Source: Sulfuriflexus mobilis (GTDB lineage Bacteria > Pseudomonadota > Gammaproteobacteria > AKS1). Taken from it: a stretch of 64,000 nt of DNA. Under the pieces are notes generated by a model. The model saw nothing but the letters and a program-made list of their open reading frames with translations, did no database searches and had not been told where the DNA came from. Positions within the stretch are counted from its first letter, which is position 1. Each line of letters opens with the position of its first letter. The stretch lies in the NCBI RefSeq assembly GCF_003967195.1, contig NZ_AP018725.1, positions 2,108,001 through 2,172,000 on the forward strand, written 5' to 3'. Positions 1 through 64,000 of the stretch are shown here, piece by piece. Both the position numbers and the translations under genes were made by a program.

Positions 1-1
1 C

Positions 2-484
2 CTCGAAGTGGAAGTCGATGTCTTGTCTGCCGATGCCGTGAAGATAAAAACGGGCATGAACGTCCTGTTTGAACGCTGGGGCGGCGAAGATTCCCTACAC
101 GGCATCGTGCGAACCGTCGAGCCGGTCGGCTTTACCAAGATCTCGGCACTCGGGGTAGAAGAACAACGCGTACTGGTGATTGTCGATTTCACCTCGGCGG
201 CCGAACGGTGGCAGCGGCTCGGTGATGGTTACCGGGTCGAGGCACGTTTTGTCCTCTGGCAAGATGAGAACGTATTACAGGTACCGGCCAGCAGCCTGTT
301 TCGTTACCAGGATGGCTGGGCGGTGTTTGTTGTGGAAGGCAAACGTGCCAGGCAACGCGTGGTGAAAGTTGGCCAACGCAACGGCCTGGTTGCACAAATC
401 CTCACAGGGGTAGACGAGGGCGAGTCGGTGATCAATCACCCAAGTGATGATGTTGAGGATGGCAGACGCGTGTCGCCACGCTGA
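2..484 (+). CDS. Efflux RND periplasmic adaptor (HlyD/MFP family), C-terminal part
   Basis: The reading frame is already open at base 2, so the gene begins outside the window and the GTG at 8 is probably not its start. About 160 residues remain: a beta-barrel segment followed by a membrane-proximal segment with the family-typical stretch VLQVPASSLFRYQDGWAVFV and the ending VKVGQRNGLVAQILTGVDEGESVI. Proteins of this family bridge an inner-membrane pump (RND or MacB type) to an outer-membrane TolC channel. The next gene is on the opposite strand, so any pump partner lies outside the window, to the left. The family is clear; the substrate cannot be told. Confidence 0.8.
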   Translation, partial: LEVEVDVLSADAVKIKTGMNVLFERWGGEDSLHGIVRTVEPVGFTKISALGVEEQRVLVIVDFTSAAERWQRLGDGYRVEARFVLWQDENVLQVPASSLFRYQDGWAVFVVEGKRARQRVVKVGQRNGLVAQILTGVDEGESVINHPSDDVEDGRRVSPR

Positions 485-603
485 AGCCCGCCTGGGAGTA
501 TCTTGTTAGTTATCCTCAAGCAGCAGAGTCGTTGATGGCCGACGCCTGCATACTACGGCCTGTACACGAAACTTACCCGGTTCACCCACCACAAGATCAG
601 ACA

Positions 604-3600
604 TCACATACCCTTCATACTGGCCGCTATCGTTTGACTGATAACATCCAGTAATTGTTGATTGTCGGTACGTGATTTGATTAATACCGCACTGACCTTA
701 TCAGCGTACTCCTGCGTAATATCGTAGGCAGAAAATACCACCACCCGCGGCGGTGCAAGGTGCTGTTCGATGGCATCCAGCAGGTCCAGACCCGAGCCAT
801 CTGGCAGGCCGATATCCAGTAACACCAGGTCAAATTCACCGGTTGCGAGCGCCTCTCTGGAAGCCGCAAGCGTCGTCGTCCAGGTGAGTTCACATTGGTC
901 TTGCAACATAGTCTTAACAAGCCAATGTACGTCGCTCTCATCCTCTACGTGTAACACGCGGGCGGATCGAGCCGGACCTGCGGCCTGCCTGACCGCGCTG
1001 ATCAGGCGTTGTTGGTCGATGGGTTTATTCAACCAGTCAACAATCCCCATTGCCCCGCCCTGCAGGTTACGTTTACTCTCATCTGCCTTCACCGAAACCA
1101 CTACTACCGGAATCTCACGAGTGTTCTCACTCTTGCGTAGTTCGGTTAGCAGGCTCATACCATTTTCATCTGGCAACAGCAGGTCCAGGGTGATGGCACG
1201 ATATTGCCCCGTCCGCTGTTGTGATAATAACTTTCTGGCCTCGTCGGCATTGCTGGCTATATCAGAATTAAAACCGGACTCAGCCAGCATACGTTGCAGT
1301 AACATGGCAACATCCGGATCATCCTCTATGATCAGCACGCAGGCACGGTGATCACATTTTATCTGGCGAGGGACCTGGCCATCGATATCCGGGGACATAC
1401 CCATCAATACCGGCAGGTCTACGTAGAGAGTAGTACCAACTCCTTCCCTGCTGATAAAACCGATGTGACCACCATGTTTCTCAACGATGATCTTGCTGAT
1501 ATTCAGGCCCAGGCCTGTACCTCCCTTACGGCGACTATCCGATGAATCGGACTGGGTAAAACGTTCAAACAGCTTGTCGTGAAATTCCTCAGGGATCCCG
1601 GGGCCATGATCAGTAACCGAAATACGCAGCAGGTCATGATGACGGGCAAGGTTGATCTCTACGGTTTCACCCTCAGGTGAAAATTTGGCGGCATTTGACA
1701 ACAGATTGGCCATTACCTGCATTAATCGATCACGGTCGGCAAATACCTGTGCCGCTTCTATACTGCGACTAATTTCGAAATAGATACCATGCTCTCTGCC
1801 ATATGCGGCATTTTCCTCCACAGCCTGCTCCAAAAATGGTGCTAGTGCCAGGTTCTGGAACCTGAAGGCCATTTGCCCCGATTCAATCTTTTGGATATCG
1901 AGGATGTCATTAATCAGCAACAACAGGCGTTCGGTATTATTACCGGCGATCGTCAGCATTTCATGTGCGGCCTCGGACAGCTCACCTGTGACACCACCAT
2001 TAATAAGTCCAAGGGAACCGCGAATGGAGGTCAGGGGTGTACGTAGTTCATGACTAACCGTGGAGATAAATTCATTCTTCATTTTATCCATTTTTTTGCG
2101 TTCGGTAATATCACGCACAATCGCTACAAAACGTGCGGGCTCGCCAGGGGGGGAAATATATTGCAGCAGTATCTCCACCGGAACAGTATGACCATCCTTG
2201 TGTGCGTGCACGGTTTCAAAATTAACCGCTGTCTGTTCACCGGCCAGCATCGGCGCGATCATCTCGCGAAACTGTTGCTCATCGAAGTCCGGTTTAATAT
2301 CGAACGCCCGCATATTCATCAGCTCATCGTCACTGTAGCCGATCTGTTCTCTGGCACCGGCATTGGCATAGAAGAATTTCAAGCTGGCCGGTTCGAACAT
2401 GAACACACAATCTATGGTCTCGTCCAGTGTGGTCTTGAAACGGTTTAAGGCCTGCTCGGCCTGTTTGCGCTCGCTAATGTCACGCAGGATGCCGACAAAA
2501 CCACGTCGATCAGCAATTTTCATCGGTGCAACATTCAGCTCCATGGGAAAAAGTGTGCCATCCTTGCGGCGACCTTCAAGATCCCTGGCCTGATTGATAA
2601 TGCGTGGCACGTTCAATTCGGATTGATCGATATAAGCCTCATGCGCCTGGCGTTCCTCTTCGGGTAACAGCACCGAAATATTCTTGCCTACAAGTTCATC
2701 GGCCGTATAACCAAACATCTTCTCTGCCGCCGGGTTCAGCCTTTCGATAAGGCCTTTATCATCTATCGTGATCAGACCATCGGCGATAGTATTGAGGATT
2801 GCTCGCTGCCGGTTTTCACTACCCTGCAACTGGGCGGTACGCTCATCGACCATGGTTTCAAGGTCACGATTCATGACTTCAAGCCGGGTCCGTGTTTCCT
2901 CCACCTCGTTGGTCATGGCCTCAAAATTCCTGGCCAACTGACCGACTTCATCCTGTCGTTCGAGAGGTAGATAGACCTCATCTTGGCGTTGATGCGTATA
3001 ATCATCCATTGCCTGGCTGATCTGCCTGATAGGCCGGGTCAGACGTATTGAAAACGTTACAGCCAGTATTACACCTATTAGCAACGACACAACCAACCAC
3101 CCCAGGGCATCACGCAACACCCTGGTATGCTCAGCGACGATAGAATCGTAAGATTCGCTGATACCCACAGCAATAAAACGCTCTGGCCTGGCCGGGTCAA
3201 TGGGTATCTTGGTATACACGGCCACCTGCTGGGTACCCGTCTGCTTCGGCAACAGAATCTTTTTTCGCTCAAGGTTACCCGGCAAATACAACTTTGCCAT
3301 TTGAGGGATATCCTCTTGTACCCGGTAGCGCTTGCCCAGGTCGAAACCATATGTCTTGCTGGCATCAGGGTGCAGAAGATAACCGCCACCATCGTTGGTT
3401 ATGGTGATTTCCTGACCCGCTGCCTGAATTCTCTTTTGCATCAGACGCAGTTCCTTGCCAATATCAATCGCTGTTACAACCATGCCGATCAGTTCGTTGG
3501 TCAGTTCGTCAAATACTGGCGTGGCAATTCGCAAAACCTCCTGATGAGGAACAGTAATCTTTCCGTGTTCGCGGTTCAGGTTGATCTCGGAAAGATATAT

Positions 3601-4098
3601 CTCACCCTGTTTCAACTTGAGGGTTTCTCGCACATAGGTGCGGCGTGCCTTGTCCTGCAATTGCTGCTGCTCCGCAACACTAATCCGCCCATTCTCACGA
3701 CCAACAACGACCCTCTCTACACCATCGGCATTGATATAGCGTATTGTCAGGATATAAGGTTTACTTTCCAGTTGATATCTGAAGATAGATTGCAGTCGCT
3801 GCTGCCATTGCTGTTCATTAGATTTTCCTTCTTCATCATAACCACCCGCTTTATCGGACCGTCGCAGACCCTGTACCGGTGGGACATGCGAAAGGAACAA
3901 CACATTTTCGCGTTGTGACCTGATGTGCTCCCGCAACCTATTCCCTTCAACGGTGATCGCATTGGAAAAATTATCCAGTGCCTGTTCAACCAATAACGTA
4001 CTGGTTTTGCTGTAAAACAGAAAAGCCGTTATCCCGCTGCCAAGCAGGACTAAAAGGATAGAATGTAAAATGGTTTTTTTAACAATAGATAAATTCAA
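604..4098 (-). CDS. Hybrid sensor histidine kinase with dCache sensor, two PAS and two receiver domains
   Basis: Protein of 1164 residues. An N-terminal membrane helix (about 10-30), a large periplasmic Cache-like sensor region (about 35-325), a second helix (about 330-350) and HAMP are followed by two PAS domains (about 430-545 and 550-670). The HisKA box carries His683 in FISTVSHELRTPL, and the HATPase G-boxes read DHGPGIPEEF and GGTGLGLNISK. Two receiver domains follow, with phospho-acceptors Asp972 (ITLDLLLP) and Asp1095 (LLDIGLP). A phosphorelay is expected, but there is no Hpt domain and no response regulator beside it, so the output is unknown. It starts only 27 bases after the PhnD-like binding protein gene, so the two are probably co-transcribed and the binding protein may present the signal to the sensor domain (inference). 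Confidence 0.9.
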   Translation of the reverse strand: MNLSIVKKTILHSILLVLLGSGITAFLFYSKTSTLLVEQALDNFSNAITVEGNRLREHIRSQRENVLFLSHVPPVQGLRRSDKAGGYDEEGKSNEQQWQQRLQSIFRYQLESKPYILTIRYINADGVERVVVGRENGRISVAEQQQLQDKARRTYVRETLKLKQGEIYLSEINLNREHGKITVPHQEVLRIATPVFDELTNELIGMVVTAIDIGKELRLMQKRIQAAGQEITITNDGGGYLLHPDASKTYGFDLGKRYRVQEDIPQMAKLYLPGNLERKKILLPKQTGTQQVAVYTKIPIDPARPERFIAVGISESYDSIVAEHTRVLRDALGWLVVSLLIGVILAVTFSIRLTRPIRQISQAMDDYTHQRQDEVYLPLERQDEVGQLARNFEAMTNEVEETRTRLEVMNRDLETMVDERTAQLQGSENRQRAILNTIADGLITIDDKGLIERLNPAAEKMFGYTADELVGKNISVLLPEEERQAHEAYIDQSELNVPRIINQARDLEGRRKDGTLFPMELNVAPMKIADRRGFVGILRDISERKQAEQALNRFKTTLDETIDCVFMFEPASLKFFYANAGAREQIGYSDDELMNMRAFDIKPDFDEQQFREMIAPMLAGEQTAVNFETVHAHKDGHTVPVEILLQYISPPGEPARFVAIVRDITERKKMDKMKNEFISTVSHELRTPLTSIRGSLGLINGGVTGELSEAAHEMLTIAGNNTERLLLLINDILDIQKIESGQMAFRFQNLALAPFLEQAVEENAAYGREHGIYFEISRSIEAAQVFADRDRLMQVMANLLSNAAKFSPEGETVEINLARHHDLLRISVTDHGPGIPEEFHDKLFERFTQSDSSDSRRKGGTGLGLNISKIIVEKHGGHIGFISREGVGTTLYVDLPVLMGMSPDIDGQVPRQIKCDHRACVLIIEDDPDVAMLLQRMLAESGFNSDIASNADEARKLLSQQRTGQYRAITLDLLLPDENGMSLLTELRKSENTREIPVVVVSVKADESKRNLQGGAMGIVDWLNKPIDQQRLISAVRQAAGPARSARVLHVEDESDVHWLVKTMLQDQCELTWTTTLAASREALATGEFDLVLLDIGLPDGSGLDLLDAIEQHLAPPRVVVFSAYDITQEYADKVSAVLIKSRTDNQQLLDVISQTIAASMKGM

Positions 4099-4125
4099 AA
4101 TGTGGTCTCGACAATTACCTGTGGC

Positions 4126-5037
4126 TTAAGGCTTCTTGCCTGCAAAGGGCCCAACACGCAGCCGCTTCATAAGCTTTTCCGCCGAACTGTAATCCAGCGC
4201 GGTTATCCAGCCGACGTATTGACCCTTGCTGGCCGCCAGGCTGTCGGCCGTAATAGCCCGCAAGGTTTCCTGTACCTCTTGTGCAAGGTCGATAGGTACC
4301 CACGGCATGGCGGCAAAGGCCCACTCCGGGTAGAGGGGCGTGCTGTGGAAGAAGGGAAACCCCTTGGTATTATGGCTATTAAGGATACGGAAGTATCGCA
4401 AGTCGGCCTGGCCGGTTGCCTGCATACGTTCCAGCTGGTCGGTACGCACCACGCCCACATCGGCCCGGCCATCACGTATGGCATCCACCACCTCGGGCTG
4501 AGTCTTAGTGTCGCTGAATAACAAGGCCTTCAGGTCCTTATGCGGGTCAATACCCTGTTCGAGCATCTCCAGCCAGGCCATACGCCAACCACCAAAGGCA
4601 GGCTCGGAGACGGCCATGACGGTGACACCCTTCAGGTCCTTAAGCGTCAGGATGTGATCGTTCCTTGCATGAGTAAAGATGACTGAACCAAAACGGCTTT
4701 GTGCCGTATTGGCACGTCGGTTATTCAGGGTCACCAGTGCCCGGGCATCGTGTAATATCTTTAACTCCACGTAGGAAGACGGATTGGTCAGGACAAAATC
4801 AAATGTCCCCCGTCCTGCCGCGGCACTGATCGCATCCAGACTGACAATCGGCAATAACGTGAAACGGTGGCCAGGGATCTTTTCAGACAAGACATCCAGT
4901 GTCGCCTGCCATTGCTCGATCGCGTGCTCAACACCGTAATGCGCCCGTACGGCGACCTTGAACTCTTTTGCAGACAGGCCCGGATTTAACAATAAACCCA
5001 GCAGAATAAAAAGGAGGCAACGCCCTGTAATGTTCAC
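4126..5037 (-). CDS. PhnD-like phosphate/phosphonate-type periplasmic substrate-binding protein
   Basis: About 303 residues from a GTG start at 5037, preceded by AAGGA about ten bases upstream. The open frame runs back to 5160, but that extension does not look like a signal peptide, while the GTG start gives a good one (ITGRCLLFILLGLLLNPGLSA). The body has the PhnD/PBP2 pattern: KVAVRAHYG near the mature start, DFVLTNPSSYVELK, and later ADVGVVRTDQLERM. No ABC permease or ATPase genes are adjacent. Instead a sensor kinase follows in the same operon, so this may be a ligand-sensing protein rather than a transport component. The ligand is unknown. Confidence 0.85.
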   Translation of the reverse strand: MNITGRCLLFILLGLLLNPGLSAKEFKVAVRAHYGVEHAIEQWQATLDVLSEKIPGHRFTLLPIVSLDAISAAAGRGTFDFVLTNPSSYVELKILHDARALVTLNNRRANTAQSRFGSVIFTHARNDHILTLKDLKGVTVMAVSEPAFGGWRMAWLEMLEQGIDPHKDLKALLFSDTKTQPEVVDAIRDGRADVGVVRTDQLERMQATGQADLRYFRILNSHNTKGFPFFHSTPLYPEWAFAAMPWVPIDLAQEVQETLRAITADSLAASKGQYVGWITALDYSSAEKLMKRLRVGPFAGKKP

Positions 5038-5250
5038 TAGGTTTATTTCCTTCTTATTCACACATGCATAGCCTGTCGGGCCGCCTGACACACTAACAAA
5101 ACTATATAAAGTATGATTATAGAACGATGAGACATAGATACAACATCGAATAATCAGCACAAGTCACAAGGTAATAGGCTGGTACCTTATCCCTGGCAAG
5201 GTAATAAGACCATGAAGGACAGGCCGGGGTTATAAACCTAGGTGGTAGTG

Positions 5251-5952
5251 TTATTTTGGCAGCCACACCCTCAACTCACTCAGCGCAGTAGATGCCAATA
5301 AATACGAACACGTGTTTTCCATGCTGCGCCGCTGTGTCTCAAGCAATAAGCGCTGTAACGACCATGACAGAACAGCATGCTTCATGCCGGAGGAATACTC
5401 AGACACATATCCCCACATATGGTGCAGGGCATTCCTTATCCCACCAGGCGAAGGGGCTACCCTCAGCTGTAATGCGAGCATATTTGCCAGATCAGAAAAA
5501 TCATCGCCAGGCTTCATGCTGGCTACCTCCCGCCCAAGCCTTCTGTAGAGATTTTCGTCACGGGCCAACACGGAGTATTTATGCTGACTCCATAATTGTT
5601 GAGCCGTTGTTGGCAAGGCAATCCGCCCCGGCTCCTTATTTATATATTTGGATGCAAGGATCTGAAACTGTCTGGAAGGTTCATCGATAAAGATTTCCGG
5701 CCAAAGCCCTTTATTGCTGCGAGTAGCAACAGGCGATCTGTCCGTATAGCCCCTTAGCGTCATCTCTGCCGAAAGCAGGGCATGCCGTTGCCGTAATGCC
5801 CAGCCATAGCCAACCCAGCGAAGAGTCTCCGGATGTTGGGCATAGCCCCTCTTGCGATTAACAATGATGGACACAATACCATGGAGTTCACGATGCTCAC
5901 CCAGCAGGCTTTGTCGGTTCAGGTAACCCGGATTAATATCCCATATTCGCAT
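5251..5952 (-). CDS. Probable pyrimidine-dimer DNA glycosylase (endonuclease V-like) fused to a DUF1722/YbgA-like domain
   Basis: Protein of 233 residues. The N-terminus MRIWDINPGYLNRQSLLGEH resembles the Pyr_excise family (T4 endonuclease V-like), with HRELHG and a region around GYGWALRQRHALLSAEM matching the family layout. The C-terminal half contains KYSVLARDENLYRRLGREVA, close to the DUF1722 signature found in YbgA and in photolyase-linked proteins. This suggests a UV-damage repair role, excising cyclobutane dimers in the cytoplasm; that role is inferred from family memory. It stands alone, with about 210 bases before the binding-protein gene downstream and about 150 bases of upstream spacer. 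Confidence 0.6.
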   Translation of the reverse strand: MRIWDINPGYLNRQSLLGEHRELHGIVSIIVNRKRGYAQHPETLRWVGYGWALRQRHALLSAEMTLRGYTDRSPVATRSNKGLWPEIFIDEPSRQFQILASKYINKEPGRIALPTTAQQLWSQHKYSVLARDENLYRRLGREVASMKPGDDFSDLANMLALQLRVAPSPGGIRNALHHMWGYVSEYSSGMKHAVLSWSLQRLLLETQRRSMENTCSYLLASTALSELRVWLPK

Positions 5953-6101
5953 GTAAAACCTTTATGCACAGCATGTTATTCAATATAAGAGCGTTCAGAT
6001 ATTACTCTCATACGTTACCAGCTGACAAAGACAATGCTACGGATCATCATTGTTGACCCCTCCGTTTCCAGTCTGGACGGATATTCGTTCTATCATCGAA
6101 T

Positions 6102-6479
6102 TTAATCAAGCCCTGCCAGGCGCTTATCGAGCTGCGTTATCATCGCCTCAAGTGTCTCGCAATGATTGATCTCGTCCTCACTCATAAACAATTCAGCCTC
6201 ACCGTTCCTAAGCAGAAATAGTGCCGGCAGGGCCGCGTCATGCTGACCGTAGTGTTTCAGAAATTCATCACGGTGCAGGAATTCAAGTTCGGCCTTAATG
6301 GATTCGAGATATGCCTTCCATTGTTCGCGCATACCAAGGTGACCATGGGTAAGCATGCAGAGCTGGCAGTTATAGGTTTCGGGCGAAACGATCTTGTGTG
6401 CCATATCGGCCAGCAGATTAAAAAACCCGCTGTCGGCGTTGTAAACAAAGACCAGTTTATCTGTTTTCTGAAGTGGCAT
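6102..6479 (-). CDS. Small conserved protein with a CxxC motif, function unknown
   Basis: 125 residues from the ATG at 6479 ([18 protein letters not shown]). The longer frame to 6563 only extends into the preceding ABC ATPase gene. Recognisable stretches are FVYNADSGFFNLLADMAHKI, the CQLCMLTHG motif with two cysteines in CxxC spacing, and FLHRDEFLKHYG. I recall close relatives in many gammaproteobacteria and cyanobacteria annotated only as hypothetical or, without clear basis, as GTPase. No P-loop is visible. The start overlaps the end of the upstream ATPase gene by 23 bases, suggesting translational coupling or simple packing. Confidence 0.65.
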   Translation of the reverse strand: MPLQKTDKLVFVYNADSGFFNLLADMAHKIVSPETYNCQLCMLTHGHLGMREQWKAYLESIKAELEFLHRDEFLKHYGQHDAALPALFLLRNGEAELFMSEDEINHCETLEAMITQLDKRLAGLD

Positions 6480-8469
6480 AGAGGTGACAGGCAACCCGGT
6501 GTGAGCCGCTAAAGTCAATAGTTTGCGGGTATTGCTCGCGGCATGCCGGCAGCACATGTGCACAACGCGGATGGAAGTGACAACCCTGAGGTGGATTTAG
6601 AGGTGAAGGCATGTCGCCCTCAAGGCGGATGACCTCGCGTTGGCTATCCTTTTCAATAACCGGCACAGCCGATAACAGTGCCTGTGTATAGGGGTGCCGG
6701 GGGTTGTGCAGGACTTCCTCAACACTGCCCTGTTCTACAATGCGACCCAGATACATGACCGCGACATCATGGGCGAGGTACTCGACCACCGAGATATTAT
6801 GCGTGATAAACAGGTAAGACAGCCCCATCTCCGCTTGCAGCGCCTGCAACAAATTCAGGATCTGTGCCTGCACGGAGACATCCAGGGCACTCGTCGGTTC
6901 GTCACAGACAATCAATTTAGGTTCCACCGCCAGCGCACGCGCAATACAGATACGCTGGCGCTGACCACCGGAAAATTCGTGCGGGTAACGCTGTACACTA
7001 TCGGCCGACAGGCCGACTTTATCCAGTAATGCCTTAACACGCTGCCGACGTTGCTGCCGGGTACTGCCGATACCCTGGGCAAGCATGCCTTCGGCAATGA
7101 TATCCCCGACCAGCATGCGTGGGTTCATTGAGGCATAGGGGTCCTGAAAGATGATCTGCAGGTCACCACGCAGCTTACGCAGGCTCTTCGCATTTAAGTG
7201 GGCCAAATCCCTGCCCTGGTATTCAACCTGACCACCCGTGATCGGCAGTAGCCGCAACAGCCCCTTACCTGCCGTGGTCTTGCCACAACCCGACTCGCCG
7301 ACGAGTGCCAGCGTATGGCCCTGTTGAATGCTCAATGACAGGCCATCAACCGCCTTCACATGGCCTTTGACCCGTCGCAACAGCCCCTTGTGTACAGGGA
7401 AATAAACCTTGAGGTCTCTGACCTCGAGTAATCGCGCATCACCGGGCAGGCTAACCGCCACCGGCGCTTGCACCGGTGGCACTAGCCGTTGTTCGTCTGA
7501 CTGGACGATGCTGCTGTCATAACGATGGCAACGAATACCACTCGCCTGCCAGTGCGGAGGTGTGTTGTGACAGACCTCCCAGGCATAATCGCAACGGTCA
7601 ACAAAACGGCAACCACTAAAGGTCTGAAAGAGTGGTGGCACGCTGCCGTGGATCACCGCCAGTGGCTGACCACGTTTCATATCACCCGGTAGCGAGGCAA
7701 ACAGTTTTTCCGAATAAGGGTGGCGTGGCTGGGAAAAAAACGCATCGCGACTGGCCTGCTCGACTATTTGTCCTGCATACATAACTGCTACACGATCGGC
7801 CATGCCCGCCACAACACCAAGATCATGGGTGATCAGCAGGATCGACATACCGGTTTCCTGTTGCAGTCTCTTTAGTAGCTCCAGCACCTGCGCCTGGATG
7901 GTCACGTCAAGTGCCGTGGTCGGCTCATCGGCGATCAACACATCCGGCTCGGCGGCCAGGGCAATGGCAATCATGATGCGCTGTTTCATGCCGCCGGATA
8001 GCTGGTGCGGGTATTCGTCGTAACGACGCTGTGGGTCGGGGATGCCGACGGCATCAAGCAGTTCCAGCACGCGCTGCCGGGCCATGGTATTGCGCAAGGC
8101 CGTATGCTGATAAATGGTCTCACGAATCTGATCGCCGACAGTCAGCACCGGGTTCAGCGAGGTCTGCGGTTCCTGGAAGATCATGGCGATACGGCTGCCA
8201 CGCACCTCGCGCATCTGCACCTCGGAGTATTGCAGCAGGTCCTTGCCATCAAGTAGGACACTGCCACCGGCAATACGACCGGCCGGCGAAGGAACGAGTT
8301 GCATGAGCGAAAATGCGGTCATCGACTTGCCACATCCAGACTCGCCGAGCAAGGCAAAGGTCTCACCACGCTTGATATCAAAGCTCACACCATCGACCGC
8401 ACGCACCGTACCACGTGGGGTATCAAACCACGTTTTCAGGTCTCTTATCTGTAACAGCGTATCTGTCAT
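6457..8469 (-). CDS. yejF: Peptide/microcin C-type ABC transporter, duplicated ATP-binding protein (YejF-like)
   Basis: 670 residues from the ATG at 8469 ([15 protein letters not shown]). The longer frame reads through a repeat element and is unlikely to be translated. Two complete ABC ATPase halves lie head to tail, each with a Walker A ([16 protein letters not shown]), an LSGG/FSGG signature ([20 protein letters not shown]), Walker B ([24 protein letters not shown]) and the oligopeptide-type C-terminal extension with cysteines ([30 protein letters not shown]). It would energise import through the YejB/YejE permeases at the inner membrane. Order and orientation match an A-B-E-F importer operon, although a 133-bp palindromic element separates it from the permease gene. 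Confidence 0.92.
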
Positions 8470-8487
8470 CGGTTTAGCCCCGGATTT

Positions 8488-8620
8488 AACGCAGAGGTCG
8501 CAGAGACGCAGAGGGCGCAAAGAGAAAACGATAATGCATAATCAGAATCAATCATTATAGAAATAGAAATTTCAATTTCTGTATCCTCTGCGGTCTCTGC
8601 GTCTCTGCGACCTTTGCGTT
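8488..8620. repeat. Palindromic MITE-like element with GCAGAGACGCAGAG arms
   Basis: Two 35-base arms (8488-8522 and about 8586-8620) are inverted copies of one another with four mismatches. Each contains the core GTCGCAGAGACGCAGAG. The 63-base middle is AT-rich and non-coding. The element fills the gap between the YejE-like and YejF-like genes. No transposase lies nearby. As RNA it would form one long hairpin inside the operon message. I recall similar cgcagagacgcagag repeats scattered in many proteobacterial genomes. Confidence 0.85.
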
Positions 8621-8632
8621 CCATACTCATCA

Positions 8633-10069
8633 CTAACTACTCCTCAGCCGCGGGTCGAAGGCATCGCGCACCGCATCGGCAAACAGATTCGCCGCCAGCA
8701 CCAGTATGAACATAAATACAAAGGCTGCCAGCAGGGACCACCAGACGATGGGCTCGCGGGCCATCTCCAGTCGGGCACTGTTAATCATATTGCCCCAACT
8801 GTTCATGGACGGGTCGACCCCAACACCGACATAGGCCAGCACGGCCTCGGCCAGCACCAGGCCGCTGAAATCAAGCACGATCACGATCAGTACGATGTGC
8901 ATAACATTCGGTAAAAGGTGACGTGTAATGATCTTGGCACTGCGTACACCGAAGGCCTGCGAGGCCTGGATGTAATCGGCTTCGCGTAGTTTCAAGGCCT
9001 CGCCACGCAACAGGCGACATAACGAGGTCCAGCTGGTGATGCCGAGGATCAAACAGAGGAATAACAGTCGCGCATCGGCACGTTGCAGCACTGTTGCAAA
9101 TTGTTGCGGGTTGTTTTCGATATAGACCTGCATGACCAGGATCGCGGCAGCAATGAGTAACACACTCGGTATAGAACTCAGGGTTGTGTATAAATACTGG
9201 ATAACATCATCGACCCAGCCACGAAAATAACCGGCCATGATGCCCAGCAAGACGGCAAACGGCAGCATTACCAGTGTGGTCAATGTACCGATTACAAGTC
9301 CGGTGCGAATACTCTTCAGCGAAAGGTAGAGGACATCCTGCCCAACCTTATCTGTACCGAAAATGTGATAGTGTGTACCGAGCTCCATTGCGAACAACAG
9401 AAACAGCAAGATAAAAAACACTGTGGCCAACATGGAGCGCCACGGCAGTCTCGTCCGCCCCATTAACATGCCCTGGAGGGTAATGGTAAATCTTTCATTA
9501 TTACGTCGTGTCTGCCAACCCGCCAGCAGAGTAGTTATCAATAGCCCCAGCAACACTGCCTCACCGAGAGCAACCAGGCTACGTGCCTGGATATCGACGC
9601 CGCGTTGTATTTCAGGGGCATCTAGGTGTGCGCTGCCGTATTTCAGCCGCGGGAAATCACGTCGCATACTGCCATCGGCCTGCTCAATATTTTCCTTTGC
9701 ATACAATTGATAGGCAAAGGGTTCGGAATAGGTCTTCTCGGTGTGGTTCTTCAGCGGCAGCACTATCCTGTCGAACAGGCTATAGACCTCTGTTGAATAA
9801 AGCACACTGCCATCCTCACGTTGTTCCAGTGGCACCTTGAAATGTATCGAATCAAGCAGACCGATCACCACAAAGGCCATCAGTATGATCAGTGCGCTCA
9901 TGGCCAGGCGTCGGTACAAGACCTGTCGCCACGGTGCTCGCAGGTGTTCGTGGCGTCGGGCATAGACCACAAAGATACCGATCGCTGCAACCAGGATATA
10001 GATGAGCACATCGGTCCAGAGCATCGCCGGCTCAATTTGCCACCAGTTAAAATCGGCGGAAATATCCAT
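8633..10069 (-). CDS. yejE: Peptide ABC transporter permease (YejE-like)
   Basis: 478 residues, long for a BPD_transp_1 permease. The N-terminal region has membrane helices (about 18-36 and 53-70) and a periplasmic stretch. The conserved permease core follows: FGTDKVGQDVLYLSLKSIRTG, the EAA-like cytoplasmic loop around YIQASQAFGVRSAKIITRHL and the ending FADAVRDAFDPRLRSS typical of DppC/OppC/YejE proteins. It forms the inner-membrane channel with the YejB-like protein. The start lies one base after the end of the YejB-like gene, so translation is tightly coupled. Confidence 0.92.
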   Translation of the reverse strand: MDISADFNWWQIEPAMLWTDVLIYILVAAIGIFVVYARRHEHLRAPWRQVLYRRLAMSALIILMAFVVIGLLDSIHFKVPLEQREDGSVLYSTEVYSLFDRIVLPLKNHTEKTYSEPFAYQLYAKENIEQADGSMRRDFPRLKYGSAHLDAPEIQRGVDIQARSLVALGEAVLLGLLITTLLAGWQTRRNNERFTITLQGMLMGRTRLPWRSMLATVFFILLFLLFAMELGTHYHIFGTDKVGQDVLYLSLKSIRTGLVIGTLTTLVMLPFAVLLGIMAGYFRGWVDDVIQYLYTTLSSIPSVLLIAAAILVMQVYIENNPQQFATVLQRADARLLFLCLILGITSWTSLCRLLRGEALKLREADYIQASQAFGVRSAKIITRHLLPNVMHIVLIVIVLDFSGLVLAEAVLAYVGVGVDPSMNSWGNMINSARLEMAREPIVWWSLLAAFVFMFILVLAANLFADAVRDAFDPRLRSS

Positions 10070-10070
10070 A

Positions 10071-11051
10071 TCAGTTCAACCTTATCCGCGGGTCAACCAG
10101 CGTGTAGGAAATATCTGTGAGGATAAGCCCGATGATGTAGAGCACCGATCCGAGGAAGACCATGGCCTTAACGATCGAAAAGTCCTGAGCGAGAATGGCG
10201 TCAATGGTGTAACTGCCCAAACCAGGAATGCCAAAGAAGGATTCGGTTAACAGGCTGCCCATGAACAGCATCGGGATCACGACCACCACACCGGTGAGGA
10301 TCGGCACCATGGCATTCTTAAGCACGTGCCGGAACAATACCCGCAATTCGGACAGTCCTTTGGCCCGCGCCGTGCGCACATAGTCCTTACTGATTTCTTC
10401 AAGGAAGATAGTACGGTACCAGCGCGTACCACTGCCGATGCCACCTATCACACCGATGATCACAGGCAGGATCAAAAACTTGATCGCCGCCGGCCATTCA
10501 TTACTGTATCCGGATATCGGCACCAGATGCCAGAGTTTGCCCATCAGGTACTGCCCACCGATAATATAGAATAGTGTCGAAACTGACATAAAGATCACAC
10601 CCAGTACCACCCCGCTCATATCTATATAGCTACCACGGAAAAAAGCCAGCAACATGGATAGTGTGATATTCACCAGCAGACCGACGATAAACATCGGCAA
10701 GGCAATCGCCAGACTCGGCCACATGCGCTGTGCAATATCATGACCAATATCACGACCATCATCGGCGGCACCGAAATCGAATACAAACAGGCGCACGGAT
10801 TTTTCATAGAAGATGGTATTCGTCAGTGCCGCACTGCCCTGCTCCAAACTGTTATAGAGCAAGGGTTTGTCATAACCGTGTTCGACCTTCCATTTCTCAA
10901 TCGCCGCCGGGGTCACGTGTTTGACACCGAGATTGACACGCGCCATGTTGTCGGGCGTATTGACGACAAAGAATAAAACAAAGGTCAGCAGGTTGACACC
11001 TATAAGGATAGGGACCGCATAGAGGACACGCCGTACGATATAGGCAAACAT
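10071..11051 (-). CDS. yejB: Peptide ABC transporter permease (YejB-like)
   Basis: 326 residues from the ATG at 11051 (MFAYIVRRVLYAVPILIGVN), which has the N-terminal signature of DppB/YejB permeases. The longer frame to 11141 lies inside the upstream gene. The EAA loop region reads YVRTARAKGLSELRVLFRHV, and the C-terminus ends in DPRIRLN. Its start codon overlaps the stop of the solute-binding protein gene by one base (TGATG), indicating translational coupling. It pairs with the YejE-like permease. Confidence 0.92.
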   Translation of the reverse strand: MFAYIVRRVLYAVPILIGVNLLTFVLFFVVNTPDNMARVNLGVKHVTPAAIEKWKVEHGYDKPLLYNSLEQGSAALTNTIFYEKSVRLFVFDFGAADDGRDIGHDIAQRMWPSLAIALPMFIVGLLVNITLSMLLAFFRGSYIDMSGVVLGVIFMSVSTLFYIIGGQYLMGKLWHLVPISGYSNEWPAAIKFLILPVIIGVIGGIGSGTRWYRTIFLEEISKDYVRTARAKGLSELRVLFRHVLKNAMVPILTGVVVVIPMLFMGSLLTESFFGIPGLGSYTIDAILAQDFSIVKAMVFLGSVLYIIGLILTDISYTLVDPRIRLN

Positions 11052-13225
11052 CAGCCCTGCCCCCCGGTGCCGTGTTCCTTGCGCCGATAACTGATAATGC
11101 CAGGAAGAATCAGCGCAATAAAGATCACCAGCATGCTCCACAACGGCCAGGTGATTGGTCGGTTCCAGGCCTTGCGCTGTTCGGCACGCTGCATGGGGTC
11201 AATGCGCTTGTATTTCAGCGTATTGTTCGCCATCAGATTGGGCTTGCTGTTTTTAACCCAGCCGTGATGCAGACTAAAGGCCTTCGGGTGCAAACCCCAC
11301 AACCAGGGTCCATCACGGCGGGCGATCTCGACCATCTGGTCAATGATCTTTTGCCGTGCCGGGCTGTTGTCCATGTTCTTCATCTTGTCGAAGAGGGCAT
11401 TAAAGCTGGCGTTATTGTAATTGGCGCCATTCTCGCCGCCCCTGTCGGCCTTGCTGTTCGGCCCATACAACAGGAACATGAAGTTTTCCGGGTCCGGGTA
11501 GTCGGCATTCCAACCCCACTCGAACATCTGCGCTGTGCCGTTACGCATCTTGTCCTGGAAGCGATTAAAATCAGTACTACGAATGACAAGGTCGATGTTG
11601 AGTTTCTTGAACTGCTTGCGCCACCAGTCTAGCCGGGCCTTGGCATCCGGGCCGCTGGCGGCAGTATCGAAATTGATCACGAGCCTCTCGCCAGTCTTTT
11701 TATTAATACCGTTCGGGTAACCGGCCTTGGCCAACAGCTCGCGCGCCTCTTTGATTGATTTGCGTTTAGCCCGACCATTCACCCAATCATAGACGTAGGG
11801 ATTGATGCCTGCCTCGCCCTGACGGTGCCCAAACAGGCCAGGTGGTAAAGGACCCTGCGCGGCCAGGCCACGGCCATTATTAAAGATGGAAATATATTCC
11901 TCATAATCGGTGGCGATCGCGATCGCCCTGCGCAGCAGGCGGGCACGTCGGGAATTACCACCGATGACCGGGTCACGCATATTAAAGCCGCTGAAATACG
12001 TCGAGGTGGTGACCGCTGTCAGCAACTGGATGCCCTTCTCCCGCATGTCATCCGTCAAGGTTGGTTCACCCTGCGTGGTGATGCTCACGGCCTGGTCAAA
12101 ACTGTCTGAACTGATACCGGAACTATCGTAATAGCCCTGCAGGAACTTGCTCCAGTAGGGAATCGTCTCGCGTTCGAGGCGATAGACTACCTTGTCGATA
12201 AATGGCAGCGGCTTGCCGGCGTCATTTAATAACCCGGCCTCGGCGTCACCGGGCTCACCCTCGCCCGGGTAGACCTCGCCCTCAAAGTAAGGGTTACGCT
12301 CGAGGACCATCTCGAGGTTGGGGTTATTCACCGTCAGCATATATGGCCCCGAACCCACCGGATACCAGTCGAGGGTGATATTGCGTTTGATCAATCCGGC
12401 CTGTGAATAGAAACGATCCGCCTCGGCCGGCATCGGTGCGAAAAATGGCATACTCAGCCAATACTGCAGCTGCGGATACTTGCCCTTGATACGAATACGA
12501 TAACGGTAGCGATCCAGCGCGCTTACGCCTTCGAGTGGGTGCTGTCTTAGATCGAGATAATAACCCTCCTTGTCTTGCAACCCGGTCGTTTCCTCATCAC
12601 GTACCTGTTTGAGCCTTGTCGCGTAGTCCTTCAGGCCAACGACATAACCCGACATGATGCCGAAGATCGGTGAGTGCAAGCCGGGGTGGGCAAGGCGTTT
12701 GATCTGGTAGACGAAGTCCTCGGCAACCAGCTCACGCGAATCGACCTTTTCAAAGTCAGCCAGGGTATAAATAGATGCCAGTTGCTGTTCGTTGAGGGCG
12801 TGATAGAGAAACTTGCCCTGCTTGTCACGGGCAAAGGCCGGGTGCGGCTGGTAGCGGATGCCGGGGCGGATCTCGATCGTGTACTCGCTAAAGGCGATGG
12901 CTGCAGCATCTGCCGTCGCAGCCAGTTGCCTGCCCTTGGCATCGAAATAACGTACGGCGGGCATCTTCGCGGCGGCGAGGGGAATCAGCGTATAAGGCCG
13001 CTTCAGGTAATGGTATTGCAGCGGCGGCGTGTAGATCTGACCAATGAACTGGTATTCGTTTGAAACGTAGGAAACCGCCGGGTCGAGGTGCTTGGGCCGC
13101 GCGTCAAAGGAGGAATAGAGGATATTGGCGCCGCTTTCCGCCTTTGGGTAAGGATTGTTCCAGTTTGCCCCGTCGCAACCAACGAGCCAAAATGCCACAA
13201 ACATTGTACTGATTCGCCACATCAT
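11051..13225 (-). CDS. yejA: Extracellular solute-binding protein, family 5 (YejA-like lipoprotein)
   Basis: 724 residues. The N-terminus has a lipoprotein signal with lipobox LVGC, so the mature protein is predicted to be anchored by Cys17. The SBP_bac_5 fold is recognised from SYVSNEYQFIGQIYTPPLQY, the long middle domain with VGSGPYMLTVNNPNLEMVLE, and the C-terminal FEWGWNADYPDPENFMFLLY. A hydrophobic helix near the C-terminus (WPLWSMLVIFIALILPGIIS) is followed by basic residues. That tail is unusual for a soluble binding protein and would give a second membrane anchor. It leads the importer operon. The substrate is probably an oligopeptide or modified peptide (family inference). Confidence 0.9.
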   Translation of the reverse strand: MMWRISTMFVAFWLVGCDGANWNNPYPKAESGANILYSSFDARPKHLDPAVSYVSNEYQFIGQIYTPPLQYHYLKRPYTLIPLAAAKMPAVRYFDAKGRQLAATADAAAIAFSEYTIEIRPGIRYQPHPAFARDKQGKFLYHALNEQQLASIYTLADFEKVDSRELVAEDFVYQIKRLAHPGLHSPIFGIMSGYVVGLKDYATRLKQVRDEETTGLQDKEGYYLDLRQHPLEGVSALDRYRYRIRIKGKYPQLQYWLSMPFFAPMPAEADRFYSQAGLIKRNITLDWYPVGSGPYMLTVNNPNLEMVLERNPYFEGEVYPGEGEPGDAEAGLLNDAGKPLPFIDKVVYRLERETIPYWSKFLQGYYDSSGISSDSFDQAVSITTQGEPTLTDDMREKGIQLLTAVTTSTYFSGFNMRDPVIGGNSRRARLLRRAIAIATDYEEYISIFNNGRGLAAQGPLPPGLFGHRQGEAGINPYVYDWVNGRAKRKSIKEARELLAKAGYPNGINKKTGERLVINFDTAASGPDAKARLDWWRKQFKKLNIDLVIRSTDFNRFQDKMRNGTAQMFEWGWNADYPDPENFMFLLYGPNSKADRGGENGANYNNASFNALFDKMKNMDNSPARQKIIDQMVEIARRDGPWLWGLHPKAFSLHHGWVKNSKPNLMANNTLKYKRIDPMQRAEQRKAWNRPITWPLWSMLVIFIALILPGIISYRRKEHGTGGQG

Positions 13226-13369
13226 TGTTTTATGAGGTATTTTTATTCCGTCTTATCCTGGCTTATTGCCCGGTTTGCTGCGTTCAGCCCTTCACCTTAT
13301 GCTCATTTTTAGTTACTGTAGCGTTCCTTAATCCTACACGCTCGTATTCACTGACGAAAGGTATCTCTC

Positions 13370-14170
13370 ATGTCATTTTTGCAAGGCAAGCGCGCCTTAA
13401 TCGTTGGCCTCGCCAGCAATCGCTCCATCGCCTATGGCATCGCCAAGGCCATGCATCGCGAGGGTGCTGAACTGGCCTTCACCTACCAGAACGACAAACT
13501 TAAAGACCGGGTCGAGAAAATGGCCGCCGAATTTGATTCCGATATCGCCCTGGCCTGCGATGTCAGTGACGATGCGCAAATCGATGCCGTCTTTGAGCAC
13601 CTTGACGACTTCTGGGACGGCCTGGATATCATTGTCCACTCGGTGGCCTTTGCACCCAAAGATCAGCTAGAGGGCGGCTACCTCGATGCGGTGACACGCG
13701 CCGGCTTCAATACCGCCCATGAGGTCAGCTCCTACAGCTTCGCCGCCCTGGCCAAGGCCGGTCGTAATATGATGGAGGGCCGTAATGGTGCCCTGCTGAC
13801 CCTGAGCTACCTCGGTGCCGAACGCGCCGTTCCCAACTACAACGTCATGGGCCTGGCCAAGGCCAGCCTCGAGGCCAATGTGCGTTACATGGCGCAGGAC
13901 CTTGGCCCGGATGGTATCCGTGTCAACGCCATCTCTGCCGGTCCGATCCGCACCCTGGCCGCCTCCGGCATCAGTGGTTTTCGCAGTATGCTCGACCAGT
14001 TTGCCGCCACCGCACCACTGCGCCGTAATGTCACCATTGATGAAGTCGGCAATGTCGGTGCCTTCCTCTGCTCCGATCTTGCCTCCGGTGTGACGGGAGA
14101 AATCTCTTACGTCGATGGCGGTTATAACGTTGTCGGCATGGACTTCAAGGCCCCGGCCGGCAAAGACTAA
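13370..14170 (+). CDS. fabI: Enoyl-[acyl-carrier-protein] reductase (NADH)
   Basis: 266 residues, usual length. It catalyses the last reduction of the fatty-acid elongation cycle in the cytoplasm. Family marks are the N-terminal nucleotide-binding segment [20 protein letters not shown], the active-site region [23 protein letters not shown] with the Tyr-x6-Lys arrangement, and [18 protein letters not shown]. The start has a GAAAGG ribosome-binding site. It is a single-gene unit divergent from yejA, with 144 bases between them. Its last four bases overlap the end of the convergent symporter gene. Confidence 0.96.
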
Positions 14171-15456
14171 ACAATATTGGGGCGGTCCTCGGCGAGGATC
14201 GCCTCTTCCCCTTCCAGACGGCCTATCACCACCGCGCCACAAGAATCACTGAACACGTTCACTGCCGTCCGGCACATGTCGAGAAGTCGATCGACGACAT
14301 AGATCAGCGCAATACCCTCTACCGGCAAGCCCATGTAACCCAGGATAATGGTGATCGCCAACAGGCTCGCCGCCGGCACCCCGGCCACACCGATCGAAGT
14401 TACCAGGGCCAACAGGACGATCACAAACTGTTGGGTAAAACTCAGGTCCAGACCATAGGCCTGGGCGATAAACATTGCTGCTACGCACTCATAGAGTGCC
14501 GTGCCGTCCATGTTCACGGTTGAACCCAACGGCAGCACAAAACTGCTGGTACGATTCGAAACCCCGGCATTCTTTTCCACGCATTCCAGTGTCAACGGCA
14601 AGGTTGCCGATGATGAGGCCGTGGAGAAGGCCGTCAGCAGTGCCGGTGCCATCGCCCGGTAATGACGCAAAGGGTTCACGCCGGCGACATAACGCAGGAT
14701 CAACGGCATGACGACAAACATGTGAATCGCCAGCGCCAGGATCACGCTGAGGAAGAACAGCCCAAGCACCTCCATGAGGTCGAAAAAGCGCGAGGCCCCG
14801 GTATCCGCGACCACACGCGCAACCAGACCGAACACACCTATCGGGGCGAAACGCATAATGAACAAGGTGATCCGCAGCATCACCTCATAGACCCCTGCCC
14901 AGAAACCATACAGGTTCTCGGCATGCGGTTCGCCAACACGTGACATAAAAAAACCGAATAGCAGGCTAAAGAAGATCAGCCCCAGCATCTGGCCATCCGC
15001 TGCGGCGGCAACAATGTTCGGCGGCACCATGCGCAGAAAGACTTCCACCACATCACTGACACCGCGACCCTCAACCTTTGCAGTGATACTGGAGACATCG
15101 GCGCTGAGGTTGAGGACATCCTTGACCGGCTGACCATCCTGGATGCCAGGTGTCAGCGCGTTGACCACCAACAGACCAATGGTCACAGAGATAAAGGTCG
15201 TCGCAAGGTAGTACATCAGAGTTCGGCCACCGAGCCGACCAAAGGCCCGCGAAGAACCAATACCGGCAATACCGACGATGATCGAGGAGACCACCAACGG
15301 CACGATGATCATCTTCAGGGCATTGAGGAAGAGGTTGCCGATAAAGACATAAACATCGTAGAAACGCAGGCCGAACAGATCAGCCTCTACGCCGCTGGCC
15401 AGGCCCGCCAGCACGGCCAGTAACAAGGCGATCAAAATTTGCCAGTGCAGTTTCAT
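14167..15456 (-). CDS. Dicarboxylate/amino acid:cation symporter (DAACS family)
   Basis: 429 residues with about eight membrane helices and two re-entrant hairpins. Family motifs include the serine-rich stretch [40 protein letters not shown] (the NMDGT motif of the cation-binding site) and [20 protein letters not shown]. It transports glutamate, aspartate or C4-dicarboxylates with sodium or protons; the exact substrate cannot be read from the sequence. It follows ppiD by 31 bases on the same strand and converges on fabI with a four-base overlap. Confidence 0.93.
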
Positions 15457-15487
15457 CCGTATCCCTCTCTGGCCCGGTGCTTATCGC

Positions 15488-17425
15488 CTAGTTGCTGGCC
15501 CCGTTCAGGTTCTTATGGAAGATCGTCACATCGGCACCGAGACGCAAGTCGGTGCGTAAGGCACTCAATATCGACTCGACGGCGGCGGCCTCCAGCTGGC
15601 GTTGTGCGGCCAAGCGTTTCGATTCATCCGCCTTGGACGGGTCGAACTCGGTGACGGCACTGAAGGCGATAAGGCTGTAATCGCCATTGGGCAAGGCCAC
15701 GCCGGCATAATTCGACGTGTCTGCGACCGGACGCGGCATGGCAAACAGGGTAGTCACAATCCCTCCACGCACCTTGCTGGTATCACGCATGATCGACTCA
15801 GGCTCCGACCAGCTCAACTTGAGTTCTTCGGCCACCACCGATGCCTTGGCATCGTCTTTGAGACGGACCAGCATCGCCTCACCCTGCTTGCGCGCAAGCG
15901 CCTGTGTGACCTCGGCCAGCAGCCGTTCGATGATGCTGTCATTAACCTCTTCCAGTGGTCTGGCTGCCGCCGGTATGTGTTCCTTTATACGTAAAACGAT
16001 CAATTTATCCTGACCGACTTCCAGTGCTTCACTGTTGTTACCGGCCAGCACGTCTTCTGTAAAGGCGGCATTCACCACGGCAGGATTCGCGGCCAAGCCC
16101 TCGCCACCCTGACGGGTAAACAGACCGGTGCTCTTAATCTCAAGTTTCAACTCGGCGGCAACGGGCTCCAGTGTGGTCGGCTGCTCATAACTCAGGTTAT
16201 TGAGTAATTCATGCTGCTCGGTAAAACGGCGCTCGGATTCACGGGCACGATAATCTGCAGCCACCTGCTCACGCACCTCCTCGAAACTACGTGTGCGAAG
16301 TTTTTTGTCGTCCACACTCAACAGGATATGACTGGCCTGGCGCTCTTCGCCCTTGATGTCGGTAAGTTTGATCAGGTGCAGACCAAAGGAGGTACGCACA
16401 GGCTCACTGATGTCACCCTTGTTGAGGGCAAACAGCGCCTCTTCAAACGGTTGTTCCATGACATTGCGTGCCAGCAAACCGATATCCCCACCATTTTCTG
16501 CGGAGGCCTTGTCTTCAGAAAATTCTTTTGCCAGTGCAGCGAAGTCTTCACCGGCCAGAACACGCTTACGTATCGCCAGCAAGACATCGCGCTGGGCACG
16601 TTCATCGGCCACCGCATAGTCCTCGACATGTCCCTCATACCATTCACGCAAGGCTTCTTCGTTAACCTCGATTTGTGCCGTCAGGCTGTTGGCAGAAAAC
16701 TCAACATACTCGATACTGACCTGCTCCTCGGTCATGAATTGGGAAATATTATTGTCATAGAAGGCACGGATCCGCTCGTCATCGATCTTCGCCTCTTGAC
16801 GAAAATCTTCCGCACGCAAGGTAATCGTGCTCAGGGTCCGTTGCTGATTTTGCAGGGCAAGCCAGGCATCGACCTGCTGCGGGGTAACAAAAACGCTACT
16901 GCTGATCGCCTCAAGAAACTGACGGCTGATCGTATCCTGCTCGAGGCGGCTCTTAAAACCCTTGCTTGACATCCCCTGATAGCGTAACTGCTGCGAATAG
17001 ACATCGGCATCGAACTGGCCATCTCGCTGGAAAGACGGTACGGCGCGGATAATATCGTTCAGTTGCTCGTCACTGACGCGCAGACCTGCCTCGAGTGCTG
17101 CCAGGGTCATCAGACGGGACTGGATCATGCCCTCGATCACACGCTGCTTCATACTTGCGTCGTTAAGCAACTGTTTATAGAGCGGATTATTGATATCGTT
17201 ACCGAGGATACGGGCCAGCTGCTGACGTTGCTGGTCACGGTAGATCTGGAACTGACGCTGAAAGTCCTGGTCACTGATCTTGATCCCCTCTACTTCTGCG
17301 ACATCCACATTTTGCGCACCACCGATGTAATCCTGGATCCCCCACAGGGCGAAGACCAGGACAATGAAGAGGACGATGATCCAGGCAACCCAGCTCTGGG
17401 CGCGATCACGAATTGACTGCAGCAT
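15488..17425 (-). CDS. ppiD: Periplasmic folding chaperone / peptidyl-prolyl isomerase D
   Basis: 645 residues. A short cytoplasmic N-terminus (MLQSIRDRAQSWVAWIIV) leads into a single membrane helix, then a SurA-like N-domain (about 30-200). The parvulin domain lies around residues 225-360 (FSEDKASAENGGDIGLLARN and EPVRTSFGLHLIKLTDI). It works at the inner membrane, helping newly exported proteins fold. Its position directly downstream of the HU/tRNA-Val/tRNA-Asp unit is the conserved gammaproteobacterial arrangement. Confidence 0.95.
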   Translation of the reverse strand: MLQSIRDRAQSWVAWIIVLFIVLVFALWGIQDYIGGAQNVDVAEVEGIKISDQDFQRQFQIYRDQQRQQLARILGNDINNPLYKQLLNDASMKQRVIEGMIQSRLMTLAALEAGLRVSDEQLNDIIRAVPSFQRDGQFDADVYSQQLRYQGMSSKGFKSRLEQDTISRQFLEAISSSVFVTPQQVDAWLALQNQQRTLSTITLRAEDFRQEAKIDDERIRAFYDNNISQFMTEEQVSIEYVEFSANSLTAQIEVNEEALREWYEGHVEDYAVADERAQRDVLLAIRKRVLAGEDFAALAKEFSEDKASAENGGDIGLLARNVMEQPFEEALFALNKGDISEPVRTSFGLHLIKLTDIKGEERQASHILLSVDDKKLRTRSFEEVREQVAADYRARESERRFTEQHELLNNLSYEQPTTLEPVAAELKLEIKSTGLFTRQGGEGLAANPAVVNAAFTEDVLAGNNSEALEVGQDKLIVLRIKEHIPAAARPLEEVNDSIIERLLAEVTQALARKQGEAMLVRLKDDAKASVVAEELKLSWSEPESIMRDTSKVRGGIVTTLFAMPRPVADTSNYAGVALPNGDYSLIAFSAVTEFDPSKADESKRLAAQRQLEAAAVESILSALRTDLRLGADVTIFHKNLNGASN

Positions 17426-17530
17426 GCTTACTCACTCTGAAATAGTTATCTGGCCGACCGACACCCTTTCCCTCGGTACGGTCCCGTGCACTTCATTATA
17501 AAAAAATTGATTATAAAGGATTATAAACAC

Positions 17531-17562
17531 AAAGGGCGCACCCTGTAACAGGTGCGCCCTTT
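17531..17562 (-). terminator. Intrinsic terminator after tRNA-Asp
   Basis: Perfect 12-bp stem AAAGGGCGCACC / GGTGCGCCCTTT with an eight-base loop. On the minus strand it lies 16 bases beyond the tRNA-Asp CCA and is followed by a T-containing stretch. It ends the hup-tRNA-Val-tRNA-Asp transcript. Confidence 0.85.
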
Positions 17563-17577
17563 ATGGCCATTGAATAA

Positions 17578-17654
17578 TGGCGGAGCGGACGGGATTCGAA
17601 CCCGCGACCCCCGGCGTGACAGGCCGGTATTCTAACCAACTGAACTACCGCTCC
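17578..17654 (-). tRNA. tRNA-Asp (GTC)
   Basis: 77 bases including encoded CCA. The acceptor stem GGAGCGG/CCGCTCC, T-loop GGTTCGAATCC and anticodon loop CTGTCAC give anticodon GTC. It is four bases downstream of tRNA-Val and ends in a terminator. Confidence 0.97.
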
Positions 17655-17658
17655 GAAC

Positions 17659-17734
17659 TGGTGGGTGCTGAGGGGATCGAACCCCCGACATTCGCCTTGT
17701 AAGGGCGACGCTCTCCCAGCTGAGCTAAGCACCC
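17659..17734 (-). tRNA. tRNA-Val (TAC)
   Basis: 76 bases with encoded CCA, acceptor GGGTGCT/AGCACCC, and anticodon loop CTTACAA giving TAC. It lies 15 bases after the HU stop codon with no terminator between, so it is probably processed from a shared hup transcript. Confidence 0.97.
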
Positions 17735-17749
17735 CACTCGAGAGGCGCG

Positions 17750-18022
17750 CTAGTTTACGGCATCTTTGAGGGCTTTACCAGCCTTAAATCCAGGATTGTT
17801 AGAGGCCTTTATTTCGATGGCCTCACCGGTGCGTGGATTGCGTCCGGTACGGGCGGCACGTGGTCGTACCGAGAAGGTACCAAACCCTACTAAGGTAACC
17901 TGATCGCCACCTTTCAGGGCCGCTGTGATGGTATCCAGGACCGAGTCCAGGGCACGTGTGGCAGAGGCTTTGGAAAGGTCGGCTGCCTCGGCAACGGCAT
18001 CAATTAATTCGGCTTTATTCAT
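17750..18022 (-). CDS. hupB: DNA-binding protein HU
   Basis: 90 residues, the full HU length. It starts [20 protein letters not shown] and carries the DNA-binding arm signature [22 protein letters not shown] is a small dimeric nucleoid protein that bends DNA. It sits between lon (upstream) and two tRNA genes (downstream), the usual gammaproteobacterial hupB position. A good sigma-70 promoter lies about 125 bases upstream, and the lon terminator insulates it from lon. Confidence 0.97.
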
Positions 18023-18144
18023 TCTTTAAGATCCCCGCTATGTGAATTGTTGTATTGTTTATCAGGTATCAGACTATGGTGAGAAGAACGCCTGTCTGGC
18101 TTGGACCTGCAGTTTTCCTTCCAAGTAAAACGGCAAGTGAATTC

Positions 18145-18173
18145 GTTATCCCATAGCGCCTGATGACTGTCAA
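18145..18173 (-). promoter_or_regulatory. Sigma-70 promoter for hupB
   Basis: On the minus strand, TTGACA (18173-18168) is separated by exactly 17 bases from GATAAC (18150-18145). It is the best promoter in the 364-base gap between lon and hup and leaves a leader of about 115 bases. The rest of that gap holds only the lon terminator; I see no other gene in it. Confidence 0.7.
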
Positions 18174-18330
18174 GCAAGGACAGTGTGTCAAAGTACCGTG
18201 GGAAATAACGTGACCCATGCAACAATACCGGTGCTCGCCGTTATCATTCCATGCATCAGGGGCTTAGCGAATAACCTTCATGCCAAACCCCAACATCGCC
18301 CCATAACTAAAATATTTTATTTCAACTATA

Positions 18331-18366
18331 AAAAAACCGGCAGGAAAAATACCTGCCGGTTTTTTA
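18331..18366 (-). terminator. Intrinsic terminator of lon
   Basis: Stem AACCGGCAGG / CCTGCCGGTT with an eight-base loop, flanked by runs of A and T so that it can work on either strand. It lies about 20 bases after the lon stop codon. Confidence 0.88.
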
Positions 18367-18386
18367 TACAACGCTATAAGGCGATT

Positions 18387-20819
18387 TTAGTGGTGATGAA
18401 CCGCCTTACCCTTACCTGTGCCCTTGCCGGCCTCCTTGGTGACGCTGGGCTCTACCTTGCCTTCCAGCGGCTCAGGTGCACGTACCAGTGCCACGGCCAG
18501 GACCTCATCGATCCAGCGCACTGGCTTGATGTCGAGTTTATCCTTGATGTTTTTCGGAATATCCACCAGGTCACGCTCGTTTTCCTGCGGGATCAGCACG
18601 GTGGTAATCCCGCCACGGTGCGCGGCCAGCAATTTCTCCTTCAGGCCACCAATCGGCAGGACTTCACCACGCAGGGTGATTTCCCCGGTCATGGCAACGT
18701 CGGCACGTACCGGGATCCCGGTCAGGGCAGATACCAGTGAGGTGCACATGCCGATACCGGCACTCGGACCATCCTTGGGTGTGGCCCCTTCCGGTACATG
18801 AATGTGGAAATCGAATTTCTGATAAAACTCCGGGTCGATACCCAGTGCCACGGCACGGGTACGCACCACGGTCATGGCGGCATGGATCGACTCCTGCATC
18901 ACCTCACCCAGCTGACCCGTATAGAGCGGCTTGCCCTTACCCGGGATCGCAGCCGCCTCGATGGTCAATAATTCACCACCGACCTCAGTCCAGGCCAGAC
19001 CGGTGACCTGACCCACCTGATCGTGTTCTTCGGCCAGACCATGACGGAAACGTTTGACACCGAGATACTTGTCCAGATTCTTGGCGGTAACCGTAACCGT
19101 CTTATCTCTCGGCTTGAGTAAGACATCCTTGACCACCTTACGACAGACCTTGGAGATCTCACGCTCAAGGTTACGCACGCCCGCCTCACGGGTGTAATAA
19201 CGAATGATATCCGTCAGGGCGCTATCGGCAATGCTAATTTCATCGTCTTTCAGACCATTGTTCTTGATCTGTTTCGGCACCAGATAACGCTTGGCGATAT
19301 TAAGTTTTTCATCTTCCGTGTAACCAGACAAGTGGATGACTTCCATACGGTCCAGCAACGGGCCGGGAATATTCAGGCTGTTGGCCGTGGCCACAAACAT
19401 GATATCCGACAGGTCGTAGTCGACTTCCAGGTAGTGGTCGTTAAAGGCATGGTTCTGTTCCGGGTCCAGCACTTCCAACAAAGCAGAAGCCGGGTCGCCA
19501 CGGAAGTCTGTCGACATCTTGTCCAGTTCGTCGAGCAAGAACAGGGGATTGCGTGTGCCGACCTTGGTCAGTTTTTGCACAATCTTGCCCGGCATCGAAC
19601 CAATATAGGTACGACGGTGACCACGGATCTCGGCCTCGTCACGCACGCCACCCAAGGCCATACGGGTAAACTTACGCCCGGTAGCACGGGCGATCGATTG
19701 GCCCAGCGAGGTCTTACCAACACCCGGGGGCCCGACCAGACACAGGATAGGTCCCTTCAGCTTGCGCGCACGCTGCTGCACGGCGAGATACTCAAGAATG
19801 CGTTCCTTAACCTTCTCAAGACCGTAGTGGTCTTCATCGAGCACGTCCTGTGCGGCGGCCAGGTCATGTTTGACCTTGCTGCGTTTCTTCCACGGCACAC
19901 CGGTCAAGGCATCGATGTAGTTACGCACCACCGTGGCCTCGGCCGACATGGGTGACATCATCTTCAGCTTGTTCAGTTCAGAATCGGCCTTTTCTCTGGC
20001 CTCTTTGGAAAGTCCTGCCTTTTCGATCTTCTGCTGCAGTTCTTCCATTTCATTCGGAGTGTCTTCGAGATCACCGAGTTCCTTCTGAATGGCCTTCATC
20101 TGCTCATTCAGATAGTACTCGCGCTGACTCTTTTCCATCTGACGTTTGACACGACCACGGATGCGTTTCTCAACCTGCAGGATATCAATTTCAGATTCCA
20201 TGATGCCCATCAGATGCTCAAGGCGTTCACGCAGGTCGACGATCTCCAGCACGGCCTGCTTCTCCTCGATCTTCAGCGACATGTGCGCAGCGATCGTATC
20301 CGCCAGACGAGCGGGGTCATCAATGCCCGACAGCGAAGAAAGGATCTCCGGCGGTACCTTCTTGTTCAGTTTCACGTACTGGTCAAACTGGTTCATGACC
20401 GAACGTACCAGCACCTCACTGTCACGCTCTTCCAGTTCTTCAGACTTCAGCGGTGTAACCTGTGCCTTGAAATACTCATCACTACCCAAGAAGTGCAGGA
20501 TGCGGGCACGTTCGGCACCCTCGACCAGCACCTTGACGGTTCCGTCCGGGAGTTTAAGTAATTGCAGAATCGAAGACAGTGTGCCGATGCGATACATGTC
20601 ATCGGCCTGTGGGTCATCCTGGGAGGCGCTCTTCTGTGCAACCAGCATAATTTGCTTGTCGGCCTCCATGGCCGTTTCCAAGGCCTTAATGGATTTGTCA
20701 CGGCCCACAAAGAGCGGGATCACCATGTGCGGGTACACGACCACGTCGCGTAGCGGCAATACTGGGATCACGCTGAGTTGTTCGTCAATAACTTCTGATA
20801 TTTTGTCCTGGTTCTCCAT
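18387..20819 (-). CDS. lon: ATP-dependent protease Lon
   Basis: 810 residues, full length. The N-terminal LON substrate-binding domain (about 13-210, [20 protein letters not shown]) is followed by coiled-coil regions, the AAA+ module with Walker [13 protein letters not shown] and Walker [12 protein letters not shown], and the C-terminal serine protease domain with the catalytic Ser686 in [10 protein letters not shown]. It degrades damaged and regulatory proteins in the cytoplasm. The C-terminus ends in a short basic, histidine-rich tail ([13 protein letters not shown]). It sits between clpX and hup in the classic clpP-clpX-lon-hup order, with a promoter candidate of its own. Confidence 0.97.
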
Positions 20820-20911
20820 GATGGAGCCTCGCTATGTGAAGGTCATGCCTTCTGAAATTAATCTAGTTACAGCAGTGGTCGCCTAAGCACAGCCGCCACT
20901 ACAGACTCTAT

Positions 20912-20938
20912 ATATGGATGTTGTCGGCATATTTCAAG
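20912..20938 (-). promoter_or_regulatory. Candidate lon promoter (sigma-70 overlapping a sigma-32-like site)
   Basis: On the minus strand, CTTGAAA (20938-20932) lies 12 bases before ATCCATAT, which agrees in part with the heat-shock consensus CTTGAAA-N-CCCCATNT. The same stretch also reads TTGAAA-17-TATATA, an acceptable sigma-70 promoter. Lon is heat-induced in E. coli, so a dual promoter is plausible, but this is inferred from motif match only. Confidence 0.5.
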
Positions 20939-20979
20939 CAAACTCAACCGAGCTTGAAAAATAATGGGGTTCTAACAAC

Positions 20980-21005
20980 AAAGACCCCGCAGCAGCGGGG
21001 TCTTT
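20980..21005 (-). terminator. Intrinsic terminator of clpX
   Basis: Perfect 11-bp stem AAAGACCCCGC / GCGGGGTCTTT with a four-base loop, a few bases after the clpX stop. It separates clpX from lon, so lon needs its own promoter. Confidence 0.9.
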
Positions 21006-21009
21006 GAAA

Positions 21010-22290
21010 TCAGTCAGAGGAAGCAGCCTGGTCTGTCTGCTCGTACATCTTCAGTGGTTCGGATTCCCCACTGATGACGTTCTCGTCGACAATAACCTTC
21101 TGCACGTCATCCTGGGATGGCAAATCATACATGGTCTCCAGCAGGGCATGCTCGAGGATGGAACGCAGGCCACGGGCACCGGTTTTGCGTTCCATGGCCT
21201 TGCGCGCCACGGCCCGCAGGGCATCATCGCGGAATTCCAGTTCACAATTTTCCATATCGAACAGGCGCTGATACTGCTTGGTGATGGCATTCTTCGGCTC
21301 GGTCAGGATCTGAATCAGGGCATCCTCATCCAGTTCCTCAAGCGTGGCAACGACTGGCAGACGACCGACAAACTCGGGGATCAGTCCATAACGGGTCAAA
21401 TCTTCCGGTTCGACGTCGTGCAAAACTTCACCGATGTTCTTTCTTTCTTCCTTGCTCTTCACCTCAGCGGAGAAGCCGATACCGCCCTTCTCGGAACGTT
21501 CACGGATAAGCTTGTCGAGACCGGCAAAGGCACCACCACAGATGAACAGGATGTTAGCCGTGTTCACCTGCAAGAATTCCTGTTGCGGATGCTTGCGTCC
21601 GCCCTGCGGGGGTACCGAAGCAACCGTGCCTTCGATGAGTTTCAGCAGGGCCTGCTGCACACCTTCACCCGATACATCACGGGTAATAGACGGGTTATCT
21701 GACTTGCGTGAAATCTTGTCGATTTCATCAATGTAGACAATACCGGTCTGGGCCTTGTCGACATCGTAGTCACATTTTTGCAGCAACTTCTGAATGATGT
21801 TTTCGACGTCTTCACCCACATAACCGGCCTCGGTCAGGGTGGTGGCATCGGCGATCGTGAACGGTACGTTCAACAGGCGAGCCAGGGTCTCGGCCAGCAG
21901 GGTCTTACCACTACCCGTCGGGCCGATGAGGAGGATGTTGCTCTTGGAGAGTTCAACATCGTTGCCGGAACTCGTCTCAACTTCAAGACGCTTGTAATGA
22001 TTGTACACGGCCACGGCGAGGACCTTCTTCGCCTGTTCCTGACCGATGACATATTCATTGAGAATCTGGTTAATTTCGTGAGGTGTCGGCAGCTTGTTGC
22101 CCTTGGCAACCGCTGACTTCTCCTGAACCTCTTCACGAATGATGTCGTTGCACAGCTCCACGCATTCGTCACAAACGAATACCGACGGACCGGCAATCAG
22201 CTTGCGGACTTCGTGCTGGCTCTTGCCACAGAACGAGCAATACAACAGCTTTTCGCCGTCATCACCGTTATTGTTCCGCTCGTCACTCAT
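21010..22290 (-). CDS. clpX: ATP-dependent Clp protease ATP-binding subunit ClpX
   Basis: 426 residues. An N-terminal zinc-binding domain ([14 protein letters not shown], then VCDECVELC) recognises substrates and adaptors. The AAA+ core has Walker [16 protein letters not shown], Walker [12 protein letters not shown], and the [14 protein letters not shown] region; the IGF loop that docks on ClpP appears as GGIGFSAE. It unfolds tagged proteins and feeds them to ClpP. It lies downstream of clpP with a gap of about 190 bases, so it may have an additional promoter there. Confidence 0.97.
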
Positions 22291-22480
22291 AACCCACCTC
22301 TAAATTGCCCTGATACCCCGGGCCTTTCCGCTATTTTAGGTCTCACATTGCAGGGATTTGCCGGAATATGCAAGTCCCTGCGTCAAAGACCCGTCCTCAT
22401 GTAATATAAGGCAAATTCCATGCCTATCAAGGGTAAAAACGTATAAATTACGCGTTATTCCTGCCCTGAAATCAGTCCGT

Positions 22481-23134
22481 TCAGACACCTGGCTCGCTGA
22501 CATCGGCCATCTCACGGCTGGTCAGGACCTGGTCGATCAGGCCATATTCCACGGCGTTGTCACCACTCATGAAATTGTCCCGGTCGGTATCGCGACGGAT
22601 AGTCTCAATATCCTGGCCGGTATGTTTAACCATAATATCGTTGAGGCGGTCACGGACCAGCAACATTTCTCTGGCGTGAATCTCAATATCCGCGGCCTGT
22701 CCCTGAACCCCGCCCAGCGGCTGGTGAATCATCATGCGTGAGTGTGGCAGGCAGTAGCGTTTGCCCGCCTCACCACCGGTCAGCAGCAGTGCGCCCATGC
22801 TCGCCGCCATGCCAATACACAGGGTGCTGACATTCGGTTTGATAAACTGCATGGTGTCGTAAATCGCCAAACCGGCGCTCACCGAACCACCCGGCGAGTT
22901 GATATACAAATGGATATCCTTGTCCGGGTTTTCCGACTCAAGGAACAGCAATTGCGCCACGATCAGGTTGGCCATATGATCTTCAACCTGACCAACCAGG
23001 AAGATCACACGCTCCTTAAGCAGACGGGAATAGATGTCGTAGGCACGTTCACCACGTGACGACTGCTCTACCACCATTGGCACCAGGCCACTATTTTGTA
23101 TATCTGTCATACCCATACCGCGTATATCGGTCAT
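22481..23134 (-). CDS. clpP: ATP-dependent Clp protease proteolytic subunit ClpP
   Basis: 217 residues from the ATG at 23134, which has AGGAAG seven bases upstream. The longer frame runs back into tig and is rejected. Catalytic residues lie in [11 protein letters not shown] (Ser), [14 protein letters not shown] (His) and [15 protein letters not shown] (Asp). It forms the double-ring tetradecameric peptidase used with ClpX. It starts 22 bases after tig on the same strand, so tig and clpP are probably co-transcribed. Confidence 0.97.
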
Positions 23135-23156
23135 GAAACGGCTTCCTTTAGCAGAC

Positions 23157-24479
23157 CTAGCCGCGACCCTGGCCCTGGCTCTGCTGCATAATTTCATCAA
23201 AGTTTGTCTTGTTTTCGACCTTTTCGGCCTTCTCAAGCACCCAATCTACCACGGCTTGCTCCATCACTACAGCCTGAACCTCGGCAAGGCGGTTCTGATC
23301 ACCATAGTAATAATCAATAATTTCCTTAGGGTCTTCATAGGGTGCAGCAATCTCTTCCACGGCCTCACGCACCTTCTCATCGGAGGCCACAATACCCTGC
23401 TTGCCGATCAATTCGGACATTAGCAGGCCCAGTGATACGCGGCGTTCAGCCTGGTCACGATACAGCTCAGGATCCATTGGTTTGTCTTTCGGCATCGGCA
23501 CACCCTGCTGGGCGAGCATGTTTTCCATCTGCTGGGCCAGGCGCTGCATTTCGTCCCGGACCATGACCTGCGGCAGGTCGATCTTGTTCTTTTCAATCAG
23601 GGCATCCATAACCTGGGTCTTGGTGGCTTCACGCACCACCGACTTCAGTTCACGCTCCATGTTTTCCTTCACCTGGGTACGCAGGGCCTCAACAGTGCCT
23701 TCCTCTACACCGAGTTCCTTGACGAAGGCATCGTTGACTTCCGGCAGTACCGGCTCCATCACAGTACCTACTGTGATCTCAAACTGCACCGTCTGACCGG
23801 CCATTTCCTTATTGCCATAGTCTGCCGGGAAGGTGGCATCAATGTTACGCACGTCACCGGCCTTGGCACCCTCAACTCCCTTTTCAAAATCGCTGATAAA
23901 ACGCCCCGAACCAATCACCAGCGGGACCTTGCTGCCCGTGCCCCCTTCAAAGGCGACACCGTCTTTTGTGCCGACAAAATCGACCATCACCTGGTCACCG
24001 TCTTTGGCGGCACGTTCGACTTCCTTCCACTCCTGGCGCTGGCCACGGATACGTTCGATAGTCTTGTCGATATCTTCTTCGGTGATTTCAGCCACCGGAA
24101 CTTCAATCTTAACCCCTGTCATATCGGCCAGTTCAAACTCCGGCATGACCTCAAAGGTTACCGCGTACTTTGGACCTTTGCCCTCTTCCAGCGGCAGAAA
24201 CTCGACACTCGGCGCACCGGCCGGGCGCAGATTCTCCTTTGAGAAGGCTTCATAAAGACTCGACTGCACGGCCTCATCCAGGGCCTCCTTTTTCGCCTGT
24301 GCACCATACTGTGACTTGACGATACGTAACGGCACCTTGCCAGGACGAAAGCCGGGCATTTTTACCGTGCGGGCCAGGTTTGCCAGACGATTTTCAACGG
24401 CCTGTTCAAAACCTTCCACCGGCAGTTCAACAGTCATGCAATGCTCAAGACCGTCACGCTTTTCAACAGAAATCTGCAT
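23157..24479 (-). CDS. tig: Trigger factor
   Basis: 440 residues, usual length. The N-terminal ribosome-binding domain carries the signature [24 protein letters not shown]-type isomerase domain (about 150-245, [20 protein letters not shown]) and a C-terminal chaperone domain follow. It binds nascent chains at the ribosome exit. It is downstream of a five-tRNA cluster and upstream of clpP, the normal order in this group. Confidence 0.97.
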
Positions 24480-24552
24480 GTATCACATCCTTAACCCGGT
24501 CATCACCGGTGTTTCATCATTTTGCCAAGGGCTTAATTTTATAAAAAGAATT

Positions 24553-24637
24553 TGGTGCGGAAGGAGAGACTCGAACTCTCACGCCTCGCGGCACCAGAAC
24601 CTAAATCTGGCGTGTATACCAATTTCACCACTCCCGC
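24553..24637 (-). tRNA. tRNA-Leu (TAG)
   Basis: 85 bases with encoded CCA and the long class II variable arm. Acceptor GCGGGAG/CTTCCGC; anticodon loop TTTAGGT gives TAG. It is the last gene of the Pro-Arg-His-Lys-Leu cluster and lies about 70 bases before tig. Confidence 0.96.
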
Positions 24638-24760
24638 TGCGCTTGAGTCGGCCGAAAATACCCGGCAGCGCACTCTATTAGTATATCAGGCTCACAGTAG
24701 GCACGCATAACCCCTGTTTGCCCCGAACCCGGTTGCAAAACCGGACCCAGATACGACAAA

Positions 24761-24782
24761 GGGTTGCGGTAAGCCGCAACCC
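24761..24782 (-). terminator. Hairpin between tRNA-Lys and tRNA-Leu
   Basis: Perfect 9-bp stem GGGTTGCGG/CCGCAACCC with a four-base loop, followed on the minus strand by only TTTG. It could be a weak terminator or a processing signal within the tRNA cluster transcript. Confidence 0.45.
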
Positions 24783-24792
24783 TTCGGTTTCG

Positions 24793-24868
24793 TGGTGGGT
24801 CGTGACAGGTTCGAACTGTCGACCCGCGGATTAAGAGTCCGCTGCTCTACCAACTGAGCTAACGACCC
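24793..24868 (-). tRNA. tRNA-Lys (CTT)
   Basis: 76 bases with encoded CCA. Acceptor GGGTCGT/ACGACCC; anticodon stem GCGGA/TCCGC with loop CTCTTAA gives CTT. It is third or fourth in the cluster, about 80 bases after tRNA-His. Confidence 0.95.
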
Positions 24869-24947
24869 GAAACTCTTGCCTATGCTGCAATGGCAGGCGC
24901 GCATTGAAACATAGCCACCGGTTGGGTTCAATCCCAGAACCGGAATA

Positions 24948-25024
24948 TGGGGTGGACGATGGGGCTCGAACCCACGACAACCGGAATCACAATCCGGGAC
25001 TCTACCAACTGAGCTACGCCCACC
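24948..25024 (-). tRNA. tRNA-His (GTG)
   Basis: 77 bases including the extra G at position -1 (base 25024), which pairs with C73 as required for histidyl-tRNA, and encoded CCA. Anticodon loop TTGTGAT gives GTG. The spacer downstream of it (24918-24943) holds a hairpin, CCGGTT/AACCGG, whose top resembles a T-arm (GGGTTCAATCCC). Confidence 0.96.
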
Positions 25025-25057
25025 ATAAAACCGTTTATCCATTGCCGCCGCTGAAAA

Positions 25058-25414
25058 TGGCGCGCCCGGCAGGATTGATGCAGGCCCACGGCCTTCACCC
25101 TTCGGGCAGCGCTTCTCGCGCTGTCCAAACCGGCTTCACCGGTTTGTCGAACCTCGCCATATTATGACGCAGGTTCTCATCCCTCATGGATGATGTTTCC
25201 AGGCTAACCTGTCGTCATGCCTGGACAACCTAATATGGCGCGCCCGGCAGGATTGACTCAGGCCTCCGGCCTTCGCCCTTCAGGGCAGCGCTTCTCGCGC
25301 TGTCCAAACCGGCTCCACCGGTTTGTCGAACCTCACCATATTATGACGCAGGTTCTCATCCCTCATGGATGATGTTTCCAGGCTAACCTGACGTCATGCC
25401 TGGACAACCTAATA
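25058..25414 (-). repeat. Two tandem 178/179-bp units, each ending in the last 19 bases of tRNA-Arg
   Basis: The 19 bases at the 3' end of tRNA-Arg (AATCCTGCCGGGCGCGCCA on the minus strand, 25433-25415) recur exactly at 25254-25236 and 25076-25058. The units between them are nearly identical over their whole length. Each unit contains GAGGTTCGA, then a string of short GC hairpins (AAACCGG/CCGGTTT, CAGCGC/GCGCTG, GCCC/GGGC, GGCC/GGCC), then the 19-base tRNA end. Each also carries an inverted partial copy of the Arg T-arm (GCAGGTTC..ATCC on the plus strand, near 25169 and 25348). No protein is encoded. The units lie between tRNA-Arg and tRNA-His, inside the cluster transcript. Confidence 0.93.
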
Positions 25415-25491
25415 TGGCGCGCCCGGCAGGATTCGAACCTGCTACCCTCTGCTTAGAAGGCAGATGCTCTATCCGAATGAGCTACGGGCGC
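25415..25491 (-). tRNA. tRNA-Arg (TCT)
   Basis: 77 bases with encoded CCA. Acceptor GCGCCCG/CGGGCGC; anticodon loop CTTCTAA gives TCT. It is complete, but its last 19 bases (from the T-loop to CCA) are repeated twice downstream in tandem units. Confidence 0.96.
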
Positions 25492-25554
25492 ATAAACGGT
25501 GATTATACGCCTCATAGCGTCTGTCGTGCGACCAGCAGCAATACATATAGAATT

Positions 25555-25727
25555 TGGTCGGGGTAGAGAGATTACTCGCTGCGCTCGCCCCTTCGGGGCC
25601 GCCTGCGGCGTTCTGCGCACCTCCGGTGCTGGTCGAACTCGCCATATGACTTTCGTCGGGAGTTCAAATCTCTCTACACGGACCTCACCCACATTAGGCG
25701 TTAAACCAATTATCGGCGACCAAAATT
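25555..25727 (-). repeat. 173-bp unit ending in the last 19 bases of tRNA-Pro
   Basis: The last 19 bases of tRNA-Pro (AATCTCTCTACCCCGACCA, 25746-25728 on the minus strand) recur exactly at 25573-25555. The 154 bases between resemble the tRNA-Arg units: a shared segment GTCATATGGCGAGTTCGACC (compare GTCATAATATGGTGAGGTTCGAC), then serial short GC hairpins (CACC/GGTG, GCCGC/GCGGC, CCCC/GGGG). On the plus strand at 25656-25685 there is an inverted copy of the tRNA-Pro 3' end matching 27 of 30 bases. No protein is encoded. Confidence 0.92.
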
Positions 25728-25804
25728 TGGTCGGGGTAGAGAGATTCGAACTCCCGACATCCTGCTCCCAAAGCAGGCGCGCTACCAGACTGCGCTATAC
25801 CCCG
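25728..25804 (-). tRNA. tRNA-Pro (TGG)
   Basis: 77 bases with encoded CCA. Acceptor CGGGGTA/TACCCCG; anticodon loop TTTGGGA gives TGG. It is the first gene of the leftward tRNA cluster, with a strong promoter about 90 bases upstream. Its 3' end is duplicated downstream. Confidence 0.96.
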
Positions 25805-25890
25805 ATTTACTGCGAGATCACGGCAAAAATCGCCTGTAATATCCCGACTTTACCTCACACAGGCCCGGGGCCTGTGAGATAAGGACGGGG

Positions 25891-25919
25891 ATAATACGCG
25901 CCCGCATTCGTCGCGTCAA
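25891..25919 (-). promoter_or_regulatory. Strong sigma-70 promoter of the tRNA cluster
   Basis: On the minus strand, TTGACG (25919-25914) is followed by exactly 17 bases and TATTAT (25896-25891), then a GC-rich discriminator (CCCCG). That discriminator is typical of growth-rate and stringently controlled stable-RNA promoters. A perfect hairpin, CTCACAGGC/GCCTGTGAG, lies downstream at about 25855-25880, before tRNA-Pro. The plus-strand TATAAT at 25938-25943 probably serves folD in the opposite direction. Confidence 0.85.
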
Positions 25920-25976
25920 TTCCGCTTTCAATTCAGGTATAATCCCCGCCTTTCATGATCCGAACGGGATGATTTC

Positions 25977-26831
25977 ATGGCCGCACAACGCATAGATGGC
26001 AAACTCGTCGCCGCCGACCTGCTCGGCAAGGTCGCAACACGCGTTCAGGCGCGCCTCGCCGCGGGCAAACGCGCCCCGGGGCTGGCCGTGATCCTGGTGG
26101 GCAGTGACCCGGCCTCGAGCGTCTATGTCGGCAGCAAACGCAAGCGCTGCGAGGAAACCGGTGTCCTGTCATACTCCCACGACCTGCCCGCAGAGACCAC
26201 GGAAACCGACTTGCTGGCCCTGATCGACCGGCTCAATGATGACCCTGCAGTCGATGGGATCCTGGTGCAATTGCCCCTGCCCGCACACATTAACGCCGAT
26301 ACCGTGATCGAGCGGATTGACCCGGCCAAGGATGTAGACGGTTTCCACCCCTACAATTTTGGACGCCTCGCCCAGCGCCGCCCGCTGCTGCGTCCCTGCA
26401 CCCCGCGTGGCGTCATGACCCTGCTTGAAAGCACGGGGCAGGAGCTGGTCGGCCTGGATGCCGTGGTGGTCGGCGCCTCCAATATTGTCGGCCGTCCCAT
26501 GGCGCTGGAACTACTCATGGCACGTTGCACGGTGACCATCTGCCACAGCAAGACCCGCGACCTGGCCGCCAAGGTGGCTGCCGCTGACCTGGTCGTAGTA
26601 GGTGTTGGTATTCCCGGCTTCGTAAAGGGGGAATGGATAAAACCCGGTGCCATCGTCATCGATGTGGGTATTAACCGCCTCGACGACGGGCGTTTGGTTG
26701 GAGATGTCGAATTTGCTTCAGCGGCCGAACGCGCCGGCTGGATTACACCGGTGCCGGGTGGCGTTGGCCCGATGACCGTCGCCACCCTGCTGGAAAATAC
26801 CGTCGACGCCGCCGACCGGGCCGACGTTTAA
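25977..26831 (+). CDS. folD: Bifunctional methylenetetrahydrofolate dehydrogenase/cyclohydrolase
   Basis: 284 residues, full length. It interconverts 5,10-methylene-, methenyl- and 10-formyl-tetrahydrofolate using NADP. Family signatures are [20 protein letters not shown] (with the catalytic lysine), [14 protein letters not shown], and the C-terminal [23 protein letters not shown] box 34 bases upstream, divergent from the tRNA promoter, is the likely -10 element. It ends four bases before the convergent end of the next gene. Confidence 0.97.
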
Positions 26832-26835
26832 ACAC

Positions 26836-27480
26836 CTAGCGCTGACGCGGAGGTAAAAACTCCGCGGCGGTGAGGTCGAGTTTGCCAAAACAGGCCTGAT
26901 ATAGAGGTGTTTTCATGATGCCATCCGGGTCATTGCGCAGGTCTTCGATCTCGTCGTCCTCAAAATCCATATCGACCTCCTTCCCCTTGTAGGCACCATC
27001 ACAGCGCTCAAACACGGCCTCGCCGCTGGCATCAAAGGAACGAAAGGCATGCAGCCCCTGATTGTAGCTGTGCAGGGCCACCAGCGTCTGGACGGGTGCA
27101 TTACGGTAACCGGGCAGGAAGGCCGCCGTGTAATCACAGCTTACGCGACCGTTATCATCGTATTGAAAGACCTCAATGACATGAATATTTTCGGGGTTCG
27201 CGTTTTCCCACTGGATACGGCTCAGGACATGACCGCTTTGTGCATCGGTATAGGTGACTTCCTTATAAAAATTCTTTTTGCCACGGTAGCCACCGTGTCT
27301 GACCTTTTTGTTCACCTCATGGCCGGCCAGCTGTTCCTGGTGCAGGGCATACAGGTCACTGGCAAAGCTGTTCCAGTCACTGACCTGTTTCTTGTCCACC
27401 TTCATGGCCCGGTTTGATTCTGCCGCCCATATCGGGCTCACCATCAAGAGGCTTAGGCAGATAGAAAGAAGTAATCGCAT
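26836..27480 (-). CDS. Exported protein of unknown function
   Basis: 214 residues from the ATG at 27480. The longer frame to 27621 starts in non-coding sequence, while this start gives a clean signal peptide (RLLLSICLSLLMVSPIWAA). The mature part is polar with no membrane helix. It has a YDDNGRVSCDYTAAFLPGYR region and an acidic segment EVDMDFEDDEIEDLRND. I do not recognise the family. Cysteines at SCDY, ERCDG and QACFG could form a disulfide in the periplasm. It follows cysS by about 95 bases. Confidence 0.7.
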   Translation of the reverse strand: MRLLLSICLSLLMVSPIWAAESNRAMKVDKKQVSDWNSFASDLYALHQEQLAGHEVNKKVRHGGYRGKKNFYKEVTYTDAQSGHVLSRIQWENANPENIHVIEVFQYDDNGRVSCDYTAAFLPGYRNAPVQTLVALHSYNQGLHAFRSFDASGEAVFERCDGAYKGKEVDMDFEDDEIEDLRNDPDGIMKTPLYQACFGKLDLTAAEFLPPRQR

Positions 27481-27574
27481 GACGTCATCCCCTGATTTAA
27501 CGCTTTGATTGTTGAATTTATTATGACAGCAAAACCGGGGCAAAAATTCCCCCCGGGGCCAAAACCCCATGAAA

Positions 27575-28972
27575 TCAGCCGCGTCGCCAGCGCGTACTGC
27601 CGGAACCATCCTCAAGGACAATGCCCATTTCGGTCAGGGCATCACGCAGGCGGTCTGCCTCGGCCCAGTCTTTTGCGGCACGGGCCGCATCGCGGGCATC
27701 GATCATGGCATCGACCTCGGCGGCATCGACGTCGCCCGCCTGCTCACCCGCCCCGGCGGTCAACCAGGCCTCCGGGGCATCCTGCACCAGACCGAGTAAC
27801 TGTCCGAGTCGAACCATGAGCCCGGCCAGTTGGTTGGCCCGCGCTGTGTCACCGGCATTCTTTTCCTTATTGATCGCGTGACGCAGTTCAGAAAGGATTG
27901 CCAGGGCCTCGGCGGTATTAAAGTCATCGTCCATCGCTGCGGTAAAGCGGGCTTCGTAGTCACCACCGTCGGCTTTCAGGTCTGGCGTCAGGTCGCGCAG
28001 CGCGGTGTAGAAACCCTCCAGCGCGGCGCGGGCCTGATCCAGATGCACATCCGAATAGTTCAGCGGACTACGGTAATGACTGCTCAAGACAAAATAACGC
28101 ACCACCTCGGGGGCATAGCGGGCAAGAATTTCACGCACGGTGAAGAAGTTACCCAGTGACTTCGACATCTTTTCATCATCGATGCGCACAAAGCCATTAT
28201 GCATCCAGACATTGACGAACTTTTCACCCGTCGCCGCCTCGGACTGGGCGATCTCGTTTTCATGGTGCGGGAACTGCAGGTCCATACCGCCGCCATGAAT
28301 ATCAAAGTGATGGCCCAGACAATGCGTCGACATGGCCGAACACTCTATATGCCAACCCGGTCGGCCCTTGCCCCAGGGCGAATCCCAGCTCGGCTCATCC
28401 GGCTTGGCGGCCTTCCACAAGGCAAAATCGAGCGGGTCTCTCTTCGCCTTATCAATATCGACCCGGGCACCGGACTGCAAGTCATCGAGTTGCTTGCCCG
28501 ACAATGCACCATAGTTCTCAAACCGACTCACTGCGTAATAGACATCACCGTTATCGGCGGCATAGGCCGCGCCGTTGTCGACCAGTGTACGGATCATATC
28601 GATGATCTGTTGCATGTACATGGTGGCGCGTGGCTCAACATCCGGGCGTTGCACGCCCAGCGCATCGGCATCCCTGTTCATCTCATCGATAAAGCGCCCG
28701 GTGAGGACATCAAAGGCCTCGCCATTTTCATTGGCGCGGGCGATGATCTTGTCGTCGATATCGGTAATATTACGCACATAGGTGACCTTGTCATCGCCGA
28801 ATACCTGGCGCAGGTAACGGTTCACCACGTCGAATACCACCAGCACGCGGGCATGCCCCAAATGACACAAGTCATAGACCGTCATACCACAAACGTACAT
28901 ACGGACATTATTCGGGTCGATCGGTTTGAACGGCGCCTTTTTGCGCGTCAGGGTATTATAGATTTCCAGCAC
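27575..28972 (-). CDS. cysS: Cysteinyl-tRNA synthetase
   Basis: 465 residues, full length. Class I synthetase with the HIGH-type motif as [10 protein letters not shown], the KMSKS-type motif as [13 protein letters not shown], and zinc-binding residues in [16 protein letters not shown] plus the [15 protein letters not shown] region. It charges tRNA-Cys. It is divergent from the cyclophilin gene ppiA with about 210 bases between. Confidence 0.97.
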
Positions 28973-29184
28973 GGACTCGTATTCTCCCGGTTATCGGTCT
29001 GCAGGCCAGCGGGCCCCTGGCTGACCGGATTATGGCGCAGAATGGTAACGGAAAGCGGGCCTGCGGACAAAGCCCTCTCGGCGGGGCCGGGGCAGTGGCT
29101 TTCATGACGCGCATAAAGACTATATTATTAGCCCCCATAGCACGACCTAACCACTATAGCGTACCCGAGAGGTCCCGGAAAACC

Positions 29185-29769
29185 ATGCAGAAAATCCTCA
29201 CCAGACTACTGTTTGCAGGCCTTGCCCTGTTCATCAACCTCGAGGCCATCGCCGCCGAGGACGACAAGGTACGTGTCCACATGCAAACCAGCCTCGGCAA
29301 CATCGTCCTCGAACTCGATCAGGCCAGGGCCCCGATCACGGTAAAAAACTTTCTCAATTATGCCCAGTCAGGGTTTTATGAAGGCACCATTTTCCATCGC
29401 GTGATCGACGGTTTTATGATCCAGGGCGGCGGTTATGACAGGCAGTACAACAAAAAACCCGTGCAGCCACCCATTATCAACGAAGCCAATAACGGTCTGA
29501 AAAATATTCGCGGCAGCATCGCCATGGCCCGTACCGGTGTCATCCACTCTGCCACAGCGCAATTCTTTATTAATGTAAAAGACAATGCTTTCCTTGATCA
29601 TAGCGATCTGACACCTCGCGGTTTCGGTTATGCCGTTTTTGGTCAGGTTGTTGAAGGCATGGACGTTGTCGACAAGATTCGTCAGGCTGAAACCGGCGCC
29701 AGTACGGCACTGCCCTCTCGTGACGTTCCAAAAACCCAGATTGTGATCAACAAGGTCACCGTCGAATAA
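29185..29769 (+). CDS. ppiA: Periplasmic peptidyl-prolyl cis-trans isomerase (cyclophilin A type)
   Basis: 194 residues from the ATG at 29185 ([20 protein letters not shown]), which gives a signal peptide; the longer frame is rejected. The cyclophilin core has [32 protein letters not shown] and [18 protein letters not shown]. It catalyses proline isomerisation in the periplasm. A second cyclophilin without a signal peptide follows 28 bases later, probably a tandem duplication with one copy exported. Confidence 0.94.
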
Positions 29770-29797
29770 ACCCATTCTCTCTTGCAAGGTAAACACT

Positions 29798-30292
29798 ATG
29801 ATTAACATACACACCAACCACGGCGTTATCACGCTCGAACTCGATGCCGAGAAGGCCCCCGTTACGGTTGAAAACTTTCTGCAATATGCGCGTGACGGTT
29901 TTTATGATGGCACCATCTTTCACCGCGTCATTAACGGCTTCATGATCCAGGGTGGGGGGATGGAACCAGGCATGGTTCAGAAAGAGACCCGTGAGCCCAT
30001 CAAGAATGAGGCTGACAATGGCCTGTCTAATGTCCTGGGCAGTATCGCCATGGCACGCACCAATGATCCGAACTCCGCTACGGCACAGTTTTTTATCAAT
30101 GTGAAGGACAATGCCTTCCTCGACCACAGTTCGCCCACTCCGCAGGGCTGGGGTTACTGTGTCTTCGGCAAGGTAACCGAGGGCATGGACGTAGTCGATA
30201 AGATCAAGGGCGTCGCCACCGGCAGTGGCGGCATGCACCAGGACGTCCCTATTGAAGACGTTATCATTGAGCGCGTTGAGATCGTTGAATAA
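29798..30292 (+). CDS. ppiB: Cytoplasmic peptidyl-prolyl cis-trans isomerase (cyclophilin B type)
   Basis: 164 residues, the usual PpiB length and no signal peptide. It is strongly similar to its upstream neighbour: [34 protein letters not shown] and [20 protein letters not shown]. The order cysS (divergent), ppiA, ppiB, lpxH is close to the E. coli cysS/ppiB/lpxH locus. Confidence 0.96.
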
Positions 30293-30333
30293 ACGATCAT
30301 CGAATAAAAGAAGTCGTCTTCAGCCCATTTAAT

Positions 30334-31056
30334 ATGGCCACCCTATTCATTTCCGATCTGCATCTTGATGCAAACCTGCCTGAACTGACGCGCCTGTTTG
30401 AACGTTTTATGGCTGAACAGGCACCGCAGGCCGAGGCCTTGTATATCCTCGGCGATCTGTTCGAGGCCTGGGTCGGTGATGACGATGACCGACCTGAGAC
30501 CGAACGATTCATCAGTAGCCTGCGCGCCCTGAGTGATCAGGGCGTGCCGCTTTATGTCATGCACGGCAACCGGGATTTTCTCTTAGCCAGCGGCTTTGCC
30601 GCCCGCACCGGATGCACACTCATCAGTGAACCCAGCCTCATTGACCTGTATGGCACACCGACACTGCTATTACACGGTGACAGTCTGTGCACAGATGATG
30701 TCAAACATCAGGAAAGTCGTCTGCTGCTACGCAGCCAGAAATGGCAAGAGGCGTTTCTTGCCCATGCCCTCGACAAACGTATTCAACTGGCCCAGGAATA
30801 CCGTGGCATGAGTCGTGAACACCTGCGTGACAAGCCGGAAGCGATCATGGATGTCAATGCCGGCGCGGTCGGTGCTTTAATGCAGGAATATGGGGTCAGA
30901 CAAATGATTCATGGCCATACCCACCGGCCGGCCATTCATAACTTTACGCTGGGAGCAGCACCGGCACGACGTATTGTGCTCGGCGACTGGGGCCAGTTTG
31001 GCAGCATCTTATCCTGTGACAAAGACGGCTGTGAACTCAAGCGCTTCCCGGGCTAG
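30334..31056 (+). CDS. lpxH: UDP-2,3-diacylglucosamine diphosphatase
   Basis: 240 residues. Calcineurin-like metallophosphoesterase with the expected metal ligands in FISDLHLD, GDLFEAWVGDD, MHGNRDFLL, LLHGDSLCTDD and MIHGHTHRPA. It hydrolyses UDP-2,3-diacylglucosamine to lipid X in lipid A synthesis, at the inner membrane surface. It is the third gene of the ppiA-ppiB-lpxH run. Its last 20 bases overlap the end of the convergent lipoprotein gene. Confidence 0.96.
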   Translation: MATLFISDLHLDANLPELTRLFERFMAEQAPQAEALYILGDLFEAWVGDDDDRPETERFISSLRALSDQGVPLYVMHGNRDFLLASGFAARTGCTLISEPSLIDLYGTPTLLLHGDSLCTDDVKHQESRLLLRSQKWQEAFLAHALDKRIQLAQEYRGMSREHLRDKPEAIMDVNAGAVGALMQEYGVRQMIHGHTHRPAIHNFTLGAAPARRIVLGDWGQFGSILSCDKDGCELKRFPG

Positions 31057-31831
31057 CAGCCGGGTCAGCCGGTACGGTCATCTCATCGATCGAAAAACGA
31101 CCGAACGCTGCCGGTAACTCGAATAGTTTCGGCGCGGCCAGCCAATCGTCATCAAAATCCACCAGGCTGCGTTTATAACCACTGTAATCCGACTCCTGCA
31201 CTGGCAAACCGTATTGCAGGTGACGATCCGGGTGGAAAATATGTGTGGTCATATCGCAGGCATTACGCATGTCAGCAGGGACGTTCGCCAGTGTTGATGC
31301 ATGCTGCCCGGCAAGGATATGGCGATACTCGGAAAGCGCCTGCGTGATATTTGTCAGTAAGCCTTCTGCAATCATTGCATCGTTACAGGCCTCACCATTC
31401 ACTTTGAAAACGTAATGCACGACGTTCTTGCCGTCAATCTGTGGTGCATTTTTATCCTGGCTTTTATCAAAAGATAACTTGAACTCCATAGGCGCCGGCG
31501 TAACAACCGGCTGGCGATTCACAACAAGAATGGAATCATTATCATCTGAGACGCTATAGACCACTTGCTTGTTACGATCGACGAGAACAAAGTCATTGCC
31601 ATCACTATTTTCGTCAATGCGAATAAAAGCAGTGTTGACAATAATCCGCGACTGGTAGGGTTCAACACCCGGTTCAACCACATCATAGAGCAACATCGTG
31701 GTAGCCGATTTTTTCTTAACCTGATCCTGCAACGCCTTTGCATTCGGCGCTGCCTGTTCATTATTGGCAACCTTGCCGTCACCACAGGCAACCAGCATAA
31801 CTGCCATTAACACCACAACTATGTTCTTCAC
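31037..31831 (-). CDS. Lipoprotein of unknown function
   Basis: 264 residues. The N-terminus is a lipoprotein signal (KNIVVVLMAVMLVAC) with Cys16 as the predicted lipid-anchored residue. The mature part has two cysteines placed for a disulfide (EACNDAM, RNACDM) and ends in an acidic and proline/alanine-rich tail. I recognise no catalytic motif. It is the last gene of the leftward metZ run, starting two bases after the DUF455 gene, and ends inside lpxH on the other strand. Confidence 0.75.
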   Translation of the reverse strand: MKNIVVVLMAVMLVACGDGKVANNEQAAPNAKALQDQVKKKSATTMLLYDVVEPGVEPYQSRIIVNTAFIRIDENSDGNDFVLVDRNKQVVYSVSDDNDSILVVNRQPVVTPAPMEFKLSFDKSQDKNAPQIDGKNVVHYVFKVNGEACNDAMIAEGLLTNITQALSEYRHILAGQHASTLANVPADMRNACDMTTHIFHPDRHLQYGLPVQESDYSGYKRSLVDFDDDWLAAPKLFELPAAFGRFSIDEMTVPADPAASPGSA

Positions 31832-31833
31832 TA

Positions 31834-32640
31834 TTATCTCCTCTTCGCTGACTGTTCCAGCATTTGCATTTCTGATTCGGTGAAACCCGCCTGCAGACGT
31901 GCAGCATAATAAAACGGGCCGCGCACCGAGCCTTGCATATATTCGTCCAGCAAAGCCTTGAAGGTTTTTTCGCTATCGAGGCCACGCTGCGTACAAAAAT
32001 AACGGAACCAGCGTGTGCCGATCTCAACGTGGCCGACCTCTTCACGCAGGATGATATCAAGGATCTCCACCGCACGATGGTCACCCATGCCCTCGAGGCG
32101 CTTGATCATGCCCGGTGTTACATCCAACCCGCGTGCCTCAAGCACACGAGGCACCAGCGCCATGCGTATCAGACCATCATGCGCGGTCTTTTGCGCCATC
32201 TCCCAGAGACCGTTGTGGGCGACAAAGTCACCGTAATCATAACCGAGTTCCTGCAGGTGTGTCCGCAACAGGCAAAAGTGATAGGCCTCCTCGCGGGCGA
32301 CACGGATCCAGTCGGCATAGAACGGTTCGGGCATATCCCGGAAACGGTACACTGCATCCCAGGCCAGGTTAATGGCATTGAACTCGATATGGGCTATGGC
32401 ATGTATAAGCGAGGCATGCCCCGCGCCGCTACCCAGTTTGCGCGAATTCAGTTCGCGCGGTGTCACCAGCTCCGGGCGTGGCGGACGACCCGGTTCACCA
32501 ATTGGCAAGGGTGACTCCAGACTCACACAATCCAGCTCACCGGCCTGCCAGGCACTCGAGGCGACGTTGGTCAGCTCACACTTTTCATTGGGGTCCTGTG
32601 CGGCCAGGCACTGACTCGCTACGTCAAACAGATTGGGCAT
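31834..32640 (-). CDS. DUF455 family ferritin-like protein
   Basis: 268 residues. The helical core has two carboxylate-histidine clusters of the ferritin-like di-metal type: ELNSRKLGSGAGHASLIHAI..HIEF, VAREEAYHFCLLRTH, and ILREEVGHVEIGTRWF. Members of this family are linked to tRNA-hydroxylase MiaE-like folds, but the reaction is not known to me. It is packed between the glycerate kinase gene (9 bases) and the lipoprotein gene (2 bases), so it is part of the same operon. Confidence 0.85.
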   Translation of the reverse strand: MPNLFDVASQCLAAQDPNEKCELTNVASSAWQAGELDCVSLESPLPIGEPGRPPRPELVTPRELNSRKLGSGAGHASLIHAIAHIEFNAINLAWDAVYRFRDMPEPFYADWIRVAREEAYHFCLLRTHLQELGYDYGDFVAHNGLWEMAQKTAHDGLIRMALVPRVLEARGLDVTPGMIKRLEGMGDHRAVEILDIILREEVGHVEIGTRWFRYFCTQRGLDSEKTFKALLDEYMQGSVRGPFYYAARLQAGFTESEMQMLEQSAKRR

Positions 32641-32649
32641 GGGCTGATC

Positions 32650-33873
32650 TTAATGGGTTTTCAGACCGAGTACGATATCCATGACATTGGTACCGGTCGG
32701 GCCAGTATTAATCAGATCGCCGCTGGCCTCAAGAAAACTTCCTGCATCAAAGGCTTGCAGGCAGGCCTGGGCATTGACCCCACTCAGTTCGCCACGTGCC
32801 AGGGTCTCGCCATCAACCAGCGCGCCGGCATCCGGGGTCGGGCCATCGGTGCCATCGGTAGCGGCTGCCAGCAACAGACAATCCGGGTGGCCTTGCAGGC
32901 TAATGGCGGCCGCCAGGGCCAGGTGCTGGTTGCGCCCGCCCCGCCCGGGCTGTGCCGGCAGTTCAACCACGGTCTCGCCACCCCATATATGCAGAATATT
33001 CGCCCCGCGCATAACGGCCGTTGCGAGGCGCACACCGGTGGATTCGGCATCACAACAAAACAGGTCCGGGTGCAGGAACACATCGTAACCGAGCGCATCG
33101 GCCTTGTGCGCGGCTGCGCTACAGGCCATGTTCAGACTGGCAATGACGTTTAGCCGTATCGTTTCAAAACAGGGGTCCGACGCGGCAGGCATGGGCCCGG
33201 CCAGTTCGCTCAGGGCACTGAACCAGCCCGGCAGGTTGATATCCGCCAACCCCATAATGTCGGCAGGGGTTGCCGCCAGCAGGCCGGAACCAATCACTGC
33301 CGGGTCATCACCGATGACATCAGAAATCAACAAACCGACTGTGGCTCGACCTGCAAGGTAAGTAGCCAAACGCCCACCCTTGATCATCGACACGGACTTG
33401 CGTACCCGATTCATGCGCGCGATATCCAAGCCGCTGCCCAGCAACCAGTCATTTATGCGCGCCAGGTCACCAGAGTCCATGCCCTCCGGCAAGACCTCCA
33501 CCAGTGCTGAGGCCCCTCCCGAGATCAGGAACAAAAATGTTGTCGCTTGCGGGTTACGCGCCAGACAATCCAGCAGGGCCTGCCCGGCAACCAGACTGTT
33601 CTCATCCGGCACCGGGTGAGCCGCCTCGAGACACGTCAACCGACAGGCGCCTGTATGGCCATATTTAGTGATCACCAGGCCATCCGTAATCTGCTCGCCG
33701 AGTACTTCCTCTGCCCCCCGCGCCATACTGGCCGCGGCCTTGCCGATGGCGATCACCACGACCGGGCCATTGACTGGCGCTTCACGCAGGGCGGTCGCCA
33801 CACAGTGCCGACCGTTAACAGCCAGCAAGGCATGATTAAAGATATTTAACAGGTTTTGACGATGTCTGGACAC
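32650..33873 (-). CDS. Glycerate 2-kinase / hydroxypyruvate reductase family (MOFRL)
   Basis: 407 residues. The DUF4147 N-terminal domain (VVIAIGKAAASMARGAEEVL, FLISGGASALVEVLPEGM) and the MOFRL C-terminal domain (HIWGGETVVELPAQPGRGGR, LLLAAATDGTDGPTPDAGA) are both complete. The family phosphorylates D-glycerate to 2-phosphoglycerate; it has also been annotated as TtuD hydroxypyruvate reductase, so kinase is the better call. It serves glycerate entry into central metabolism. It sits 13 bases after a small membrane protein gene. Confidence 0.9.
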   Translation of the reverse strand: MSRHRQNLLNIFNHALLAVNGRHCVATALREAPVNGPVVVIAIGKAAASMARGAEEVLGEQITDGLVITKYGHTGACRLTCLEAAHPVPDENSLVAGQALLDCLARNPQATTFLFLISGGASALVEVLPEGMDSGDLARINDWLLGSGLDIARMNRVRKSVSMIKGGRLATYLAGRATVGLLISDVIGDDPAVIGSGLLAATPADIMGLADINLPGWFSALSELAGPMPAASDPCFETIRLNVIASLNMACSAAAHKADALGYDVFLHPDLFCCDAESTGVRLATAVMRGANILHIWGGETVVELPAQPGRGGRNQHLALAAAISLQGHPDCLLLAAATDGTDGPTPDAGALVDGETLARGELSGVNAQACLQAFDAGSFLEASGDLINTGPTGTNVMDIVLGLKTH

Positions 33874-33886
33874 GAGATGACTAATG

Positions 33887-34282
33887 TTAATAGAAACGAC
33901 CCAGGCCGGTCTTGTAAACCAGTATCGCCCCCAATGCCGCCATCACGACCCCCCAGCCACGCACCCAGCCCGTGAGTGAGCCACGCATCATGATGCCGGC
34001 CAGTTCGCTCATCAGTGAGGTGGCGAGCAGGTAAAGTATCGCCTTAGTCACTATCAGCCAGCCAAAGATCGTGATCAACACCGGCCAGTCCCATACCCAG
34101 ATGTTATGTACCAGAACGATGATCAAGCCCAGCAGCAGAATAAACAGCAGCATGGGGTAGTAACGATGCGGCCGGTCGGGTGCGTACTCGGCCATGCGTA
34201 CCCAGTTTTCGGCCTGTAACAGATAGGAAAGCCCAAGGATAAAGATAAACCAGGAAAAAACAGCTGCGATGATCTCGGTCAT
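33887..34282 (-). CDS. Small integral membrane protein, unknown function
   Basis: 131 residues with four predicted membrane helices (about 2-22, 43-62, 66-86 and 108-126). No catalytic motif is visible. Spacing of 37 bases from mscS and 13 bases to the glycerate kinase gene places it in the same operon. Confidence 0.75.
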   Translation of the reverse strand: MTEIIAAVFSWFIFILGLSYLLQAENWVRMAEYAPDRPHRYYPMLLFILLLGLIIVLVHNIWVWDWPVLITIFGWLIVTKAILYLLATSLMSELAGIMMRGSLTGWVRGWGVVMAALGAILVYKTGLGRFY

Positions 34283-34319
34283 GGTGACACCCCCCCGTGT
34301 TTTACTGCACCATTTAAGA

Positions 34320-35132
34320 CTACTCCTTGTTTACATGCACATCCATTTGCGGGTAAGGAATAGAGATATTGTTCTCGTCGAAGGCCAGCTTGACGTTTTC
34401 ATTCATATCGAACTTCACTTTCCAGTAGTCACTACTGTTCACCCAGGGGCGCACGACAAAATTAATACTGCTCTCGGCCAGCTCCGAGACGGCGATCAGG
34501 GTTTCCGGATCTTTAAGAATACGATCATCGTCATCAACAAGTTTGCGCAGGATATCGCGGGCCTTGCGAATATCATCGTCATAACCGATGCCAAACACCA
34601 TGTCGATGCGACGGGTATCGCGGGCTGAGAAGTTGGTAATCGTATCACCGTAGATCTTGCCATTCGGCACGATGACCTCACGGTTATCACCGGTCTTCAT
34701 TAGCGTACTGAAAATACTGATCTTCTCCACCGTGCCGGAGACACCACCGGCCTCGACGAAATCGCCGGCCTTAAAAGGACGAAAGACGATTAACATCACA
34801 CCCGAGGCAAAGTTTTGCAGTGAACCCTGCAGGGCCAGACCAACGGCCAGACCCGCGGCACCAAGCAAGGCAATCAGTGAGGTGGTATCAACACCAAGCT
34901 GGTTCAGCGAGGCAATGATCACAAACAGCAACAAGGCCGTTTTCAGGATCGAGCAAACAAAATTGACCAGAATGGCATCCATGTTGGCCCGCACCAGCAG
35001 CTTGCGTACAAGCCGGGTCACAATCTTTGATACCACACGACCGACAACAAAGATAACCAGCGCGAGGACGATATTGACCCCCCAGGGAATCATATAAGTA
35101 TCGAGCAGTAACTGAATATCCAACTCAAACAT
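34320..35132 (-). CDS. mscS: Small-conductance mechanosensitive channel (MscS family)
   Basis: 270 residues, close to E. coli MscS. Three membrane helices come first. The pore helix with small residues reads TTSLIALLGAAGLAVGLALQ, followed by the beta-domain RPFKAGDFVEAGGVSGTVEKI and the VPNGKIYGDTITNFS motif. It opens under membrane tension to release solutes on osmotic downshock. It starts 15 bases after metZ and is probably transcribed with it. Confidence 0.94.
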   Translation of the reverse strand: MFELDIQLLLDTYMIPWGVNIVLALVIFVVGRVVSKIVTRLVRKLLVRANMDAILVNFVCSILKTALLLFVIIASLNQLGVDTTSLIALLGAAGLAVGLALQGSLQNFASGVMLIVFRPFKAGDFVEAGGVSGTVEKISIFSTLMKTGDNREVIVPNGKIYGDTITNFSARDTRRIDMVFGIGYDDDIRKARDILRKLVDDDDRILKDPETLIAVSELAESSINFVVRPWVNSSDYWKVKFDMNENVKLAFDENNISIPYPQMDVHVNKE

Positions 35133-35147
35133 TTTTAATGTCCTTTA

Positions 35148-36341
35148 TTACGGTTTAACAATCGCATCAAAACCGCGCTGCAGATCGGCCTGCAGGTCGT
35201 TAATGTCTTCCAGCCCGACGGCAATACGGATCAGGCCATCGCTAATGCCCGCCTCGACCTTCTGTTCCGCTGTCAGGCGACCGTGCGTGGTCGTTGCAGG
35301 GTGCGTAATCGTTGTTTTGGTATCACCCAGATTGGCGGTGATCGAGACCAGCTCGGTGGCATCAATAAACCGCCATGCCTCATCCTTGCCACCGGCCAGC
35401 TCAAACGACAACACCGCGCCGGGAGCGGATTGTTGCGCCGCCGCCAACTCATATTGCGGGTGTGACCGGAGCCCGGGGAAATGTACGGCCTTTACCGCCG
35501 TGTTCGCCTCCAGGAACTCGGCCAGCTGTTGCGCATTGGCAGAGTGTGCCTGCATGCGAATGGCCAGGGTCTCCAGGCCCTTGAGGAAGGTCCAGGCATT
35601 AAACGGACTCATGGTTGGGCCACAGGTACGCACGACACCGAAGATGTCCTTACCCACAATGTTCTCGCTGCCGACCACGGCCCCACCCATGCAACGCCCC
35701 TGGCCGTCGAGGAACTTGGTCGCCGAATGGATGACAATATCCGCGCCCAACTTCAAGGGTTGTTGCAGGGCCGGTGTACAAAGACAGTTGTCGACGACCA
35801 GCAGACAATCACGGCCATGGGCGATCTCGGCCAGGCGTGCGATATCCGCCACCTCGGTCAGGGGGTTCGACGGTGTCTCCAGAAACAGAAACACGGTATT
35901 TTTCCGTATCGCCGCGGCCCAGGCATCCGGGTCGGTCAGGTCAACGAAGCTTGTCTCGATACCGAACTTGGCCAGGTACTGCGAAAACATCACGACCGTG
36001 GTACCAAAGATACTGCGCGAGGCCACAATATGGTCACCGCTTTTCAGCAGGCCCAGGCAGGTAGCCAGGATCGCCGCCATCCCCGAGGCCGTCGCCACAC
36101 AACGTTCCCCGCCCTCGAGTGCGGCGAGACGTTCTTCAAAGGTGCGCACGGTCGGGTTGGTAAAGCGCGAGTAAATATTGCCCGGCTCTTCGCCCGAGAA
36201 ACGTGCGGCGGCCTCGGCGGCACTGCCAAAGACGTAGCTCGAGGTCGTGAAGATCGGTTCCGAGTGTTCGCCCTCGGCGGTGCGCCGCTGTCCGGCACGC
36301 ACAGCGCGGGTATTGAAATGGTAGTCCGGCCTGTCTGACAT
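35148..36341 (-). CDS. metZ: O-succinylhomoserine sulfhydrylase
   Basis: 397 residues from the ATG at 36341, which has GAGGAGG upstream; the frame to 36362 is longer but lacks this. PLP enzyme of the Cys/Met metabolism family: SGMAAILATCLGLLKSGDHI, DLTDPDAW, VVDNCLCTPALQQPLKLGAD and the PLP lysine in HSATKFLDGQGR. It makes homocysteine from O-succinylhomoserine and sulfide. It follows purF, as in Pseudomonas. The leader carries a promoter, a SAM-II type aptamer and a terminator, so expression should fall when SAM is plentiful. Confidence 0.95.
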   Translation of the reverse strand: MSDRPDYHFNTRAVRAGQRRTAEGEHSEPIFTTSSYVFGSAAEAAARFSGEEPGNIYSRFTNPTVRTFEERLAALEGGERCVATASGMAAILATCLGLLKSGDHIVASRSIFGTTVVMFSQYLAKFGIETSFVDLTDPDAWAAAIRKNTVFLFLETPSNPLTEVADIARLAEIAHGRDCLLVVDNCLCTPALQQPLKLGADIVIHSATKFLDGQGRCMGGAVVGSENIVGKDIFGVVRTCGPTMSPFNAWTFLKGLETLAIRMQAHSANAQQLAEFLEANTAVKAVHFPGLRSHPQYELAAAQQSAPGAVLSFELAGGKDEAWRFIDATELVSITANLGDTKTTITHPATTTHGRLTAEQKVEAGISDGLIRIAVGLEDINDLQADLQRGFDAIVKP

Positions 36342-36403
36342 CCTGCCTCCTCGTTCCGCCATCGCGGACGCTGTAAAACATGTTATACACGCCTGACAGG
36401 CAC

Positions 36404-36437
36404 AAAAAAACCCGCCAGCAGATCGCTAAAGCAGGTT
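36404..36437 (-). terminator. Terminator/antiterminator switch in the metZ leader
   Basis: On the minus strand, AACCTGC (36437-36431) pairs with GCGGGTT, and a run of seven T follows: an intrinsic terminator in front of metZ. The inner part of this hairpin also contains CTTTAGC (36431-36425), which pairs perfectly with GCTAAAG (36450-36444) inside the upstream aptamer. The two structures cannot coexist, as in a transcription-control riboswitch. Confidence 0.75.
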
Positions 36438-36438
36438 G

Positions 36439-36492
36439 CCCCTCTTTAGCTGTATTTATTATGCGCCCGCAAGCTGAGTCAAATCGGCGCCT
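36439..36492 (-). promoter_or_regulatory. SAM-II type riboswitch aptamer upstream of metZ
   Basis: Read on the minus strand, the aptamer has a P1 stem GCGCC/GGCGC (36490-36486 with 36467-36463). The loop begins GATTTGACTCAGCTTGC, followed by ATAATAAATACAGCTAAAGA and a G-run. This follows the SAM-II (SAM_alpha) consensus I know from the marine metX aptamer: GAUUU after P1, UUGC before the P1 return strand, AUAAA, then AGCUAAA and AGGG forming the pseudoknot. Ligand: S-adenosylmethionine. The gene downstream, a homocysteine-forming enzyme, is a classic SAM-II target. Recognition is by eye; a covariance search would confirm it. Confidence 0.85.
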
Positions 36493-36505
36493 TCAATGTG
36501 AGGAA

Positions 36506-36534
36506 ATTCTAGGCAATCCCTGCCCGGCTGTCAA
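36506..36534 (-). promoter_or_regulatory. Sigma-70 promoter of metZ, overlapping the purF stop codon
   Basis: On the minus strand, the consensus -35 TTGACA (36534-36529) is separated by exactly 17 bases from TAGAAT (36511-36506). The TGA inside the -35 box is the purF stop codon. Transcription would start near 36499, a few bases before the riboswitch, so the aptamer is at the very 5' end of the metZ message. Confidence 0.88.
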
Positions 36535-38039
36535 TCCGTGTTTTGCATATCGATAGCGGCGTTATCCTGCTCGCGTTCATTCTTGGCCGAGTCGGCACGC
36601 AACAACTCCAGCTGATACAGGTATTGCGTGGTTACATCGGCGGTGACGTATTCGCCACTGAACACCGAGGTATCAAACTCGGTGATATTCTTATTGCCCC
36701 TACGCACCGAGGCCACCAGGTCATCGAGGTCCTGGAAGATCAGGCGATCAGCGCCGATCGCCTCGCAAACCTCTTCCTCAGTACGGTCGTGCGCGATCAA
36801 CTCGGAGGCGGAGGGCATGTCGATACCGTAGACATTCGGGAAGCGCACCGGCGGCGCAGCGGAGGCGAAATACACCTTCTTCGCACCGGCATCACGAGCC
36901 ATCTGGATGATCTGCTTTGAGGTCGTTCCACGTACGATCGAATCGTCAACGAGCATGACATTCTTGCCACGAAACTCGAGGTCAATGGCATTGAGCTTCT
37001 GGCGTACTGACTTCTTGCGCTGTTTCTGCCCCGGCATAATGAAGGTCCGACCGATGTAACGGTTCTTGATAAAACCTTCACGATACAAAACACCGAGCTC
37101 GTTGGCCATTTGCAGGCCCGAGGTACGACTCGTGTCCGGGATCGGGATCACCACATCAATATCATGGTCCGGCCAGATGCGCAGGATCTTCTGTGCCAGC
37201 TTTTCACCCATACGCAGGCGCGCCTTGTACACCGAGACCCCATCCATGATCGAATCGGGACGTGCAAAATACACATGCTCAAAGATACAGGGGTTGGTCT
37301 GTGCATGGCGTGCGCACTGCTGGGTGTGGAGTACGCCGTCCATATCGATATAGACGGCCTCACCGGCCTCGACATCGCGAATCAGGTCAAAACCGGCGGC
37401 ATCAATCGCCACGCTCTCTGAGGCGACCATACACTCGGGGCCTTCATCAGACTGGCGACAACCAAAGGTCAGTGGCCGAATGCCGTTCGGGTCGCGAAAG
37501 GCAACAATGCCATAACCGGTGATCATGGCGACCACCGCATAACCGCCACGACAACGCTGGTGCACACGCGCCACCGCCTGGAAGATATCCTGCGCGTTAA
37601 TGCGTAGCTTGCCCAGCGCCTGTAGCTCGTGGGCAAAGACATTCAACAATACTTCGGAATCGGAGGAGGTATTGATATGCCGCAGGTCTTCCTCAAACAG
37701 CTCGCGCTTGAGTTCATCGGCATTGGTCAGGTTACCGTTATGCGCGAGGCTGATACCGAATGGCGAGTTCACATAAAACGGCTGGGCCTCGGCAGAAGAG
37801 GAACAACCCGCTGTCGGGTAACGTACATGACCAATGCCCATATTGCCACGCAACCGCAACATGTGCCGGGTATGAAAGACATCGCGCACCAGGCCGTTAC
37901 TCTTGCGCAGATAGAGGCGCCCGCCTTCACAGGTGATGATACCAGCCGCATCCTGACCACGATGTTGAAGAACGGTCAGGCCGTCATACAGTGTCTGGTT
38001 GACCGCACTGCGACCGACTACTCCAATTATCCCGCACAT
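36531..38039 (-). CDS. purF: Amidophosphoribosyltransferase
   Basis: 502 residues. The class II glutamine amidotransferase domain begins MCGIIGVVG, with Cys2 as the nucleophile once Met is removed. The phosphoribosyltransferase domain has the PRPP loop [17 protein letters not shown]. It commits PRPP to purine synthesis. It starts nine bases after cvpA, as in E. coli. Its stop codon is part of the metZ promoter. Confidence 0.97.
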
Positions 38040-38048
38040 AAAGCGCCC

Positions 38049-38540
38049 TCAAGCGTACTGGAAGTTCGCGGCAATATCCGGCGGCAATAGATCACGCAGC
38101 CAGATTGCCATGGATTGAAAATGAATAATAAATATGGATTCCTTCCACCACGGGTCTGCCGGTATCGGTGTCAGCCCGGCCAGCAGGACCAGGATCGCCA
38201 CCACCACCGCGCCGCGTGCAATGCCAAATAACACACCGAGCATACGATCCGTACCACTGAGACCGGTCTTCTTTACCAGTTGCGCCACCAGGTTATTAAC
38301 CAGTGCACAAATAATCAGGGTCACCACAAACAGCAGGGTAAAGGCGGCAATCAGGCGAATCGAGGGGGCATCAATAAAATTGGTAAATACGGTTGCCAGG
38401 TGTTGGTGAAAAGTGAAGGCCACCCAGAAGGCGGCGACCCAGGCCGCCAGTGACAGGGCCTCGCGGACAAAACCCCGCATGACACTGATCAGCGCCGACA
38501 GCGCCAGAATAATCAATATGCCGTAATCTACCCAGATCAT
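38049..38540 (-). CDS. cvpA: CvpA family membrane protein
   Basis: 163 residues with four membrane helices. It starts MIWVDYGILIILALSALISV and contains GFVREALSLAAWVAAFWVA and RMLGVLFGIARGAVVVAIL, typical of CvpA. E. coli CvpA is needed for colicin V production and for tolerance to some envelope stresses; the molecular role is unclear. Its place between the SPOR-protein gene and purF is the conserved order. Confidence 0.95.
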   Translation of the reverse strand: MIWVDYGILIILALSALISVMRGFVREALSLAAWVAAFWVAFTFHQHLATVFTNFIDAPSIRLIAAFTLLFVVTLIICALVNNLVAQLVKKTGLSGTDRMLGVLFGIARGAVVVAILVLLAGLTPIPADPWWKESIFIIHFQSMAIWLRDLLPPDIAANFQYA

Positions 38541-38641
38541 GCCTTCGCCTGCTTAGTTGCCATACCGGCAATCAGAGCCTGCGGATCCTAGCAGAGGCAC
38601 ATGGTCAGATGAAGTGGCAATTTGACTTTCCATGCCCACCA

Positions 38642-39232
38642 TCAGGGGTGCTTGACGACAATCGGCTTGGTCTTCAGCACCTTGGCCAGTTTTGCCTGCA
38701 GCAGCTCGGCCTGCTCCTGCTTGATCTCCGGCCCGACGCGGACCCTGAAGGTTGGCGTGTCCTTGTTATAGATCGTATCGACAAAGGCGCTGAACCCCTG
38801 TTTGCGCAGCTTGTCGCGCAGGGCATAGGCATTTTCCTTCGAGCTGAAACTGCCTACCTGCACGGCCCAGGCACTCAGGCCGGTTTTCGGCTTGACCACG
38901 GGCACGGGTTTATCTACCTCAGTGACCACTGAGCTTGCCCGCTTGGGTTCTGTCGCCACCGGGCTCGTCGCAGCGGCTTTCAGCGGCTCGTCCGATTCGG
39001 CCTCTGCCGGTGCCGGGCTGTGTTCGAGTGCCTCGGGTTCCGGTACCGCCGATGGGCTCAGGGGGATCACCCGGGAGACAAACTCACGTTCGGGTTTTGG
39101 CGGGATATTGCTCTTGGAAATATAATCCACCGAGGCATTGCGACCATCGAGGATCATCGGGATGAAGATCACGGCCATAGAGACGAGGACGATCGCCCCG
39201 ACCAGTCGCTGCTTGAGATTCATGTCATCCAC
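38642..39232 (-). CDS. SPOR domain protein (DedD-like)
   Basis: 196 residues from a GTG at 39232, with AGGGG seven bases upstream; an ATG at 39223 is an alternative. A short cytoplasmic N-terminus and a single membrane helix (about 12-28) lead into a proline/alanine/glutamate-rich linker. A C-terminal SPOR domain (about 118-195) starts at WAVQVGSFSSKENAYALRDK. SPOR domains bind denuded septal peptidoglycan. In the folC-dedD-cvpA order this is the DedD homologue, a cell-division protein. Confidence 0.88.
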   Translation of the reverse strand: MDDMNLKQRLVGAIVLVSMAVIFIPMILDGRNASVDYISKSNIPPKPEREFVSRVIPLSPSAVPEPEALEHSPAPAEAESDEPLKAAATSPVATEPKRASSVVTEVDKPVPVVKPKTGLSAWAVQVGSFSSKENAYALRDKLRKQGFSAFVDTIYNKDTPTFRVRVGPEIKQEQAELLQAKLAKVLKTKPIVVKHP

Positions 39233-39262
39233 TGCTTTACCCCTGCTCTCCTGTTAGGAACA

Positions 39263-40549
39263 TTATACATGCCGCGGCAAGGCCTCTGCTACGGTATAAA
39301 AGGAGCCGCAGACCACGACGCGGTCGTCATCTGTGGCCTCGCCACATGCCGCATCGGCCGCCAGCCTGACACTGTCGTAGCATTGCATCGCATCTTCACT
39401 GATGCCCTGCTCACGCAGTATTTGCGTCATCTGCCGTGTAGGCGCGGCGCGCGGGATAGCCGGTGCCGCCAGGTACCAACGGTCCACCACGGCGGACAAT
39501 GCATCAACAATCTGGCCGATATCCTTGTCGGCCATGGCGCCGAAGACCAGCCGGGTGTGGCCTTTCACCGGCTGGGCCTGCAGGCTCTGCACCAGGGCGA
39601 GCGCGGCATGCGGATTATGCGCCACGTCATAAATGCAGGGCACCGCACTGGCCAATAGCTGAAAACGTCCCGGCAGGCGCACATGCTCCAGGCCCTCTTC
39701 GATATCAACACGGTCGGTAGGCATCTCGAGCAGGCACTGCAGGGTCGCCAGTACGGTCGCGGCATTGTCGAGCTGGAAACGCCCCGACAGGGCCGGTTGC
39801 GGCAGGCCGATATGCGTCAGCCGGCCATGCCCGGAATCCACCCACCAGTTCCAGGTTTCTCTGTCGACCTCGTAATCAAACTGTTTGCCGAGGCAATACA
39901 GCTCCACTTTCAGTTCCGCCGCCCGCTGTAACAGGCTTTTGGGTGGCTGACGATCACCACAGATAACCGGGATCCCCTCGCGCATAATGCCGGCCTTCTC
40001 AAAACCGATGGCCTCACGGTCATCACCCAGCCACGCCTCATGGTCCAGGGCGACACTCGTGATCACGGCAATGTCCGGGTCAACAATGTTGACGGCATCA
40101 AGGCGTCCACCAAGACCCACCTCGAGTAAGACGATATCGAGGTCGTGGCGGGTGAACAGGTCAAGGGCGGCCAGGGTCCCGAATTCAAAATAGGTCAGTG
40201 AGACATCACCACGGGCACGATTAACGCGCTCAAAGGCGCGACACAGGCTTTTATCACTCATATCAATACCGCCAACACGCACGCGCTCATTGTAGTGATG
40301 CAGGTGCGGCGAGGTATAACTGCCGACCGAGTAACCGGCATTGAGCAAAATGCTTTCAAGCATCGCTATGGTCGAGCCCTTGCCGTTGGTGCCGGCCACG
40401 GTAATAACTTGCTGTGCCGGGCGTTGCTGGCAGAGCCGCTGGTAGACAGCATTTACGCGCTCAAGACCCAGTTCGATTTCTGTCGGGTGCAGAGTTTCCA
40501 ACCAAGCCAGCCAGTCGGTAAGTGGTGTATCGGCATTAAGAGACGGCAT
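39263..40549 (-). CDS. folC: Bifunctional folylpolyglutamate synthase / dihydrofolate synthase
   Basis: 428 residues from the ATG at 40549 (MPSLNADTPLTDWLAWLETL); the frame to 40585 is longer. Mur-ligase fold with the P-loop TVAGTNGKGSTIAMLESIL, the SPHLHHYNERVRV motif and IVLLEVGLGGRLDAVNIVD. It adds glutamate to dihydropteroate and to folates. It lies between accD and the SPOR gene in the conserved gammaproteobacterial order. Confidence 0.96.
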   Translation of the reverse strand: MPSLNADTPLTDWLAWLETLHPTEIELGLERVNAVYQRLCQQRPAQQVITVAGTNGKGSTIAMLESILLNAGYSVGSYTSPHLHHYNERVRVGGIDMSDKSLCRAFERVNRARGDVSLTYFEFGTLAALDLFTRHDLDIVLLEVGLGGRLDAVNIVDPDIAVITSVALDHEAWLGDDREAIGFEKAGIMREGIPVICGDRQPPKSLLQRAAELKVELYCLGKQFDYEVDRETWNWWVDSGHGRLTHIGLPQPALSGRFQLDNAATVLATLQCLLEMPTDRVDIEEGLEHVRLPGRFQLLASAVPCIYDVAHNPHAALALVQSLQAQPVKGHTRLVFGAMADKDIGQIVDALSAVVDRWYLAAPAIPRAAPTRQMTQILREQGISEDAMQCYDSVRLAADAACGEATDDDRVVVCGSFYTVAEALPRHV

Positions 40550-40588
40550 AGATGTCGGGGCGCGCGTCAGTGTCGGGAGATACAAGCC

Positions 40589-41533
40589 TTAGGCAGGCTT
40601 GATGTTGCCGGGCAGTTCTGCCGCGGCACGTTCGATCTTTTCTTCGCTATCTTCAACAGCCTGTGTCGCCAGCACGGGCGCCGGTTGACGTGTCAGCATG
40701 GCCAATAACTGGCTGACCTTGTCGCGCATCTGGCGACGATCAACGATCATGTCGATGGCACCGTGTTCAACCAGGAACTCACTGCGCTGGAAACCTTCCG
40801 GCAGGGTTTCCCGTACGGTCTGTTCGATCACGCGTGGACCGGCAAAACCGATGAGGGCATTCGGCTCGGCCATGTTGATATCACCGAGCATGGCCAGACT
40901 GGCCGAGACGCCGCCCATGGTCGGGTCGGTCATCACAGAAATAAACGGCAGGCCACGGCGTGATAGCCTCGCCAGGGCGGCACTGGTCTTGGCCATCTGC
41001 ATGAGCGAGAACAGGGCCTCCTGCATGCGCGCGCCACCGCTGGCAGAGAAACACACCAGAGGCAGTTCTTCGGCAATACAAAACTCAGCGGCGCGGCGGA
41101 AACGCTCACCGACCACAGAGCCCATCGAGCCCCCCATGAAACGGAATTCAAATGCGCAAACGACGAGCGGGATGCCATTCACCTGGCCGTTCATGACGAT
41201 CAAGGCATCGTCTTCACCGGTGGCCTTCTGGGCACTGTTGATCCGGTCTTTGTATTTCTTGCTGTCGCGGAACTTCAGGGCATCGACCGGCCTGAGTTCA
41301 GCGCCGAGTTCAACGCGCGGCTCCGGGTCGAGGAAGGCCTCAAGGCGGCGGCGGGCACCGATACGCATGTGGTGATTGCATTTCGGGCAGACATCGAGGT
41401 TACGCTCGAGCTCGGCGCGATAGAGTACGGCGTTACAGGCGGTGCACTTCTTCCACAGACCTTCAGGCACGCTCTTGCGCGTGGTGCTGTCGGTACGGAT
41501 CTTCGAGGGCAGCAATTTTTCGAACCAGCTCAT
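40589..41533 (-). CDS. accD: Acetyl-CoA carboxylase carboxyltransferase subunit beta
   Basis: 314 residues. The N-terminal zinc ribbon is visible as [15 protein letters not shown] and [13 protein letters not shown], followed by the carboxyltransferase core ([40 protein letters not shown]). With AccA it transfers carboxyl from biotin to acetyl-CoA. The C-terminus has a short extra alanine/glutamate-rich tail. Gene order trpA-accD-folC is typical. Confidence 0.97.
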
Positions 41534-41621
41534 AATGTTCTGTCATAATCCTGAGAAATCACCCGAACTGTAGCGGGTGATATTGATTATAGCCCCATCC
41601 AGGCAAATTGCCCAGTCGCGA

Positions 41622-42428
41622 CTAGAGGGCATCCAGCGCGCCACGGATACTGCGCAAAATCTCGCAAATCGCCGGCGAGATCGCCGCAGGCGTAAGGGCA
41701 TTGGCCTCGACCTGGTTGACCAGGGCACTGCCGACCACCACGGCATCGGCTACGGCGCCGACCGCGGCGGCCGATGCGGCATCCTTGATGCCAAAACCCA
41801 CACCCACCGGCATACCCGAATGTGTACGGATCTGCGCGACCTTTTCGGCTACGGCGGCGGTATCGAGTGTCGCCGCACCGGTCACGCCCTTCAACGAGAC
41901 ATAGTAGACAAAACCACGCGCCGCATCACAGACCTTTTGCATGCGCTCGTCGGTCGTCGTTGGCGCGATAAGAAAAATCGGGTCCAGACCGTTGGCGGTA
42001 AAGGCCGGGATCGCGACCTCGCCCTCTTCCGGCGGCAGGTCAACGGTGAGCACACCATCAACACCGGCAGCGGCGGCTTCTTTCGCAAAGGTTTCGTAGC
42101 CCATGATCTCGATCGGGTTCAGGTAACCCATGAGCACCACGGGGGTATCGCTATCGGTTTCACGGAACGCTTTAACCATGCCGATCACATCACGCAGGCT
42201 GGTGTGGTGCACCAACGCGCGTTCACTGGCCTTCTGGATCACCGGGCCATCGGCCATCGGGTCGGAGAACGGCACACCGAGTTCAATGATGTCGGCACCG
42301 GCCCTGACCATGTCGTGCATGAGCGGCACGGTCACGTTCGGGTTCGGGTCACCTGCGGTGACGTAAGGGATTAAGGCCTTGCGCCCCGAGGCCTTGAGCG
42401 CCTCAAACTTCGTTGCAATACGACTCAT
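41622..42428 (-). CDS. trpA: Tryptophan synthase alpha subunit
   Basis: 268 residues. TIM barrel with the catalytic Glu in [20 protein letters not shown], Asp in LTVDLPPEE, and the phosphate loop [20 protein letters not shown]. It cleaves indole-3-glycerol phosphate and passes indole to TrpB. It begins two bases after trpB. Confidence 0.97.
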
Positions 42429-42430
42429 AA

Positions 42431-43651
42431 TTAAAACTTAATGCCTTCCCGTGCGGCGACGGTATGAATGTCCTTGTCGCCACGACCGGACAGGTTAACA
42501 ATCAGTATTTCATCCTTGCCCATGGTCGGCGCGAGCTTTTTCGCATACGCCAGGGCATGACTGGACTCAAGCGCCGGCAGGATGCCTTCGATGCGGGTCA
42601 GGTCATGGAAGGCCGCTAAAGCCTCTTCATCATCCACCGCTACGTAGTTGGCGCGACCGACATCTTTTAACCAGGCATGCTCAGGCCCCACACCCGGGTA
42701 ATCGAGACCGGCCGAGATGGAATGGGTTTCGATGATCTGGCCATCGTTGTCTTCCATCAGGTAGGTGCGGTTGCCGTGCAGCACACCCGGCTTGCCGGCA
42801 CACAGCGGCGCGGCATGGTTGCCGGTTTCGAGACCGTCACCGGCGGCCTCAACACCGTAAATCTTTACGCCGTCATCATTAAGAAACGGGTAGAACAGGC
42901 CAATCGCATTCGAGCCACCGCCGACACAGGCGACCAGCGCATCCGGCAGGCGACCGGTTTGTGCCTGGCACTGCTCGCGGGCCTCGCGACCGATAATGGC
43001 CTGGAAGTCACGCACCATCGCCGGGTACGGGTGTGGGCCGGCCACCGTACCAATAATATAAAAGGTATCGTCGACGTTGGTGACCCAGTCACGCATCGCC
43101 TCGTTGAGGGCATCTTTGAGGGTCTTCGAACCGGACTCGACGGCCACGACCTTGGCACCGAGCAGTTTCATGCGATACACATTCAGGGCCTGGCGCTCGA
43201 TATCCACGGCACCCATGTAGACCACGCACTCCATACCGAAGCGGGCGGCGACCGTGGCCGTGGCCACGCCGTGCTGGCCGGCACCGGTCTCGGCGATGAT
43301 GCGCGTCTTGCCCATGCGCCGGGCAAGCAGGGCCTGACCGATGGTGTTGTTGATCTTGTGCGCACCGGTGTGATTTAAATCTTCACGCTTTAAATAGATC
43401 TGCGCGCCACCGAGTTCACGGCTCCAGCGCTCGGCGTGGTAGAGCGGCGACGGCCGACCGACATAGTGCTGCAGGTCGTAGTCAAACTCGGCGAGAAACG
43501 CCGGGTCCTTGCTGTATTTCTCGTAGGCCGCGGTCAGCTCGTCGATGGCCTCCATCAGCGTCTCGGAGACAAAGCGGCCCCCGTACGGACCGAAGTGCCC
43601 GCGCGGGTCGGGCATGTTCATGTAATCGTTGGCGTTTGCTTCGTCGTTCAT
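42431..43651 (-). CDS. trpB: Tryptophan synthase beta subunit
   Basis: 406 residues. PLP lysine in [19 protein letters not shown], the substrate loop [20 protein letters not shown] and the phosphate-binding [15 protein letters not shown]. It condenses indole with serine. Its start overlaps the trpF stop by four bases (ATGA), so the three trp genes form one coupled unit without a trp leader. Confidence 0.97.
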
Positions 43652-44286
43652 GTCCTGTCTGCCTGTCTGACGGCCTGCATAAAGGCCGTAATTTTGTCGG
43701 CATCCTTGATGCCCTTGCTTGCCTCCACCCCGCTGCTCACATCGACGGCATAGGGTTGCACGGCGGCGATTGCCCCGGCCACATTGCCCGGGTGCAGACC
43801 GCCGGCGAGGATTATAGGCGTTTCCAGCTCGCCACGCATAGCCGGGCTGACGCGGTCCCAGTCAAAGGCCTCGCCCGTGCCACCGGCCTCGGTCGGCGAC
43901 CAGGTATCGACGAGCAGACCCCGCGCCGAGCCATAGTGGCTGGCGGCCTCGACGAGGTCGGCCTCCTCAGACATGCGAATGGCCTTTATATAAGGTGTAT
44001 CAAAGGCCTCGCACTGGGCCGGTGTCTCGCTGCCGTGAAACTGCAACAGGTCCAGCGGCACCCCGCGTAGCACATCATCGATGGAGAAGTGCTCGGCATC
44101 GACAAACAGGCCCACCGCGGTCACAAACGGCGGCAAGGCCGCGCAGATCTCTGCGGCCTGCTCGATGGTCACCGCCCGCGGGGATTTCGGGTAAAACACC
44201 AAGCCGATGGCATCCGCCCCGGCCCTGGCGGCGGCGAGTCCGTCTTGTGGACGGGTGATCCCGCAGATTTTTGTGCGTATTGGCAT
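43648..44286 (-). CDS. trpF: Phosphoribosylanthranilate isomerase
   Basis: 212 residues. TIM barrel with the start [20 protein letters not shown] (general-base Cys), [11 protein letters not shown] and the phosphate loop [29 protein letters not shown]. It catalyses the Amadori step of tryptophan synthesis. It heads trpFBA-accD. The cassette array starts about 300 bases upstream, so its promoter region borders mobile DNA. Confidence 0.96.
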
Positions 44287-44589
44287 GTTTTAGACCCGAA
44301 AAGTGGTAATTCCATCGATAAGTAGCTGGAAATTGTGTATTTTAACGGAAGAACTAACGCCTGTCGCCCACTGAACAGGCGGATAAAGATGGATACAACA
44401 AGGGAGCAAGGGATGTTGCCGGTTTTTCAATCACTCTCGCGACAAAACCCCCTGCATCGGGGGCTGTCCTTTTTCGACCTTCACTTAGGACCTGTAACGG
44501 GCAACCAGGTCATTGAATGTATTCAGGCATGGATTTTTATTCATCCTAAAACGCGAGTTGTAACCCATCTTTTAGGATGACTACTTATA
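44287..44589. other. Non-coding boundary between trpF and the cassette array
   Basis: About 300 bases with no convincing gene. It holds several hairpins: GCCTGT/ACAGGC near 44360, CCCC/GGGG at 44448-44463 followed by a T-run, and a perfect inverted repeat CATCCTAAAA/TTTTAGGATG at 44541-44580. The trpF promoter must lie here on the minus strand but no clear consensus stands out. The inverted repeats could be remains of recombination sites; I see no integrase gene or attI. Confidence 0.5.
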
Positions 44590-44605
44590 GTTAGCAGGCA
44601 AAAGA

Positions 44606-45049
44606 ATGTACATGCTCGACACAACAGTCTTTAATCATATTCTTCGAGATGGAATAGAACTAGATGGATTGCCTCATGATAAGAGGTTGTTTGCGACACA
44701 TGTACAACCGAATGAAATCCAGAATACAAGTAATGATAAATTAAGGAATGAATTGCTTAATGTGTTCTCTGATGTGGCAACTGAGAAAGTACCCACATCA
44801 TCAGCAGTCTGGGATGTTTCCGAATATGGGGAGGCAGAATGGGGTTCTGAAGATGGTGTTTTTGAAGCTTTGCTATCCACACTAAATAAAATGAATAAAA
44901 ATAAGAAAAATAATAGTAGAGATATTCTAATTGCTGAAACAGCCATTAGACATAATATGACACTAGTTACTGATGATGCGGATTTATCTGCCACAGTGAA
45001 TAAACATAATGGTAGTGTAATAACGTTGCAGGAATTCATTAGTGAGTGA
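44606..45049 (+). CDS. PIN-domain protein (VapC-like), cassette 1
   Basis: 147 residues; start ATG at 44606 or, six bases later, the ATG of MLDTTVFNHI, which is the typical PIN beginning. Acidic residues expected of the PIN RNase site are present: MLDTT, QPNEIQN, SRDILIAETAI and VTDDADL. AT-rich compared with trpF. No antitoxin gene lies beside it, so it is either a solitary toxin or no longer active as one. It is bounded by the core GTTAGCA (44590) and the box TGCTAAC (45053), a complete cassette. Confidence 0.82.
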   Translation: MYMLDTTVFNHILRDGIELDGLPHDKRLFATHVQPNEIQNTSNDKLRNELLNVFSDVATEKVPTSSAVWDVSEYGEAEWGSEDGVFEALLSTLNKMNKNKKNNSRDILIAETAIRHNMTLVTDDADLSATVNKHNGSVITLQEFISE

Positions 45050-45083
45050 AATGCCTGCTAACAAATCATCTATGGACGCCTCC

Positions 45084-45342
45084 GTCAAGTAGTGAAGTAA
45101 CCTTTTTATTGTCACCACGAAGATAAAGATTGCGTTCGTCTATCCGGCCTCTTAGTGGTCTTCTTATTGAGACCGGGCCAACATGAAAAATACGCCGACG
45201 AAGGGCCATACGCTCAAGAGACTTCAAGAGCCAGATTTGTTATCGGCCTTCCTTCGTCGTGATCTTATCGGTGGTGTCATGTGTGTCACTTCACTGCGCA
45301 AACCCTGATAGGCGTAAACTGTTGTCGATGCTTTAAGGTCTG
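45084..45342 (-). ncRNA. Candidate bridge/seek RNA region of the IS1111 element
   Basis: About 260 non-coding bases between the transposase stop and the left repeat. It contains a perfect nine-base inverted pair CGACGAAGG/CCTTCGTCG around a 50-base loop (about 45200-45270) and a smaller hairpin GGTCT/AGACC (about 45172-45190). IS1111-group elements carry their guide RNA downstream of the transposase gene. The location and structure fit, but the guide loops were not assigned. Confidence 0.5.
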
Positions 45343-46380
45343 TTACTGAACCGTGTAATTCGCATCGAATTCCCGCTGATGCATCCAGGTGGCCCAGAGG
45401 ATACGCACGAGTTTATTGGCCAGGGCGACGGTGGCCTTGTTATGACCGACGCGTTGTTCCAGCTGAGCGGCCCAAAGCTGTAGCGCCGAGAGCGGTCTGT
45501 TGTCGTGTTGTAATCGCTTGATGCGTGCCATGACCGAGCGTGCCCCATGGATCAATAAGGTTCGCAGGTATTTATCGCCGCGCTTGGAGATCCGACCGAG
45601 ATAGCGATGGTCGCCGGAGCTGAATTCGCGGGGGGTGATACCGAGCCAGGCACTGAGCTGCCGGCCGTTTTTGAATTGTGCGGGGGATTGCACACTGGCG
45701 CGCATGGCGGTGGCACAGAGCAGACCAATCCCCTGGATGTGCATAAACTGCTGAATGACGACATCGTCCCTGGCCGCCTGTTTGAGTTGTTTCTCCAATT
45801 CACGGATACGTGTCTCGATGTCGGACAGCTCCTCCAATACCACCTGTACGCTCGACTGTAACAGGGCAGGCAAGGACGGCAGCACCTCGCCGGCCGTGCT
45901 GATCGCCGCGCGTGGCCCCATCGGCACGAGCACGCCGAATTCCCGCAGGATGCCGCGCAGGGCATTGATCCGCGCCACCCGTGTGGCCTTCCATTGTTCA
46001 CGGAGCCGATGCAGGCTTTGTAGGGATTGCTGGTACTCGGTTTTGACCGGCACCGGCTTGATCTCCGGGTTACGGGCGGCTTCGACGATGGCCATGGCAT
46101 CACTGCGATCGGTTTTATTACGCCGCACGTAGGGACGGACATGTTGCGCAGGTAACAACGTGACCTGGTGGCCCATCGCCTTGAGGGTACGCGCCCAATA
46201 ATGCGCGGTACCACAAGACTCCATCACCACCTGTACCGGTGGATGATTGACAAAAAAGCGGTAGAACTGGGTCCGATTTAAACGTTTTGAGCGGGTAACG
46301 TGATAGTGTTTATTAGCCAATGCTAATTGAAAGACATTTTTTGCTAAGTCGACACCAATTATTTTGCTAGACTTATCCAT
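45343..46380 (-). CDS. IS110/IS1111 family transposase (DEDD recombinase)
   Basis: 345 residues, intact. The N-terminal RuvC-like DEDD domain starts IIGVDLAKNVFQLALANKHY and includes NKTDRSDAMAIVEAAR. The C-terminal Transposase_20 domain has MHIQGIGLLCATAMRASV, WLGITPREFSSGDHRYLG and ISKRGDKYLRTLLIHGARS with the conserved serine region. It probably works with the element's own structured RNA. It is on the minus strand, opposite to the cassettes. Confidence 0.95.
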   Translation of the reverse strand: MDKSSKIIGVDLAKNVFQLALANKHYHVTRSKRLNRTQFYRFFVNHPPVQVVMESCGTAHYWARTLKAMGHQVTLLPAQHVRPYVRRNKTDRSDAMAIVEAARNPEIKPVPVKTEYQQSLQSLHRLREQWKATRVARINALRGILREFGVLVPMGPRAAISTAGEVLPSLPALLQSSVQVVLEELSDIETRIRELEKQLKQAARDDVVIQQFMHIQGIGLLCATAMRASVQSPAQFKNGRQLSAWLGITPREFSSGDHRYLGRISKRGDKYLRTLLIHGARSVMARIKRLQHDNRPLSALQLWAAQLEQRVGHNKATVALANKLVRILWATWMHQREFDANYTVQ

Positions 46381-46572
46381 GGACGTCTCCTTTTATGTAT
46401 TGTTACGTAATGGTCACATATACGTATGGCACATTGATGCCGATTAAAAAAGGGAGGCGTCCATTTCATCACTCCATCGGACAAACTTGTCTGTCACGTC
46501 TTTTGCGGAGCAAAAGCCTTGCCAGCCTACGTTCGCCGCTGAGTTCAACCGTTATAACCACAGGGAACACTG

Positions 46573-47985
46573 ATGACATATGCACTGATTGACAATGCAT
46601 CACTTACAGCCGTGCAAAGGGTCATGGGCCAGGTTGTCGTTAAAAACCCAGATACGATAAATGGTGATCTTGTAGCATTAGAAAACTTCGTTCAAGCGAT
46701 ACTTTTTTATGACGAGCTTGTTTGCATTGATAATTACAAAGAAGAGCACAAGGAAGAAAGAAAAAAAGAATTTGATTTTATAAAATTTATTTCACCAGAA
46801 GACTATCAGTTAGACAATTTCTCGGAAAAAGCCAAAGCAGAGGCTAAATTAATCCGGCCTGAAATCCGTGCAGGTGAATTCGCGGACCCAGATTTCCGAG
46901 AATTACTTGAATTACTTAAACTCAATATGGTGTGTACTTGGGATTTGCGTTCGAGCGTTTATTATTTAACACTGAAAATGCTTGGCCAACCAAATACGCC
47001 GGAATATGAGAAATATAGCGAACTGAGTTCCGCTATCTACAACGAACTTTCGGATGCTGGGGATACATTCGGCGTTTGGTCAACCGATGTTAAACTCATT
47101 GGTTCAGATGGGACAGAATACACGAAAGCTAGAATGGCTGAAGAAGCAAAATCAGCTAGCCGAGGTCATGGTGGCACAACCCGTGCCTTGGATATGTTTA
47201 TCGCATCCTTGAATTGGCTTGCTTACAAATCGATTTATTACAGCTTAGCGGCTAATTATTTAAAAGCTGATACTTTTCTACATCCTATCAGGCATGCATA
47301 TCAAATTCATTGGTTTAAAAAGACGGGCGCATTTGGTCACGATTTTACAGCAAAATTAGTAGGCTCTTTATCAAATAAGTTATCATCATCGGTAGGTGAA
47401 ATTATTGATACTGGAAGATCTACAGCTGTTTCACTAGATATCCCGATATTTTCTGCTTGGTTATCTGTTCAGTCCGGTGACGCTCGAAATATAATATCTA
47501 CAGCTCTTGAAATAAAAAATGAACAATGCTTGCAGGATGTAAGAGGGCTTTTAAAAGAAATACGAATTGGGTTTGATGAGGGTGGAATTACTCAGGCGAA
47601 CAAATCAATCCAAAAATGGGAAAAGCAGCTTAAAAAAGCAGAGCATGAATTAAGATTAAAGTACGGTATTAAAACTGATCAAGGGATTCAGGGAAGCTTC
47701 TTAATGAAAGTATATAATTCAGTTGCAGCATTAAAAGGTCTTCCGCAATTTCCAGAATTCAATTTCAAAGTCCCTTTGCCTGATTTCATTACTAATAATC
47801 AATCGGGTAATTTTTCTACTCTTTTTAAAGATGTCGCATCAGAGCTAACCTCTACAGAGAGGTTGGGTGGAGTGAGAGACTTAATGGCGGCCAATTTTGT
47901 AATTGACGATGAGCATTATGTCCCACCAAAAACAGAAGCCCCTGAATTTAGAAAATATGCTTCAGATTGGAAATTACCAATGTAG
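46573..47985 (+). CDS. Cassette 2: large protein of unknown function
   Basis: 470 residues, unusually big for an integron cassette gene. No signal peptide or clear membrane helix; charged segments KEEHKEERKKEFDF and a long amphipathic, probably helical region KWEKQLKKAEHELRLKYG near residues 350-370. I do not recognise any domain. The gene starts 21 bases after the cassette core GTTATAA and ends just before a box reading GTTATAAC. AT-rich. As a single-gene mobile cassette it may be a defence or stress protein, but nothing in the sequence proves that. Confidence 0.75.
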   Translation: MTYALIDNASLTAVQRVMGQVVVKNPDTINGDLVALENFVQAILFYDELVCIDNYKEEHKEERKKEFDFIKFISPEDYQLDNFSEKAKAEAKLIRPEIRAGEFADPDFRELLELLKLNMVCTWDLRSSVYYLTLKMLGQPNTPEYEKYSELSSAIYNELSDAGDTFGVWSTDVKLIGSDGTEYTKARMAEEAKSASRGHGGTTRALDMFIASLNWLAYKSIYYSLAANYLKADTFLHPIRHAYQIHWFKKTGAFGHDFTAKLVGSLSNKLSSSVGEIIDTGRSTAVSLDIPIFSAWLSVQSGDARNIISTALEIKNEQCLQDVRGLLKEIRIGFDEGGITQANKSIQKWEKQLKKAEHELRLKYGIKTDQGIQGSFLMKVYNSVAALKGLPQFPEFNFKVPLPDFITNNQSGNFSTLFKDVASELTSTERLGGVRDLMAANFVIDDEHYVPPKTEAPEFRKYASDWKLPM

Positions 47986-48048
47986 GTTATAACAATTGGG
48001 TTAACTAGGACGCTCCTGTCGTCGCGCCTGTTACCCAAAGCGTTACAT
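47986..48048 (+). repeat. attC site of cassette 2
   Basis: Box GTTATAAC (47986-47993), palindromic centre with GACGCTCCTGTCGTCGCGCC, then core GTTACAT (48042-48048). The centre is almost the same as in the attC at 49112, so these two cassettes share a source type. Confidence 0.82.
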
Positions 48049-48076
48049 GACTAGTAATTTAAAGGGGGGTAATATT

Positions 48077-48403
48077 ATGAAGAATAAAACACTGCTATTT
48101 ATTATGATTATCAGCACATCATTGTTTTTTACAAATGCTTTTGCTGATAAATCAAATTCAACTGAAAGCAATGCTAAAACAGAGGTGTCCGATTATGTGC
48201 CATCCGCGTCTCTCGCACCTACTGGATTTGATAATAAGGGAGGCTCTTCTAGTTGTAGTTGCCCATCGTATGTAACTACAAATATTGCAGCCCCAGCATG
48301 TACGGCAACATGTCCAAGTCCATCTGTGGCAAGTTGTCGATGCTTTGTTCGCAATGCTTACGTTCAGCCGCCCACAATAAATAATTACTGTTCATGCAGA
48401 TAA
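48077..48403 (+). CDS. Cassette 3: small exported cysteine-rich protein
   Basis: 108 residues from the ATG at 48077, which has AGGGGGG seven bases upstream. The N-terminus is a signal peptide (KNKTLLFIMIISTSLFFTNA, cut near AFA-DKS). The mature protein has a polar segment, then a C-terminal third with eight cysteines in patterns such as SCSCPS, ACTATCP, SCRC and YCSCR. This could be a disulfide-knotted secreted peptide or a metal-binding protein. I know of no named family for it. Confidence 0.72.
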   Translation: MKNKTLLFIMIISTSLFFTNAFADKSNSTESNAKTEVSDYVPSASLAPTGFDNKGGSSSCSCPSYVTTNIAAPACTATCPSPSVASCRCFVRNAYVQPPTINNYCSCR

Positions 48404-48410
48404 TAATTTC

Positions 48411-48521
48411 ATATAACAACTCACTCCAGAGTAAGTGGGGTCAGGGCACGGTTTTCTCTAATATAAGCAACAACTGTGCTCTGACTCCATTTGTTCGTGC
48501 GACTCAGGTAAAACGTTTTGC
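48411..48521 (+). repeat. attC site of cassette 3, enlarged by a palindromic insert
   Basis: Box ATATAAC (48411-48417) and core GTTTTGC (48515-48521). Between them lies the 56-base palindromic element at 48435-48490, so the site is either a long attC or a normal one into which the element inserted. Confidence 0.6.
48435..48490. repeat. Palindromic GGGGTCAGAGCAC element, copy 1
   Basis: Imperfect inverted arms (GTGGGGTCAGGGCACGG and ACTGTGCTCTGACTCCAT) around TTTTCTCTAATATAAGCAAC. It matches the copy at 50751-50806 in most positions. The GGGGTCAGAG start is common in repeats associated with Y1-type REP transposases in proteobacteria (recalled). Confidence 0.82.
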
Positions 48522-49117
48522 ATCCTAAAAATGAACAATGTGCTGATGCCTTAGGATATTGGACAATAGGCATTCAATATCTTCATCTGACAGAATCAGT
48601 AATAGAGGAGACAATCAGCCAAGGTAATATATGGATGAATGTTACCGATTACACGCCATCCTTCGATGATTATTTGAATAAAACTAAATGGTCGGATCAT
48701 AATTTGATAATCCCGTTACTTTTTGATTTTTATCACGGGCTTGAAGTTCTTCTAAAAGGGTTTCTAGTAGCTGAAGATATAAAAATTAAGACGAACCATA
48801 AGCTTTCTGATCTTCATAGTAGCTTTGAAACATATTACTCAAATAATAAACTGTCACAGTACATTGAGAAATATATTACTCAGAATAAGTTACCGGTATT
48901 GCTCAATGAGTTTTGTGAAGAATGTGGCATGTCAATGGATGAGTATTATCAAGCATTAAAGTATCCTGAAAGCACGAAAGGAAAGCCATATAGACACACA
49001 CCTTTGAAATACAAGGGAGAACAGGGTGTACCATTCTTCAAAGATATGCTAAATGATATTCGCAGCTTAAGGAAAGAGGCTGTATCACTTGGGAGGACAA
49101 TTTGTGAAAATGTATAA
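48518..49117 (+). CDS. Cassette 4: helical protein, possibly HEPN-like
   Basis: 199 residues. The frame opens at a TTG (48518) that overlaps the cassette core GTTTTGC. There is a stop just upstream and no ribosome-binding site, so translation may be leaderless or start further in (ATG of MNVTDYTP at 48632). The sequence has long helices with NLIIPLLFDFYHGLEVLLKG, typical of HEPN-type or nucleotide-toxin-associated helical bundles, and a C-terminal SLRKEAVSLGRTICENV. No RxxxxH motif is clear, so HEPN is only a guess. Confidence 0.65.
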   Translation: MHPKNEQCADALGYWTIGIQYLHLTESVIEETISQGNIWMNVTDYTPSFDDYLNKTKWSDHNLIIPLLFDFYHGLEVLLKGFLVAEDIKIKTNHKLSDLHSSFETYYSNNKLSQYIEKYITQNKLPVLLNEFCEECGMSMDEYYQALKYPESTKGKPYRHTPLKYKGEQGVPFFKDMLNDIRSLRKEAVSLGRTICENV

Positions 49118-49160
49118 CAAGACGCTCCTGACGTCGCGCCTATTAAGCTAAACGTTATAC
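49112..49160 (+). repeat. attC site of cassette 4
   Basis: Box GTATAAC (49112-49118) overlaps the gene's stop. The centre is GACGCTCCTGACGTCGCGCC and the core is GTTATAC (49154-49160), an exact inverted match of the box. It is short (49 bases). Confidence 0.82.
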
Positions 49161-49179
49161 TTATACCAACTGATGAGCC

Positions 49180-49512
49180 ATGAAAATAATATTTTATATA
49201 ATATCAATACTTGTTTTGACAACCCAGCCAGTCTCTATTATTTATGCAAAATCAAAGGTCGAAAGAAGCTCTATTTGTCAGCCAAGAGAGCCAAAAATAA
49301 ACTATATTCAGGCGGTAGAAATTGCACAGAAAGTATCAAAAAAATACTACAGCGTTGGTAACGCTTTCATAGATATGGTTCAATTGAGCTGTGAAAATAA
49401 TGAGTATTTCTGGTTAGTCGGGTTTCGAAGGAAGGCATATGAATCTGGCCAACTACTTGTTTACGTATATATGAACGGAAAAACTAAAACATCAATTAAA
49501 AAGGATGGTTAA
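49180..49512 (+). CDS. Cassette 5: small exported protein of unknown function
   Basis: 110 residues. The N-terminus KIIFYIISILVLTTQPVSIIYA is a signal peptide. The mature part is basic, with SICQPREPKINYIQAVEIAQ and a later ENNEYFWLVGFRRKAYESGQ, which looks like a small beta-rich periplasmic protein (PepSY-like length). Family not recognised. AT-rich. Confidence 0.68.
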   Translation: MKIIFYIISILVLTTQPVSIIYAKSKVERSSICQPREPKINYIQAVEIAQKVSKKYYSVGNAFIDMVQLSCENNEYFWLVGFRRKAYESGQLLVYVYMNGKTKTSIKKDG

Positions 49513-49515
49513 TAA

Positions 49516-49602
49516 ATATAACAAATTAACCAAGCTCGCGTTTCCGAGCCTTACTGCCACCCTGCTCCGCGGTTAGTCGTCCGCTTGTTTCAAACGTTAT
49601 AC
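49516..49602 (+). repeat. attC site of cassette 5
   Basis: Box ATATAAC (49516-49522), a GC-rich palindromic middle (CTCGCGTTTCCGAG), and core GTTATAC (49596-49602). Confidence 0.78.
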
Positions 49603-49610
49603 GAAATGAC

Positions 49611-49952
49611 ATGAAACCCAAATCGAAAAAAATATTGCTAATTACAACTGCAATAATTGTGGTATGTACTGTAAGTTATATCACTTTTGTTAGTTATTTG
49701 GTTAGTAATGGTTTCAGGGACTATGCTGGTTTTTGTTCTAAATATATAAGTCAAATAGACGAATATAAATCTAAAACGGGAAAATACCCAATTTCACTTA
49801 AAGAACTGACAAAACCAAAATTTTCATTTCGTTACGAGATAGGTTTCTGCAAGTATTATTCGCAAACTGATCTTTACGGTTTTACGGTTCCAGAAGGTTT
49901 AATCGGTCAAGCATTTTATTCCTCTAAAACTAGAAAATGGACACATGATTAA
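49611..49952 (+). CDS. Cassette 6: small membrane-anchored protein of unknown function
   Basis: 113 residues. After a basic start (KPKSKK) there is one membrane helix (ILLITTAIIVVCTVSYITFV). The rest is periplasmic and carries DEYKSKTGKYPISLKELTKP, similar in layout to the pilin-like type II secretion or DUF-type anchored proteins with a YPxSLxEL pattern. No cognate system is nearby. Confidence 0.68.
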   Translation: MKPKSKKILLITTAIIVVCTVSYITFVSYLVSNGFRDYAGFCSKYISQIDEYKSKTGKYPISLKELTKPKFSFRYEIGFCKYYSQTDLYGFTVPEGLIGQAFYSSKTRKWTHD

Positions 49953-49955
49953 AAC

Positions 49956-50057
49956 GTATAACAAGCAAGTCAAGCTCGCTCGTTACCACTCGCTGGAACT
50001 TTTAAAAAGCGACGCTGCGCTCTGCTTTTTAAAAGCCTCTTACTTAAGTCGTTAGGT
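49956..50057 (+). repeat. attC site of cassette 6
   Basis: Box GTATAAC (49956-49962), a long palindrome with arms CTTTTAAAAAGC / GCTTTTTAAAAG around GACGCTGCGCTCT, and core GTTAGGT (50051-50057). Confidence 0.82.
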
Positions 50058-50080
50058 CACCTATTAAAGGAGATTATTGA

Positions 50081-50488
50081 ATGATGAAACGTACATTATT
50101 TTCTGTCTTTGTAATATTCATAGTATGGTCGATTCTCGACTTTGTAATTCATGGCGTGTTTCTTCAGTCTACATACGAGGCTACAGCCCATCTGTGGCGT
50201 CCGATGGAAGAAATGAACATGCCACTCATGTACTTTGTCACTTTGGCATATACTGCCTGTTTCGTAGTGATCTATGGAGTCTTTGTAACGGAGAAATCAC
50301 TTTCAACCGGTATAAAGTTTGGTGGGCTCTTTGGTCTGGCGGCTGGTATCATGGGTTTTGGTTCTTACTCGTACATGCCAATTCCTTTGTCGCTGGCGTG
50401 GAGTTGGTTTGCCGGAATACTTGTTGAACTTATTGTAGCTGGCGCGTTGGTAGGGACAATCATGAAGCCAGAAGGAAAATCGTCATAA
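50081..50488 (+). CDS. Cassette 7: four-helix membrane protein of unknown function
   Basis: 135 residues from the ATG at 50081 with AAAGGAG nine bases upstream. Four membrane helices (about 5-28, 48-70, 77-97 and 105-128). It resembles small DUF1761-like proteins in size and helix pattern, but I cannot assign a family with certainty. It is the sole gene between cores GTTAGGT and GTTAGGC. Confidence 0.75.
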   Translation: MMKRTLFSVFVIFIVWSILDFVIHGVFLQSTYEATAHLWRPMEEMNMPLMYFVTLAYTACFVVIYGVFVTEKSLSTGIKFGGLFGLAAGIMGFGSYSYMPIPLSLAWSWFAGILVELIVAGALVGTIMKPEGKSS

Positions 50489-50499
50489 ACTACTCGGTG

Positions 50500-50564
50500 G
50501 CCTAACAATCGGCTCAAGCAAGGGCCGCGAAAAATGCGCGTATCCCCTTAGCCGTGCGTTAGGC
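50500..50564 (+). repeat. attC site of cassette 7
   Basis: Box GCCTAAC (50500-50506), centre GGCTCAAGCAAGGGCC with an AT loop, and core GTTAGGC (50558-50564), an exact inverted match. This is the most classical site of the array. Confidence 0.88.
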
Positions 50565-50589
50565 ATTTTCATAAAAGAGGATATTTTTT

Positions 50590-50853
50590 ATGAAGTTAAA
50601 AATGACAGCTTGCATTGACGTTCCTAAAGAAAAAGTATGGTCTATTTTGTCGAATATTTCGAATATAAACTTGTGGGTAGAGCCAATTGAATCAGCATAC
50701 TGCGAAGGAGATGTAGGGAAAGGGGTGGGTGCGATTAGAGTGTGTAATAAATGGGGTCAGAGCACAGTTTTCTCTAATATAAGCAACAGCTGTGCTCTGA
50801 CCCCATTTGTTGTAAACATAAACATGCGAAGCTCGTTGCAAGAGGTGTCTTAA
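50590..50853 (+). pseudogene. Cassette 8: SRPBCC (START-like) protein truncated by a palindromic element
   Basis: The first 54 or so residues (KMTACIDVPKEKVWSILSNI, then NLWVEPIESAYCEG) are a normal beginning of a polyketide-cyclase/SRPBCC ligand-binding protein, usually about 140-150 residues. At 50751 the palindromic element interrupts the gene, and the frame continues by chance through it to a stop at 50853. No attC follows. The gene is therefore broken and the array appears to end here. Confidence 0.75.
50751..50806. repeat. Palindromic GGGGTCAGAGCAC element, copy 2
   Basis: Perfect 17-base inverted arms ATGGGGTCAGAGCACAG / CTGTGCTCTGACCCCAT around a 22-base middle TTTTCTCTAATATAAGCAAC plus two bases. 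It is inserted in the SRPBCC gene. The perfect arms suggest it is younger than copy 1. Confidence 0.88.
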
Positions 50854-50857
50854 ACCT

Positions 50858-51268
50858 ATGAATGATATTAATACTATCGCTGAAGCACGGCAAAAAAAGC
50901 TGGTTCTTTGGGGGTACGTGATTCATATAATCGTGTATCTAATTGCACTAGGAATGCCGCCGGTAATCCTAGTGCCAATAATCTATCTAATCATCATTCG
51001 CAAATTCGTCTTAATCGATTGGCTCCGTTCTCATATAAAATGGCAATTGGTGACAATTGGCTTCGCTATCGCTGTCGTTTTAGTTGGGGCTCTTTTGTTT
51101 TTCCTTGGAGTCAGAGAGATCAACCAGACGCCGTCGCTAATAGGGACCATTTCACCAACGATCGCGGTCGGTTTATGGATCGCTCTTCCGTTCTGGCTGA
51201 TTTATCGTCTAGTGTTCGGGTTGATCAATTACGGGAAAGAGGCGCGGATAGAACGACTATTTCCTTAA
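50858..51268 (+). CDS. Small membrane protein, DUF4870-like
   Basis: 136 residues with four hydrophobic helices (about 17-45, 62-86, 96-122). The layout of an N-terminal soluble stretch, then helices with an intervening HIKWQLVTIGFAI-type segment, fits the DUF4870 family. There is no attC after the gene, so I do not count it as a cassette. Confidence 0.65.
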   Translation: MNDINTIAEARQKKLVLWGYVIHIIVYLIALGMPPVILVPIIYLIIIRKFVLIDWLRSHIKWQLVTIGFAIAVVLVGALLFFLGVREINQTPSLIGTISPTIAVGLWIALPFWLIYRLVFGLINYGKEARIERLFP

Positions 51269-51320
51269 TGCGATGATTCTATTACTAGTTCGACATAAGC
51301 ACCATTAAAAGATACTGCTA

Positions 51321-51689
51321 ATGCCTAAAAGAAACATTTTTATACTTTCTGTAGTCGTAGGTTTTATGTTTTGGGCTGTATTTGCCTGGTTTAAAATAGA
51401 ACCCTGGGACTCGCCGTATGGGTGGATTATTGTTAGTCTCTTGGGGCTTTCTTTAGGGTTTATAGGTAATGAAAGTCCATGGCTATGGCCCTTGGGAATT
51501 TTTCTTGGTGAGGTTCTATTCGGCTTGGGAAGTCTTGTGAAAAGCCTATTTTTCTACAGCGGTGGTGGGGCTAATTTGTTTTTCCCTCTGGGCCTGATGT
51601 TTCTTGTCCCTTTTACGGTCCCTGCACTCATGGGATCTTTTGTTGGCTTTGGGTTACGGAAGGCACTTAACAATAAAAGGTGGCCGTAA
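51321..51689 (+). CDS. Small membrane protein of unknown function
   Basis: 122 residues, four predicted helices (about 6-25, 34-52, 57-78 and 88-112), with few charged residues. No family recognised. It lies about 50 bases after the previous membrane protein gene and about 40 before the next one, with GC content between host genes and cassettes. Confidence 0.65.
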   Translation: MPKRNIFILSVVVGFMFWAVFAWFKIEPWDSPYGWIIVSLLGLSLGFIGNESPWLWPLGIFLGEVLFGLGSLVKSLFFYSGGGANLFFPLGLMFLVPFTVPALMGSFVGFGLRKALNNKRWP

Positions 51690-51727
51690 CTGAGTGCCCC
51701 CACAGAAACCAATAAAAAGGAACTAAA

Positions 51728-52003
51728 ATGAACACCCATAACGAAGAACAACTAAAACACATTAAATCAAAAATAGTAAAAATACAGATTATTGGCGCGC
51801 CCGGCACAATACTCTTAGGCTTGGGGCTGTACGGGATGTTTGGCGCCCAGGGCAATGCCTTTCACCCCTTGTTGAATGACCTGAATATTGTATATGGCTT
51901 ATTGGGCGTGGGTGCTACCATAGCGTTATGGCAACTGTTCACGCTTATTCCTTTATGGAGAAAACAGTCGCGGCTTGTTAAAGAATCAAGCGCGACAACG
52001 TAA
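51728..52003 (+). CDS. Small membrane protein of unknown function
   Basis: 91 residues, two helices (about 20-42 and 54-75), with a charged N-terminus NTHNEEQLKHIKSKIVKIQ and a basic C-terminus. The AAAAGGAACTAAA ribosome-binding region is clear. The first 30 or so bases of the gene, with the leader, recur in degraded form at 52107-52147. Confidence 0.65.
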   Translation: MNTHNEEQLKHIKSKIVKIQIIGAPGTILLGLGLYGMFGAQGNAFHPLLNDLNIVYGLLGVGATIALWQLFTLIPLWRKQSRLVKESSATT

Positions 52004-52119
52004 TCCCGAACAAATCGAATGAATAAGGGCCAGACTTTGACCCCTGTTTTCAGACTCATGTTATCAGGCGTTGCGGAAATATTTGGGGTCAGAGTAAAAA
52101 CTTATACGAAGAAACTGAA

Positions 52120-52155
52120 ATGAACACCAACAACAAAGAACAACTAATAAGTTAA
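52120..52155 (+). pseudogene. Remnant copy of the start of the preceding small membrane protein
   Basis: The leader and first codons (GAAACTGAAATGAACACCAA, CAAAGAACAACTA) match the gene start at 51717-51757 closely, then hit a stop after 11 codons. A fragment with TTTGGGGTCAGAGTAAAA (52083-52100) sits just upstream, similar to one end of the palindromic elements, which may mark the recombination that made the partial copy. Confidence 0.6.
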
Positions 52156-52229
52156 ATGGATCAGTAACAAAGGGTAAGCCTTTGGGTTTATCTTCAGAAA
52201 TAGATACCACTAAGGGAAGAGAGGGAGCT

Positions 52230-52571
52230 ATGATAAAGACTATCCGAGCAATATTGATCTGCGGCATGATCATCGGTCTATCCGCTTGCGCCACAACCAC
52301 AGTTGAAGGTGATGGCCAACTAACACCGACATCAAAATCAGGAACACATACTGTACATGGTTCATTTTACAGTTTTGTTTGGTCCGAGCCCGAGACAACA
52401 AAATGCGAAAATGGTCGTGGCTTATATCGTGTACGCAGTCATACCAATGCACTCTATGTATTAGCCTCGATCATTTCGATAGGGTTATATGTGCCGCAGA
52501 CCCTTGAATGGTGGTGTGACGGTAAGCCGGCTCAGGATGAGAACGAAAAACCATATCACCCAGCCCCTTAA
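52230..52571 (+). CDS. Small lipoprotein, Bor-like
   Basis: 113 residues from the ATG at 52230, with AGAGGGAG just upstream. Lipoprotein signal with lipobox LSAC. The mature part has HTVHGSFYSFVWSE, a central cysteine (TTKCENG), then LYVLASIISIGLYVPQTLEWWCDG. This spacing of Cys, hydrophobic strand, GLYxP and final Cys resembles the Bor/Iss family of outer-membrane lipoproteins. The match is by eye. Confidence 0.65.
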   Translation: MIKTIRAILICGMIIGLSACATTTVEGDGQLTPTSKSGTHTVHGSFYSFVWSEPETTKCENGRGLYRVRSHTNALYVLASIISIGLYVPQTLEWWCDGKPAQDENEKPYHPAP

Positions 52572-52594
52572 CACTATTAGAAGGAGATAATAAA

Positions 52595-53527
52595 GTGGCT
52601 AAAGTCCGAAATTTAATTATTGGTTGCGATGGCACATGGAATGATACTGATGAGTCCGCACTCACCAATGTTGCCAAGTTATTGAACGCCTGCCTTTCGA
52701 AAGACCAGATAACACACTACGAAGAAGGCGTCGGAACGGCACACTGGGAGGCACTACCCGGTGGAGTTTATGGAAAAGGGCTGGATCGGCAAATTCTCGG
52801 CGCATATAGATTTTTGAGAAAACGCTTTGCGGACACAGACTGGGTAAGAGAAGATAATAAGGTGTTTATTTTTGGCTTCAGCCGTGGTTCTTATGCCGCA
52901 CGCCGCCTGGCAGGCCTTATCGCACAGTGCGGCATTCCGACAAAAACCACTGATGTAAATATAGCCTGGCAACTTTATTTAAATCGCGATGCCAGTAGTA
53001 TTGAGGAGCTGAAAAACCAGGGGCGTTTGTTTGACATCCCGGTGGAAATGCTCGGCGTGTGGGATACAGTAAAAACCACAACCGATGAGGATTTCAACGA
53101 CAACAAACTGCCCAAGTGTGTGGTTGCGGGTTATCACGCAATGGCGATTGATGAAAAACGAAAATTCTTCCCGGTGCTTAAATGGAATAACGAGTCGCGC
53201 GTCACACAGACGTGGTTTTCCGGCGTACACTCCGATGTTGGAGGTGGATATAAAGAAACCGGCTTATCGGATATTGCCTTACAATGGATGATCGATCATG
53301 CATACTCACATGGATTGGGAATTAAGAGCAGTGCCATTCAAAAGTTAAAGAAAGACCCTCTCGGTGTACTACACGACTCCTATGATGGGATCTGGAAGGC
53401 CTTTGGCACACGTGTACGACCAATAGCCAAATCTGCGAAAGTGCATACTTCCACCAAAGAACGTGTGAAAAAATTGGCGGACTACAATCCCCCCAACCTG
53501 CCGGATGAACCGAATTATGAAACATGA
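52595..53527 (+). CDS. DUF2235 alpha/beta hydrolase (Tle1-like phospholipase family)
   Basis: 310 residues from a GTG with AGGAG ten bases upstream. DUF2235 marks: IIGCDGTWNDTDES at the start, nucleophile Ser in GFSRGSYAARRLAGLI, Asp in GVWDTVKT, and His in FSGVHSDVGGGYKETGLSDI. Family members include type VI secretion phospholipase effectors, but many are housekeeping or orphan hydrolases. No VgrG, PAAR or immunity-like gene is next to it. The Bor-like lipoprotein gene lies 24 bases upstream. Confidence 0.88.
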   Translation: MAKVRNLIIGCDGTWNDTDESALTNVAKLLNACLSKDQITHYEEGVGTAHWEALPGGVYGKGLDRQILGAYRFLRKRFADTDWVREDNKVFIFGFSRGSYAARRLAGLIAQCGIPTKTTDVNIAWQLYLNRDASSIEELKNQGRLFDIPVEMLGVWDTVKTTTDEDFNDNKLPKCVVAGYHAMAIDEKRKFFPVLKWNNESRVTQTWFSGVHSDVGGGYKETGLSDIALQWMIDHAYSHGLGIKSSAIQKLKKDPLGVLHDSYDGIWKAFGTRVRPIAKSAKVHTSTKERVKKLADYNPPNLPDEPNYET

Positions 53528-53631
53528 TGAGTTACAATTGTTGATGCTAAAATAAACAGGTACCAGAGAACAATATTTACTACCAGGCGTTGCGGCATTG
53601 CCTTCTATGCCGCATTTACAGGAGATCGATC

Positions 53632-54138
53632 ATGGAAATCAGCGAACTGGATAAGGCCAAACTGGCACAGCAGTACGACAAACTGGCAAGTAAATTCAAT
53701 GAACTCTACCTGGCAGGAAAGGAACGTGGCCGCGAAGCCATGACCGTGGCGCTGGATAAGGCCCACGAGCAGTTGACCGCACTCGAGGAGTTCAGTGCCG
53801 CACAAGGGGAAGAATTGAAACACTACCTCGCCCGCGACCTGGACCAGACCATTGCCGATGCTCAGCACCTTGGTGAAGAGGCCAAAGAGCGGCTTCACCC
53901 GTCCCGATTAGGCGCAGGGGCGCTTGCCTCCCTCGCGACGGTGCTGGAATTGAGCAGTAATGCGCTGCATTCCCTGAGTGTTAAAACAAAAGAAACGCTT
54001 ACTTATAAGACCGGTGAGGTGACCTCCGCCGGCACGTTGACCTGCCAGGCGTGTGGTCAGGAAGTGCATCTGAAGAAAACCGGGCATGTCCCGCCTTGCC
54101 CCAAATGCGATGGCATTCTATTTAACAAGGGTTATTGA
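53632..54138 (+). CDS. Zinc-ribbon protein of the DUF1451 (YbeL) family
   Basis: 168 residues from the ATG at 53632 with AGGAGA nine bases upstream; the frame from 53590 is longer. An N-terminal helical part (ELDKAKLAQQYDKLASKFNE, GREAMTVALDKAHEQLTALE) is followed by a C-terminal zinc ribbon: CQACGQEVHLKK and CPKCDG. The function of the family is unknown. GC-rich and host-like, so outside the cassette array. Confidence 0.85.
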   Translation: MEISELDKAKLAQQYDKLASKFNELYLAGKERGREAMTVALDKAHEQLTALEEFSAAQGEELKHYLARDLDQTIADAQHLGEEAKERLHPSRLGAGALASLATVLELSSNALHSLSVKTKETLTYKTGEVTSAGTLTCQACGQEVHLKKTGHVPPCPKCDGILFNKGY

Positions 54139-54195
54139 TTTCTCGGGCATCGGTTGCTCGCAAGAAAACCCTTAAAAGGCAGGGAACGTGTAAAC

Positions 54196-54648
54196 ATGGT
54201 CGACAGAGAGGCAAGGGATAAGGCCGCCGAGGCATTACGGCATTTTATTACCGGGCATATGACAAATTTCAAATTTGAGCATGAAATGCCCTCATCAAAT
54301 GACCCTGTCATTGCCGCCGTACGCGATTCCATCTGGCCTTTCTATGACGACCTCAGTAAACATACCCTGCAGGGCGACTGGGCCCTGCCCGGAGAGACAA
54401 AGGCAAGAATGGCCCGGTGGATTATGTTTCTGTATACGGACGAAGAATATAAATGGCCAGGATTCCCGTATGCGGGTGTAAGGCCACTCAGGTATGGTTG
54501 GCTGGCGCGCCTACTCGGCAAGCCGCAAAAAGAACAAAGATTTATGGGTGCGGGTGCTTATAGCCTTTGGCCATTTTTTGACCCTGCGTCATACAATCAT
54601 GCAAAACAAAACCCGCATCTCCTGGCAGCGGAACAGTCTCTAGAGTAG
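54196..54648 (+). CDS. Hypothetical cytoplasmic protein
   Basis: 150 residues from the ATG at 54196 (MVDREARDKAAEALRHFITG); the frame from 54154 is longer but lacks a better start. No signal or membrane helix; aromatic-rich middle (WPFYDDLSKHTLQGDW, YTDEEYKWPGFPYAGVRPLR). I do not recognise it. It is about 60 bases after the zinc-ribbon gene. Confidence 0.65.
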   Translation: MVDREARDKAAEALRHFITGHMTNFKFEHEMPSSNDPVIAAVRDSIWPFYDDLSKHTLQGDWALPGETKARMARWIMFLYTDEEYKWPGFPYAGVRPLRYGWLARLLGKPQKEQRFMGAGAYSLWPFFDPASYNHAKQNPHLLAAEQSLE

Positions 54649-54688
54649 TTAATCGGGCATCATAACAAAGGTCAGAGCAAGGCAAGCC

Positions 54689-55711
54689 ATGACTTATATA
54701 AGAATAATATTGCTTATCGGGATAATCCTGGCGTCAACACTGATCATATATCATGAATTTGCTGCTGACTTGATTGCAAACAAACCGGGTTCTGACACCG
54801 GGCCCGCTATAGTCAGCAAGAATACGCCACCCCGAACGGAACCCCTGGACGTAGCCGGCTTGCCCAATAACGTCGACAAAATAACCTGCCTGCTAGGTAA
54901 TCCTGTCCTTGTCAGCAAATCAATATTTGAACCCGATACCCGTTATCTGTTTTTCAGGGGGCCATTCACAGACTCCTCTGACCACGATAATCCTGTTGCA
55001 CAATATATGTACCTAACCCTCGATACAATTGACGCCAATACCTTTTATAGCCGCATACTCGCAAATTCACTTGAACATTATCAGGGCGAGAGCATTCCCG
55101 AGGAAATTGACCAGGTCTCGCTACCGCGAGTCGATAACATCCCTGACAGGCTCTCTGCGCTGACCAGGCAATTGGGGCAATGGGATTATGAGCATATAAA
55201 GAAGGACCCGGATCGGCGCAGGGTCATTTACAAACGAAAAATTTGTATTGGAACACAGCTTGCCCTTGGGATGTATTTTGATATTGTCGACGATACCCGG
55301 ATAGTTAACGCCAAGGGCATGCTGTCTGAGGAACTAGTATGGCGCGTAGTCAGTAACACCAGAAAACCAAAGATTAACACTGCACCTGTCAATTACCTCC
55401 GCAATATCCCTGAAGCAGGCACCGCCTTAGATGTCATGATTAAAGTTATATTGCTCCGCGAATCAGGCAAACAAGCCGAGGCCTTGGGGCATGTATCAAA
55501 GGAGCAGCAGAATGCATTCATCCGTAATGATGTCACCCGACAGGCTGTCAAGGGGATGCCCATAAAGCTAGACAGCCTGACGTATCAACTCACCAAATAC
55601 GCACAGGGCAATGCCTATGTTGCAGTCGGGTACTCTCTTCAAGATGGCAGCTTGATTCGCACAAAGCATAAACTTGTTCTGGAAGATGATGCCTGGCGCG
55701 TTAAATATTAA
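54689..55711 (+). CDS. Hypothetical protein with an N-terminal membrane anchor
   Basis: 340 residues. One helix at 4-22 (IRIILLIGIILASTLIIYH), then a periplasmic part without catalytic motifs. Two blocks (about 60-240 and 250-340) look like beta-rich domains. The second ends KHKLVLEDDAWRVKY, as in small lipoprotein-like modules with an NTF2-like ending. No family recognised. Confidence 0.65.
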   Translation: MTYIRIILLIGIILASTLIIYHEFAADLIANKPGSDTGPAIVSKNTPPRTEPLDVAGLPNNVDKITCLLGNPVLVSKSIFEPDTRYLFFRGPFTDSSDHDNPVAQYMYLTLDTIDANTFYSRILANSLEHYQGESIPEEIDQVSLPRVDNIPDRLSALTRQLGQWDYEHIKKDPDRRRVIYKRKICIGTQLALGMYFDIVDDTRIVNAKGMLSEELVWRVVSNTRKPKINTAPVNYLRNIPEAGTALDVMIKVILLRESGKQAEALGHVSKEQQNAFIRNDVTRQAVKGMPIKLDSLTYQLTKYAQGNAYVAVGYSLQDGSLIRTKHKLVLEDDAWRVKY

Positions 55712-55717
55712 AAATCA

Positions 55718-56308
55718 ATGGATCGTTGCCGAGTGGCCCATCAATCAAGAGGCGGTTTCTTGAAAACAAAAAAAGAACTGAATTTTCATTCTGTCGAGAT
55801 CAAAGGCCCGCGAGTCCTGTTACGCCCGATATCTACAGATCTTGCCGAGGACATATTTCGGGAGTTCACAAACGAGATCACCCGCTACATGGTGCCGGCG
55901 TCACCCGACGATATAGGGCAGATAGATTCATTTATAGCGCGCAGCCAAAACGGCATGGACGACCAGGATGAGCTGGTGCTGGCGATAACCCGCATTAGCG
56001 ATGGCGAGTTTCTCGGTGTATGCGGCCTACACGGCAAGACAAGCCCGGACACGCCCGAACTGGGTGTTTGGCTGAAGAAAAGTGCCCATGGCCGGGGTTT
56101 GGGTCGGGAGGCCGTCTACCATTTAGCCAAATGGGCCCAGGAAAATATTTTATTCTCTTATATGCTCTATCCGGTAGACAAGGACAATATCGCCAGCCGA
56201 AAGATAGCGGAGTATTTAGGTGGTGACGTATTTCGTGAGGGCAGCAGGAAAAGCCTGTCTGGAAGACTGTTAAATGAAGTAGTATATAAAATCACACGGG
56301 TGAAATAG
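55718..56308 (+). CDS. GNAT N-acetyltransferase (RimJ/RimL type)
   Basis: 196 residues from the ATG at 55718. A TTG at 55760 with GAGG seven bases upstream is a possible alternative and gives 182 residues. RimJ/RimL-like acetyltransferase: GPRVLLRPISTDLAEDIFRE, ELGVWLKKSAHGRGLGREAV (acetyl-CoA binding motif A) and NIASRKIAEYLGG. The substrate is unknown. Confidence 0.85.
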   Translation: MDRCRVAHQSRGGFLKTKKELNFHSVEIKGPRVLLRPISTDLAEDIFREFTNEITRYMVPASPDDIGQIDSFIARSQNGMDDQDELVLAITRISDGEFLGVCGLHGKTSPDTPELGVWLKKSAHGRGLGREAVYHLAKWAQENILFSYMLYPVDKDNIASRKIAEYLGGDVFREGSRKSLSGRLLNEVVYKITRVK

Positions 56309-56454
56309 CCCCGAAAATTATTGTCTCTGGTTGATCATTGTTCCGTTACTATTTCATTCAATATAGCAATATCCGGGTCGAGTAATAGCGCTTTATCCCG
56401 AATAATATGTCGTCTGTATGATAAATTACTATCGAGCGCCTAAGGATACACCCT

Positions 56455-57282
56455 ATGTCAGACTATGAACGAATAGCGCAGGCAATTTCCTTCATTACTA
56501 CTCGTGTCAAAGACCAGCCCACCCTGGAAGACATTGCGGCGCACCTGCACATGAGCCCGTATCATTTCCAGCGTCTGTTCGGCCAATGGGCCGGGGTGAC
56601 ACCCAAACGATTCTTGCAGGCACTTACCCTGGAACGCGCCAAGCAGTTACTGCGCGAGTCTAAACCCTTACTCGAGATTTCCGATTCCCTCGGGCTGAGT
56701 AGTGGATCACGTTTGTATGACCATTTTGTTCACCTGGAAGCGGTTACGCCCGGTGAATATAAAAAAGGTGGTGCAGGTTTAACCATAGAACATGCGATAC
56801 ATGACACCCCTTTTGGGAAGGCCTTTGTTGCCACGACTTCAAGAGGTATCTGTAAATTTGCATTTCTTGATTATTCCAACATCGATACCATCGAGTCTGA
56901 GCTATCAGACAAGTGGCCACATGCCGTGTTTCGCGAAAACCACCAGGACACTAGGGCTATTATCGAAACGATGTTTGGCCAGGAACCGAAACGGGATCGG
57001 CCATTATCCTTGCATGTTTCAGGCACGAATTTTCAGGTAAGCGTATGGAAGGCCCTGCTGGAGATTCCGCCGGGAACCGTGACCAGTTACACCCAGGTAG
57101 CCTCCCGGATAGGCCGGCCACGCGCCGCCCGCGCGGTAGGGACGGCGATTGGCGCAAATCCGGTGGCCTTCCTTATCCCCTGCCATCGCGTCATTCAACA
57201 AAGCGGGAAACTTGGCGGCTATCATTGGGGTGAGACCCGGATGCACGCCATCCATGCCTGGGAGTCTGCGAGATATGACTAG
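56455..57282 (+). CDS. AraC-type regulator fused to O6-methylguanine-DNA methyltransferase (Ada-like)
   Basis: 275 residues. An N-terminal AraC HTH (about 5-100, TLEDIAAHLHMSPYHFQRLF, FVHLEAVTPGEYKKGG) precedes the methyltransferase domain with active-site Cys243 in IPCHRVIQ and the SYTQVASRIGRPRAARAVG helix. It lacks the N-terminal Ada zinc/phosphotriester domain, as in the shorter Ada-like proteins of many proteobacteria. It would repair O6-methylguanine and may control transcription. GC-rich and host-like. Confidence 0.93.
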   Translation: MSDYERIAQAISFITTRVKDQPTLEDIAAHLHMSPYHFQRLFGQWAGVTPKRFLQALTLERAKQLLRESKPLLEISDSLGLSSGSRLYDHFVHLEAVTPGEYKKGGAGLTIEHAIHDTPFGKAFVATTSRGICKFAFLDYSNIDTIESELSDKWPHAVFRENHQDTRAIIETMFGQEPKRDRPLSLHVSGTNFQVSVWKALLEIPPGTVTSYTQVASRIGRPRAARAVGTAIGANPVAFLIPCHRVIQQSGKLGGYHWGETRMHAIHAWESARYD

Positions 57283-57672
57283 TATCCAGCATAACAAGAT
57301 TCTGAAAGCCCGCTGATTCGCGTAGGTTCTTTGATGGCTTTTTTGATAGTGATGGCGGCTGCGGCGGCGACTAAACTAGGCAAAATCCCTCTTCCTCGCT
57401 AAGCCATCTTTGTGAAAAACCTGGCTTACGTTAGAATAGCATCCCTATTCCACCCCTTTAGCCCGGTTTTATCCATGACCATCAATAACAGCATCATCAC
57501 CGCCTCTGCCGCGCCATGCCCTGCCTGGTCAAGATTAATGCCTCGCGCTCTACGGAACCTCTGTAAGCCTATGTATTTTATGCATACATCCGTGTCGTAT
57601 AACGTTTTGTAACACCTCAAGGTCAGGACACGGCAGCCGCTATTAATAGAGATCTAAATACGGAGTTCCAGG
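57283..57672. other. Non-coding region before the sensor kinase
   Basis: 390 bases without a working gene. It contains a decayed copy of the mogA start (57429-57523), an AT-rich stretch with CGTATAACGTTTTG (57596-57609) that resembles joined cassette boxes but has no palindrome, and the leader of the sensor kinase with CGGAGTTCCAGG close to its ATG. Confidence 0.6.
57429..57523 (+). pseudogene. Remnant of a mogA 5' end
   Basis: The leader (CGTTAGAATAGC here, CGCTAGAATAAGC before mogA), the distance to the ATG (46 and 45 bases) and the first codons (ATGACCATCAA, ATCATCAC, GCCTCTG, CGCGCCA) agree with the real mogA region at 59524-59615. The reading frame soon shifts. It looks like the original 5' edge of mogA left behind when the sensor kinase segment came in. 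Confidence 0.65.
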
Positions 57673-59454
57673 ATGACATTTCGTACCACCCAAACCACCC
57701 TCGTAACCGCCTTTGGTATCGTGCTGGGCCTTGTCATGCTGTTTACCGCTATTGCCGCCATACAAATCAGCTCGGGTATCCAGCGTATTGAACAGGTGAT
57801 AACCAGCAATAACCTGAAGAACGACCTGCTCAATAACATGCGCCTGGCCGGCCGCAACCGCTCGATCACACTGAGCCAGATGCTGAACATGGATGACCCG
57901 TTTGAACGTGATGAGGAATTCATGCGATTCAACCGCTACGGCGCCGAATTTGTTATCGCCCGCAGCGCCCTGCTGGAAAGTCAATTCAGTGCGGAAGAAC
58001 GCACGCTACTGAACACGGCACACGCTAACTCACTCGAAGTGGGCCGTTCGCAGAACGATATTATCGAACTCATGGAACAGGAACGCCTCGACGAGGCACG
58101 CCGGGTATTGGTCACCCGAGCCATCCCCTTGCAACGGGAAAACTACGCCTATACCGGCAAGTTACAGGCCATGCAGCATGAGCAGACAGACCTGGCCGTA
58201 GCAAATGCCGGCCACGAGCTACGCAGCTCACTGTATGTGATTATTTCCATGGCCGGGGTCGTTATCCTTGCCGGGATAGCGATTGGCATTTACATCGTTC
58301 GCCATACTTCCCGCTCCGAACAACAATTGTTTCGCGAGAAGGAATATGCCGAAACGGTGTTGCATTCGATTGCCGATGGCGTCATCAGCTGCGACGTGGA
58401 TGGCGCCGTGATAGACATGAACGAGGCAGCCGAGCAATTAACCGGTTACACCGTTGCCGCCGTGCGTGGCCAACCACTTGACGCCGTACTCAATCTGCAA
58501 GGCATCGATTCGGCCGGCCTTCTCGGCCTCAATGAGGAGGCTTTCTGTACGGCCCGTGACGGACGGTTCTTCCCTGTGGAGGTGAGTGCACGCCTCTTGC
58601 ATGAAATTAACGGCCATACCTCCGGCGCACACGTCATGGTGGTGCGCGATATCTCGAGCCGTAAGGCTGCAGAACAGGCCACAGAAGAACGCGAGGCCGA
58701 ACTCGAGGCACTGGTCGAGTCGCGAACCTCTGAGCTACAAACCGCAAAAGATGTTGCCGAGGCTGCCAACCAGTCCAAGACCGAGTTTCTATCATGCATG
58801 AGTCATGAACTGCGCACGCCTCTGAACGCGATTCTCGGTTTCTCACAACTGCTCGAATATGACCAGGATGAGCCACTCAGTGCCAACCAGCATACGAGTG
58901 TCAATGAAATCATCACCGGCGGGCAACATCTGTTATACCTGATAAACGAGCTTCTTGACCTCGCACGCATCGAGTCAGGACGCCTGGAACTCCAGCCGGT
59001 TGAACTCGAACTGAATGCACTTACGAAGGAATGTATCAACATGGTGCAGCCCCTTGCGCATAAACAGGGGATCACGATAAGAAATAACATTCATGACACC
59101 GCGCTTCGGCTGAAGACCGATCGTCTGCGCTTCAAACAGGCCATTATCAATATCCTCGCAAATGCCATCAAGTACAACTCCGAGCAAGGTATTGTCTACC
59201 TGGATGCAGCATTGACCAGTAACCAGCATATACGCCTCACGATTCGTGATACCGGGCCAGGTATTTCAGCGCTAGACCAACAGCGCCTGTTTACAACCTT
59301 CGAGCGGCTTGAAACGGCGGTGGGTATTGAAGGCACGGGTATTGGCCTGGCGGTCACCCGTCATCTGATTGAAATGATGGGGGGGACAATTGGTGTAGAC
59401 AGCACTAGCGGGCAAGGCAGTACCTTCTGGATCGAACTCAAGGCAATGGCCTAG
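57673..59454 (+). CDS. Membrane sensor histidine kinase with PAS domain
   Basis: 593 residues. Helix 1 at about 10-30, a periplasmic four-helix-type sensor (about 35-185) and helix 2 at about 190-213. A PAS domain (about 225-340, SIADGVISCDVDGAVIDMNE) follows, then a coiled coil, HisKA with His378 in FLSCMSHELRTPLNAILG and a HATPase domain (RDTGPGISALDQQRLF, EGTGIGLAVTRHLIEMMGG). No receiver domain or response regulator gene is near. It sits between the mogA remnant and mogA. Confidence 0.93.
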   Translation: MTFRTTQTTLVTAFGIVLGLVMLFTAIAAIQISSGIQRIEQVITSNNLKNDLLNNMRLAGRNRSITLSQMLNMDDPFERDEEFMRFNRYGAEFVIARSALLESQFSAEERTLLNTAHANSLEVGRSQNDIIELMEQERLDEARRVLVTRAIPLQRENYAYTGKLQAMQHEQTDLAVANAGHELRSSLYVIISMAGVVILAGIAIGIYIVRHTSRSEQQLFREKEYAETVLHSIADGVISCDVDGAVIDMNEAAEQLTGYTVAAVRGQPLDAVLNLQGIDSAGLLGLNEEAFCTARDGRFFPVEVSARLLHEINGHTSGAHVMVVRDISSRKAAEQATEEREAELEALVESRTSELQTAKDVAEAANQSKTEFLSCMSHELRTPLNAILGFSQLLEYDQDEPLSANQHTSVNEIITGGQHLLYLINELLDLARIESGRLELQPVELELNALTKECINMVQPLAHKQGITIRNNIHDTALRLKTDRLRFKQAIINILANAIKYNSEQGIVYLDAALTSNQHIRLTIRDTGPGISALDQQRLFTTFERLETAVGIEGTGIGLAVTRHLIEMMGGTIGVDSTSGQGSTFWIELKAMA

Positions 59455-59568
59455 TTTACCTATTCGCGTTACAGACCCGATATTATACAGGGCAGAACTC
59501 CCCCTTGTGAATATCCCGCCCTGCGCTAGAATAAGCAGCTGTTCCAATTCCTTAACCAGGCCCAGCCC

Positions 59569-60099
59569 ATGACCATCAAGATCGGTATCATCACTGCCTC
59601 TGATCGCGCCAGTGCCGGCGTTTACGAAGATATCTCCGGCCAGGCAATTATCGACACCCTCAATGATTACCTGACCTCGAGCTGGGAACCGCTGTACCGG
59701 GTGATCCCGGATATCCAGGCCGATATTGAAAAGGCCATGATCGAACTGGCCGATGACGGGGGCTGCTGCCTGATAGTGACCACCGGTGGCACCGGCCCCG
59801 CGCCCCGTGACGTGACCCCGGAGGCCACCGAGGCGGTTTGCGAGAAGATGATGCCAGGGTTTGGTGAACTGATGCGCCAGGTCAGCCTGCAATACGTGCC
59901 GACGGCAATCCTCTCGCGCCAAACGGCCGGCATCCGCGGCAAGGCCCTGATCGTGAACCTGCCGGGCAAACCGAAGTCGATCCGCGAATGCCTGGATGCC
60001 GTTTTTCCCGCGATTCCCTACTGTATTGACCTCATCGAGGGCCCCTACCTGGAGTGTAATGAATCGGTAATCAAGGCCTTCCGCCCGAAAGGGGCCTGA
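59569..60099 (+). CDS. mogA: Molybdopterin adenylyltransferase
   Basis: 176 residues. MoaB/Mog fold with KIGIITASDRASAGVYEDIS, the TTGGTGPAPRDVTPEATEAV nucleotide/MPT site and PGFGELMRQVSLQYVPTAIL. It adenylates molybdopterin before molybdenum insertion. It stands alone, about 115 bases after the sensor kinase. Confidence 0.95.
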   Translation: MTIKIGIITASDRASAGVYEDISGQAIIDTLNDYLTSSWEPLYRVIPDIQADIEKAMIELADDGGCCLIVTTGGTGPAPRDVTPEATEAVCEKMMPGFGELMRQVSLQYVPTAILSRQTAGIRGKALIVNLPGKPKSIRECLDAVFPAIPYCIDLIEGPYLECNESVIKAFRPKGA

Positions 60100-60125
60100 G
60101 CACGGCCTCAGTGGCCGGTATTGTA

Positions 60126-60153
60126 TTGTGTTTTGGTTGAAAACACTTACAAT
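60126..60153 (+). promoter_or_regulatory. Promoter of speE with an inverted repeat
   Basis: TTGTGT (60126-60131), 16 bases, TACAAT (60148-60153). The spacer contains a perfect seven-base inverted repeat GTGTTTT-ggttg-AAAACAC (60128-60146) that overlaps the -35 box, a good position for a repressor operator. Confidence 0.6.
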
Positions 60154-60224
60154 GCGCGAAAATTCACCCTGCCCGACTGCTGATCGATTAGTGGGGCATA
60201 GACTGGCTTTCCGTTAAGAGGCGC

Positions 60225-61082
60225 GTGGCAGACATGAAAAATTTCAAAGAGACACTTTACGATGCGGTCTGTCAGGAATTCCGTATTGATAAGATGTATT
60301 TTGAGTCGAAGACCGAACACCAGCACCTGATGATTTTCCACAACGCCCAGCTTGGCCGCGTGATGACCCTTGATGGCGTGGTACAGACCACCGAGGCCGA
60401 TGAATTTATCTACCATGAGATGATGGCGCATGTGCCGATATTTGCACACGGTAATGCAAAAAAAGTCCTGATCATCGGTGGTGGTGATGGCGGCATGTTA
60501 CGTGAGGTACTGCGTCACGATGGCATAGAGGTCACACAGGTGGAGATTGACCAGGCCGTGATCGATATGTCAGTGCAATATCTGCCCAAGCACTCTCAGG
60601 GCGCCTACGATGACCCGCGTGCAAATATCGTTATTGCCGACGGCATAGACTTCGTACGTAATAGTGATGAAAAGTTTGATGTCATCATCAGCGACAGCAC
60701 CGACCCCATCGGCCCCGGCGAGGTCCTGTTCACCGAAGACTTTTATGGCCTGGCCAAGACACGCCTGAACGAAGGCGGCGTTATCGCCACACAAAACGGT
60801 GTGCCGTTCTTCCAGCAGGATGAACTCATTAACACCTACCAGCGTATGGGCAAGCATTTTAGCGACACAACCTTTTATGGTGCATCCATACCAACGTATT
60901 ATGGCGGCATTATGACCTTTGCCTGGGGCACAGATAACACCGCGCTGAGAAACACGCCACTGGCCACGCTGCAGGCACGCTTTGAGAAGGCTGGATTCAA
61001 GACACGCTACTATAATCCGGCTATCCACCAGGCGGCGTTCGCCTTGCCGCAGTATCTTATTAATGCACTAAACGGGAATTAA
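60225..61082 (+). CDS. speE: Spermidine synthase
   Basis: 285 residues from the GTG at 60225; its N-terminus ([14 protein letters not shown]) lines up with E. coli SpeE MAEKKQWHETLHDQ, so this start is preferred to the ATG nine bases later. Motifs: [56 protein letters not shown] and [14 protein letters not shown]-like end region. It transfers aminopropyl from decarboxylated SAM to putrescine. The decarboxylase gene follows after five bases. Confidence 0.96.
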
Positions 61083-61087
61083 ACCCA

Positions 61088-62227
61088 TTGGCCAATCGTA
61101 AACTTATTCTTGGTGCCACCGCCGAAGAGGCTGCGCACTGGCAAGGCCTGGTGAAAGACTATGGTTCACCACTATTAATTTTTGATCGCCGTGTACTCAG
61201 GCAGCAATATGAAAAACTCGAGCGCGCCCTGCCCGGCGTTAGCCTCTACTATGCGATAAAGGCCCTGCCGCATAGCGATGTATTGCAAACCCTCGATGAA
61301 CTCGAGGCAGGCTTTGATGTGGCCTCATCGGGCGAACTGGAACTGTTGTTAAGCCTGAAGATTTCCGGCCGCCGCACCATTCATACCCATCCGATCAAAC
61401 GCGACAAGGATATCCGTGATGCCCTGCGCTTCGGCTCGACCACCTTCGTCGTCGATAATCTCGAGGAATTAAAAAAACTCGTCCCCTACCGCAACCGTGT
61501 CGGTATGTTACTGCGTGTCAGTTTCCGCAGTGAAAGTGCCGTAGTCGATTTGTCAAAGAAGTTCGGCTGCGTAGAGAGCGATGTGCCGGAGCTGGTACAG
61601 GAAGCTGAGCGACTGGGCCTGCATGTGAAGGGGCTGTCTTTTCACGTTGGTTCGCAGTGCAAAACACCGGACAAGCACGTTGAAGCCATTCAACGCTGCC
61701 ATGCCCTGATGCTACAGGTGAACGAACAGGCCAAGGCACCGCTGGCGACACTCGACATCGGTGGCGGCTTCCCTGCCGATTACCTGCTGGAGGGTTTCGA
61801 TATTGATGCCTTCTGCGCGCCGATTCGCGCCGCCCTCAATGCATTGCCCACAGACTGGCACCTGCTAGCCGAACCGGGGCGTTACCTGGTTGCCCCGGCC
61901 GTGACGAGTATCACCACCGTGATCGGTAAGGCCGTTCGCAACGGCAACCCCTGGTATTATCTTGATGATGGTGTCTACGGTTCCTACAGTGGCCAGATCT
62001 ATGACCACACGATTTATCCCTTGCAGGTATTAAAGCAGGGTGAATTAACGGAAAGTGTGCTGACTGGCCCCACCTGCGACAGCATTGATGTCGTTGATGA
62101 GGGCATCGCGCTCCCAGCACTGGAAATTGGTGACCTGATCATCGGCCATCAAATGGGCGCTTACACGGCCGCAACAAAAACACGCTTCAATCTGCTGCCC
62201 GATGCCCGTTTTGTCAGTATTGGTTAA
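61088..62227 (+). CDS. Ornithine/lysine-type decarboxylase (fold type III)
   Basis: 379 residues from a TTG at 61088. Alanine-racemase fold: PLP lysine Lys58 in YYAIKALPHS, FDVASSGELELLLSL, FHVGSQCKTPDKHVEAI, LDIGGGFPADYLLEGFD and Cys330 in LTGPTCDSIDVV, the same layout as eukaryotic-type ornithine decarboxylase. It should make putrescine (ornithine) and possibly cadaverine (lysine). Adjacent to speE, it supplies the acceptor for spermidine synthesis. There is no SAM decarboxylase gene here. Confidence 0.9.
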   Translation: MANRKLILGATAEEAAHWQGLVKDYGSPLLIFDRRVLRQQYEKLERALPGVSLYYAIKALPHSDVLQTLDELEAGFDVASSGELELLLSLKISGRRTIHTHPIKRDKDIRDALRFGSTTFVVDNLEELKKLVPYRNRVGMLLRVSFRSESAVVDLSKKFGCVESDVPELVQEAERLGLHVKGLSFHVGSQCKTPDKHVEAIQRCHALMLQVNEQAKAPLATLDIGGGFPADYLLEGFDIDAFCAPIRAALNALPTDWHLLAEPGRYLVAPAVTSITTVIGKAVRNGNPWYYLDDGVYGSYSGQIYDHTIYPLQVLKQGELTESVLTGPTCDSIDVVDEGIALPALEIGDLIIGHQMGAYTAATKTRFNLLPDARFVSIG

Positions 62228-62264
62228 AACCTCTACTGGCTGGTACCAGGACAGCCAGCAAGCG

Positions 62265-62313
62265 AATGCCTGTGAAAGGCCATTGTACTGGGCGACATAT
62301 CACAGGCATTTTC
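62265..62313 (+). terminator. Probable terminator of the speE operon
   Basis: Perfect 11-base inverted arms AATGCCTGTGA / TCACAGGCATT with a 24-base loop, followed by TTCT. It lies about 40 bases after the decarboxylase stop. Confidence 0.6.
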
Positions 62314-62394
62314 TACAAGATTTTTTATATATGATGCTGGTTTTGCACAAGGCGATAATATACTGTATTAGTAACATTAACCGAGGAGAGGGTA

Positions 62395-62787
62395 ATGGAC
62401 GATAATATAAAGAAAAACCTGAAAGAAACGACCACCTGGGTACGCGCTCTATACATGCTCATGTATGTGATTATCTACTGGGTTACCGAGATCATTATCG
62501 GTGTCGTGATTTTTTTCCAATTCCTCTCGGTACTGATAACCAGTTCCAGGAATGAAAAGCTGTTAACCCTCGGACAAAGTCTGAGCACCTACATATACCA
62601 AATCATGACTTACCTGACCTTTAACAGTGAAGCGCGCCCCTATCCTGTTGGTGACTGGCCGACTGGTGCCCCCTCTGAAAATGTTACAGAAACGTCTGTC
62701 TTGCCTGAAGCGAAAGCAAAAGCGAAAGGTAAGGATAAGGCAACTGAAGACAGTGCCGACAAGGATGCCGACACAGAAGCCTCTTGA
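62395..62787 (+). CDS. DUF4389 membrane protein
   Basis: 130 residues with GAGGAGAGGG six bases before the ATG. Two helices (about 18-35 and 38-58) with LYMLMYVIIYWVTEIIIG and ITSSRNEKLLTLGQSLSTYI match the DUF4389 domain. The C-terminus is a low-complexity Lys/Ala/Glu/Asp tail (KAKAKGKDKATEDSADKDAD). Function unknown. Confidence 0.85.
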   Translation: MDDNIKKNLKETTTWVRALYMLMYVIIYWVTEIIIGVVIFFQFLSVLITSSRNEKLLTLGQSLSTYIYQIMTYLTFNSEARPYPVGDWPTGAPSENVTETSVLPEAKAKAKGKDKATEDSADKDADTEAS

Positions 62788-62907
62788 ACGTTGTTACGCC
62801 GGTGATTCAGGGACGAATCGCCCCACTCTGCGCTGATAGCTCTTTTCCTCCCGGGCTTTTGCTTTATACTACACACGTTAACAGCTGGCAGGAACAACCT
62901 ACATAAC

Positions 62908-63888
62908 GTGGCATCGACACAACAAAAAACCATTTCCCGGCAACGCGAAACCCTGAGCGAGATGCTCAGACAGCCGCTGCAAACTCTGGCCACTCAGTGT
63001 AGCAAGGTCTTACCAGACCGTGACCTGCTCAACCCCTTACTCAAGGCCGCCCTGCAGGATTTGCCCTTTATTAAGTTCATGTATGTCATGAATACTGATG
63101 CGGTGCAGATCAGCGACAATGTCAGTCACGAGGGGTTTCTGCCCGAACACTTTGGCCGTGATCGTTCAGTGCGCCCTTACACTAAGAACCTGCCAGCCGA
63201 TGAGGCCTTCTTTCTCTCAGATGCCTATATCAGTCTACGCGCCAAGCGGCCATCGATCACGGCCATCCAGGCCATCCATCACGCTGAAACACATACCCTG
63301 CTCGGTTATATCGGTGTGGATGCCGATACCCGTGACCTGCCACTAACACGCAAGCTCGTCGATGAGCCGGCCATCTGGCGTCAAATCAAGGGCGACCCGG
63401 CCATCAGGGCCTCTTTATTTGCCCAACGCCGCGAGGAAAGCCTGGTTGATCAGCATTCCGATGAGGTCATCGCGATCATGGAAGAGCTGATCGTCGACCA
63501 TGGTATCTTCCACGGCAAGATACACTTTTCAAACAGCCGCGCCACCATCTGGCTGGTCGATGACCCGTATCGCTACCGTATCCTCGACTTCGAGGCGATG
63601 ACCGCCCCCGATATTGTCCTCACCTATCCGCGTCGGGACTACCCGGAAAACGCGATTATCCCTGCTGACAGGATCCGTCCGATGCTGGAGCTGTTTCATG
63701 AACTGCGTATGATGGACGATGTGCTCTATCTGCGTGCAGGCTCGATCAATATCTTCAATGGCATCGTTGGCCTAACATTCTCCTGCGATGGCTCGCACTA
63801 CCTGCCCTATGACGAATTTATCCATAAAGGCATCGATTTCTGGTTAGGCAAACCGAGCGATGCCGCCTGTGTCAGTAACCAGGACTAA
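62908..63888 (+). CDS. PDC-sensor (Cache-like) domain protein
   Basis: 326 residues from a GTG. The N-terminal two thirds is a PDC/Cache-like ligand-binding domain without signal peptide (AALQDLPFIKFMYVMNTDAV, SLRAKRPSITAIQAIHHAET, LLGYIGVDADTRDLPL). The rest is a beta-rich part with RILDFEAMTAPDIVLTYPRR. I do not know a function; the absence of a membrane helix makes it a cytoplasmic relative of chemoreceptor sensor domains. Confidence 0.75.
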   Translation: MASTQQKTISRQRETLSEMLRQPLQTLATQCSKVLPDRDLLNPLLKAALQDLPFIKFMYVMNTDAVQISDNVSHEGFLPEHFGRDRSVRPYTKNLPADEAFFLSDAYISLRAKRPSITAIQAIHHAETHTLLGYIGVDADTRDLPLTRKLVDEPAIWRQIKGDPAIRASLFAQRREESLVDQHSDEVIAIMEELIVDHGIFHGKIHFSNSRATIWLVDDPYRYRILDFEAMTAPDIVLTYPRRDYPENAIIPADRIRPMLELFHELRMMDDVLYLRAGSINIFNGIVGLTFSCDGSHYLPYDEFIHKGIDFWLGKPSDAACVSNQD

Positions 63889-63979
63889 TACTACTAGTTA
63901 GTCTGCGACTTATTGGCGTGTATTCGGCCATGTGTTAGCTTTACCCGGTTAATAATACCTATAATATTTCGGAGCGGTT

Positions 63980-64000
63980 ATGAAAAACCTGTTAACGATC
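63980..64000 (+). CDS. Start of a gene cut by the window end
   Basis: ATG at 63980 with GGAG five bases upstream; only seven residues (MKNLLTI) are visible. The start resembles a signal peptide or membrane protein. The product cannot be named. Confidence 0.5.

Follow-up and report, generated by a model that had tools for sequence, protein, structure and literature searches.

tRNA-linked repeats of Sulfuriflexus mobilis and their probable origin as insertion scars of a palindromic DNA hairpin element

Introduction

The tRNA-linked repeats (TLR; named by Rudd 1999, as cited in PMC8144298), also called RtT, are known from E. coli and other enterobacteria, where they have been described as 3′ repeats. 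In E. coli K-12 there are 22 copies at ten loci, carrying 18-19-bp 3′ copies and having no known function (PMC8144298), a role of rtT in the stringent response having been retracted (PMC8144298). The 5S-linked TLRs rrA, rrB and rrF of E. coli are transcribed and processed, and in vitro they bind Hfq and CsrA via GGA motifs; the 19 TLRs of tRNA operons score below 0.01 for CsrA binding (PMC8144298). The RtT homologues of Actinobacillus pleuropneumoniae give Northern signals (PMC4986893). Sequences similar to rtT were noted earlier within BIMEs upstream of some enterobacterial genes, in passages that draw no connection to insertion in tRNA loops (PMC2965389). No paper tracing TLRs to a dispersed element inserted in tRNA loops was found in the literature searched.

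Short dispersed DNA palindromes form the other group for comparison. REP and REPIN elements and palindromes tagged with GTAG or CGTC (PMC3733652, PMC3116915) are non-coding and sometimes located within genes. The Rickettsia palindromic elements (RPE) are also palindromic and lie within protein genes, the likeness drawn here being one of description and not of sequence.

Here three units behind two tRNAs of Sulfuriflexus mobilis are compared with these systems. They probably represent insertion scars of a mobile palindromic DNA hairpin element, preserved at loci that retained an intact tRNA (probability about 0.7).

Three units in one tRNA cluster

The window, a stretch of 64,000 nucleotides of the S. 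mobilis genome, contains a tRNA cluster on the minus strand in the order Pro, Arg, His, Lys, Leu (ARAGORN), and all features below lie on that strand. The intact tRNA-Pro(tgg) at 25728..25804 (ARAGORN; Rfam 68.5 bits) is followed at its 3′ side by unit P (25555..25727, 173 bp), which ends in a copy of A58-A76 with CCA (25555..25573), the identity to tRNA-Pro continuing for 4 nt beyond CCA (AATT). The hairpin-chain core of unit P (ACCAGC...GCGAGT, 25574..25633) lies between a GAGTTCG copy and A58, and an antisense cap corresponding to the T-arm and 3′ end of tRNA-Pro is found at 25655..25684 as a 30-nt inverted repeat (I1), 90% complementary to 25729-25758. The intact tRNA-Arg(tct) at 25415..25491 (ARAGORN; Rfam 71.1 bits) is host to two tandem units, A1 (25236..25414, 179 bp) and A2 (25058..25235, 178 bp), A2 being 98% identical to A1 over 151 nt. 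Their cores occupy 25255..25326 (ACAAACCGG...CTGAGTC) and 25077..25147, their copies of tRNA-Arg A58-A76 occupy 25236..25254 and 25058..25076, and the antisense T-arm cap GGATGAGAACCTGCG, as read from the sequence, lies at 25347..25361 in A1, where it pairs with GGTTC as helix 1, and at 25168..25182 in A2. The tRNA-His, -Lys and -Leu genes of the cluster (24553..25023) are without units.

The preliminary description had reported one unit of this size range (173-179 bp) after tRNA-Pro and two in tandem after tRNA-Arg, each closing with a 19-base copy of the host, and this was borne out with 19/19 identity, CCA included, in all three. The base preceding the 19-nt block differs from G57 of the tRNA in all three window units. 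A likeness to RtT had also been proposed and was recovered by covariance comparison: Rfam RtT (RF00391), which was built without the window sequences, aligns over its full length (1-130/130) with A1, P and A2, ending at the CCA at 25236, 25555 and 25058, although the scores of 28.9, 22.8 and 22.2 bits are below the gathering score of 45, as is the best RtT score anywhere in the S. mobilis genome (39.6 bits). The same full-length alignment places the internal similarity of the Arg and Pro units above chance, as had been supposed. The R1 covariance model scores A1, A2 and P at 117.9, 110.9 and 66.5 bits, though it included the window's own units and the E-values of the models are rough, while the core-only model R2 scores the A1 and A2 cores at 58.7 and 52 bits.

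The window units lie directly 3′ of a tRNA in a tRNA operon in one or two copies, the location typical of TLRs, and are members of that known class. The view of the class as new is therefore withdrawn, given the naming by Rudd 1999 (as cited in PMC8144298). The E. coli TLRs are alike in that 18-19 bp from the 3′ end of the upstream tRNA or 5S rRNA are copied, in their unit size of 170-180 bp, in their tandem arrays and in their internal hairpins including CCCGAAGGG, and those at tyrT/tyrV, argV/Z/Q and rrnB have the same anatomy as the window units.

Anatomy of the unit and its hairpin core

The anatomy was derived from an alignment of sixteen units from five genomes together with E. coli tyrT/tyrV. 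The unit begins with a spacer, often with a terminator, followed by an antisense T-arm, the 5′ strand of the T-stem repeated as far as TTCG, a hairpin chain whose last bases are GAGT or GAGTC, and A58-A76. Because the alignment gives this plan, the core can be placed between G57 and A58 of a truncated tRNA copy, such that the unit, on the aligned sequences, is a truncated second tRNA copy with a 60-80-bp hairpin chain exactly at G57|A58. The element proper is the chain and not the whole 173-179-bp unit as initially described, the rest being spacer, partial tRNA copy and antisense T-arm, and the 19-bp block is part of the duplicated tRNA rather than of the element. The core has the layout ACAA - H1 - GAAC/GGAC - H2 - H3 with CCCGAAGGG - H4 - GAGT/GAGTC over approximately 60-80 bp (60-72 bp in the window units), and its stems show many compensatory changes among the aligned units.

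The break at G57|A58, which had been noted as common to both tRNAs and is indeed always at this position in them, gives exactly 19 nt of identity in 65 of 122 tRNA-linked matches and 18 nt in a further 15. The antisense segment matches its own tRNA at no fewer than 15 of 23 positions in 51/95 first units, compared with 1/95 after shuffling. In 38/95 units the tRNA and the core are separated by a hairpin resembling an intrinsic terminator.

Distribution across genomes

The R1 model identified units in 162 of the 370 gammaproteobacterial genomes sampled (134 of 272 genera), and a sample of the whole phylum added further genomes from other classes. The units are preceded by tRNAs for Ser, Arg, Pro, Tyr, Gln, Lys, Asp and Glu, which upholds the proposal of one family behind several tRNAs. 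A same-strand tRNA was present within 1.5 kb upstream in 122 of 150 R1 matches examined (82 sources). An independent scan of named genomes with an exact pattern yielded 84 matches, of which 60 follow a tRNA (35 at 19/19) and the other 24 lie mostly at contig ends or in tRNAs interrupted in the T-loop. Among the named hosts are Pectobacterium, Hafnia, Rheinheimera, Kangiella, Colwellia and Bowmanella. A pattern match in Planctomycetota (L225) sits in coding-like sequence and was taken as chance.

Elsewhere in the S. mobilis genome, units follow tRNA-Ser(gga), tRNA-Ser(gct) and tRNA-Arg(acg) (two) with a degenerate unit after tRNA-Glu, and nearly all copies found there are tRNA-linked. The tRNA-Ser(gct) unit (L122, 2528-2694) is itself broken up by a further small hairpin, ATAGAATCCCTTCGGGCTTCATTATGAG, inserted in it, and a second insert of this kind lies close by. 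In genome G007 (G007:C37; L018/L019) a tRNA-Arg(cct) that has lost its 5′ portion is followed by two units, an arrangement like that at the border of an integrated island.

Mirror-image units and copies away from tRNAs

Units were also found upstream of intact tRNAs, in which a promoter region and the 5′ part of the same tRNA are followed by the core breaking a loop. The broken loop is the T-loop at L067, L087, L073 and L135, the D-loop at the S. mobilis Ser(gct) locus (L122), L103 and L140, and the anticodon loop at L193, an apparently recent insertion in which the duplicated upstream sequence has hardly diverged. The insertion sites of these mirror-image units read G^AA.

The R2 model, built solely from tRNA-linked cores, was run on complete genomes and found cores away from tRNAs, in REPs and open reading frames of genomes other than that of S. 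mobilis. Seven cores lie within the REP GTCATTCCCGCGCAGGCGGG^AATCCAG in one genome (G365), and in another (G113; L174-L180) seven near-identical non-coding repeats of approximately 250-254 bp each enclose a core. In two further genomes (G126 and G116) core clusters lie in a region of defence genes and a region of phage-like genes, mostly within long open frames. In G126 one locus (L272, 1983-17519) has twelve cores, mostly in the open frames of a region with the defence genes PglZ, SNF2/ResIII helicase, DUF6079 and PIN, and several of the copies have a length divisible by three. The non-tRNA copies lie mostly at the G^AA target that is used in tRNAs, 19 of 24 of them being preceded by G. In these other genomes the core occurs as dispersed copies of one sequence with defined ends at unrelated sites, as is characteristic of mobile palindromes.

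Selected loci of E. coli K-12 were examined, and at rrnB a core lies between T1 and T2, at AGTAGG^(G)AACTG in a duplicate of the 5S end. It was a full-length match to the core model and the best of the search (L276, K-12 4171300-4172400, at 539-607; 41.2 bits). The rrnB T1-T2 terminator region is widely used in cloning vectors, many of which contain the element.

A much wider class, as suggested by the preliminary description, is supported, but it is not confined to the T-loop, with sites also in the D-loop, anticodon loop, 5S end, REPs and open reading frames. Compared with the known TLRs, the present set adds the 5′ units and D-loop and anticodon-loop sites, many other gammaproteobacteria, some other Pseudomonadota, and the cores away from tRNAs.

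Strain variation and genome-specific cores

The expectation that unit presence varies between strains was confirmed by a search for empty sites. E. coli genomes have 0-4 units at tyrT/tyrV, and in E. coli Z1323PEC0010 (L142) both tRNAs are without a unit, the first CCA running straight into the sequence that follows the units in K-12. Loss by recombination between the 19-bp repeats could leave the same exact empty site. An Arg(acg) locus without a unit in the same genus (L017) was not counted as an empty site, since the orientation of a neighbour differs.

The cores of units at different tRNAs of one genome have an identity of 0.58, compared with 0.44 for units at the same anticodon in other genomes and a background of 0.43, and a permutation test of core likeness gave p 0.0005 for genome and p 0.19 for tRNA type. 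The core follows the genome and the unit ends follow the tRNA. Within arrays the mean core identity is 0.76, indicating that arrays are homogenised, and gene conversion could account for the genome-specific cores. These observations lend themselves to an explanation without transposition, in which ectopic recombination or gene conversion at the T-arms, which offer short homology, would have spread an ancient unit from one tRNA gene to another, with arrays evolving in concert within each genome. That the same core is found at sites with no T-arm (REPs, open reading frames and the 254-bp repeat) and in D-loops and anticodon loops, and that the ends always match the host tRNA while the core is common, makes this explanation unlikely. 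Pure tandem duplication was rejected, as it cannot yield a core common to different tRNAs and REPs.

DNA-level or RNA-level pairing

The stems of 84 cores contain 1611 Watson-Crick pairs with 9 G.T and 8 A.C mismatches inside the stems, while the tRNA stems of the same loci, taken as a control, contain 50 G.T and 0 A.C (difference from the cores, p 4e-6). Selection at the RNA level would tolerate G.U, and since no excess of G.U is seen, the palindromes are preserved, or generated, at the DNA level, structural RNA being ruled out as the prime constraint. C(GNA)G triloops, which form unusually stable DNA hairpins, were found in 101 of 255 core loops and in 1 of 80 terminator loops. ANGGA, a CsrA-type motif, is present in many core loops, the stems being without an RNA-level signature. 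A function as a CsrA decoy was rejected, GGA loops being common but not universal.

These data bear on the possibility that the units are small-RNA genes, in which the chain is retained because it binds regulators, for instance CsrA or Hfq, after cleavage at the duplicated 3′ end has released it from the tRNA transcript. The ANGGA loops fit this, as do the transcription, processing and Hfq/CsrA binding of rrA, rrB and rrF (PMC8144298) and the Northern signals in A. pleuropneumoniae (PMC4986893). It is nonetheless rendered quite improbable by the lack of G.U excess, by the terminator-like hairpins that separate tRNA and core, by the E. coli strains without units and the cores in REPs and open reading frames elsewhere, and by the low CsrA scores of the tRNA-operon TLRs and the retracted stringent-response claim (PMC8144298). 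Some copies may nevertheless have an RNA role, given the 5S-linked E. coli TLRs (PMC8144298).

Proposed origin of the units

In the insertion-scar reading, a non-coding palindromic core would insert at G^AA, most often at G57/A58 of the tRNA T-loop. Because insertion would destroy the tRNA, the surviving loci would be those with an intact tRNA beside the interrupted copy, a tandem or partial duplication leaving one intact tRNA adjoining it. With the interrupted copy on the downstream side, its 5′ part would shrink to ...GGTTCG to give the classical TLR/RtT unit with an 18-19-nt 3′ copy, and with it on the upstream side the outcome would be a promoter and tRNA as far as the loop, the core and a short 3′ piece. 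The truncated side is commonly capped by an antisense version of that arm, a structure expected from a fold-back template switch during insertion, and tandem arrays would grow and shrink through recombination between the repeats. The chain would probably act as single-stranded DNA hairpins recognised in trans, by analogy with REP-type elements. The anatomy of the units, the target site, ends tied to the tRNA with cores tied to the genome, the dispersed copies, pairing at the DNA level and the variation between strains are observed, the transposition itself, an enzyme, the fold-back origin of the cap and the order of events are all inferred, and mobility is suggested by the distribution of the sequences.

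No moving copy was caught among the strains and genomes compared, and no autonomous core copy with a transposase was found, the 254-bp dispersed repeat common to L157 and L165 (G113) being too small. A Y1 transposase is present in 124 of 162 core-positive and 114 of 208 core-negative genomes (odds ratio 2.7), an association confounded by phylogeny and genome size. Like REPs, the core is a short, dispersed, non-coding DNA palindrome that sometimes lies within genes, and it is itself inserted in a GTCATTCC...GGAATCCAG palindrome. Unlike REP and REPIN elements, the core consists of 3-4 hairpins over 60-80 bp, its ends read ACAA and GAGT(C) with no GTAG or CGTC tag, and its target is G^AA, with a strong presence in tRNA loops.

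T-loop crossover and rebuilt tRNA 3′ ends are typical of tyrosine-integrase elements and, with the two units after the 5′-truncated tRNA-Arg at L018/L019, fit units that are satellite att sites of such islands or phages, an origin rejected as very improbable because the E. coli unit as query matched no phage except one 515-kb Salmonella record and only plasmids called non-mobilizable, chromosome-sized records among them, because insertions are also found in D-loops, anticodon loops, REPs and open reading frames, and because the 19-nt end changes with every host tRNA.

Implications for the TLR class

Since 1978 neither an origin nor an agreed function has been established for TLR/RtT, and the present analysis would add to the known class an origin, with the units as scars left by the insertion of a DNA hairpin element. 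The scar reading jointly explains why the copy is constantly 18-19 nt long and the break falls in the T-loop, why unit ends differ with the tRNA, why strains vary and why some copies are linked to 5S. In its broader form, the chances of which we put at about even, TLRs would be the tRNA-resident form of undescribed single-stranded DNA hairpin-chain transposable elements that target G^AA, have spread through much of the Gammaproteobacteria and are seen beside intact tRNAs by selection. Reading the units as scars allows the origin of TLRs to be tested by comparing strains and by looking for a mobilising protein.

Follow-up and report, generated by a model that had tools for sequence, protein, structure and literature searches.

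RtT-like units behind tRNA genes of Sulfuriflexus mobilis and its relatives: in most of them an inverted segment is complementary to the neighbouring tRNA

Three units behind two tRNA genes

The window, that is the whole 64,000-nucleotide stretch of the Sulfuriflexus mobilis genome analysed here, encodes on its minus strand a cluster of tRNA genes flanked by Pfam-matched genes of the FolD type (25977-26831) and for trigger factor (23157-24479). Besides tRNAs for His, Lys and Leu the cluster contains an intact tRNA-Pro (TGG, 25728-25804) and an intact tRNA-Arg (TCT, 25415-25491), both recognised by ARAGORN and by the Rfam tRNA model. One unit lies 3' of tRNA-Pro and two lie in tandem 3' of tRNA-Arg. 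Read in the tRNA sense, the tRNA down to its CCA is followed by a spacer, an inverted segment (INV), a gap, a direct half T-arm ending in GTTCGA, a string of hairpins (E) and a copy of tRNA positions 58-76.

The Pro unit occupies 25555-25727 on the minus strand and measures 173 nt from CCA to CCA. The original prediction described here a copy of the tRNA-Pro 3' part that runs opposite to the gene, and this copy is indeed present, with 27 of 30 positions matching, one base away from the 25656-25685 first given: INV spans 25655-25684 on the plus strand, and its core, corresponding to tRNA positions 46-62, lies at 25655-25671 and matches in 16/17. A repeat search returns the same segment and 25729-25758 as inverted arms of 30 nt that are 90% (27/30) complementary. 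The minus strand carries the half T-arm (CGAGTTCGA, 25633-25641), E as a GC-rich hairpin string according to predicted folds (25574-25632), and the copied tail with its CCA end (25555-25573), which also appears as direct repeat D4.

Behind tRNA-Arg, unit 1 (25236-25414, minus strand, 179 nt) comprises an INV on the plus strand (GACGCAGGTTCTCATCC, 25345-25361, with a TC centre in the tRNA sense), and on the minus strand a half T-arm (25326-25334), E (25255-25325) and a copied tRNA-Arg tail (25236-25254). The tandem unit 2 (25058-25235, minus strand, 178 nt), which figures in direct repeats D1 and D2, has its INV at 25166-25182 on the plus strand, its half T-arm at 25147-25155, E at 25077-25146 and the tail at 25058-25076, the last three on the minus strand. 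In both units INV matches the reverse complement of tRNA-Arg 46-62 in 13/17 positions, and the inverted T-arm motif GCAGGTTC..ATCC, earlier placed near 25348 and 25169, starts at precisely these two positions.

Inside each unit, on the tRNA strand, the Rfam model of RtT RNA (RF00391) gives a match below its cut-off of 45 bits: 28.9 bits in Arg unit 1 (25236-25380), 22.8 bits in the Pro unit (25555-25690) and 22.2 bits in Arg unit 2 (25058-25201). Since this gathering score is not reached we call the units RtT-like and do not assign them to RF00391. Their sequence suggests that they are related to RtT RNA (known as rttR at E. coli tyrT and as 'RtT sRNA' in PGAP annotation) but have diverged from it. 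They lie directly 3' of tRNA genes, end in a copy of the tRNA 3' end (CCA), and have INV, half T-arm, hairpins and a GAGTAATCC-like junction to the tail in the order seen at E. coli tyrT, the junction of Arg unit 2 being GCATC in place of GAGT. The tyrT record of E. coli K-12 MG1655 contains the parts in matching order, an inverted tRNA-Tyr T-arm included; RtT is annotated at proK of a DH1 E. coli K-12 strain, and the RtT units of tyrT and proK, like those of the window, carry a cognate INV. The window units differ from RtT RNA in scoring 22-29 bits, in having Pro-TGG and Arg-TCT as hosts, and in having relatives behind 23 tRNA kinds. Other Rfam matches in the region (miRNA families, Plastid-ycf2 and others) are sub-threshold and were taken as chance or tRNA-likeness.

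The same genome has further RtT matches 3' of tRNA-Ser GGA (39.6 bits, the best) and behind Ser-GCT (30.3 bits), and two more units were recognised 3' of Arg-ACG by eye and with a six-unit sequence model; all of them share the anatomy of the window units. The Ser-GCT unit (L012, about 1440-1692) contains two similar short hairpin inserts, seen by eye around CCCTTCGGG, in E and in the copied tail.

According to passages of PMC4986893 and PMC2965389 that refer to Bosl and Kersten (1991), rtT originates from the tyrT operon, is set free as a small RNA when the tRNA is processed and may take part in the stringent response. Two Actinobacillus RtT RNAs, Arrc20 and Arrc21, lie upstream of tRNA-Asn and tRNA-Lys, are expressed on Northern blots and are treated as trans-acting sRNAs in passages of PMC4986893; as RtT family members beside tRNA genes they are comparable in position to an upstream type described below. 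Excerpts from other papers mention an rtT RNA with a 175-bp variable tandem repeat among the indels of Salmonella strains (PMC2658671), a tandem GA motif in RtT (PMC7657543), and a similarity of some BIME-based attenuators to rtT (PMC2965389). No description of an inverted, tRNA-specific T-arm in RtT was found in the literature searched, most subscription papers lying outside it.

REP/BIME palindromic elements are likewise strings of short GC-rich hairpins, whereas a link to the T-arms and tails of tRNAs sets the RtT-like units apart. The hairpin string E is more stable than its dinucleotide shuffles (mean MFE z -2.19, n=91), and the arms of its first hairpin come in 83 distinct forms among 89, as delimited by a crude H1 stem finder that left 18/89 stems with fewer than 5 pairs. 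Among MFE pairs the G-U share is 5.3% for E and 3.2% for the acceptor and T stems of tRNAs, a difference that does not decide whether E is kept as RNA or as DNA. The count in H4 stems (9/495 pairs) does not settle this question, and the closing pair of H3 (GC 80, GT 62, AC 21, AT 10, TT 1; n=174) is not decisive either.

In most units the inverted segment follows the host tRNA

Relatives are widespread. R1, a sequence model built on six units of the S. mobilis genome with Pro, Arg and Ser tRNAs as hosts, matched 89/274 sampled genomes of the class, about a third, and 30/200 genomes of a phylum sample, 19 of these in one family outside the class (f187). A DNA pattern scan gave at least 118 stretches; among the matches listed, the exceptions by title were one Muproteobacteria, two 'Proteobacteria', one Auribacterota and one Phycisphaerae MAG, and the others we take from their titles to be gammaproteobacterial genera or MAGs. 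The sample studied in detail is non-random, 100 regions having been hand-picked among the R1 matches listed. A mechanical tail rule yielded 237 distinct stretches behind 24 tRNA kinds, composed of 184 (190 detected minus duplicates and odd lengths) and 53 added later, and 215/237 are 140-220 nt long. Three of the 237 are the next tRNA gene and three contain N; 25 are without part of the E signature, among them Arg unit 2 of the window and L082/L083, the junction check being strict. The full signature (tail rule, half T-arm, H3-like hairpin and GA[AG]T junction) is found in 212/237 stretches, behind 23 tRNA kinds for 11 amino acids. By the tail rule there was no unit at 27/106 loci of the first set and 47/186 of the larger one, nor at most of 20 places fetched outside the class.

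At proK, two of four E. coli strains compared by sequence lack a full unit, one has a single unit and one has two; the strains without it show that the proK unit is dispensable there. The two without (L271, L272) retain a leftover INV that reads GGAAGAGAACC, while in the other two (L270, L273) INV reads GGATGAGAACC in the full units and in the leftover behind them; possibly the leftover of L271 and L272 decayed after E was lost.

An INV matching at 12/17 or better is present in 139/184 stretches, 168/237 in the larger set and 153/212 with the full signature. The statement that each unit carries an inverted copy of its own tRNA thus holds for the window and fails as a general rule, 59/212 full-signature stretches falling below 12/17. 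Units that sit next to another tRNA with an unmatched segment, named beforehand as the observation that would speak against a tRNA-specific copy, are mostly absent, and the exceptions belong to these same 59, such as an Arg-ACG unit of Marinobacter (L223). Short forms in which the INV core stands next to the half T-arm account for 26/69 low scorers among all 237.

That the matching has been kept tRNA-specific, as originally proposed, is borne out by several comparisons. The mean score of the cognate inverted T-arm (49-65) across 102 units is 13.4/17, against 10.8 for the T-arms of other tRNAs and 9.4 in letter-shuffled units, and the cognate arm outscores every other T-arm in 60/102. In the 139 units with INV at 12/17 or better the match profile has a sharp edge at position 46 (0.21 at 45, 0.61 at 46) and declines slowly from 62 to 69, and position 50 matches in 0.88 of cognate against 0.25 of non-cognate comparisons. 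This set and the 111 units folded below were chosen by that threshold, which inflates their match and capture rates; the fair set is an anchored one, in which INV was located by a GAA upstream of the half T-arm, blind to the tRNA-specific letters. Exactly one anchor was found in 74/184 stretches (53 had no GAA anchor, 46 had several and 11 had no half T-arm). Here 470/740 cells match, while permuting the tRNAs among units gives 317 +/- 12 (1000 permutations, maximum 358), and position 50 agrees with the own tRNA in 0.77 and with other tRNAs in 0.23. Among eight anchored Arg-ACG units the T-arms GGGCG, GGAGG and GCACG are paired with their own INV in seven; one of these, from the S. mobilis genome, which contributes two, is mismatched at 52 and matches poorly on its 3' side. 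The eighth is the Marinobacter unit.

The tRNA and the half T-arm of the unit can be told apart as partners of INV wherever they differ. At position 50 INV then sides with the tRNA in 37 of 47 cases and with the half T-arm in 4, and at position 51 the corresponding numbers are 21 and 2 of 28. It could be argued that INV only closes the fold of its own unit, on the half T-arm and the tail, and that the match to the tRNA is a by-product. Pairing is possible between INV 52-56 and the half T-arm in 85-100% of 133 units (6/139 lack a half T-arm by rule) and between INV 59-62 and the copied tail in 98-122/132, the Rfam structure of RtT contains pairs of this type, and the short forms mainly keep the self-pairing part. 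Such pairing is likely for INV 52-62. As the whole cause of the cognate match it is rejected for 46-51, where INV goes with the tRNA in preference to the half T-arm, and we therefore hold self-closure as the sole function to be very doubtful. In most units, then, INV is complementary to positions 46-62, and weakly to 69, of the tRNA beside it, and tracks this tRNA and not the half T-arm.

The centre of INV behaves differently from its arms. Positions 57-58 of the tRNA are GA in 139/139 units, and opposite them INV has TC in 77, GA in 41, TT in 15 and other letters in 6. The first three states, 133/139 in all, leave the centre able to pair with the invariant GA of the T-loop, through Watson-Crick pairs, tandem G.A pairs or A-U plus G.U respectively; that a GA centre forms tandem G.A pairs is something it could do. 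The class with a GA centre, TTCTC, is found behind 13 tRNA kinds and has cognate arms at 50-52 in 38/41 units (of a set preselected for INV at 12/17 or better), and TTCTC occurs in none of the 139 host tRNAs. As the arms follow the host and the centre does not, INV is more than a T-arm copied in its entirety; simple inverted duplication would have reproduced arms and centre together.

These observations bear on a neutral account, according to which INV arose as an inverted duplication of the T-arm and has since stayed close to it through template switches between the two during replication. As this account would have it, INV and the host T-arm form an inverted repeat, in most cases with some 60-90 nt of tail and spacer in between, and the number of tandem units varies. 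However, the half T-arm is much nearer to INV, across a gap that is AT-rich in many units and commonly 4 or 13-16 nt long, and it has not been equalised with INV at 49-51, where INV follows the farther tRNA; nor would the account predict a non-host centre behind so many tRNA kinds with cognate arms. Homogenisation by template switching is disfavoured on both grounds, and we regard the neutral origin and upkeep of INV as quite unlikely. We infer instead that selection keeps INV for pairing with the T-arm.

Predicted folds and a possible role on read-through transcripts

Equilibrium energy folds were calculated for 111 first units with INV at 12/17 or better, each joined to its tRNA in one transcript. 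INV is predicted to pair with tRNA positions 50-52 (P > 0.5) in 100/111 transcripts with their own INV, in 21/111 with the INV of a unit for another amino acid and in 0/111 with a shuffled INV, the contrast between own and exchanged being partly built in by the selection of units. Conversely, the T-stem (P > 0.5) is predicted to persist in 3/111 transcripts with their own INV, 25/111 with an exchanged and 42/111 with a shuffled INV, and in 86/111 for the tRNA alone. The 42/111 in the shuffled controls imply that many of these tRNAs are poorly folded by the model in a long transcript, and the calculation takes no account of the tRNA being made and folding ahead of the rest, of tertiary contacts or of modified bases. 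The notion that the antisense segment guides the folding of the tRNA thus meets a predicted effect of the opposite sign. Within the window, capture of the T-arm is predicted for the Pro unit and not for Arg unit 1.

The reading that we favour, and put forward tentatively, is that these are RtT-like RNA units in which base pairing to the host tRNA's T-arm is what maintains INV, and that an RNA-level switch or fail-safe would be their most likely role. The unit would consist of the hairpin domain E set into a copied host T-loop, between half T-arm and tail, with INV placed before it. In a free unit INV would pair with the half T-arm and the tail of the unit itself and thereby complete the RtT structure; if read-through leaves the tRNA attached, INV would intrude into its T-arm and disrupt the cloverleaf. 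Half T-arm and tail, the two pieces of the unit's own T-arm, may then be a decoy that draws INV away. Acting in this manner on read-through tRNA precursors, the unit could work as a switch or as a fail-safe.

Several results weigh against this model. There are short and unmatched forms, some E. coli strains have no full unit at proK, and changes in INV that preserve pairing by wobble are only weakly favoured (44/657 vs 24/555, P 0.08). An intrinsic-terminator-like hairpin stands between the CCA and INV in 48/113 first units, and over all units in 59/139 against 0-5/139 in shuffled spacers. The fidelity of INV is 0.68 in 41 units behind such a hairpin and 0.59 in 59 units without (P 0.18); the terminator does not lower it, and co-transcription of tRNA and INV is therefore not visibly required. 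The lack of a terminator effect in these sequences would still be compatible with an action confined to read-through RNA.

Other forms, movement and the reach of the family

The part E also occurs outside the downstream units. Upstream of an intact tRNA it can interrupt a further copy of that tRNA within the T-loop, as seen by eye for Ser-CGA (L163), Lys (L164), Ser-GGA (L169), Ser-GCT (L199) and Tyr (L210), and in one locus (L131) three tandem Gln tRNA copies are split in this way upstream of the intact copy. No INV was seen by eye beside these E-split copies upstream of intact tRNAs; the Ser-CGA locus has in addition a downstream unit with INV. Four stretches of 5-10 kb that lack an intact tRNA (L089, L103, L113, L126) contain partial tRNAs, read as Lys and Arg, with E in them. 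The E-split partial tRNAs of L089, L113 and L086 differ in their tRNA parts and have by eye a similar upstream stretch with TTATGCA repeats, perhaps the end of one kind of island. In L234 (pattern match at 283) the left half of a tRNA-Gln is joined through E to a tRNA-Ser tail, as if units had recombined inside E.

tRNA integrases usually leave behind a direct repeat that begins in the T-loop and covers the 3' end of the tRNA. Such a repeat flanks the insertion in the window and elsewhere, and INV, T-arm and tail might on these grounds be the core sites of tyrosine recombinases that use tRNA T-arms, the units being the scars of island integration. The partial tRNAs with E in stretches without an intact tRNA would agree with this, as would a viral contig (L151) with several tandem Ser-type units at about 10000-10800 and no tRNA found in its 13.7 kb. 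Against it, the arms change with every tRNA, so that one DNA-binding protein could hardly read them all, and E is a hairpin string with varying arms. The earlier proposal of an inverted recombinase arm site fares no better, as the arms differ by tRNA and the three prevailing states of the INV centre fit base pairing. Integration scars are accordingly a very improbable explanation.

A different kind of mobility would make INV the target-recognition strand of a mobile element that inserts into T-loops and chooses its tRNA by base pairing across 58/59. EBS-IBS pairing in group II introns works through a short stretch of RNA that is complementary to the target on either side of the place where insertion occurs. 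INV has this property too: its complement spans the point of E insertion, reaching 13 nt before and 4 to 11 nt after 58/59 (profile 46-62), although such complementarity fits the other readings as well. E stands at one constant place in the units listed, and its presence in the T-loops of whole or partial tRNA copies without visible INV counts in favour as well. Two pairs of units behind different tRNAs of one genome have closely related E parts, 0.92 identical for Ser-GCT (L124, INV 14/17) and Ser-GGA (L097, 13/17), and 0.88 identical for Ser-GGA (L083, INV 17/17) and Arg-ACG (L082, 16/17), so that the INVs are close to perfect in the second pair only. Over all comparisons, however, E is not closer within genomes: median identity is 0.62 between different tRNAs of the same genome (n=67), 0.60-0.64 between genomes and 0.91 between tandem copies. 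The few close pairs therefore point to single cases of transposition or gene conversion and not to general recent movement, and gene conversion of E alone could account for the shared E. The difference in copy number among E. coli strains, for its part, looks like tandem-repeat recombination.

No mobilising protein came to light in the two families considered, RVT_1 and Y1_Tnp. RVT_1 has no match in the S. mobilis genome and is found in 40/89 unit-bearing and 64/185 other genomes, which is not significant (P 0.11, hand tally). Y1_Tnp is commoner in unit-bearing genomes (72/89 vs 114/185, P 0.0014, a hand tally in which genome type may confound), but it is absent from 17/89 of them and hence not required; the own genome (G000) has two Y1_Tnp matches. 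The units are moreover mostly 140-220 nt long, which, unlike group II introns, leaves no space for an intron core. A targeting role of INV on the pattern of such introns is best described as unlikely. The fuller version, RNA-programmed T-loop elements whose INV guide would pick a tRNA by pairing across the insertion point and which, with retargeted arms and a kept centre, would have spread over at least 23 tRNA kinds, strikes us as distinctly doubtful.

RtT relatives extend far beyond E. coli tyrT, which is the main known case in those parts of the literature that were available, and most of them carry an antisense strand that is specific to, and follows, the tRNA next door. Whether as a control of tRNAs by RNA, one tRNA at a time, or as an insertion system targeted by base pairing, a regulatory or mobile strategy of this kind may have been overlooked.
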